This document shows positions 1 through 35,602 of a stretch of 35,602 nt of DNA, piece after piece. Below the pieces are notes generated by a model. That model did not search any database and was not told the DNA's origin. It saw nothing but the letters and a program-made list of their open reading frames with translations. Location of the stretch: positions 1-35,602 of the forward strand of contig JALVES010000141.1 of NCBI GenBank assembly GCA_027030635.1, given 5' to 3'. The translations under genes were made by a program, and so were the position numbers. Origin of the DNA: Saprospiraceae bacterium (GTDB taxonomy: Bacteria > Bacteroidota > Bacteroidia > Chitinophagales > Saprospiraceae). The stretch's first letter is position 1. Each line of letters begins with the position of its first letter.

Positions 1-1
1 T

Positions 2-793
2 GTGGAGCACGAAATCTGGGAGCGCATCGCTGCCAACGAACGCAACTTGCTCAAGCGGAGCTATCTCGAAGTGCTTGCCCGCCGCCTGAAAGCCTACGAG
101 CTGGAACAGCTCCATCGTGCCGATATGCTGTTGCCCATTTCCGGCCGCGACCTCCTGCGTTTCAAAGAGCTGGGGTATGAGGGGCCCGTTATGATGCTGC
201 CCATCGGCCTGGAGCTCGAGGCTTATCAGCCCGATTACGACTCCTTTGAGCGTCCTGCATCCATCTCTTTTATAGGCTCCTTAGACTGGCTTCCCAATCT
301 TGAAGGTCTGGAGTGGTTTCTCAGGGAAGTGTGGCCGGAAGTGCAGAGGAAAAACCCCTCTTTCACGCTTCACGTGGCCGGCCGGCACATGCCCGCCCAT
401 CTGAAGCGCCGCCAGTTGCCGGGTGTCCGTTGGCATGGCGAAGTCGAAGATGCCCGCGCCTTCATCAACGCCCACAGCCTGATGGTGGTGCCGCTCTTTT
501 CGGGCAGCGGCATGAGGGTGAAAATCCTCGAAGGCATGGCCCTGGGTAAGGTGGTTTTGACGACCACCATGGGCCTCGAAGGCATCTTGGCGCAAAACGG
601 CCAGGAAGTGCTGGTGGCAGATTCTGCCAAAGCTTTTGTGCAGGCCATAGAGTTTTGTCTGAATCATCCCCGCCAAATGCTGGAAATTGGCCATAAGGCG
701 CGTACCTTTGCACTGCAACACTTCGACAGCAAGAGCATGGCGAAAGCCCTGTTGAAAACCGTGTCGAAGGAAGTTGTGCAACCGCTTGTATGA
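2..793 (+). CDS. Glycosyltransferase family 4-like protein (5' end cut by window start)
   Basis: Open from the window edge; C-terminal GT-B/GT4-like segment 'MVVPLFSGSGMRVKILEGMALGKVVLTTTMGLEGI'. Confidence 0.8.
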   Translation: MEHEIWERIAANERNLLKRSYLEVLARRLKAYELEQLHRADMLLPISGRDLLRFKELGYEGPVMMLPIGLELEAYQPDYDSFERPASISFIGSLDWLPNLEGLEWFLREVWPEVQRKNPSFTLHVAGRHMPAHLKRRQLPGVRWHGEVEDARAFINAHSLMVVPLFSGSGMRVKILEGMALGKVVLTTTMGLEGILAQNGQEVLVADSAKAFVQAIEFCLNHPRQMLEIGHKARTFALQHFDSKSMAKALLKTVSKEVVQPLV

Positions 794-805
794 AATCGCC
801 TTTTC

Positions 806-2011
806 GTGAATGGAAGCCTTGTTTTTTTGATCTTATTTTGGTTGGGCATTGTCGCCACGCTTTACTCCTACGTGCTGTATCCGGCGCTCATAGACCTGCT
901 GGCCCGCGACAAGCGCTTTTGGCCCGAGCACTGGCCCAAAGGGCGCCCCTTGCCGCGCGTAACCGTCCTCATGGCCGTCCACAACGAAGAGGCCGTCTTG
1001 CCCGACAAGTTTGTCCGCCTCGATGAGTTGGATTATCCCCCTGAGCTGCTGCACATTTACATCGGCTCGGATGCTTCTACAGATGCCACCAATGCGCTCT
1101 CAGAGGCTTATGCCGCAGGGAGGAGCCGGGTGCGGTTTTTTGCCTTTCGGCAAAGGAGGGGCAAGGCTTCGATTTTAAACGATTTGGCGAAAGCCGCCAT
1201 AGCAGAGTGCCCTGCGGGGCCACAACACATCTTCCTCATTACCGACGCCAACGTCATGCCCGAGCCCAATGCCGTGCGCGAATTGGTGGCGACTTATGCC
1301 CATCCGGAGATTGGTTTGGCGGAAGCCCGCCTCATTCCCCTCGGCCGGCGCTATGACGGCATTTCGCGTTCGGAGCGGGAGTACATACGCAGGGAAGCGC
1401 GCCTGAAGTATCGCGAAGGGCTGCTCGGCGGCGTCATGGCCGGCCCCTTTGGCGGTTGGTACAGCCTGCGAAGCGATTTTTTCTGTCCCATTCCTTCGCA
1501 TCATCTGGTGGACGATTTTTATCTCGCCATGTGTGTGTTCGAGCGCGGCGGTAAGGCTGTCGCCAATTTGGATGCACGGGTTTACGAGACCGTTTCTCAC
1601 GAGATAGGCGAGGAGTTTAAGCGCAAGCTGCGCATCGGTGCGGGCAATTACCAAAACCTCTTTCGCTTTTGGCGGATGTGGTTTCCGCCTTTCAACCTGC
1701 GGGCCTGGGTGTTGTTTTCTCACAAGGTGCTGCGCTGGTTGATACCCCTTTTATGGTTGTTGTCTTTTGCCTCTGCCGGGGTTTTGTGGTGGATGGGCAT
1801 GAGTCTGTACGGCTGGGCTGCTTTGGGCATGTTGCTGCTCCTCGCAGGCCTCCCTTTGCTGGATATGCTTTTGAACGCTCTGGGGATTCACGTGTTGCTA
1901 TTGCGTAATGTGCATTATTTCACCGCCATGAATGCGGCTCTGTTGCTGGGTTTTTTGCGTTACCTTCGCGGCATCAAACAGGGTGTTTGGCAGCCAACCA
2001 AAAGAATATGA
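806..2011 (+). CDS. Glycosyltransferase family 2 protein with C-terminal membrane helices
   Basis: GT2-like '[47 protein letters not shown]', '[13 protein letters not shown]', hydrophobic C-terminus; likely GTG start. Confidence 0.85.
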
Positions 2012-3189
2012 ATAAGCCGGTAAACCACATGGAAGAAGAGACCATCAAGTTGAATACCATTGAAGAAGCGCTCGAAGACCTTCGGGCCGGAAAGGTCATC
2101 ATCGTCGTGGATGACGAAGAGCGCGAAAACGAAGGCGATTTTGTCTGTGCAGCCGATTTGGTAACGCCCGAGATTGTCAACTTCATGGCCACGCACGGGC
2201 GGGGGCTGATTTGCATGCCCCTCGAAGAGCAGCGGGCCCGGGAGCTGGGCTTTAAGCGCATGGTAGATGACAACACGGCTCTGCACGAGACGGCCTTTAC
2301 CGTTTCGGTGGACTACAAATTGGAGGGCTGCACCACCGGCATCTCCACTTACGACCGTGCCACCTGCATCCGCGCCGTAACCAGGCCGGAGAGCAGGGCA
2401 GAGCACTTTGCACGCCCGGGGCACATCTTCCCCCTCATGGCCAAGCCCGGAGGCGTTTTGCGCCGCACCGGACATACCGAAGCTGCCGTAGATTTGATGC
2501 GCCTCGCAGGGCTTTATCCCGCCGGCGTCCTGGTCGAAATCCTCAATCCGGATGGCAGCATGGCACGCCTGCCCCAGTTGATGGAAATTGCCCGCAGGCA
2601 CGGGCTCAAAATCATCAGCATAGCCGATTTGGTGGCCTACCGCATGAAAAACGAACGCCTCGTTACGCAGGAATTGAGCGGGGAGGTAGATACGCCTTTC
2701 GGCAAATTTGAGCTCTTGCTGTACTCCCAAAAGCTCAACGGAGACCTGCACTTCGCCCTGCGCCTCGGCAGTTGGAGCGAAGAAGAAGCCGTACCGGTAC
2801 GGGTAGAATCTTCACCCACAGCGCGAAACCCCGTGCTGTCTATGCTCAACGGTGCCGACTACCGCATGAGGGAAAGCCTGAGACGCATAGCTGAAGAGGG
2901 CAGGGGAGTCTATCTCTTCATCCAACAAAGCGAAAAAAAAGTGGATGTGCTGGAATGTGCCCGCCGCTTTCTGGAGAAGAGCGAAGAGAAAGAACACCCG
3001 CCTCAACAGCCTGCACCCTACGAACATGCCCAGCGCGATTTGGGCATAGGCGCCCAGATTTTGCGCAGCCTCGGCCTGCGAAAAATGCGCCTGCTCACCA
3101 CCGACCCCACCCGCCGCCGCCTCGGCCTCGAAGGCTATGGACTGGAAATCGTGGAGTGTATAGAAATCCCCGAGCGGGGCGTTTTGTAA
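2008..3189 (+). CDS. ribB: 3,4-dihydroxy-2-butanone 4-phosphate synthase (RibB domain) fused to a degenerate GTP cyclohydrolase II-like domain
   Basis: '[40 protein letters not shown]', '[15 protein letters not shown]', '[28 protein letters not shown]'. ATG at 2008 overlaps the upstream stop (ATGA), preferred over 1987. Confidence 0.9.
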
Positions 3190-3204
3190 GCCAATCCCAC
3201 ACCT

Positions 3205-4230
3205 ATGAAAAGAATCATCTTACTCACCCTCCTCGTCCTGCTTGCCGGATTTGGCATCTGGGGCTATCAGAAGTACAGAGATTACCTCCGGCCGAATGTG
3301 CCCCGCGAGTTGAAAGACCACATCCTGCTCATCCCCACGGGCAGCACCTTTGAAGAAGTGCGCGATCGGCTGTACGAAGAAGGCTTCCTTCTCGACACAG
3401 CTTCCTTCAGGCGCGTGGCCGAAAAGCTGAAGTACAAGCGAAAAACCATGCGTGCCGGCCGCTTTGAAATTCAACCCGGCTGGACCAACCTGGAGCTGGT
3501 GCGCCATCTGCGCAACGGAAAACAAAGCCCGGTAAACGTCGTCATCACCGCCGAGGCCCGCCTGCCGGAGGATGTGGCCGCCAAAGCAGCCTCCTTCATA
3601 GAGCCCACCGCCGAAGAAATGAAGCAGGCCTTTGAAAACGACTCCCTCATCAAAGCCCTCGGCTTCAAACCGGAGACCTTCATCAGCCTTTTCATCCCCA
3701 ATACCTACGAGTTCTTTTGGAACACCTCCCCCGAAGCCTTTTTGCAACGCATGAAAAAGGAGCACGACCGCTTCTGGAAAATGAACGACCGCCTTGGCAA
3801 AGCCCGCAAACTCGGCCTCACCCCCGAAGAGGTCTATACCCTGGCCTCCATCGTAGAGCGCGAAACCAACCGCAACGAAGAAAAAAAACGCATCGCCGGC
3901 GTCTATCTCAACCGCCTGAAAAAAGGCATCAAACTCCAGGCCGACCCCACCGCCGTCTTCGCCCGCCGCGACTTCACCACCTCCCGCGTAACCGATTACC
4001 ACACCAAATACGATTCCCCCTACAACACCTATATGTACGAAGGCCTCCCCCCGGGCCCCATCAGCATGGCCTCCATAGCCAGCATAGATGCCGTGCTCAA
4101 TCCCGAAAAACACGACTACATCTTCTTCTGCGCCAAAGGCGATGGCAGCGGCCTGCACAACTTCGCCAAAACCCTCAGAGGACACAATAAGAACATCCGC
4201 ATTTATAAGAGGAATTTGCGGGGGAGGTAG
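3205..4230 (+). CDS. mltG: Endolytic transglycosylase MltG (YceG-like)
   Basis: N-terminal membrane anchor; 'TLASIVERETNRNEEKKRIAGVYLNRLKKGIKLQADPTAVFA', 'SPYNTYMYEGLPPGPISMASIASIDAVLNPEKHDYIFFCAKGDGSGLHNFAKTLRGHN'. Confidence 0.93.
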   Translation: MKRIILLTLLVLLAGFGIWGYQKYRDYLRPNVPRELKDHILLIPTGSTFEEVRDRLYEEGFLLDTASFRRVAEKLKYKRKTMRAGRFEIQPGWTNLELVRHLRNGKQSPVNVVITAEARLPEDVAAKAASFIEPTAEEMKQAFENDSLIKALGFKPETFISLFIPNTYEFFWNTSPEAFLQRMKKEHDRFWKMNDRLGKARKLGLTPEEVYTLASIVERETNRNEEKKRIAGVYLNRLKKGIKLQADPTAVFARRDFTTSRVTDYHTKYDSPYNTYMYEGLPPGPISMASIASIDAVLNPEKHDYIFFCAKGDGSGLHNFAKTLRGHNKNIRIYKRNLRGR

Positions 4231-4268
4231 GTTGTCGGTTGTCTGTTGTCGGTTGTCTGTTGTCGGTT
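4231..4268. repeat. Short tandem repeat, period 14 (GTTGTCGGTTGTCT)n
   Basis: gttgtcggttgtct gttgtcggttgtct gttgtcggtt read directly after the mltG stop. Confidence 0.9.
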
Positions 4269-4348
4269 AACGAAACTATAGGATCGGGGTGCTGACGTAA
4301 GGAAGACCCCCGAGCCGGCCTGAGTACCTGTTGTCTGTTGTGTTGGTT

Positions 4349-4410
4349 TGTTGTTTATTGTGTATCGTTTATCGTGTATTGTTTATCGTGTATCGTTGAT
4401 TTATTGTTTA
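4349..4410. repeat. Degenerate repeat of TGTTTATCGTGTATCG-like units
   Basis: tgttgtttattgtgtatcgtttatcgtgtattgtttatcgtgtatcgttgatttattgttta. Confidence 0.75.
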
Positions 4411-4499
4411 GTGGTTTTGTGTGATGAACGTAAGCAGCTTGGTCCAGAATAAAAAATCTGTGAAATCCGGTAATCCGTGTAATCTGTGATTCTGACGAT

Positions 4500-4598
4500 G
4501 AACGTGATGAGCGTAACGAGCGTAACGAGCGTAACGAACGTAACGAACGTAACGAACGTAACAAACGTGATGAACGTGATGAATGGGATGAATGGAAT
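4500..4598. repeat. Tandem repeat, 9-bp period, 11 units (GARCGTRAY consensus)
   Basis: gaacgtgat gagcgtaac x3 gaacgtaac x3 aaacgtgat gaacgtgat gaatgggat gaatggaat. Confidence 0.95.
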
Positions 4599-4639
4599 TT
4601 GGGGAACTCACCACGGGGGCACGGGGTTCACGGAGGGTT

Positions 4640-4709
4640 CATTCTCCATTCTCAATTTTCAATTCTCCATTCTCCATTCTCCATTCTCAATTTTCAATTT
4701 TCCATTCTA
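4640..4709. repeat. Low-complexity repeat of ATTCTCCATTCTCAATTTTCAATTCTCC-like units
   Basis: cattctccattctcaattttcaattctccattctccattctccattctcaattttcaattttccattct. Confidence 0.9.
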
Positions 4710-4729
4710 TGAACCACTATTCTGAAATC

Positions 4730-6718
4730 TCATTTTATGATGAGTATGGTGCTAAAACGCCTGCTGTCGTCGGTTTCACAGTAGAGATAATAGACTCCTC
4801 GGGACAGTCCGTGTTTCAGGGTGATTTCTTGTTTTCCCGAAAAGGTTTCTTCTTTGATCATTTGCCCTAAGGCATTATACAGGGTAAGTTGTAATCTGCG
4901 GTATTTGTGATCTATATGGAGATGGAGTGGTTCTGTTTCCAAGACCGGATTGGGGAATAACAGGAGGGGCAATGATCCCTGTAAATCGCTGATGTTTGAA
5001 AGGATTATTTGCGTACATGCCGAAGTGTCTATACATCCGTTTTGAGAAATAATGACAGCATAGGAGCCATTTTCGGCAGGTACAAAAACTTGTTGCGTTT
5101 GGCCGGGTATGGCTGCGTAGTTGTTTTCACAATCTACCCATTGGTAATCGGCAGAATTTGCTGCTGCTATGAGTTGAGGGGGCTCCCAACTAACTGCTGT
5201 TTCTACGGGGATGATGGTTAAGTTGATGGTGATGATGCTGTCTCCACAGCCTTCTGCATTGGGGATGTTGTCTTCGTAGATTCCGCTTTCGGTATAAAGG
5301 GCATTTCCACTGGGAGTTATGTAAAATTGGCAAGACGTAACGGAAATGCTCGAACTTGTTGGCTCGCAAATTTCAAATACGCGAACATTGCCCGCGTCAC
5401 TCCCTCCGGAATTGGAAGCATACGGGGAACTAACAGCGACGATGGTTGCATCTTCTGAAATGGCTATCGCCTTGCCGCAACGATCGCCTGATGATAAGCC
5501 CGGAATATCTGTTTGTTGCGCATTCCATTGGTTGCCGTTCCATCTGAAAATGTAAAGACGCCCTACCGGAGAACCGGAATTTCCAAAATAGGGCGCTCCT
5601 ACAAAGAGGACATCGCCATCAGAAGAAAGGCATACGCGGCTTCCAAAGCGGCTGTTTGGGACTCCCTGGAGAAAACTTCCTTTGGCCTCCCAAGAGGAGC
5701 CCGTCCATTGGAAAACCTGGACTTGCCCGGCGTCGGTACCGTTTTCGTTGTTTCGAAAGGCGCCTATGGCCAGGGTTTGTCCGTCTTGAGAAAGAGAGAC
5801 TGTATTGCCCAGATAAGAAAGCTGAACAGTACCCCAAATAGCGTCTCCTTGTTGCACCCAATTTCCACCATCTAAGGTATAAACTTTTACTTTTCCTGCG
5901 TAGGCGGCCATTTCTCCATTCTCCGAAATGCCGATGGCAACGGTATGGCCGGTACTTGATATGGAAACGGCATCGCCCCAACGCTCATTCGGATGTTCTC
6001 CCGAAAGAACAGCAGTTTCCTGCCATGTGTTGCCATCCCATTGATAGATGCGTGCCTGTCCTGCAGCAGGTAAAAAACTTGGACTGTAAAAAGGTATGCC
6101 GACGATCAAAGTCATGCCATCGGCAGAGATATCTAAAGACATGCCAAAGAAGATGTTGTCGTCATCGCCTTCCAAGGCTTCTCCCATAGGGGTCCATTCA
6201 TTTCCGTTTCGCGAATAGACTTGCACTTTCCCTGCTCCGAATCCGTAGCTGTTGGTATGGCCGGGAGCGCCTACCGCCAGAATTTGCCCATCGTCCGACA
6301 GGGCGACAGCATAACCGAAAAGTTCAGAAGCTTGGCTTCCTTCAAGGGAAGCTCCTGCTATCTGCCAGTCATTGCCATCCCAGGAGAAGGTTTGTACCCT
6401 TCCTGCAGCCAACATGGAGTTAATGTTATAGGATTTTGCTCCGACAACCATAAATTGTCCGTCTGAAGACATGGCTACTGAGAAGCCGAATAGCTCTGTT
6501 TCTTGCTCACCTGTTAAATCACTTCCTAATTGAATTTGTGCAATTGAGATGCTCCGGAAGTTGAGTATAAGAGCAAGCAGAAATACATTTAAAATGAAAC
6601 GGTTTGGGCTGCGCAAGCTGTTGGAAATTCCCCAAAACATCGAAGTGAATGGCGAGTGTGTTGTGTCTTTTTTCATGGCAGGTACTGATTTGAGTTTTGT
6701 GGAGGTTGTATTTCGCAT
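4730..6718 (-). CDS. FG-GAP-like beta-propeller repeat protein with type A T9SS C-terminal sorting domain
   Basis: Repeated ~50-60 aa units ('AVALSDDGQILAVGAPGHTNSYGFGAGKVQVYSRNGNEW'); C-terminus 'LLLFPNPVLETEPLHLHIDHKYRRLQLTLYNALGQMIKEETFSGKQEITLKHGLSRGVYYLYC'. Confidence 0.85.
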   Translation of the reverse strand: MRNTTSTKLKSVPAMKKDTTHSPFTSMFWGISNSLRSPNRFILNVFLLALILNFRSISIAQIQLGSDLTGEQETELFGFSVAMSSDGQFMVVGAKSYNINSMLAAGRVQTFSWDGNDWQIAGASLEGSQASELFGYAVALSDDGQILAVGAPGHTNSYGFGAGKVQVYSRNGNEWTPMGEALEGDDDNIFFGMSLDISADGMTLIVGIPFYSPSFLPAAGQARIYQWDGNTWQETAVLSGEHPNERWGDAVSISSTGHTVAIGISENGEMAAYAGKVKVYTLDGGNWVQQGDAIWGTVQLSYLGNTVSLSQDGQTLAIGAFRNNENGTDAGQVQVFQWTGSSWEAKGSFLQGVPNSRFGSRVCLSSDGDVLFVGAPYFGNSGSPVGRLYIFRWNGNQWNAQQTDIPGLSSGDRCGKAIAISEDATIVAVSSPYASNSGGSDAGNVRVFEICEPTSSSISVTSCQFYITPSGNALYTESGIYEDNIPNAEGCGDSIITINLTIIPVETAVSWEPPQLIAAANSADYQWVDCENNYAAIPGQTQQVFVPAENGSYAVIISQNGCIDTSACTQIILSNISDLQGSLPLLLFPNPVLETEPLHLHIDHKYRRLQLTLYNALGQMIKEETFSGKQEITLKHGLSRGVYYLYCETDDSRRFSTILIIK

Positions 6719-6762
6719 TTAGGTGAAAAAGTGCAATGATTTTGTGTTGGTTCGTCTAAAGT

Positions 6763-9060
6763 TTATCTGAAGAGGAGTACATCTCCACTTATTGTTCCTT
6801 TCATTCCCGTAAGGGGATTGATGTATTCAAACAGATAGATGTAAATGCCCGAATTGGCATCTTGCCCGTCCCAGGCAAAAGGCTCTGTTGTGATTTCTGC
6901 GACCATACTGCCCCAGCGATTAAAAATAGTAAGTTTTACAGGAATGAAATTTTTGCCTTGAGCTAAAAACAGCTCATTGAAGCCGTCTCCATTGGGGCTA
7001 AAGGCGTTGGGTAAAAAGACAGCTTCGGCACAAGAAGAATCCACTGCGATGCGAAAAGTGTCGGTTAAGACGCAGTGATCTACTTCAATGGAAAGGGTAT
7101 AGAGACCTTCTGTAGGTAAAAGCTCAGGCCAATTTTCTACCGGTTTTCCATTTATGGAAATACCTGTGTCGAAAGGGGTTTCTGCATACAGTTCATAAGG
7201 CAAGAAAATTTCACAGAGGGTGGTATCCGGAGGGATGGCAATAGGCGCTTCGCCTTGGAGCAGTTCGTCGGTGAAGTTGATTTCTGTGGAAGCAGAGGCC
7301 TCACAAAAGCCATCTCCCACAGTTACCTGATAAAAGCCGCCTTGTAATACTTCTAAAGAAGTTGAGTGTATGTTGCCACTCCAGTTGTACGATGAAATGG
7401 GACGATTTGAATGGACGGTTAATTCAAGAGGAGGGGTGCAGTAAGTTCCATCTTGTTCAATACTTGCTTCTAATTCGGGCAAAACCACGATTGTTTGTTC
7501 GTGGCTGTAAAGGCAGCCCAGATACCATATCGTTTGAGTCAATGTATAGACGCCGGGCTCTGAGAAAGAATGCTGAAAGTCAGGAGTGTTTTCTATGGCG
7601 CTTAAAGGCATTCCGTTTTCGAACAGCTCCCACCTGTTTTTACTTGCCAGGCTGTTTGAGGTGTTTGAAGTGGATATGCTTTCTCCAACGCAAATGGTAT
7701 CGGGGACAGTAAAGAAGGCGGAGGGCTCTGTCGGGCTTTGGCAAACATCGGTTAAGAGAATCTGTACCGTATCTATAGCCAAAGATACAGCGATAAGAGA
7801 GTCAATAGTACTTATGGATGTGGAGAAAGAGGAAAGCTCTAAAGAGACAGGAAAGCTTTGCAGGCAAGCCGGGAAAACGGGGCAGTCGTCAAGCAGACCC
7901 AAAGAGTCGGTTCTCGCTATGGTGAAATTAGGCAATAGTTCCCCCTCCGGCGTGATTCGTTGTTGACTGGATAACAACAAGGCGCCATTGCCAAGTACAA
8001 TGATTTTGGGATCGTGGAAGGGATACCCCCGCTGGGATACAATATTTCCGTTTGCATCTAAAGTTGCTAATACTGCCGGAAAAAAGCCTGTAGTGGAATA
8101 GCCCAAAAGGAGAGAACCATCGCTTTGTTGCAGTAGAGAAAGGTCGTTGTACTCAAAAGCTTCTCCATAAAATACTTTAGACCACAAAAGATTGAGTTCC
8201 TTGTCAAATTTAGCAACGATGGCATTGTTTTCGTTCCCGGTAACCCCCGTGGTGTCTTTCATGCTTCCTATGGCAAAGAAACCATTGTTGCTTTGAATTA
8301 GTTTTTTGAAATTTATATCTCCGGCGATGAGCATGGAGCCGGGACTTCCATCCGGATATACCTGGATCAAAAAACTGCGCTGCTCTCCGTTTATTCCCGT
8401 GATGTCTATGAAATGCCCTAAAACAAAAAAGGAATTGGCTTCAGCATCAAACAGTACGTCATACGACAGGAGTTTAAAAGGTGCAAATTCAGGTTTTATA
8501 AAATTTATTCCTTTCTGCCAGATGAGGGTGCCATCCGGAGCAAAGTAATACAATTGTAAACTTCCGGAAGCGTTACCTCCGGTAAAGGCAATAAGGGTGT
8601 TCCCGTTTGTATCTGTACTAAAGCCTTCGCCACTACCCGGTGTAGCTTTGCTTTTTGCCCACAGGCTACCGCTTTCCGTGTCGTAATGAATGAACAGAGC
8701 CCCGAGTGGATTGGTGCCTTGCAAAAGGTTAACACTTGTCCCCTGATAAATTCCTTTCTGAAAGAAGGAAAACAATATAGAACCTATTTGAGGTGGATAT
8801 ATTTCTAAGGCATCCAAAGTGTCTTGCAGCTCATTGGGCTGAAAAAGTATCAATTTATGAGCCAAAGTCGTAGAGGGAGGGGAATAAGTAATTCCCCGTA
8901 TGTCGTCCGCCTCGTTGGCAACAACGTCTCCTAAGCGATAGCCCGGAAAGGCCATGCTCTTTTGAAAAGGGAGCATCTGGCCGGCTAAGCCCCAATGCAG
9001 AAAAGAAAGCGCCGAGACCAATAAACAATATCTATGTATAAAGGTCATTTTGGAAAGCAT
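6763..9060 (-). CDS. Large secreted protein with gliding-motility-associated (CHU_C-type, type B) T9SS C-terminal domain
   Basis: C-terminus 'VFLPNAFSPNGDGFNELFLAQGKNFIPVKLTIFNRWGSMVAEITTEPFAWDGQDANSGIYIYLFEY'; PKD-like region before it; N-terminal signal. Confidence 0.87.
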   Translation of the reverse strand: MLSKMTFIHRYCLLVSALSFLHWGLAGQMLPFQKSMAFPGYRLGDVVANEADDIRGITYSPPSTTLAHKLILFQPNELQDTLDALEIYPPQIGSILFSFFQKGIYQGTSVNLLQGTNPLGALFIHYDTESGSLWAKSKATPGSGEGFSTDTNGNTLIAFTGGNASGSLQLYYFAPDGTLIWQKGINFIKPEFAPFKLLSYDVLFDAEANSFFVLGHFIDITGINGEQRSFLIQVYPDGSPGSMLIAGDINFKKLIQSNNGFFAIGSMKDTTGVTGNENNAIVAKFDKELNLLWSKVFYGEAFEYNDLSLLQQSDGSLLLGYSTTGFFPAVLATLDANGNIVSQRGYPFHDPKIIVLGNGALLLSSQQRITPEGELLPNFTIARTDSLGLLDDCPVFPACLQSFPVSLELSSFSTSISTIDSLIAVSLAIDTVQILLTDVCQSPTEPSAFFTVPDTICVGESISTSNTSNSLASKNRWELFENGMPLSAIENTPDFQHSFSEPGVYTLTQTIWYLGCLYSHEQTIVVLPELEASIEQDGTYCTPPLELTVHSNRPISSYNWSGNIHSTSLEVLQGGFYQVTVGDGFCEASASTEINFTDELLQGEAPIAIPPDTTLCEIFLPYELYAETPFDTGISINGKPVENWPELLPTEGLYTLSIEVDHCVLTDTFRIAVDSSCAEAVFLPNAFSPNGDGFNELFLAQGKNFIPVKLTIFNRWGSMVAEITTEPFAWDGQDANSGIYIYLFEYINPLTGMKGTISGDVLLFR

Positions 9061-9304
9061 GTCAGAAAGTTGTGTTGATTAGGTGATTGTTATGGGCTCC
9101 GAAACATAACTTTGTTGGCTACAGCTACCTGGTTCATTAAAGTTAGTGTCTTCGCAAATTATCCGGAAAGTTATTGTCCATGAAGTTACGCTTTTTTTCT
9201 TTTTACGCAAGAAAAACATGAAAAATGTCGGAAGGATGACAAGTGGCATTGCCTGCCTGGCAAAGGGTGTTGGTGGAATCGGGTAAATCGGTGGAAGCGG
9301 GACT

Positions 9305-9333
9305 CAATCTGTGTCAATCTGTGTAATCTGTGG
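9305..9333. repeat. AATCTGTG mini-repeat cluster
   Basis: caatctgtgtcaatctgtgtaatctgtgg; shares GTGTAATCTGTG with 4477-4488. Confidence 0.75.
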
Positions 9334-9357
9334 ACGGAATGAGGGCAGCAGGCAGGC

Positions 9358-9425
9358 CCACATTAGACGCGAAGCGTCCACATTAGCGCCATAGGCGCCA
9401 CATTAGGCACAAAGCGCCCACATTT
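9358..9425. repeat. 20-nt-period array: CCACATTA plus a variable mini-hairpin, three units and a terminal CCACATTT
   Basis: ccacatta-GACGC-gaa-GCGTc / ccacatta-GCGCC-ata-GGCGc / ccacatta-GGCAC-aaa-GCGCc / ccacattt. Confidence 0.9.
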
Positions 9426-9428
9426 CCC

Positions 9429-9436
9429 TATCTTTG
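9429..9436 (+). promoter_or_regulatory. Candidate Bacteroidota -7 element (TATCTTTG) for panB
   Basis: Matches TAnnTTTG; 39 nt before the panB ATG. Confidence 0.55.
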
Positions 9437-9475
9437 CCCCCAAAGCAGCCCTAAAGCAACAACCAAAGCAAAATT

Positions 9476-10294
9476 ATGTCAGCAAGCACAAAGCCCGTAA
9501 AGCGCGTTACCACCCACATCCTGCAGGCTATGAAGGAGCGTGGCGAGAAAATCTCCATGCTCACGGCCTACGATTTTTCCATGGCCGGCATTTTGGATGC
9601 GGCCGGTATTGACGTGCTTTTGGTAGGCGATTCGGCCTCCAATGTCATGGCAGGGCATGAGACGACCCTGCCCATTACCTTAGATCAGATGATCTATCAT
9701 GCCTCTTCCGTGGTGCGGGCCGTGAAGCGGGCTCTTGTGGTGGTGGATCTGCCCTTTGGCTCTTACCAGGGCAATTCCAAGGAGGCCCTGGCTTCGACCA
9801 TTCGCATTATGAAGGAATCCGGCGCCCATGCCGTGAAGATTGAGGGCGGGAAGGAGATTGAGGAGTCCGTCAGGCGCATCATCTCTGCCGGCGTGCCGGT
9901 GATGGGGCATTTGGGCTTGACGCCCCAATCCATTTACAAGTTTGGCACTTATACCGTGCGGGCCAAAGAAGAGGCCGAGGCCCGGAAGCTCAAAGAGGAT
10001 GCGCTGCTGCTGCAGGAACTGGGTTGCTTTGCCATTGTGTTGGAGAAAATTCCCGCTGCTCTTGGCAAGGAGGTCTCAGAGATGCTGCACATCCCCACCA
10101 TAGGTATAGGCGCCGGCCCCGATGTGGACGGCCAGGTGTTGGTAACTCACGATATGCTGGGCATCACCAAGAATTTTCATCCCCGCTTTTTGCGCCGTTA
10201 TCTGGAGTTGTACGATGCCATCAAAGAAGCCACGGAGCACTACATCAAAGATGTCAAAGAAGGGGATTTTCCCAACGAACAGGAGCAATATTGA
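9476..10294 (+). CDS. panB: 3-methyl-2-oxobutanoate hydroxymethyltransferase
   Basis: '[51 protein letters not shown]', '[25 protein letters not shown]', '[25 protein letters not shown]'. Confidence 0.96.
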
Positions 10295-10332
10295 TTCCTC
10301 TTACGAATCACTTACAAACTAAAACAAGCCTT

Positions 10333-10875
10333 ATGAAAAGTTCTTTTTTCTTTGTCGCCCTGTTGGCCATGCTGGCCCTCGGCGCCTGTAAATCCGAGCC
10401 CGAAGCCGAAGCCGGAGACGGAAACAAAACAGATGCTTCTTCCAAACCGGCCGCTCAGTCGCAGGAAGACGTCATTGGCATCGTGCCTTACGAGGGCGGC
10501 GTGCTCAGTGAGCAGTCTCTGAATCTGTTGGACGCCCTGTCTTCAGGCTATTGGTATGTGCATGCTTATTTGACTTTTAAAGACCGCAAGGAAAATTTTG
10601 AAAAGCACAAAGGTCGCTGGTATCAATTTACCCGAGACGGACACATCACTGCCGGTAAATGGAAAGAAGCAGTTACACAGGGAACCTGGACCTATTATCC
10701 GCAAAAGGCCATTTTGACCATTCGCACAGAAGACCCCTCTTATACAGGCGAATTTACCATTAAGGCTGCTACTGATTTCTCTGTGATGATTTGGGTAGGT
10801 ACCGAAACTTACCAACAAACCGATGTGCAGGCCAAGTTGGAAAACTACCTTCAGCTCATGGATACCCTGCCTTGA
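10333..10875 (+). CDS. Hypothetical lipoprotein
   Basis: MKSSFFFVALLAMLALGACKSEPEAEAG lipobox; the reported ORF begins upstream (10024) inside panB, so ATG 10333 is preferred. Confidence 0.75.
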   Translation: MKSSFFFVALLAMLALGACKSEPEAEAGDGNKTDASSKPAAQSQEDVIGIVPYEGGVLSEQSLNLLDALSSGYWYVHAYLTFKDRKENFEKHKGRWYQFTRDGHITAGKWKEAVTQGTWTYYPQKAILTIRTEDPSYTGEFTIKAATDFSVMIWVGTETYQQTDVQAKLENYLQLMDTLP

Positions 10876-10933
10876 TGTAAGAGTTTGCAACTGCCTGTCG
10901 GCGTACGCAACCATAGACCTAAAAAAAAACACC

Positions 10934-11800
10934 ATGAGATTCTTAAGCTTCTTCTTTCTCCTCCTCACATTGCTCGCCTGCAAGAATGAGCAAAAGCCTC
11001 AGGACAGTGAAACGCCCACTCCCGAGCAACAGCAACAACAGCCTGAGCAAACCGCCGAAGACAAGGCCCTGGCGCTCGAGCCTATAGACCCCATTGCCCT
11101 GCAGGGCGTGCGCACGCGCTGGTCGTGGATTGGCACGGGCATCTCAGAGGTGAAGTCCGTAAAATCTGTGCCCGGGCTCAAGGCCGAAATTTTGCCGGAA
11201 GGCGATTTGCTCTTTACCATCGTGGGCGACATCGGTTCGCTCAACGTGGTGCAACTCGAAACGCCCGAGGGCAGAGTAGATTTATTGTTGCGCGAGGCCG
11301 GAAACATACCGGCGGCTTTCCGCTTAAAAGACAAGGGCTACAAAGACGTGCGCGTAGTGGGCGACATGAACAACTGGGATGCCTCCCGCGGCCTGATGGT
11401 GAAAAAAGGCAAGGTCTGGGAGCTCATCTTCCCCCTGCCTCCCGGCAACTATCGCTATCGCTTTGTCGTTGATGGCAAGCCCATGCCCGATCCCATCAAT
11501 CCCAATAAGGGCAAAGACGATCAGGGACAGCCGGTTTCCGTCTATAAGATCAAACCCAAAGGCGGCAGCAAGCAGGCCCTGCCGGAGGTCGAACTGGTGG
11601 AAGTGGATGGGCCCGTGGTGCATTTGCATTTGCCGAAAGGCGGCGTAGCCATAGCGCTGCTCAACAACCGCCAAATGCCCGTCAAACTACAGGATCAAGA
11701 GGCCTTTGTACAGCTTCCGCAAAATGCAAGTGGAACCTTGCGGGTTTACGTGCAAAACGAAGCCGGCCTGGGCGGGCCTCTGGTGGTGCCCGTTCCTTAA
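10934..11800 (+). CDS. Lipoprotein with AMPK-CBM/CBM48-like domain
   Basis: MRFLSFFFLLLTLLACKNEQ lipobox; 'DVRVVGDMNNWDASRGLMVKKGKVWELIFPLPPGNYRYRFVVDGKPMPDPINP' resembles a glycogen-binding early-set domain. Confidence 0.75.
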   Translation: MRFLSFFFLLLTLLACKNEQKPQDSETPTPEQQQQQPEQTAEDKALALEPIDPIALQGVRTRWSWIGTGISEVKSVKSVPGLKAEILPEGDLLFTIVGDIGSLNVVQLETPEGRVDLLLREAGNIPAAFRLKDKGYKDVRVVGDMNNWDASRGLMVKKGKVWELIFPLPPGNYRYRFVVDGKPMPDPINPNKGKDDQGQPVSVYKIKPKGGSKQALPEVELVEVDGPVVHLHLPKGGVAIALLNNRQMPVKLQDQEAFVQLPQNASGTLRVYVQNEAGLGGPLVVPVP

Positions 11801-11843
11801 ACTTCCGTCAGCAGTCTGACATTTGGGAATTGCGGGAGAAACC

Positions 11844-11851
11844 TATCTTTG
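11844..11851 (+). promoter_or_regulatory. Candidate -7 element TATCTTTG, 4 nt before the ATG
   Basis: tatctttgcggcATG; matches TAnnTTTG. Confidence 0.5.
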
Positions 11852-11855
11852 CGGC

Positions 11856-12863
11856 ATGAAAAAAATCGTCTATTCGCTTCTGATACTCTCTTTTTTGCTT
11901 TCGCAAAATGCGTGCAAAGAGGAATTGATTCTCTCTGCTCCCTGGAAGGACATCCCCGTGGTCTATGCCATGATTAACCGTTTGGATACCGCTTATTACG
12001 TGCGCATAGAAAAAGTCTTCATAGACCCCGCCGGAGATGCGGCCGAGGTGGCCATGAATCCGGATTCCATTTACTATCCCGAAGACGCCCTTACCGTCTT
12101 TCTGACCAACAAGCAAACCGGCCAGAAAGTGGAATTGCAGCGGGTAGATGGCGCGGCGGAGGGCTATCCCCGCGAGCAGGGGCCCTTTGCCGACATGCCC
12201 AACTATCTGTACAAACTGAAAGCCTCTCAACTGCCCCTGACGGGAAAAGAACCCCTCTTGCTGACCATTGAGCGTCAGGGCGATTTGCCCGATGTAACAG
12301 CCGAAGCTGTCGTCCTCGGTGAAATTAAACCCTCCGGCATTCAGGATATGTCGCAGGTTACTTTTAAATACGACCAGGAGCGCTCCTTTCGCTGGACCAG
12401 CGGCTCCGAAGCCCGCATCTTTGACGTGGAAATGCACATCCACTACGATGAGTGGACTGCCGGAAGCCCCGATGTGGAAACCAAAACCCTGGTCTGGCCC
12501 ATGGCCCTCGGCGTACCTCACGACGACAATTCTTCCACCACCGTTGTGAAAATAGAAGGCATCAATTTCTTCACCTATCTGGCCGCTTCCCTCGAAGCTG
12601 ACCCCAACACTTTGAGGCAATTCAAAGGCATGGATATGGTCGTTACCGGTGCAGGCGAAGCCATTGAGCAATACATCAGAATTACGGAATCCAATACCGG
12701 CATCACCAGCGCTCAGGAACTCCCGCTCTACACCAATGTGGAAAACGGCCTGGGCATCTTCAGCTCCATAACCCGCGGCGCCGTCTATAACCTCCAGCTC
12801 AGCGCAACCAGCCTTGAATTACTCAAAAACGGGGAATATACTCAGGAGCTTAATTTTCAATAG
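11856..12863 (+). CDS. DUF4249-like lipoprotein
   Basis: MKKIVYSLLILSFLLSQNACKEELIL lipobox-like; overall pattern (Pro-Val-Val-Tyr..., 'ALTVFLTNKQTGQKVEL', 'YLYKLKASQLPLTGKEPLLLTIERQG') resembles DUF4249. Family assignment tentative. Confidence 0.6.
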   Translation: MKKIVYSLLILSFLLSQNACKEELILSAPWKDIPVVYAMINRLDTAYYVRIEKVFIDPAGDAAEVAMNPDSIYYPEDALTVFLTNKQTGQKVELQRVDGAAEGYPREQGPFADMPNYLYKLKASQLPLTGKEPLLLTIERQGDLPDVTAEAVVLGEIKPSGIQDMSQVTFKYDQERSFRWTSGSEARIFDVEMHIHYDEWTAGSPDVETKTLVWPMALGVPHDDNSSTTVVKIEGINFFTYLAASLEADPNTLRQFKGMDMVVTGAGEAIEQYIRITESNTGITSAQELPLYTNVENGLGIFSSITRGAVYNLQLSATSLELLKNGEYTQELNFQ

Positions 12864-12896
12864 ATGTCATAGTTTTGTCTTAAACCTCCCCATTTC

Positions 12897-12911
12897 CTGA
12901 CTTTTTGTCAG
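12897..12911. promoter_or_regulatory. Inverted repeat CTGAC-TTTTT-GTCAG upstream of the dnaK promoter
   Basis: ctgactttttgtcag read directly; 11 nt upstream of the TGGCAC element. Confidence 0.5.
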
Positions 12912-12922
12912 TTTTGGACGCT

Positions 12923-12938
12923 TGGCACATCCCTTGCA
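12923..12938 (+). promoter_or_regulatory. Candidate sigma-54 (RpoN) -24/-12 promoter of dnaK: TGGCAC-ATCCC-TTGCA
   Basis: Close match to the TGGCAC-N5-TTGCW consensus with correct GG/GC spacing; 63 nt before the dnaK ATG. Confidence 0.7.
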
Positions 12939-13001
12939 ATAGGACAAGTGTGTTTATACACCTTGTGAAATCAGCCAACTCAAACTAAAAAATAAACTGA
13001 C

Positions 13002-14924
13002 ATGGGAAAAATCATAGGAATTGACTTGGGAACCACGAACTCTGTCGTTGCCGTTATGGAGGGCAACGAGCCTGTAGTTATTCCCAATGAAGAAGGAAAA
13101 CGCACCACGCCTTCGGTGGTGGCTTTCCTCGATAATGGTGAGCGCAAAATTGGTGACCCGGCCAAGCGTCAGGCCATCACAAACTCGCATCGCACCATTT
13201 CCTCCATCAAGCGCTTTATGGGGCGTCGTTATTCGGAAGTGAAAGACGAAATCAAAAAAGTGCCTTATAAAGTCGTACAAGGACCCAACGATACCGTTCG
13301 CGTAGAAGTGGATGGTCGCATGTACTCGCCCCAGGAAATTTCTGCCATGATCCTTCAAAAAATGAAGAAAGTGGCCAGCGACTTTCTGGGCCAGGAAGTG
13401 AAGGAAGCGGTGATTACCGTTCCGGCTTACTTCAACGACTCCCAGCGCCAGGCTACCAAAGAAGCCGGTGAAATTGCCGGTCTGACGGTCAAACGCATCG
13501 TCAACGAGCCTACGGCTGCGGCCCTGGCTTATGGCCTGGACAAAAAAGACAAAGAAGTTACCGTTGCAGTGTATGACCTCGGCGGGGGTACCTTCGACAT
13601 CTCCATCCTCGACCTCGGGGGCGGCGTTTTTGAAGTGAAAGCTACCAATGGCGACACCCACCTCGGTGGAGACGACTTCGACCAGGTACTCATTGACTAT
13701 CTGGCCGATGAGTTCAAGAAAGACGAAGGCATAGACCTTCGCAAAGACCCCATGGCTTTGCAACGCCTGAAAGAAGCCGCCGAAAAGGCCAAGATTGAAC
13801 TGTCTTCTACGACGGAGACGGAGGTCAATCTGCCCTACATCACGGCTGTGGACGGCGTGCCCAAGCACCTGGTCAGGAAAATCACGCGTGCGCAATTTGA
13901 AAAAATGGTGGACTCCCTGATTCAGCGCACCATTGGCCCGGTGAAGCAGGCTTTGAAAGATGCCGGTATTACGGCCAAAGATGTGGATGAAATCATCATG
14001 GTCGGTGGTTCTACCCGTATTCCCGCCGTGCAGGCTGCCGTGGAGAAATTCTTCGGCAAGAAACTGCACAAAGGCGTGAACCCCGATGAGGTAGTGGCCA
14101 TAGGTGCCGCCATTCAGGGTGGTATCCTCAGCGGCGATGTGCAGGATGTGATTCTGCTCGACGTTACGCCTCTGTCTATGGGTATCGAAACCATGGGTGG
14201 TGTGTACGACGTCATCATCCCCGCAAATACCACCGTGCCGGTACACAAGACGAAAGTGTATTCTACGGCTGCAGACAACCAGCCCTCTGTGGAGATTCAC
14301 GTCTTGCAGGGTGAGCGCCCCATGGCTAAGGACAACCGCACCGTAGCCCGCTTCATCCTCGATGGCATCCCGCCTGCTCCGCGTGGTGTACCTCAAATCG
14401 AAGTGAGCTTCGACATTGACGCCAACGGTATCCTGCAGGTAACGGCCAAAGACAAAGGCACCGGCAAAGAGCAGTCTGTACGCGTCGAAGCTTCTACGGG
14501 CCTGACCAAAGAAGAAATCGAAAAGATGAAGGCCGAAGCTGCCGCTCATGCCGAGGAAGACCGCAAGGCCCGCGAGCGCGCCGAAAAACTCAATGCCGCC
14601 GATTCGCTCATCTTCCAGAGCGAAAAGCAATTGAACGAGTACGGTGAGAAACTGCCCGACGACAAGAAAAGCGCCATCGAAAGCGCTCTGAACGAACTGC
14701 GCGAAGCCCATAAGAGCGAAGACCTGGCCGCCATTGACAGCGCCATGGAAAAACTCAATGCCGCATGGCAGGCTGCCAGTGCAGAAATGTACCAGGCAAG
14801 CCAGGGCGATGCCGCAGCCGGCAACGGCGCCGGAGCCGGAGCCGGAACCTCTGACGCAGGCAGCACAGGCGCCGATGACGTTACGGATGTCGAATTCGAA
14901 GAAGTCGAAGACGACAACAAATAA
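13002..14924 (+). CDS. dnaK: Molecular chaperone DnaK (Hsp70)
   Basis: '[42 protein letters not shown]', '[14 protein letters not shown]', C-terminal '[15 protein letters not shown]'. Confidence 0.99.
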
Positions 14925-14965
14925 CAGGAACAGAGAACTTGCAGCCCGCTGCAAGCCAGGACTTC

Positions 14966-14997
14966 AAAGCGCCGGCCCAAAGGCCGGCGCTTTTTTT
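14966..14997 (+). terminator. Rho-independent terminator after dnaK
   Basis: AAAGCGCCGGCC-CAAA-GGCCGGCGCTTT perfect 12-bp stem followed by a T run. Confidence 0.93.
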
Positions 14998-15018
14998 ATT
15001 CCAACCATTAAAAAAGTT

Positions 15019-15026
15019 TATCTTTG
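15019..15026 (+). promoter_or_regulatory. Candidate -7 element TATCTTTG for folD operon
   Basis: Matches TAnnTTTG; lies between the dnaK terminator and the folD ATG. Confidence 0.55.
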
Positions 15027-15088
15027 CCACCTGAGAGCAGGCTCCAGGCTGTGTACCCGCAAATGCCAACATAAAATCCATACTTCTC

Positions 15089-15985
15089 ATGTATCAACTC
15101 CTCGATGGAAAGGCCCTTTCCAAAACCATCAAAGAAGAAATTGCCCGCGAAGTTTCTGCCATCACTGCCGAAGGAAGCCGCCCGCCGCATCTCGCTGCAG
15201 TCTTGATCGGCGAAGACCCCGCCAGCCAGGCCTACGTGCGCAGCAAAGTACGCTCCTGCGAGCAGGTGGGCTTCCAATCGAGCCTGATACGTCGTCCGGC
15301 GGATATTTCCCAGGAAGAATTGATGCAAATTGTCAGAGAACTCAACGAGAATCCCGATATTGACGGCTTTATCGTGCAGTTGCCTCTGCCCGCTCACTTG
15401 GATGAAGACGAAGTGCTTTTGGCCATAGCTCCGGAAAAAGATGTAGATGGCTTTCACCCCATGAACGTGGGTCTCATGGCGCTGGGCATGCCCCGCTATC
15501 TGCCGGCTACGCCCTACGGCATTTTGCAAATGCTGGAGCGCTACGAAATCCCCACCGAAGGCAAAAACTGTCTCATCATCGGCCGCAGCAACATCGTCGG
15601 CACGCCGCTCAGCCTGCTGCTTTCGCGCAAAGGCTATCCGGGCAATTGCACCGTAACACTGGCTCACAGCCGCACCCAAAACCTGCCGGAACTGGCTCGC
15701 CGGGCCGATATCCTCGTGGCTGCCATTGGCCGCCCGCGCATGGTTACAGCCGATATGGTCAAAGAGGGTGCCGTCGTCATTGATGTGGGCATCAATCGCG
15801 TCGAAGAGCACACAGCCAAAAGAGGCTATCGCCTGGTCGGTGATGTGGACTTTGAGGCCGTAGCCCCTAAGTGCTCTTACATCACACCCGTACCCGGAGG
15901 CGTAGGCCTGATGACGGTGGTGAGCCTTTTGTTAAATACTTTAAAGGCTTTTAAGCTGAGATGCCAGACTGAAGTGCAGGTCTGA
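15089..15985 (+). CDS. folD: Bifunctional methylenetetrahydrofolate dehydrogenase/cyclohydrolase
   Basis: 'DIDGFIVQLPLPAHLDEDEVLLAIAPEKDVDGFHPMNVG', 'LIIGRSNIVGTPLSLLL', 'VTPVPGGVGLMTVVSLLLNT'-type C-terminus. Confidence 0.97.
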   Translation: MYQLLDGKALSKTIKEEIAREVSAITAEGSRPPHLAAVLIGEDPASQAYVRSKVRSCEQVGFQSSLIRRPADISQEELMQIVRELNENPDIDGFIVQLPLPAHLDEDEVLLAIAPEKDVDGFHPMNVGLMALGMPRYLPATPYGILQMLERYEIPTEGKNCLIIGRSNIVGTPLSLLLSRKGYPGNCTVTLAHSRTQNLPELARRADILVAAIGRPRMVTADMVKEGAVVIDVGINRVEEHTAKRGYRLVGDVDFEAVAPKCSYITPVPGGVGLMTVVSLLLNTLKAFKLRCQTEVQV

Positions 15986-16010
15986 GCTGCAAACGCAACA
16001 ACTCGTAACC

Positions 16011-16529
16011 ATGACTTCTAAGCAAGGAACCGAACACATGCTCCGGCAGCTGGCCGAAGTGCTCGACCAACTGCCCGATGACGTCTATGCGCGCCCCTTG
16101 GATGTCTTTAACGGCTCTTCCATAGGGCAGCACTTCCGGCATATCTACAACTTTTACGAAATCCTTTTTCGCCGTTGGCAGGATGGCCTCGTGGATTATG
16201 CCGACCGCCAACGCGAAACGGAAGTGGAGACCAATGCTTCCTTCGCAGCCACCCTTTTCCGCCGCCTGATGGAACAACTTCCCGGCCTTGAGGAAGAAAA
16301 AAATCTCAAAGTCCTTTCCGATTTTAGCGAAAGCGATACCAACGACCGCCGCCCGTTGGTGGATTCTTCCGTAGGCAGAGAACTGGCCTATGCCTTTGAC
16401 CATGCCGTGCATCATCTCGCCATCATCAAAGTGGGGATGAAAGTGGCCTTCCCGCAAATCCCCCTGCCCGAAGACCTCGGCGTGGCGCCTTCTACCCTGC
16501 GATACCTCTCGAACCAGAGCAAGAACTGA
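16011..16529 (+). CDS. DinB-superfamily-like protein
   Basis: Small helical protein with 'SIGQHFRHIYNFYE' and 'AYAFDHAVHHLAIIKVGMK' His motifs. Confidence 0.7.
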   Translation: MTSKQGTEHMLRQLAEVLDQLPDDVYARPLDVFNGSSIGQHFRHIYNFYEILFRRWQDGLVDYADRQRETEVETNASFAATLFRRLMEQLPGLEEEKNLKVLSDFSESDTNDRRPLVDSSVGRELAYAFDHAVHHLAIIKVGMKVAFPQIPLPEDLGVAPSTLRYLSNQSKN

Positions 16530-16534
16530 GCCGG

Positions 16535-17377
16535 ATGGAGAGCCTGCTGTATCAAATCTCTTGCCCGGAAAGCGAGCGGGAGGCCTGCCTCGCCCTGCTG
16601 GGCCAGTGGCCTTTCTATGCCTTTGAAGCCGATGAAAAGGGCTGGAAGGCCTACCTCTTCCAAAAGGACAAAACAGCAGGCATGGATGCCGCCCTGCGCT
16701 CCTGCATGGACGAACGGGGCTGGACGCTGAGAACCGCCGCGCAACCCCTGCCCAAAGAAAACTGGAACGCCCGCTGGGAAGCCTCCTTCCAACCCGTGCG
16801 CATAGGTGATTTTTGCGGCATCCGGGCTGTATTTCACCCCTCTTTTGAGCCGCCGGTTTTGCATGAACTGATCATTCAGCCCAAGATGGCCTTCGGCACC
16901 GGCCACCACGAAACGACTTATATGATGGTGGAGTTGATGCAGGACTTGTCCCTGCAAGGCGCCCGCGTTTTTGACTACGGCTGTGGAACCGGTGTTCTGG
17001 CAATCCTTTCGGCAAAGCTCGGGGCAGAAGAAATTTACGCCATAGACATCGAAGAGGCAGCCTGTGAAAACACCCCGGAAAATGCCGCAATGAACGGCCT
17101 GGAAGAGGGCAAAATAAGAGTCCGACAAGGCGATTTGTCCGTTCTGGACGAAACCGGCTTCGATTTTATTTTGGCGAACATCAATAGAGGCGTAATTTTG
17201 GCTTCGCTTCCGCAAATGAAATCGCTGCTCAAACCGGCGGGGCGTCTGCTCATTTCGGGCTTTCTGCGCGAAGACGAAGCGCTCATGCTGAGCGAGACGC
17301 AGAAAGTTGGCTTTAAGCTTTTGCGCAGGGCACAAAAAGGCGCCTGGCTGGCGTTTGAACTGGGCGTTGAACGCTAA
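16535..17377 (+). CDS. prmA: Ribosomal protein L11 methyltransferase
   Basis: 'KMAFGTGHHETTYMMVELMQDLSLQGARVFDYGCGTGVLAILSAKLGAEEIYAIDIEEAACENTPENAAMNG', 'DFILANINRGVIL'. Confidence 0.95.
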   Translation: MESLLYQISCPESEREACLALLGQWPFYAFEADEKGWKAYLFQKDKTAGMDAALRSCMDERGWTLRTAAQPLPKENWNARWEASFQPVRIGDFCGIRAVFHPSFEPPVLHELIIQPKMAFGTGHHETTYMMVELMQDLSLQGARVFDYGCGTGVLAILSAKLGAEEIYAIDIEEAACENTPENAAMNGLEEGKIRVRQGDLSVLDETGFDFILANINRGVILASLPQMKSLLKPAGRLLISGFLREDEALMLSETQKVGFKLLRRAQKGAWLAFELGVER

Positions 17378-17399
17378 ACCGAGTTATGTTTTACTGCTT

Positions 17400-20300
17400 A
17401 TGTTGAGATACATCTTTCTTCCCCTCTTACTGATTGCGAGTTCTTCCTTGCCGGCCCAAACCGTTAAAGAATTTTCCGAGAAAGGTTTCCTCAAGGAGTT
17501 TCGCGAGTTCTTCACAGCCTCCAAGCGCAAGGATTTGGTGGAGTTGTACGAGCTTTTTGCTGCCGAATACAGCGGTGGCGGGTTCACTGCAGAGCAGCAG
17601 AAGAGCATTCGCCTTGCGGCAAATGAAATGCTGGCCAAACGCATGTCGGCAACCACTCATTTTAAGGCTTACATCGAGGCCCTGCTGAATTTCCCGGCTA
17701 CGGGCGAAAATCCCAATGCGGTCTTGTATGATGACTGGGAAGAAGTGCGCGCTCAACTGATGGCCTCCATTCAAAAGCGGCAGTTTAAAAGCTATCTGAA
17801 CTTCCTGCAGGCTACCCACACCTATCTGTCGGAAGGGCTCATCAACGCCCGCTCCAGCGTGAAGTGGAAGGTCGTGGGCGGCAAACCGGATTTTGAATTC
17901 AAAGAGGGCGAAGGCGTGTTTATCTTTGACAAAGTCAATCTGGTGGCTTTCCGCAGCAAGGATTCTCTGGAGTTGAGGGAAACCTCCGGAGTCTTCTATT
18001 CCAATACCAATGCATGGAAGGGCAGGGGCGGTAAAGCCGATTGGCAGCGCCTCGGCCTGGCGCCTGAAGTTTTTGTGACTCTGGATTCTTATGAAATTGA
18101 CCTGCGTAAAGGCCTGTATCAGGCTGAGCATGCCACTTTGCACTACCCCCTCTTTTTGGGCGCAAAGGGCATCCCCGGCAAGTTTGAAGACAAGGTGAGC
18201 AAGGCAGGCGCCTCGGCTTCTTTCCCGCGCTTTACCTCTTATGAGCAAAATCTCACCATCAAAGACCTGGGGCAGGGCATTCGCTTTCGGGGCGGCTTGC
18301 GCCTCAAAGGAGCTACCGTATATGGCTTCGGCAGTCCTGACAGCAAGGCCGAATTTCGCTTTTTTGACGAACAGGGCCGCCTGCGCTTTCGCGCCGACGG
18401 AGAATCCTTCGCCATTCGCCGAGAAGAGCAGATTTCTGCTGAAAATGCCCGCATATCTATCTTTTACGGCCGGCAGGATTCCATCTATCACCCTTCGGTC
18501 AACCTGCGCTTCCACATCAAAGACAATACCATGACCATACAGCGGGGAGAGCTCGCTACGGGGCGCAATGCCTTCTTTCTGTCAGGGCATCAGGTGAGCC
18601 TGGATGCCAACGACCTCAAAGTCTATTTCCAAAGCGATTCGCTGACCGTAGGCGAACGCAGTACCCTGGGCAGAAACAGCGACGAAGTCGTTTTTGAGTC
18701 TTTGGATTTTTTCGATAAGGGCGAGTACTTCCGCATTCAGAACATCGCTTCTTACAATCCCATCGCCATCATCAAATTGACTTCTCAGGAGCTGGACTCC
18801 CGCGTGCTGGATGCCAACTATCTGGCTACCCAAATGAGCCCCGACTTTACGGTAGAAAACATCCTTACCCTGCTCTACGAACTGGAAGCCAAGGGCTTCA
18901 TCCACTACATCCCCGAAAGGCAGGAAGTGGAAGTGAAAGACAAAATCTTTCACTATGCCGACGCTGCGGCCGGCAAAGAAGATTTTGACCTGCTGCGCAT
19001 CGTCTCCAAAAAGCGGGGCACCAATGCCGTCTGCAACCTAAACACAGGCGATATCCGAATCTTTGGCGTCAAGCACGTCCGCTTCAGCCAACCCCGGCGC
19101 GTGGCGGTGATTCCGGACAAAAAGGAGGTGGTCTTGCGCTATGAGCGCGATATGAGCTTCGACGGTCATGTATTTGCCGGAAGGCTGGAGTTCTTCGGTA
19201 AAGATTTTCAGTTCGATTACGAACGCTTCCAAATGCAAAGCGACTCCATAGAGTTTATGGACATCTATCTGCCCAATGGCGAGATGGATGAGAAGGGAAA
19301 CCCCAAGGCCTTTGCCATCGGCTCCCGCATAGAAAATCTGGAAGGTGTACTGTTGATTGATGCACCCGCCAATAAATCGGGTAAGGAAGACATTGGCATT
19401 TTCCCTTCCTTCCAGTCCAAAGGCGATGCTTATTTGTATTTTGAGCGGGATTCTACCTTTAAGCGAGCCTATAAGCGGGATTCATTTTACTTCCGCATCA
19501 ACAGCTTTGGCCTGGACCATCTCGGCGCGCTCGAGTCGGGTGATTTGGACTTTACGGGCACTTTGGTTTCTGCCGGCATCTTTCAGGATATAGACGAGCG
19601 CCTGAGCCTGCAAAAGGACATGTCTCTGGGCTTCCTGCACGAAACGCCGGCAGAAGGATACGGCATTTATGGCGGGAAAGGGCGCTATAAAGGCAGCATC
19701 TCGCTCAGCAACCAGGGACTTCTCGGCGACGGCTCGCTGACTTACCTCGGTGCCACCATCCGCTCCGAAGACTTTGCCTTCCGTCCTCATGAAATGACGA
19801 GTACGGCTCGCGAATTTGCCCTCGAAGAAGACAGGACCGGAACGCCTCCCGTACCCGCAGCTTATGGCGAAGAGGTGTCCATCCATTGGAAGCCCCTGCA
19901 AGACAGCCTTTACATCCGCTCCAAGGAAAAGCCCTTTGAGCTGTTTGGCCAGGAAGACCGTCAGCTGCACGGAACGCTGGTGCTCACGCCCGGTGGTCTG
20001 AAGGGTAAGGGAGAGTTTATCTGGGAAAAAGCCAAAATGAAATCACCGCTCTTCTCTTTTGGCGCTGCCAGCGTGTCGGCGGATACTTCCCACCTCAGCA
20101 TCTGGGCCTTCGACAGCCAGGAGCTGGCCCTGAAAACCAGAAATGTAACTGCCGATGTGAATTTTGATGACCAGCTCGCCGTCTTTGAGGGCAATGATGA
20201 ATTCCCCATTGTATCCCTGCCCTTCAATAACTATGAAATTTCTATCAAGAAGTTTACCTGGGATATGGAGAAAGGTACCATCTCTTTCGCTCCCCGCGAG

Positions 20301-21902
20301 CCCGGCAAAAGCCTTTTTTATGCCAATTTCCCCGGCAGCGATTCCCTGCATTTTTACGGCTTGAGGGCCAATTACGATTTGCAGACCAACATCCTCGGTA
20401 TAGAGGGCGTGGAGCGCATCCAAAGTGCCGATGCCTATATTTATCTTGACGACGGCAATGTAACCATCCACGAGGGTGGTATCATGGACACTTTGTACAA
20501 CACCCGCATCGTAGCCGATACCACCACCAAGTTTCACACCATCAACCGCGCCAAGGTGCTCATCTCGGGCAAGAAGGATTATTGGGCCAGCGGATATTAC
20601 GAGTACAATGTGGGCAATCATCAACAGGAGATTTTGTTTTCCGATATACGCGGCGCCCGCGTGGGCAAGGGCGCCCGCAACAAAAAGCGCGTAGCCACGC
20701 GGGGCAGGGGAGAGGTGAAGGAAGAAGACCATTTTTACATAGATGACAAAACCCTCTTTCAGGGTACCATCAGCCTTTCTTCCGATTCTAAGGAATTGCA
20801 CTTCGAGGGCTTTGCCCGTTTTGAGGCCGACAAGCTGCCCACGAGGCAGTGGTTTTCAGTGGATTTCGACGGCGACCGCTCCGATCTGGCCATCAGCTAC
20901 AACAAGCCCAAAAACTTCGATGGAGACCCCCTGGTTACCGGCCTCTTCCTCAGCAGGGAAACGGCCCGCATTTATCCCCGCGTAATGGCTCCTTTGTACT
21001 TTCGAAAAGACCGCCCCATCCTGCCCGTAAAGGGCCTGATTCAATACGACCCGGGGCTGGACCGCTTCCTCTTTGGCGACTCGGTCAAGGTGTATGATCA
21101 GGGTGCTTACAAGGGCAATTTGCTGATCTATAACAACAGCAACGGCCGCATAGATGCCGAAGGTAAATTTGAGCTGGGGCAACACCTCAACTACATCTCC
21201 GTAGAAGCTGCGGGCAAGGCCCGCACCAACGTGCAGGTCTCTGCCGACTCCCTCATAGGCGGCCCGGTCTCTGCCGAACTGACCGCCGAGCTGATGCTGG
21301 CCATGGATTTCCCCATGCCGGAGGAAATGGCCAAAATGCTTTTGAACGACCTCAAGGCCGGGGCTTTCGGCAGCTCCGTGCTCTATGCCAAAGACCTCAC
21401 TTTTTACCGCAAAGGCCTGGCAGAGCTGTTTCCGCTCGAAGACAAGGAAGTCGCCCAGGCCATAGAGCAACTCGCCCTCAACAACTTTACCCTGACCAAA
21501 AAGGTGAACAAGCACACTCTGCTCTTTGGTAAAGTGCCCATGAAGTGGGACCCCGACTACCAGTCCTTTGTCTCTTCCAAGAGCATCCTCCCCCTCATCA
21601 GCATCAATGGCGAACTGATCAGCACGGAGCTCACGGCCTACATAGAAATTAAAATGCCCACCAACGACGACGACAGAATGTACGTTTATCTGAAATCGCC
21701 CGGAGGCTTTTACTATTTCTTCGGCTACAAGCAGGGCATTATGAATGTGGTGTCCAACAACACCAAATTCAACGACTACGTCATCAACATGAAAGACAAA
21801 GAGCGCCGCTTCAAAATGCCCGATGGCGAGTTCTACGAAATACAACCCGTCAATCAGGGTACGGCCGAGGCCTTTGTGAGAAGGGTGAAAGCGGTGCAGT
21901 AA
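17400..21902 (+). CDS. Very large exported protein of unknown function (~1500 aa, beta-rich)
   Basis: Signal peptide MLRYIFLPLLLIASSSLPAQ from ATG 17400 (in frame with the reported ORF); long repetitive beta-strand-like sequence with no recognised catalytic motif. Confidence 0.85.
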   Translation: MLRYIFLPLLLIASSSLPAQTVKEFSEKGFLKEFREFFTASKRKDLVELYELFAAEYSGGGFTAEQQKSIRLAANEMLAKRMSATTHFKAYIEALLNFPATGENPNAVLYDDWEEVRAQLMASIQKRQFKSYLNFLQATHTYLSEGLINARSSVKWKVVGGKPDFEFKEGEGVFIFDKVNLVAFRSKDSLELRETSGVFYSNTNAWKGRGGKADWQRLGLAPEVFVTLDSYEIDLRKGLYQAEHATLHYPLFLGAKGIPGKFEDKVSKAGASASFPRFTSYEQNLTIKDLGQGIRFRGGLRLKGATVYGFGSPDSKAEFRFFDEQGRLRFRADGESFAIRREEQISAENARISIFYGRQDSIYHPSVNLRFHIKDNTMTIQRGELATGRNAFFLSGHQVSLDANDLKVYFQSDSLTVGERSTLGRNSDEVVFESLDFFDKGEYFRIQNIASYNPIAIIKLTSQELDSRVLDANYLATQMSPDFTVENILTLLYELEAKGFIHYIPERQEVEVKDKIFHYADAAAGKEDFDLLRIVSKKRGTNAVCNLNTGDIRIFGVKHVRFSQPRRVAVIPDKKEVVLRYERDMSFDGHVFAGRLEFFGKDFQFDYERFQMQSDSIEFMDIYLPNGEMDEKGNPKAFAIGSRIENLEGVLLIDAPANKSGKEDIGIFPSFQSKGDAYLYFERDSTFKRAYKRDSFYFRINSFGLDHLGALESGDLDFTGTLVSAGIFQDIDERLSLQKDMSLGFLHETPAEGYGIYGGKGRYKGSISLSNQGLLGDGSLTYLGATIRSEDFAFRPHEMTSTAREFALEEDRTGTPPVPAAYGEEVSIHWKPLQDSLYIRSKEKPFELFGQEDRQLHGTLVLTPGGLKGKGEFIWEKAKMKSPLFSFGAASVSADTSHLSIWAFDSQELALKTRNVTADVNFDDQLAVFEGNDEFPIVSLPFNNYEISIKKFTWDMEKGTISFAPREPGKSLFYANFPGSDSLHFYGLRANYDLQTNILGIEGVERIQSADAYIYLDDGNVTIHEGGIMDTLYNTRIVADTTTKFHTINRAKVLISGKKDYWASGYYEYNVGNHQQEILFSDIRGARVGKGARNKKRVATRGRGEVKEEDHFYIDDKTLFQGTISLSSDSKELHFEGFARFEADKLPTRQWFSVDFDGDRSDLAISYNKPKNFDGDPLVTGLFLSRETARIYPRVMAPLYFRKDRPILPVKGLIQYDPGLDRFLFGDSVKVYDQGAYKGNLLIYNNSNGRIDAEGKFELGQHLNYISVEAAGKARTNVQVSADSLIGGPVSAELTAELMLAMDFPMPEEMAKMLLNDLKAGAFGSSVLYAKDLTFYRKGLAELFPLEDKEVAQAIEQLALNNFTLTKKVNKHTLLFGKVPMKWDPDYQSFVSSKSILPLISINGELISTELTAYIEIKMPTNDDDRMYVYLKSPGGFYYFFGYKQGIMNVVSNNTKFNDYVINMKDKERRFKMPDGEFYEIQPVNQGTAEAFVRRVKAVQ

Positions 21903-21916
21903 AAAGCAGCAGCATT

Positions 21917-22549
21917 ATGACAAAAAAAGAGCGGGCCGCCCTGGTGGCCAAAAGATTGGAGGAGTTTTATCCGGAGGTGCCCATTCCCCTGGAGCACAAA
22001 GACCCCTACACGCTTTTGATCGCCGTTTTGCTTTCGGCCCAGTGTACGGATAAGCGGGTGAATCAAATTACGCCTAAGCTCTTTGCCAAAGCCGACAATC
22101 CGCGCGATATGGCTGCCCTGTCGGTGAGTGAGATTGAAGACATCATTCGGCCCTGTGGCCTGGCGCCGCGCAAAGCCAAAGCCATACACGAGCTCTCCCG
22201 CATCCTGTTGGAAAAATACAATGGCAAAGTCCCCGAAGACTGGAAAGCCCTGGAGTCTCTGCCCGGCGTGGGGCATAAGACGGCTTCCGTAGTCATGTCG
22301 CAGGCCTTTGGCCATCCGGCCTTTCCGGTGGATACGCACATCCATCGCCTTGCCGCCCGCTGGGGCCTGAGCGATGGCAAAAATGTCAAGAAGACAGAAG
22401 AGGATTTGAAAAAGCTCTTTCCGGAAGACCTCTGGAACAAACTCCATTTGCAAATTATCTACTACGGACGGGAGAAGTGCCCTGCCCGCGGACATAAGGT
22501 GGCGGAGTGCCCTATCTGCTCTGAGCTAAACAAAGCATCGTCGAAATGA
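21917..22549 (+). CDS. nth: Endonuclease III
   Basis: 'LLSAQCTDKRVNQITPKLF', 'LESLPGVGHKTASVVMSQAFGHPAFPVDTHIHRLAARWGL', C-terminal Fe-S-type 'CPARGHKVAECPIC'. Confidence 0.95.
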   Translation: MTKKERAALVAKRLEEFYPEVPIPLEHKDPYTLLIAVLLSAQCTDKRVNQITPKLFAKADNPRDMAALSVSEIEDIIRPCGLAPRKAKAIHELSRILLEKYNGKVPEDWKALESLPGVGHKTASVVMSQAFGHPAFPVDTHIHRLAARWGLSDGKNVKKTEEDLKKLFPEDLWNKLHLQIIYYGREKCPARGHKVAECPICSELNKASSK

Positions 22550-24330
22550 GTGCCTCCCGCTTTTTTTCCGCTTATCTGCGCTCCGATCGCCTTTGGATTG
22601 TTTTACTCGGAGCCTTGCTTTTTATTCCCTATCTCGGTGGCGTACATCTTTTTGACTGGGATGAGATCAACTTTGCAGAGTGTGCAAGAGAAATGTTGGT
22701 CAGTGGCAGGTTTTTGCAGGTGCAGATTGGCTTTGAGCCTTTTTGGGAGAAGCCTCCGCTGTTTTTTTGGTTGCAGGCTGTGAGCATGTCGCTCTTTGGC
22801 GTGGATGCATTTGCCGCAAGGCTGCCGAATGCGCTTGCGGGCATAGCCACGCTTTTGCTCGTTTATGAGCTGGGCTTCCGGCTGCGCGATCGTCTCTTTG
22901 CCCGCCTGTGGGTGTTGGCTTGGCTGGGTTCTGTTTTGCCTCATTTTTACTTTCGCTCGGGCATCATAGACCCCTGGTTTAATTTTTGGATTTTTTCGGC
23001 TCTCTGGGTGTATTTTCGCTCGCAGCAGATGCCGGGCTATGTGGGGGGCGTTTTGGGGCGGCTTTCGCCAAATGCGCAAGCGATTTGGGGAGGTTTACTG
23101 TTGGGTGTGGCGGTGCTCACAAAGGGGCCTGTGGCGGGCCTGATTGCCGCGTTGACGCTTACGGTTTACGTCTTGTATTGGAAAGGCCGGCGGCCCTGTC
23201 TGTCTATTCCGCGCACGGCGGTTTTTGGCGTGGCGGCGGTTTTGGCTTCGGCTTCCTGGTTTCTCGTGGATATGGCTTTGCACGGACCCTGGCTGACGAC
23301 TGAGTTTATCAAATATCAGTACCGCCTTTTCAGCACGCCGGATGCGGGGCATGGGGGCTTTCCGGGCTACCATGTGGTGGTTTTGTTGCTGGGATGTTTT
23401 CCGGCTTCTGTTTTTGCCTTGAGCGCTTTTCGGCACAACAAAGACCGCTCGGCTGCGGGCTGCAGCATCAACAGCGGCGGCAGGCGTGTGGAGGTGCTTT
23501 CTGAGGATGATAAGATTTTTTTGACAGAGGACTTTCGTCGCTGGATGCTGGCTTTGTTTTGGGTGGTTTTGGTGTTGTTTTCCATAGTGCGGTCCAAGAT
23601 TGTGCATTACTCCTCTCTCGCTTATTTTCCCGTTACTTTTTTGGCGGCTTATGTTTTGCATGGCTATTTGCGTTCGCGGAAGCCTTTGTCGCTTTGGCAA
23701 ACGGCTTTGCTGGCTGTGTTGGCTGTGTTCATTTTGGCAGGGGCGGTGTTACTTCCTTATGCCGGTATGCACATGGACTGGTTTTTGGCGCATTTCAAGC
23801 CTTCTGATGCCTTTGCTGTTGAGGCCATGCAGGCTGGGGTTGCCTGGAGTTTATGGGATTATCTGCCGGCTTTGGTTTTTGGCGTTTTGGTTTTTGCGGG
23901 CATTGTTTGGGCGCGCAGAGCGCGTTGGCGGGCAGCACTCATTGTTTTGTTTGGGGGTACGGCTTTATTTGTGCAGTTGGGTTTGTACTTTTTTGTCGGC
24001 AAGATTGAGCATTACAGCCAGCGGGCTGCCATTGAGTTTTGCGAAAGCAAAGCAGGGGAGCCGGTTTATCTGGCCCCTCTGTATCACAAAAGCTATGCAC
24101 ATTGGTTTTACGGACGGGTTCCGGACGATTGGCCGGCTGAGGCCAAAGACCCATCCTATTTACTTAGGGGGGCTTTGGATCGGGATGCGTTTTTTATTGT
24201 CAAGGCGGATCATCTGCACTTGGCAGAGCGGGAACATCCCGATTTGGAGTTGCTGTACAAAAAGAACGGTTTTGTTTTTTTCAAACGTCGTGCTCAGTCT
24301 GAAAATCACAGCGAGCCGGGGCCCGATTGA
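22546..24330 (+). CDS. ArnT/GT39-like membrane glycosyltransferase
   Basis: 'HLFDWDEINFAECAREMLVSGRFLQVQIGFEPFWEKPPLFFWLQAVSMSLFGVDAFAARLPNALAG' typical of the family; multiple TM segments; ATGA overlap with nth. Confidence 0.9.
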   Translation: MSASRFFSAYLRSDRLWIVLLGALLFIPYLGGVHLFDWDEINFAECAREMLVSGRFLQVQIGFEPFWEKPPLFFWLQAVSMSLFGVDAFAARLPNALAGIATLLLVYELGFRLRDRLFARLWVLAWLGSVLPHFYFRSGIIDPWFNFWIFSALWVYFRSQQMPGYVGGVLGRLSPNAQAIWGGLLLGVAVLTKGPVAGLIAALTLTVYVLYWKGRRPCLSIPRTAVFGVAAVLASASWFLVDMALHGPWLTTEFIKYQYRLFSTPDAGHGGFPGYHVVVLLLGCFPASVFALSAFRHNKDRSAAGCSINSGGRRVEVLSEDDKIFLTEDFRRWMLALFWVVLVLFSIVRSKIVHYSSLAYFPVTFLAAYVLHGYLRSRKPLSLWQTALLAVLAVFILAGAVLLPYAGMHMDWFLAHFKPSDAFAVEAMQAGVAWSLWDYLPALVFGVLVFAGIVWARRARWRAALIVLFGGTALFVQLGLYFFVGKIEHYSQRAAIEFCESKAGEPVYLAPLYHKSYAHWFYGRVPDDWPAEAKDPSYLLRGALDRDAFFIVKADHLHLAEREHPDLELLYKKNGFVFFKRRAQSENHSEPGPD

Positions 24331-25325
24331 GCGGTGCTGCCTGCCTGGTTGGTGATGGTGGCTGGTGTTTGTGAGCTTATGGAACGCGCCAGGCGAAAGC
24401 CCACGGAGACATCACACTGCTCGGCCTGGGCGGTAAAGCGTACGGTTGTGGTAGCGCCTCTGGGTGTATTGAGCCAACTCCCTCCTCTGATGGTGTGCTG
24501 GTAAGGGTCGGGGATGGTTAGTTCGCCTTCCTTTTGGGTGGTATAGAGATAAAAGGATTCGCCACACCACTCGGATACGTTGCCGGTCATGTCGTAGAGG
24601 CCAAAGGCATTGGGCTTAAAACTGCCCACCGGGGCCCTGCCGGGAAAGCCGTCGTGTAAATTTTTGTACCGCCATTCTTTAACCAGGCATCCATTGTCGC
24701 AGAGATTGGCATATTCGCTTAGGCGGGCAATCTTGGATACGCCGGCCCATTTGAGGTGGCGTTTGCCTTCGCCGGCGGCGTATTCCCATTCTGCTTCTGT
24801 GGGCAGGCGGTAGGGGCGGCCGCTCACGCGGGCCAGCCAATCGGCATATTTCTGTGCCCCAAACCAGGAGACCAAAACTACGGGATAGGATTTTTTACCT
24901 TCGGCGACTTTGAATTGCCCGCTGTCGTATAGGATTTCCGGTTCCCAACCCACGCAGGCGTGTTCGCATTTCAGGCTGGCAATTTTGAGGTGGTTGTAAA
25001 GAACCTCACCCTCTTCAGTAACATTGATGCGATCTTTTTCGGCATTTAAGAAGGTAACGAACTCTGCATTGCTGACTTCGTATTTGGCCATGTAGAAACT
25101 CCTTACGACAACCTGATGGGCGGGAGCTTCGACCGATGCCCCTTTGTCATTGCCCATGATGAATTTTCCTTCGGAGATCAAAGCGACTTCCGGTTCTGAG
25201 AAAAGTGGCTTATTCTCTGAAGGTACAAACCGGGTTGCCTGTGTGGCCAGCAGAATAATGCTTGCCCACAGCAATTTTGTAAATCCGCTTGCTACGGATT
25301 GCAGTGTAGTTTCCATCCCTTCCAA
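24306..25325 (-). CDS. SUMF1/formylglycine-generating-enzyme-like domain protein, exported (paralog 1)
   Basis: 'KYEVSNAEFVTFLN', 'PVVLVSWFGAQKYADWLARVSGRPYRLPTEAEWEYAAGEGK', 'GLYDMTGNVSEWC', 'IRGGSWLNTPRG', 'VGFRLARS'. Confidence 0.9.
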   Translation of the reverse strand: MEGMETTLQSVASGFTKLLWASIILLATQATRFVPSENKPLFSEPEVALISEGKFIMGNDKGASVEAPAHQVVVRSFYMAKYEVSNAEFVTFLNAEKDRINVTEEGEVLYNHLKIASLKCEHACVGWEPEILYDSGQFKVAEGKKSYPVVLVSWFGAQKYADWLARVSGRPYRLPTEAEWEYAAGEGKRHLKWAGVSKIARLSEYANLCDNGCLVKEWRYKNLHDGFPGRAPVGSFKPNAFGLYDMTGNVSEWCGESFYLYTTQKEGELTIPDPYQHTIRGGSWLNTPRGATTTVRFTAQAEQCDVSVGFRLARSISSQTPATITNQAGSTAQSGPGSL

Positions 25326-25403
25326 TTTTTTAGGCCGGAAATCATTTCCCCCCTCCGGCTGGTAGTTTTCTCAGCAAACTGTAAAACAGAAGACGGGCTC
25401 AAG

Positions 25404-25445
25404 GTAAAGCTCGTGCTTTACAGCCTGTTGTAATTTTCATTACAA
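25404..25445. promoter_or_regulatory. Two adjacent hairpins in the leader between the SUMF1 paralogs
   Basis: GTAAAGC-TCGT-GCTTTAC (25404-25421) and TTGTAAT-TTTC-ATTACAA (25428-25445), both perfect 7-bp stems. Confidence 0.5.
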
Positions 25446-25551
25446 ACTGAGTTAAAAGATATGTCGTCTGTCCAGAATTTCCCCCATGAATTGAGTGTGA
25501 ACCAACTAAGGCATTGGTTCGTTGGGGGTACGAAGCCAATATTAGGCAGTG

Positions 25552-25559
25552 CAAAGGTA
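25552..25559 (-). promoter_or_regulatory. Candidate -7 element TACCTTTG for paralog 1
   Basis: Plus strand caaaggta; minus TACCTTTG just downstream of the paralog 2 stop. Confidence 0.5.
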
Positions 25560-25564
25560 ATGCT

Positions 25565-26482
25565 TTATTTGTTTTTTGCCAAACGGAAGCCCAAGACAGT
25601 GGTGCAGTACTCCGGTTCGGCAGAAAAACGCGAGCTGGTCAGGACATTGGCAGGCTTGTTGATCCAGCTTCCGCCCCGGAAGACGTAGCTGATGTCCTCG
25701 GGGTCTTGGGAGGGGTGTTGGGGTATGATGTAGGATTCGAAGTATCTGCTGTTACACCATTCGTGGGCGTTTCCGGTCATGTCGTAGAGGCCAAATTTAT
25801 TGGGCTTGAAGCTGCCCACCGGCGCTGTATAGGCATAGCCGTCGTTGAGGATTTGATAGCGCCAGTTTTTGACGGCGCAGGCCTGGTCGCAGAGGTTGGC
25901 GTATTGGCTTAGTTTTTTGCCGGCGCTGTTGGTGCCGGCCCATTTTTGATGGGCTTTGCCCCCGCCGGCGGCGTATTCCCATTCTTCTTCTGTGGGCAGG
26001 CGGTAGGATTTGCCCGTTCGTTGAGACAGCCATTTGGCGTAAGCCGTGGCGCCATACCAGCTCACCAGGGTTACGGGATGATGCTCCTGGCCGGGGCGCA
26101 CTTTAAAGCGCCCGTCTTGCAGGTAAATCTCTGCTTTCCAATCGCTGCAGAAGCCATCGCAAATCAGGTCGTAAATTTGTTGGCCTTTGAAAAAGACGTC
26201 TTCACCATTGCTGACTTCTGTCTGTACATTATTCAGAAATTCCACGAACTCGGCATTGGTAACCTCTTTGGTGGCGAGGTAAAAAGCCCGGACGAAGACC
26301 CTGTGTACGGGCTTGCTGTCAGGGCTGTCGTTGGAGCCCATTTTGAAGGAGCCTCCGGGGATCAAAACCATGGAGGGCTCTTTGATCTCTTGCTTTTTTG
26401 AGAAACTGTGGGCCGACAGGCCGAGCATGAGTAAGCTGCTAAAACTGAGGACGAAAAGAGCGATGAGATATGAACGCCACAT
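25565..26482 (-). CDS. SUMF1/formylglycine-generating-enzyme-like domain protein, exported (paralog 2)
   Basis: 'GGSFKMGSNDSPDSKPVHRVFVRAFYLATKEVTNAEFVEFLNN', 'YRLPTEEEWEYAAGGGK', 'GLYDMTGNAHEWC', 'FRGGSWINKPANVLTSSRFSAEPEYCTTVLGFRLAK'. Start MWRSYLIALF at 26482 preferred over 26548. Confidence 0.9.
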   Translation of the reverse strand: MWRSYLIALFVLSFSSLLMLGLSAHSFSKKQEIKEPSMVLIPGGSFKMGSNDSPDSKPVHRVFVRAFYLATKEVTNAEFVEFLNNVQTEVSNGEDVFFKGQQIYDLICDGFCSDWKAEIYLQDGRFKVRPGQEHHPVTLVSWYGATAYAKWLSQRTGKSYRLPTEEEWEYAAGGGKAHQKWAGTNSAGKKLSQYANLCDQACAVKNWRYQILNDGYAYTAPVGSFKPNKFGLYDMTGNAHEWCNSRYFESYIIPQHPSQDPEDISYVFRGGSWINKPANVLTSSRFSAEPEYCTTVLGFRLAKNK

Positions 26483-26571
26483 GGGGGATTGATTTAAGTA
26501 GTCAAAGTTGCCTGCTGTAAGGAGATGCTTAGCTGGTGGCATCGCCATGAATTCGGCTTGGGTTTAGGCTT

Positions 26572-26579
26572 CAAATATA
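26572..26579 (-). promoter_or_regulatory. Candidate -7 element TATATTTG for SUMF1 paralog 2, with TTTG about 21 nt upstream
   Basis: Minus strand ...TTTTG-N21-TATATTTG. Confidence 0.55.
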
Positions 26580-26627
26580 AATTTTTTTTGATTAACGAAA
26601 CAAAATATCCTGCTTATCTTTAGCCCC

Positions 26628-27584
26628 ATGTCAGGAGTAGCTCTTCGCCATAGGGACGTTCAGCCGTATCTCGGCACGGCTTTTTGGGGCTGGCGCATAG
26701 CAACTGAACGCTGCTTTGAGCTTCTCAATGCCTTTTATGAATGCGGTTTCAGATATGTGGATACGGCTACCAATTACCCCATAGACAAGCAGCCGGAGCA
26801 CTTTCGCCTGGCCGAGAGCATCTTGCAGCAGTGGATAAGGGCGCATGGGGTCGGCGACCTCAGGATTTGCCAGAAAGTGGGCAGCCTCAACAACACGGGC
26901 GGGCCGGAGCATCTGCTCAACCCCTCTTTCCTCTTGCTCAATGCCACTTATTACCGCAACAAATTCGGCTCCAATTTGCACTGCCTGATGTGGCATTGGG
27001 ACAAGCGCAGGGACGAGGAGGCCATCGCCAAAAGTTTAGAGGTGGCTGCCGACCTTGTCGCAGAAGGCATTGCAGCGGGTTTTTCAGGGCTGGAGCATCC
27101 CGCCATCCACGCGTCTCATTGGTTTGAAAGGGAGGTCTCCCTGCCTGAAGACCGGGCCGATGATTTTTCCCGCCCTTATCTTCAACTCAAGCACAACCTC
27201 TTCCAATCGGCTTACAGCCATTATGCGCCCTTTCACGGGCGTGCGCGCTTCATTGCTTATGGCATCACTGCGGGCGGGCTGAAATTTGGCGAAAGCCGGA
27301 TGGAAACGCTGCGGGCGAGGGGAGGCCAACCTCAGAAATTCCGCAGGCACTTAGATTCCCTTCAGCAATATTTGGCGAAAGCCTTCCCCCAACAAACCTT
27401 CACTTTCCACGAGCTCGGCATGATCTATGCCTCCTTCCTCCCCGGACTGAGCGGCCTTTTGCTGGGAGCTTCCAATACGGCACAGTTGGAGCATAGCCTG
27501 AGCTTTTGGCAGGGGAGGGATCGCGAGCACGATCGCAAAATCTATGAGGCCCTGCTCGCGTGGAAAAAAAGCGAGGGCCTATGA
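26628..27584 (+). CDS. Aldo/keto reductase family protein
   Basis: 'YLGTAFWGWRI...FRYVDTATNY', 'ICQKVG', 'CLMWHWDKR' consistent with the D/Y/K/H tetrad. Confidence 0.82.
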   Translation: MSGVALRHRDVQPYLGTAFWGWRIATERCFELLNAFYECGFRYVDTATNYPIDKQPEHFRLAESILQQWIRAHGVGDLRICQKVGSLNNTGGPEHLLNPSFLLLNATYYRNKFGSNLHCLMWHWDKRRDEEAIAKSLEVAADLVAEGIAAGFSGLEHPAIHASHWFEREVSLPEDRADDFSRPYLQLKHNLFQSAYSHYAPFHGRARFIAYGITAGGLKFGESRMETLRARGGQPQKFRRHLDSLQQYLAKAFPQQTFTFHELGMIYASFLPGLSGLLLGASNTAQLEHSLSFWQGRDREHDRKIYEALLAWKKSEGL

Positions 27585-28708
27585 AAAAATTTTCCTGTGA
27601 TTTTTTGGTCGTTGGGGGAGGCCTGTTTGGAAGCTATGCGGCGCTCTATCTGGCCGGCAAGGGATATGATGTTGCGCTGTTGGAAAAGGAGGATCGGCTT
27701 TTTACCAAAGCCTCTTTGGTCAATCAGGCCAGATTGCACTCGGGCTACCACTACCCGCGCAGCATTGCCACGGCCCTGATGTCCAATGACTATAAACAGC
27801 GATTTGCCGAGGAGCATAAGGATTTTATTCTTTTCGAATTGGAAAAGTATTACGCCATAGATCGCTACGGTTCTTATACGGATTCTGCCCAGTTTGAGCG
27901 CTTTTGCGAGTATTTGAATCTGCACTGCGATCCTGTGAGCCGGCATCCGCTCTTTCGCTTTGATCGCCTTGAGGCTTTGTATCGTACCACGGAGCCTTCC
28001 TTCGACCCGGCCCTCATCAGCGCTTATTATCGCCGCAGGCTGACGGAAGAAAAACGCATCCGGCTATTTACCGGTGCCTGGCCCCTCCGGGTTGAGGGGG
28101 ATGCTCCCGTGTGGAAAGTATTGGTTCAACACGGTGATGAACAACTCCTGTTGCAGGCGGGCGGCGTGCTCAATGCCACTTACTCGGCCAGCAATGCCGT
28201 CAATCGCATATTTGGCGTAAGCCCCATCCCTCTGATGCATGAGATTTCTGAGATAGCGCTGTTGTATGCGCCGGGTTTGGATAAAATCGGCCTGACGGTG
28301 ATGGACGGCCCTTTTGGTTCTGTCATGCCTTTCGGAAAATCGGGACTGCACTCGCTTTCTTCCGTAGCCTATACGCATCATCGCGTGTCTTACGAGGAAA
28401 AACCCCGCTTTTCCTGCCAGGAGCAACAAGTGCATTGCCTGCCCGGGCGGCCGGATGACTGCAATGCCTGTGCTGCACAACCGGCCTCGAACTACGACAA
28501 AATGGCCCTGCAAATGCAGCGCTATTTCAAGGATGCCGGCAATTGGCAGCATTACTTTTCGCTTTTCACCATCAAATCCAAGCTGCAGGCCAATTTCATA
28601 GATGACGGCCGTCCTACGGAAATTCTCAGCTTGCGGGAAAATCCGTCTTTTTACTGCATCTTTGCAGGCAAGATCAACTCTATTTACGAAATCGAAAAAG
28701 TACTCTGA
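27581..28708 (+). CDS. FAD-dependent oxidoreductase (DAO-like)
   Basis: 'CDFLVVGGGLFGSYAALYLAGKGYDVALLEKEDRLFTKASLVNQARLHSGYHYPRS'; ATG 27581 overlaps the upstream stop. Confidence 0.85.
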   Translation: MKKFSCDFLVVGGGLFGSYAALYLAGKGYDVALLEKEDRLFTKASLVNQARLHSGYHYPRSIATALMSNDYKQRFAEEHKDFILFELEKYYAIDRYGSYTDSAQFERFCEYLNLHCDPVSRHPLFRFDRLEALYRTTEPSFDPALISAYYRRRLTEEKRIRLFTGAWPLRVEGDAPVWKVLVQHGDEQLLLQAGGVLNATYSASNAVNRIFGVSPIPLMHEISEIALLYAPGLDKIGLTVMDGPFGSVMPFGKSGLHSLSSVAYTHHRVSYEEKPRFSCQEQQVHCLPGRPDDCNACAAQPASNYDKMALQMQRYFKDAGNWQHYFSLFTIKSKLQANFIDDGRPTEILSLRENPSFYCIFAGKINSIYEIEKVL

Positions 28709-28710
28709 AC

Positions 28711-29970
28711 ATGCCCCGGAACATCCACGTCTATTCCGAGATCGGTGCCCTCAAGCGATTGATCATTCATGCTCCCGATGAGGGCATCATGCGCATTTCG
28801 CCCAAGCGGGCTGAGGAATTGCTCTTTGACGACATCGTGCATCTGCCGTTGATGCAGCAGGAATACGATACCTATCGCCGCGTTTTACAGGCCTTCGTAG
28901 GAGAGGAAAACCTGCTCGAAGCGCGGGATTTACTGACCGGCGCTTTGGCTGCCGATGAGGAGTACAGCTCCTGGGTGATAGAGCGTACCATCGAATACGA
29001 AGAACTGCCTAAAAGTTGTGGAGATGCCTTTCGGCAAATGCAGCCCGGGACCCTGGCAGAGGTCTTGATTTCGGGCTATTGGGCCGAGGAAGACCGCTAT
29101 TTTTTTGACCCCATTCCCAATTTTATTTTCACCCGGGACATCGCCGTGGCAGTCAATGACCATATTGTCATTACCAAAGCTGCCAAGGAAGCCCGCGCGC
29201 GGGAAAACTTTCTGACCCGCTTTATCTTCTGGTCCAACCCACTGTTTAAGGAAGTCAAGGAAAGTGGCCGCCTGATCAACCTGAACGATGTGGATCGCTT
29301 CCCTCCTTCCCGAAGAGGCGAGCGGGTATCCATGGAGGGGGGCGATATGATGATCATCAACAGCGACTATCTGCTCATCGGATGTGGTGAGCGCACTACG
29401 CCCCACGCCATAGAACTGCTTACCGAAGAGCTCTTTAAGCGGGATGTGGTCAAAAATGTGGTGCGTATCAACATTCCCATAGACCGCACCTTTATGCACA
29501 TTGATACGCTTTTCACCCATATATCTGCAGAGCACCTGGTGGCTTATAAGCCCATTGTGATGGATGGCCTGGGCTCCAATGTGGAAGTCAGGCGCAGCAA
29601 CGGGACGCTGCGCTATTACCCCAGCATCAGGGATTTCTTTCTCAATGAGATCAACCCGCACATGGAGTTTATTCCGGTAGGAGGAGGCGTGAGCCCCTAT
29701 CAGGAGCGCGAACAATGGACCGATGCGGGCAACCTGTTGGCCGTAAAGCCCGGTGTAGCTCTGTCTTACGACCGCAACCCCTATACGGAGAAGACTTTTG
29801 AGGATTTCGGCTATCAGATTATGTCGGCTACAGACTTCCTGGCGCAGGTGGAAAAAGGCGCGCTCAAGCCGCAAGAGCTGGAGCACACCATCATTACCCT
29901 GCCCTCCTCAGAGCTTTCGCGCGGAAGGGGAGGCACGCACTGCATGAGTTGCCCGATAGAGCGGCTGTAG
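28711..29970 (+). CDS. Arginine deiminase / amidinotransferase family protein
   Basis: 'IPNFIFTRDIAVAVNDHIV', 'VSMEGGDMMIINSDYLLIGCGERTTPHAIELL', 'RTFMHIDTLFTHI', 'SRGRGGTHCMSCPIERL'. Confidence 0.85.
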   Translation: MPRNIHVYSEIGALKRLIIHAPDEGIMRISPKRAEELLFDDIVHLPLMQQEYDTYRRVLQAFVGEENLLEARDLLTGALAADEEYSSWVIERTIEYEELPKSCGDAFRQMQPGTLAEVLISGYWAEEDRYFFDPIPNFIFTRDIAVAVNDHIVITKAAKEARARENFLTRFIFWSNPLFKEVKESGRLINLNDVDRFPPSRRGERVSMEGGDMMIINSDYLLIGCGERTTPHAIELLTEELFKRDVVKNVVRINIPIDRTFMHIDTLFTHISAEHLVAYKPIVMDGLGSNVEVRRSNGTLRYYPSIRDFFLNEINPHMEFIPVGGGVSPYQEREQWTDAGNLLAVKPGVALSYDRNPYTEKTFEDFGYQIMSATDFLAQVEKGALKPQELEHTIITLPSSELSRGRGGTHCMSCPIERL

Positions 29971-30002
29971 TATGACTCGGGGCAGGTGAAAATTTTTAGA
30001 CC

Positions 30003-30410
30003 ATGTATCAGTTCGATTTTAAAAAACGGGTTCGTTATGCCGAAACCGATAAGATGGGCTATCTTTACTACGGGCAATACCCGAAGTATTACGAGATTGG
30101 CCGTGTGGAGATGCTGCGTTCGCTCGGCATGAGCTATCGCGAGATGGAAGACGAGCTGGGCGTGATGATGCCGGTAACTTCTCTGGAGATTCGCTACCTG
30201 CGTCCGGCTTATTACGATGAGTTGATCACCATTCGCACCAAGTTGCTTAAATGGCCGGAGATGCGCATTCAATTTCACGTGGAGTTGTACAACGAAGCTG
30301 GCAAGTTGCTGAATGCCGGCAAGGTGCGCCTCGCTTTTGTGGATGTCAAAACCGGCAAGACCGTAACAGCGCCGGAGGCCTTGTTAGAAGTTTTGCGGCC
30401 GTATTTTTGA
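30003..30410 (+). CDS. Acyl-CoA thioesterase (YbgC/4HBT hotdog family)
   Basis: 'KRVRYAETDKMGYLYYGQYPKYYEIGRVEMLRSLGMSYREMEDELGVMMPVTSLEIRYLRPAYYDE'. Confidence 0.92.
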   Translation: MYQFDFKKRVRYAETDKMGYLYYGQYPKYYEIGRVEMLRSLGMSYREMEDELGVMMPVTSLEIRYLRPAYYDELITIRTKLLKWPEMRIQFHVELYNEAGKLLNAGKVRLAFVDVKTGKTVTAPEALLEVLRPYF

Positions 30411-30421
30411 ATATCCCTTAC

Positions 30422-31402
30422 ATGAAAATAAGTTGGCAGCATATCAAAGAAGCTTTTTGGGAATTACCTGTGGTAAAAGCGGCCGTACATTGGTTGCAGA
30501 CGCATTCCCTGCCGGGTTTTGGGGGCGTTCCGCTGTATGATGTATTGGTTTTCATTCGCAATGAGTTGCAGCATCAGGCGCTGGTTACGAGAGCCAATGC
30601 CATGGCTTTCAGTTTCTTTTTGTCGCTCTTTCCCTCCATGATTACCCTGCTGGCGCTTTTGCCCTATGTGCGCACCTACATTCTGAGCTACATTCCGGGA
30701 GGCGGGAATTACATGGATGTTTTGGCGCGCGAAATTCACCTCATCATGCCGGGTGAGGCAGGGGAGATGCTTCTCGACACCATCGAAGACCTGACGACCC
30801 GCCCCCGGGCAGGGCTTTTTTCTTTGGGTTTTTTCCTGACTTTGTACTTCGCCTCCAATGGCATGAGGGCCATGTTGCGCAGTTTTGAAAAATCCCACCC
30901 TTCCACCTACATCCATCGCTCAACGCTGCAAAAGGAGTTGATCTCTCTGGGACTGACTTTTCTGATGGGGCTCTTGTTGGCAGGCTCCATCGTCCTGGCT
31001 GTCCTCGGGCACAACATCGTGATTTGGGTGGCGCAGTACGTGAAGCTCGACAATTTCACCACCATGGCCATTCAGTTATTGCGCTATTTGTTGGTGGTTT
31101 TGTTCTTTTACGGAGGTATTGCCACCATATACCGCTACGGGCCTCCGGTCAAAAAGCGTTTTTCTTTTTTCTCACCCGGGGCGACGCTGGCGACCATTTT
31201 GTCTTTGCTCAGCTCTCTGGCCTTTTCTTTTTACGTGGATGCCTTCAACACCTACAACAAGCTTTACGGCTCCATCGGCACCATCATCGTCGTCATGCTT
31301 TGGATACAGATCAACTCTTTCGTACTCCTCACCGGCTATGAGCTCAATGCAGCCATTGCCGTCAATCGCGATTTGAAAGCGATGAGGGAAGAGGAGGAGT
31401 GA
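30422..31402 (+). CDS. YihY/virulence factor BrkB family membrane protein
   Basis: 'ALVTRANAMAFSFFLSLFPSMITLLALLPYV', 'YKYGP-like YRYGPPVKKRFSFFSPGATLATILSLLSSLAFSFYVDAFNTYNKLYGSIGTIIVVMLWIQINSFVLLTGYELNAAI'. ATG 30422 preferred over the upstream ORF start. Confidence 0.92.
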   Translation: MKISWQHIKEAFWELPVVKAAVHWLQTHSLPGFGGVPLYDVLVFIRNELQHQALVTRANAMAFSFFLSLFPSMITLLALLPYVRTYILSYIPGGGNYMDVLAREIHLIMPGEAGEMLLDTIEDLTTRPRAGLFSLGFFLTLYFASNGMRAMLRSFEKSHPSTYIHRSTLQKELISLGLTFLMGLLLAGSIVLAVLGHNIVIWVAQYVKLDNFTTMAIQLLRYLLVVLFFYGGIATIYRYGPPVKKRFSFFSPGATLATILSLLSSLAFSFYVDAFNTYNKLYGSIGTIIVVMLWIQINSFVLLTGYELNAAIAVNRDLKAMREEEE

Positions 31403-31999
31403 TTATTCCAAAAGATAGCAAATGTTTTTCAAGTCCTCCACCAAAGACCTTGCAGAGATGGTAGCTCCGCTGATGGCATCGGGTTGTTGGCCGTAGGTGA
31501 GTTCGCAGCCGCGCAGGCCTTCCATTTGGCGCAGCCAGCTTTTCGAGCTGATCTGATAGCCGTAATCGGATTCCATTTCGAGCATGAGGATGCGTTTGAT
31601 GCGGCGGTCCGGATCGAGAAAGACGGCATAGGTGAACTCTTCGTAGGCCACACCCTTATCTGTACCTCCTTCGAAGCAGCCGCCCAGGTGGCAGGCTGCA
31701 GATTTGCGTATGAGGAGCCAGCCGAGCAGTGTGTCTGCATGGCTTAGCCGGTAGAGGCGGTCGGGCGTACCGATCAAGGTGTTGGGCGGGGGTGTTTGTT
31801 TTCCTGCGGGCGGCGCAGTTGCCGGCATTTGCCCTCCCCGGAGTGAGGCAGGCCGAAAGGCGGGATGCTCTATTTCTTCCCATTTGACCTCCAGCCCGGG
31901 CCACAACTTGCGGATGACTCGTTTGAGTTGTCGCTCGTGAGGCCAAACAGCAGCTATGGTGAGCAGGGCGGATAGCGTGAGGAGGAGGATTTTTTTCAT
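31403..31999 (-). CDS. Exported FMN-binding domain protein
   Basis: N-terminal hydrophobic signal/anchor; 'ESDYGYQISSKSWLRQMEGLRGCELTYGQQPDAISGATISARSLVEDL' with SGATxS flavinylation-type motif; 'CHLGGC'. Confidence 0.85.
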   Translation of the reverse strand: MKKILLLTLSALLTIAAVWPHERQLKRVIRKLWPGLEVKWEEIEHPAFRPASLRGGQMPATAPPAGKQTPPPNTLIGTPDRLYRLSHADTLLGWLLIRKSAACHLGGCFEGGTDKGVAYEEFTYAVFLDPDRRIKRILMLEMESDYGYQISSKSWLRQMEGLRGCELTYGQQPDAISGATISARSLVEDLKNICYLLE

Positions 32000-32012
32000 G
32001 ATAAGAGGGTTT

Positions 32013-32056
32013 TACTCAGACGGGTAGTTGCCCAATGGCAACAACCCGCCTGAGTA
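32013..32056. promoter_or_regulatory. Long intercistronic hairpin between porin and FMN-binding genes
   Basis: TACTCAGACGGGTAGTTGCC-CAAT-GGCAACAACCCGCCTGAGTA: 20-bp arms with 2 mismatches. Confidence 0.85.
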
Positions 32057-32058
32057 TG

Positions 32059-33237
32059 TTAGAACCACACGCCTACGCCTGCGTTGAGCATTTGATTCCA
32101 CTGGCTGTCTAAGGCCGATTGTTGCCAACGGTAGTCGAGCTTCAGGGCCATGCCCGTATTGAATTTCCAGGCTGCACCGACGAACCAGGCGTGCCGCTTG
32201 TAGGCGGGATTGGGGTTGTGGCTGTCGGTCTTGCTGTTGGTGTCGTAAAATTCGTAGCGCACAAAAGGTACCAGGGCCCTTCCTTTGGCGGGGTCGCGGA
32301 AAAACTCTGCAGCCGCTTCGAGGTAATAGCCTTGCATGAGCGAGCCCAGCTCGGCGCCGGTGAAGGCATTGTAGGCTTCTGTGTGACTTAGGCGGGCATA
32401 GATGTACTGTGCGCGCAAATTCCAACGCCCTTTTTTGAATCGCACTGCCGTGCCCAGCATCAAAGTGCCGATGACAGAACTGTCGGCCCGTGCCACAGCT
32501 TTGGCATCCCTGCGGTCCAGTCCGCTGAAGAGGTCTGATTGCGTCTTGCCTGCGTAGAGCGAGGCGCTCCATTCCAGGCCCGGCAGGCCGTAGTAGCTAA
32601 GCTTGGCCGAGAGTGCCGGATTGTGTACAAAAGATTCAATGGCTTTTTGACGCCCCTTGCGCAGGCCGGAAGAGGCTTTCAGCAGCCCCTGCCCGTCTTT
32701 GTAAGAGGCAAAGCCATTGAGTACATAAATCTGGTAATTCAGGGAGGCCACCGGCAGACGTCCCGTGAATCCCGCGCCCATTTCCCGCCAGGTGGATGGC
32801 ACAAGATAGGTGTCCAACAGCGGGCGTTCGACTCCGGAATAGGTGGGGGGCTCGTGGTATTCGTTGATGATGCCCATGGGCACGAGCAGTACCCCTGCCT
32901 TGAAGCGCAGGGCTTCGTGAAATTTCCAGGACATCCAGGCTTGTTCGATGAAAATTTCGGAACCGTGCTCGACTTCAATTTCCGACATAAACCGCAGGCG
33001 TGCATTGTAGCGATAAGCCAGGGTTGTAACCAGACGATGGGCATCTAAAGTGCCGGTTTCATAGGTACTTTTCCCGACAGGCTGATTGTAGTCGAGCTGA
33101 GCATAAGCGCCTATAGCCAGGCCCGAAGCGGGAAAAGGTGAATTGGGAATGAATGTGGAGTCAGTTGTGGTTTGGGCTGTCATTCCGGCTGCTACTCCCA
33201 GCCAGCAGGCAAAAAATGCTATCCATTTTGTTCTCAT
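32059..33237 (-). CDS. Outer-membrane porin-like beta-barrel protein
   Basis: Signal peptide MRTKWIAFFACWLGVAAGMTAQ; 'MSEIEVEHGSEIFIEQAWMSWKFHEALRFKAGVLLVPMGIINEYHEPPTYSGVERPLLDTYLVPSTWREMGAGFTGRL'; terminal aromatic 'VGVWF'. Confidence 0.85.
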   Translation of the reverse strand: MRTKWIAFFACWLGVAAGMTAQTTTDSTFIPNSPFPASGLAIGAYAQLDYNQPVGKSTYETGTLDAHRLVTTLAYRYNARLRFMSEIEVEHGSEIFIEQAWMSWKFHEALRFKAGVLLVPMGIINEYHEPPTYSGVERPLLDTYLVPSTWREMGAGFTGRLPVASLNYQIYVLNGFASYKDGQGLLKASSGLRKGRQKAIESFVHNPALSAKLSYYGLPGLEWSASLYAGKTQSDLFSGLDRRDAKAVARADSSVIGTLMLGTAVRFKKGRWNLRAQYIYARLSHTEAYNAFTGAELGSLMQGYYLEAAAEFFRDPAKGRALVPFVRYEFYDTNSKTDSHNPNPAYKRHAWFVGAAWKFNTGMALKLDYRWQQSALDSQWNQMLNAGVGVWF

Positions 33238-33299
33238 GGCAGTGGGTTTGGTAAAGTCTGTGGTTTATTCCTGTAGCTGGCAGCTTTTGTAAGCCGGAG

Positions 33300-33307
33300 C
33301 AAAAGTA
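33300..33307 (-). promoter_or_regulatory. Candidate -7 element TACTTTTG of the porin/FMN-binding operon
   Basis: Plus strand caaaagta; matches TAnnTTTG on the minus strand. Confidence 0.55.
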
Positions 33308-33315
33308 GGGATTTG

Positions 33316-33338
33316 TTTTTATTTAGACTAAATAAAAA
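33316..33338. promoter_or_regulatory. Perfect 23-bp palindrome TTTTTATTTAG-A-CTAAATAAAAA, candidate operator
   Basis: 11-bp arms, 1-nt centre, immediately upstream of the candidate -7 element. Confidence 0.75.
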
Positions 33339-33351
33339 TAGCAATCGAAAA

Positions 33352-33378
33352 AAAATGGGGAGCTTTGCTCCCCATTTT
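33352..33378. terminator. Terminator hairpin downstream of the 33406-33987 gene
   Basis: AAAATGGGGAGC-TTT-GCTCCCCATTTT perfect 12-bp stem with A/T flanks, U-tract-like on the minus strand. Confidence 0.85.
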
Positions 33379-33405
33379 CAAAAATGATTCATTTGGTTTT
33401 TTCCC

Positions 33406-33987
33406 TCAGAGAGTTACTTTGACTCCGGCCTGAAGGATGGAGATGCCCCAGCCGGCTTCGCCATAGAGGCTGATGCGGTTGTTGACGTACCAGGTAGCGC
33501 CGACAAAGGCGGTTACGAGGAGTTTGTCTTCGGGTTGGCCGTACTTGTAGGGCTTGGTTTGTGTGGGCTCGTCGGTCTTGGGCAGTTCGGCTACGGTACC
33601 ATCAATGTTGAGTTGGGTAACCGTGGAGCGGTACAGGCCCAGCATGCTGCCGCCATAGACGTCCACGCGTTCGAAGCGGGTGGTGTGCAGAGCAGCTTTG
33701 AGGCCAAACATGCTGCTGCTGTTGCGATAGCGCACTTGCGTCTCATCTGCCAGGGTTTGCAACCCGGAGGTAGCCACAGAATAGCCTGCATAGCCGCTGA
33801 GCTCCAACATGCCTTTGAAGCGATATCCGGCAGCTACGGATACGGGCCATACGTTTTGCGTGGCCTGATCTTTCAGGTAAGTGGGAAGTACGCCGGCAGA
33901 GAGCGAGAGCGTTAGTCCGGCCCGCTCAGTCTGTGCAAAGAGGGGAAAAGACAGTACAAAAGCAAAGAAAAAAACAAAAGTTCTCAT
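33406..33987 (-). CDS. Small outer-membrane beta-barrel protein
   Basis: Signal peptide MRTFVFFFAFVLSFPLFAQ; alternating strand pattern through 'ISLYGEAGWGISILQAGVKVTL'. Confidence 0.75.
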   Translation of the reverse strand: MRTFVFFFAFVLSFPLFAQTERAGLTLSLSAGVLPTYLKDQATQNVWPVSVAAGYRFKGMLELSGYAGYSVATSGLQTLADETQVRYRNSSSMFGLKAALHTTRFERVDVYGGSMLGLYRSTVTQLNIDGTVAELPKTDEPTQTKPYKYGQPEDKLLVTAFVGATWYVNNRISLYGEAGWGISILQAGVKVTL

Positions 33988-34063
33988 GTGGGATTTTTTT
34001 GGAGTGAAAGGGGTTTGTTCGTTTAAAAAAGTTCGTGGGTTTAAGCCTGTCGTTTTGGCGCCG

Positions 34064-34071
34064 CAAAGGTA
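34064..34071 (-). promoter_or_regulatory. Candidate -7 element TACCTTTG for the 33987 gene
   Basis: Plus strand caaaggta; TAnnTTTG on the minus strand, TTTTG about 16 nt further upstream. Confidence 0.5.
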
Positions 34072-34141
34072 AGATTAATTTTGTTCTCAAAACGCCCAAA
34101 ACTTATCATTTATTTTGCGGCGGGCCCGTTTTAGAGGCCTT

Positions 34142-34160
34142 AACCAAATATAATTTGGTT
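34142..34160. promoter_or_regulatory. Perfect inverted repeat AACCAAAT-ATA-ATTTGGTT
   Basis: 8-bp arms, 3-nt centre in the intergenic region upstream of the 33987 gene. Confidence 0.6.
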
Positions 34161-34419
34161 TATTTTAAAAAACTTCATTTTTATTTGGGTTTTGAAAAAA
34201 TGAATATGTCCTCTTGTTCGGGCTTTTTTTTAAACTGCTGAAAGATTTTTTTCATAACCGGGCCTTTTTTGTTAGGGATAACACCTGCCGAGGCGTTTCC
34301 CCCTACTCGCATAACGCAAAAAGTGGTGAAAGTGACAGGGTTAAGGCAGCTTTTTGTATAATATCTGACAAAGACAGCCCAAAAAGAAAAAGCCGAAGGC
34401 AGCCGGCATGAGCAGAGTA

Positions 34420-35601
34420 TCACTCAAACCGTATAGCCTGCACAGGCGTGATGCGCGTAACGAGATAGGAGGGAATGATGAGGAAAAGCAGCGTAACAGC
34501 CAGCGTCAGCAAGTTGATGCCGATGATGGCGGCGAAGTTAAACTCTATGGGGGCCGTAGAGAGGTAGTAACTCTCTTCAGACAAGCGGATCAGCCCGAAG
34601 CGCTGTTGCAGCCAGCCCAACCCCAGCCCGATCAGATTGCCCCAAAAAAGGCCCAGGACGATGATGTAGCCGGCGTAGTACAGGAATATTTTCCGGATGC
34701 TCCAGTCCGTACTGCCCATGGCCTTGAGGATGCCGATCATGCGCGTGCGCTCGAGGATGAGGATGAGCAGGGCCGTGATCATGTTGATGATGCCGACTAC
34801 GAGCATCAGCGTCAGGATGACCACTTCGTTGATGTCTTGCAGGCTGAGCCATTCAAAGATCTGGGGAAACTTTTCGCGTATGGTCTCTGCATACAAATCG
34901 GGGGGGAGCACTTCGCCATAGATGTAATTGGCAATCATCTCCAGATCGCTGAGGTCGTCCACAAAAACCTCAAAACCGCCCACCTGATCGGGTTCCCAGC
35001 CCTGCAATTGCCGGATTTTGCGGATATCAACCAGGGCAAATTGCTTGTCGTACTCTTCCAGCCCGGTGCGGAAAAGCCCCTTTACGCGGAAGGCCCGCTT
35101 CAGTTGTTTGCCGTGCTTGACGAAGTGTACGATCAGCTTGTCGCCCGTTTTTAAGTGCAGGCGTTTGGCCGTTTGTTCGGAGATGAGGATGCCGGAGGAG
35201 ACCGTGCTGTCGGACAGCGCTAAGTGTTCGCCTTCTTTGAGGTATTGGTCCATGAAGTCCCAGCGAAAATCCGGCCCTATGCCTTTGAGGATGATGCCCT
35301 CCAACTCGTCTTTGGTTTTGATGATGCCGGGTTTCAGAGCAAAGACCTGTATGTGCTCGATCTTGCCCCTGAGTTCCTTTTCGCGTTTGCCGAAAGGCAG
35401 AGGAAATCCCAAAAACCTGCGCTCTTCGTAATAACCCAACTTTTCCGGCAACTGCAGGTCCGGATAAAAATCCTGCCTGATGCTGACGGGCGCCTGCTCG
35501 AGCATGGTGCCCGATACGTCTGCTGAAGTAATGTGAATGTGTCCCCAGAAGCCAAACATCTTCTCGCTGATCTGATGCTTAAAGCCGGCAATCAGCGCCG
35601 T
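34420..35601 (-). CDS. ABC transporter permease, FtsX/LolC-LolE-like (5' end cut by window end)
   Basis: Frame stays open upstream of the reported Met: 'TALIAGFKHQISEKMFGFWGHIHIT'; 'INMITALLILILERTRMIGILKAMGSTDWSIRKIFLYYAGYIIVLGLFWGNLIGL'; C-terminal 'SYLVTRITPVQAIRFE'. Confidence 0.92.
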   Translation of the reverse strand, partial: TALIAGFKHQISEKMFGFWGHIHITSADVSGTMLEQAPVSIRQDFYPDLQLPEKLGYYEERRFLGFPLPFGKREKELRGKIEHIQVFALKPGIIKTKDELEGIILKGIGPDFRWDFMDQYLKEGEHLALSDSTVSSGILISEQTAKRLHLKTGDKLIVHFVKHGKQLKRAFRVKGLFRTGLEEYDKQFALVDIRKIRQLQGWEPDQVGGFEVFVDDLSDLEMIANYIYGEVLPPDLYAETIREKFPQIFEWLSLQDINEVVILTLMLVVGIINMITALLILILERTRMIGILKAMGSTDWSIRKIFLYYAGYIIVLGLFWGNLIGLGLGWLQQRFGLIRLSEESYYLSTAPIEFNFAAIIGINLLTLAVTLLFLIIPSYLVTRITPVQAIRFE

Positions 35602-35602
35602 G

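Follow-up and report, generated by a model that had tools for sequence, protein, structure and literature searches.

The window, which is the whole stretch of 35,602 nucleotides analysed here, comes from a Saprospiraceae draft genome (the host genome, G000). It contains a two-gene operon on the minus strand, in which an outer-membrane porin of 392 aa with a signal peptide (32059..33237) is followed by an exported FMN-binding protein of 198 aa (31403..31999). The structural model of the porin (pLDDT 74) is a beta-barrel, which resembles 16-stranded general porins and OprP (TM 0.5-0.6). The FMN-binding protein possesses CxxxGC (C103, C108) and SGATxS (S177-T180) motifs, both of which are invariant among its orthologues. 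Its model (pLDDT 70) has an RnfG-like fold: RnfG chains were the best fold matches with modest E-values (0.002-0.03), and Pfam FMN_bind matched the sequence with an E-value of 0.0023, a match that falls short of the cut-off of that family. A PDB sequence search with profiles of the porin and the FMN-binding protein gave no match. The SGATxS motif is as expected for flavinylation by ApbE, and the protein is predicted to be flavinylated.

Upstream of the porin gene, a perfect palindrome, TTTTTATTTAG-A-CTAAATAAAAA, is present at positions 33316-33338 (TTTTTATTTAGACTAAATAAAAA). It has 11-nt arms and a central A at 33327 (an 11-1-11 dyad) and is not extendable (33315 is G and 33339 is T). The element TACTTTTG, a Bacteroidota-type -7 element (TAnnTTTG type), lies on the minus strand at 33300-33307, and the gap between it and the edge of the palindrome is 8 nt. 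The centre of the palindrome is 23.5 nt upstream of the centre of the -7 element. Therefore, the palindrome covers the -33 region. The first-pass annotation had described this 23-bp dyad and its place over the -33 region, 8 nt from the -7 element, in front of genes for a porin and an exported FMN-binding protein with a cysteine pair; its coordinates and letters were exact, the promoter arrangement was confirmed by position, and the gene assignments hold up.

The upstream gene encodes an outer-membrane beta-barrel protein of 193 aa and is a separate transcription unit (33406-33987, minus strand). Its intrinsic terminator, AAAATGGGGAGC-AAA-GCTCCCCATTTT followed by a T run, is at 33352-33378 on the minus strand. 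Because the terminator separates the upstream gene from the palindrome, the palindrome belongs to the promoter of the porin-flavoprotein operon. A second dyad, AACCAAAT-ATA-ATTTGGTT, which is unrelated to the iron box, was observed at 34142-34160; the gene of the neighbouring outer-membrane protein begins about 155 nt downstream of it.

A first-order Markov model of the window predicts only 0.005 perfect 11-1-11 dyads in the whole window, and such a dyad appeared in the 168-nt intergenic region in 2 of 10,000 resamplings (2e-4 expected). The palindrome is contained in a 27-bp box, TATTTTTATTTAGTCTAAATAAAAACA (33314..33340, minus strand), which matches TATTTnTATTTAGwCTAAATAnAAATA with one mismatch in the flank. 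When the window was scored with a 27-bp weight matrix from which the porin operons had been excluded, the palindrome gave 38.9 bits and the next best site in the 35.6 kb gave 3.7 bits. At the core of the box is the hexamer pair ATTTAG-A-CTAAAT (33321..33333), hereafter the N1 form. Read on the minus strand, the hexamers over the -33 region are ATTTTT-ATTTAG-T-CTAAAT-AAAAAC, which is the odd-centred 6-6-1-6 / 6-1-6 layout of a Fur box.

Two relatives from the genus were compared with the host, namely G001 (JALSKB010000110.1) and G002 (WGBN01000335.1), which are both Saprospiraceae records. The motif TATTTAGNCTAAATA is present in exactly one copy per genome in all three genomes, always before the porin-flavoprotein operon; its arms are fixed and only the central base of the core varies (A, T and C). 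The -7 element is also kept, as TACTTTTG in G002 and as TATCTTTG in G001. The upstream region of G002, which the contig end truncates, was inspected by eye, outside the matrix scores; its site has an identical core and one change in the outer arm. In G001, the porin gene (G001:C110:7737-8893; L008/L027/L050) is split into two frames with stops, by a frameshift or an assembly error, and the operator is intact.

The pair of porin and FMN-binding genes was found in six further Saprospiraceae genera, and in all of them an N1 form or an N7 form (the same hexamers seven bases apart) is located 6-14 nt before a -7 box. ATTTAG-N1-CTAAAT-like sites were found in G019 and G036, ATTTGG-N7-CTAAAT-like sites in G005 and G096, an exact ATTTAG-N7-CTAAAT in G105, and both forms in G012. 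Thus, whereas absence from orthologous promoters would have spoken against the first-pass annotation, the operator is present upstream of 9/9 orthologous operons examined, from seven genera. The distance from box centre to -7 centre is 18.5-27.5 nt in seven other orthologues (the -7 box of G036 is imperfect). The weight matrix, from whose training the porin operons had been left out, gave 15-39 bits in the eight full-length orthologous upstream regions, and no match of at least 15 bits was found in a further 204 kb of sequence from relatives.

We then considered which other genes are preceded by the N1 core. Among 149 relatives, the exact 15-mer occurs 14 times: three occurrences are the porin operons and 11 are outside the genus. 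The latter precede feoAB, sufB, a gene for an NFU-type Fe-S protein, sdhA and three TonB receptor genes; the remaining sites precede dedA, mutL and the genes of a LuxR-type regulator and a membrane protein. By mechanical ORF calling, 13/14 sites are upstream of genes, and this becomes 14/14 when feoA is taken to start at MLSISDL. In contrast, 12/18 examined sites of the reversed-pattern control are inside ORFs, and one alone precedes an imelysin-like gene. The genome-wide frequency of the reversed N1 control equals that of the motif itself.

When 84,980 genomes were scanned for the core followed by a -7 box, 85 stretches were obtained, mainly from Bacteroidota. TonB Plug proteins are encoded by 12/45 of the downstream genes as compared with 2/45 random neighbours. 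For sufB, the numbers are 9 and 1 among neighbours, although these nine loci share about 97% identity, stem from closely related genomes and cannot be counted as independent. Genes for imelysin, a haem-monooxygenase-like protein, a PepSY protein and CbiX were also found behind these boxes. The flanks, which were outside the query, show the symmetric six-base repeat of the 27-bp consensus given above (65 deduplicated sites). A tblastn search of regulator genes at the motif loci found no fur or dtxR gene adjoining the sites. Two loci from Flavobacteriaceae (L091, L112) possess genes for short proteins (about 118 aa) that contain several cysteines directly behind the box, a candidate new iron-regulated family; one DUF6686 match was obtained among the 45 downstream genes, which concerns such short cysteine proteins.

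The first-pass annotation had also suggested a whole-genome scan for the dyad. With the exact core TTTAGNCTAAA, the scan gave no signal (2 host sites as compared with 7 for the reversed control), and TATTTAGNCTAAATA with up to two mismatches was not above the control in the genus genomes save at the porin sites. A signal was obtained only when the N7 variant and the relatives were included. ATTTAG-N7-CTAAAT with at most one mismatch occurs 27 times in the genus genomes, as compared with 11 times for the reversed control. In each of the three genomes, matching N7 sites were found before iscS (which iscU follows), a cytochrome/alternative-complex-III operon, coxG/xdhC, the ferredoxin-oxidoreductase gene korA and a [NiFe]-hydrogenase, and G001 has a further site before a TonB receptor gene; these gene names were assigned by reading the protein sequences. 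Because the N1 core stands before TonB receptor genes, sufB and feoAB, and the N7 sites of the genus stand before iscS and the other genes above, the sites behave as an iron operator. Thus, the identification of the palindrome as a conserved iron-responsive operator is well supported.

The positions of the N7 boxes differ according to the target. The iscS box is 26 nt downstream of the -7 element in three species (L224, L230, L237) and is probably a roadblock repressor site for Fe-S assembly, and the box of the G001 TonB receptor gene sits on its -7 element. At the cytochrome/alternative-complex-III operon (L223, L231, L238), coxG/xdhC (L222, L235, L239) and the hydrogenase (L228, L241), the boxes are 48-58 nt upstream of the -7 element with a spacing constant between species. 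This position at iron-using enzymes suggests activation, not repression.

As the protein bound, Fur is the best candidate. In Riemerella anatipestifer, the Fur box ATTTAGAATTATTCTAAAT is bound by purified Fur in EMSA (PMC5609570; for rhuB, PMC10986502), and feoAB is Fur-regulated (PMC10434265). In the first of these studies, the abstract cites the classical E. coli consensus, and the ATTTAG form appears in the results and the table (PMC5609570). In our literature search, Riemerella alone gave Bacteroidota Fur boxes with the ATTTAG sequence, and a search on the exact palindrome gave no relevant paper. The R. anatipestifer box and the window site have in common the hexamers ATTTAG/CTAAAT, an odd centre, the position in the promoter and iron-uptake targets. 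The N7 operators of the orthologous operons match the EMSA box: its N7 layout is identical in G105 and similar in G005 and G096, and is found at the other targets of the genus. In contrast, the site in the window is an N1 variant with the flanking hexamers ATTTTT/AAAAAC, needs two mismatches to be read as N7 (ATTTTT-N7-CTAAAT), and precedes genes for a porin and a flavoprotein, whereas the R. anatipestifer Fur box precedes a TonB receptor gene; the role of Fur here is read from sequence. The classical E. coli Fur box, GATAATGATAATCATTATC, likewise has a six-base repeat and an inverted copy about one base (6-6-1-6 / overlapping 7-1-7), but its hexamer is GATAAT instead of ATTTAG. The host encodes one canonical Fur (G000:C146:7154-7513), which contains the elements HDHLICLDCG and HSLTLYGHC. 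The nearest PDB entry to the host Fur is 4ETS, which we take to be Fur from Campylobacter jejuni. Against Fur, no box at up to two mismatches was found upstream of the 12 Plug-containing receptor genes identified in the host genome, and the host feoB is in the dtxR locus, under another operator.

This last point leads to the regulator named in the first-pass annotation, which had proposed a metal-responsive operator of the DtxR/MntR family (Fe/Mn). The metal-responsive part stands, as an iron operator, with the site at 9/9 orthologous operons and before iron genes in other Bacteroidota. The DtxR/MntR part is not supported. It is unlikely that an iron or manganese repressor of the DtxR/IdeR/MntR family binds the operator, although the idea has some sequence likeness behind it. 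The 19-bp consensus box of IdeR is TTAGGTTAGSCTAACCTAA. It shares with the window site the single-base centre and the central TTAGNCTAA, and 12/18 arm positions of TTTATTTAG-A-CTAAATAAA agree with it; the outer bases differ (TTTATTTAG in the window and TTAGGTTAG in the IdeR box). Furthermore, the host encodes DtxR and a DtxR-FeoA fusion before feoB (C55), and the half-site TTTAG is common to the operator and the dyad before the dtxR genes of the family. However, the dtxR genes carry other dyads. In other genera, the dtxR dyad is TATTTTTAGrTTArTCTAAAAATA (TTTTTAG-N6-CTAAAAA), so that TTTAG-N6-CTAAA is even-centred with TTTTTAG arms, whereas the porin sites are odd-centred N1/N7 forms with ATTTAG arms, like the tested Fur box. 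In the genus of the window (G000, G002), the dyad is AGTAAAC-N4-GTTTACT: the operon of dtxR, the dtxR/feoA fusion and feoB possesses TAGTAAAC-N4-GTTTACTA at G000:C55:509-528 (L003/L242), conserved in G002 (L243), which is apparently the DtxR operator of this genus. No dtxR upstream region contained an N1 or N7 site at zero or one mismatch.

It is somewhat less probable still that another Fe-S or redox regulator, such as the Rrf2-family protein of the host, binds the operator. One rrf2 gene is present in the host (G000:C433, L272), and such a regulator would account for the iscS, sufB, hydrogenase and korA targets: many of the target genes encode Fe-S or haem enzymes, and at some of them the box occupies the activator-like position 48-58 nt upstream of the -7 element. 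However, the dyad upstream of the host rrf2, AGTTGTATGAGATACAACT (read by eye; AGTTGTAT-GAG-ATACAACT), is unlike the iron box, and in Riemerella a box shaped like the iron box is bound by Fur. The rrf2 dyad adjoins that gene's own TATCTTTG box, and autoregulation is possible there.

It is very improbable that the palindrome lacks a protein partner, as an AT-rich dyad that arose by chance or as a structural element (a transcript hairpin or terminator), for although it is AT-rich and adjoins a terminator, the chance expectation is low, it is conserved across genera when its surroundings are not, and it recurs before iron genes. In particular, we rejected the reading as a terminator or RNA hairpin, since the G+C-rich terminator is an element of its own and the palindrome is upstream of the -7 box and of the predicted transcription start.

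The site was therefore assigned to Fur, not to DtxR/MntR, because the N7 form matches the EMSA Fur box, the host has a single Fur, and the dtxR and rrf2 genes have different operators; the elimination of the other regulators together with the Riemerella precedent makes Fur the best candidate. From these comparisons we infer both Fur as the bound protein and repression as the sign. We propose, with a probability of about 0.7, that the palindrome is a Fur-box-type operator through which Fe(II)-Fur, placed over the -33 region, would repress the porin/FMN-binding operon in iron plenty. In this mechanism, host Fur loaded with Fe(II) would bind the hexamer array over the -33 region and exclude RNA polymerase, and the operon would be off; iron shortage would release Fur, and the operon would be on. 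Exclusion of RNA polymerase would be expected because the boxes of the porin operons overlie the -33 region, with their centres 18.5-27.5 nt upstream of the -7 element. The iscS box and the G001 TonB box would also fit repression. Both kinds of box position would be consistent with a regulator which, in iron plenty, represses uptake and Fe-S assembly but promotes iron-using enzymes.

The porin and the flavoprotein may serve iron acquisition or iron sparing. Flavinylated proteins have been linked to iron assimilation, and their PepSY clusters to Fur repression (PMC8238504). The Fur-repressed PepSY iron-reduction clusters and the window have in common an extracytosolic flavoprotein, covalently flavinylated there and predicted to be so here, linked to iron assimilation and Fur; in contrast, the window has a non-TonB porin and a small RnfG-like FMN-binding protein with CxxxGC. 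Because of the RnfG-like fold, the CxxxGC and SGAT motifs and the ties of flavinylated proteins to iron, a redox role of the flavoprotein in iron acquisition, through ferric reduction or iron entry, is plausible from sequence and model, and we hypothesize that the operon may carry out surface metal reduction. More tentatively, the operon may be an undescribed iron-controlled redox module of the outer membrane and periplasm. The porin would admit iron complexes or small reductants, the CxxxGC of the flavinylated RnfG-like protein would pass electrons to ferric iron, Fur would repress the module via the compact N1 box, and Fe-S and haem enzymes would be controlled from upstream through the same hexamer pair.

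Thus, an uncharacterised porin-flavoprotein pair is tied to iron by conserved regulation, not by guesswork. The consensus, in its 27-bp form or as ATTTAG-N7-CTAAAT, can be used for reading the iron regulons of Bacteroidota. Flavinylated proteins are known in iron assimilation, where the published survey contains no porin type (PMC8238504), and the pair is a concrete candidate for a new iron acquisition or reduction system of Saprospiraceae.
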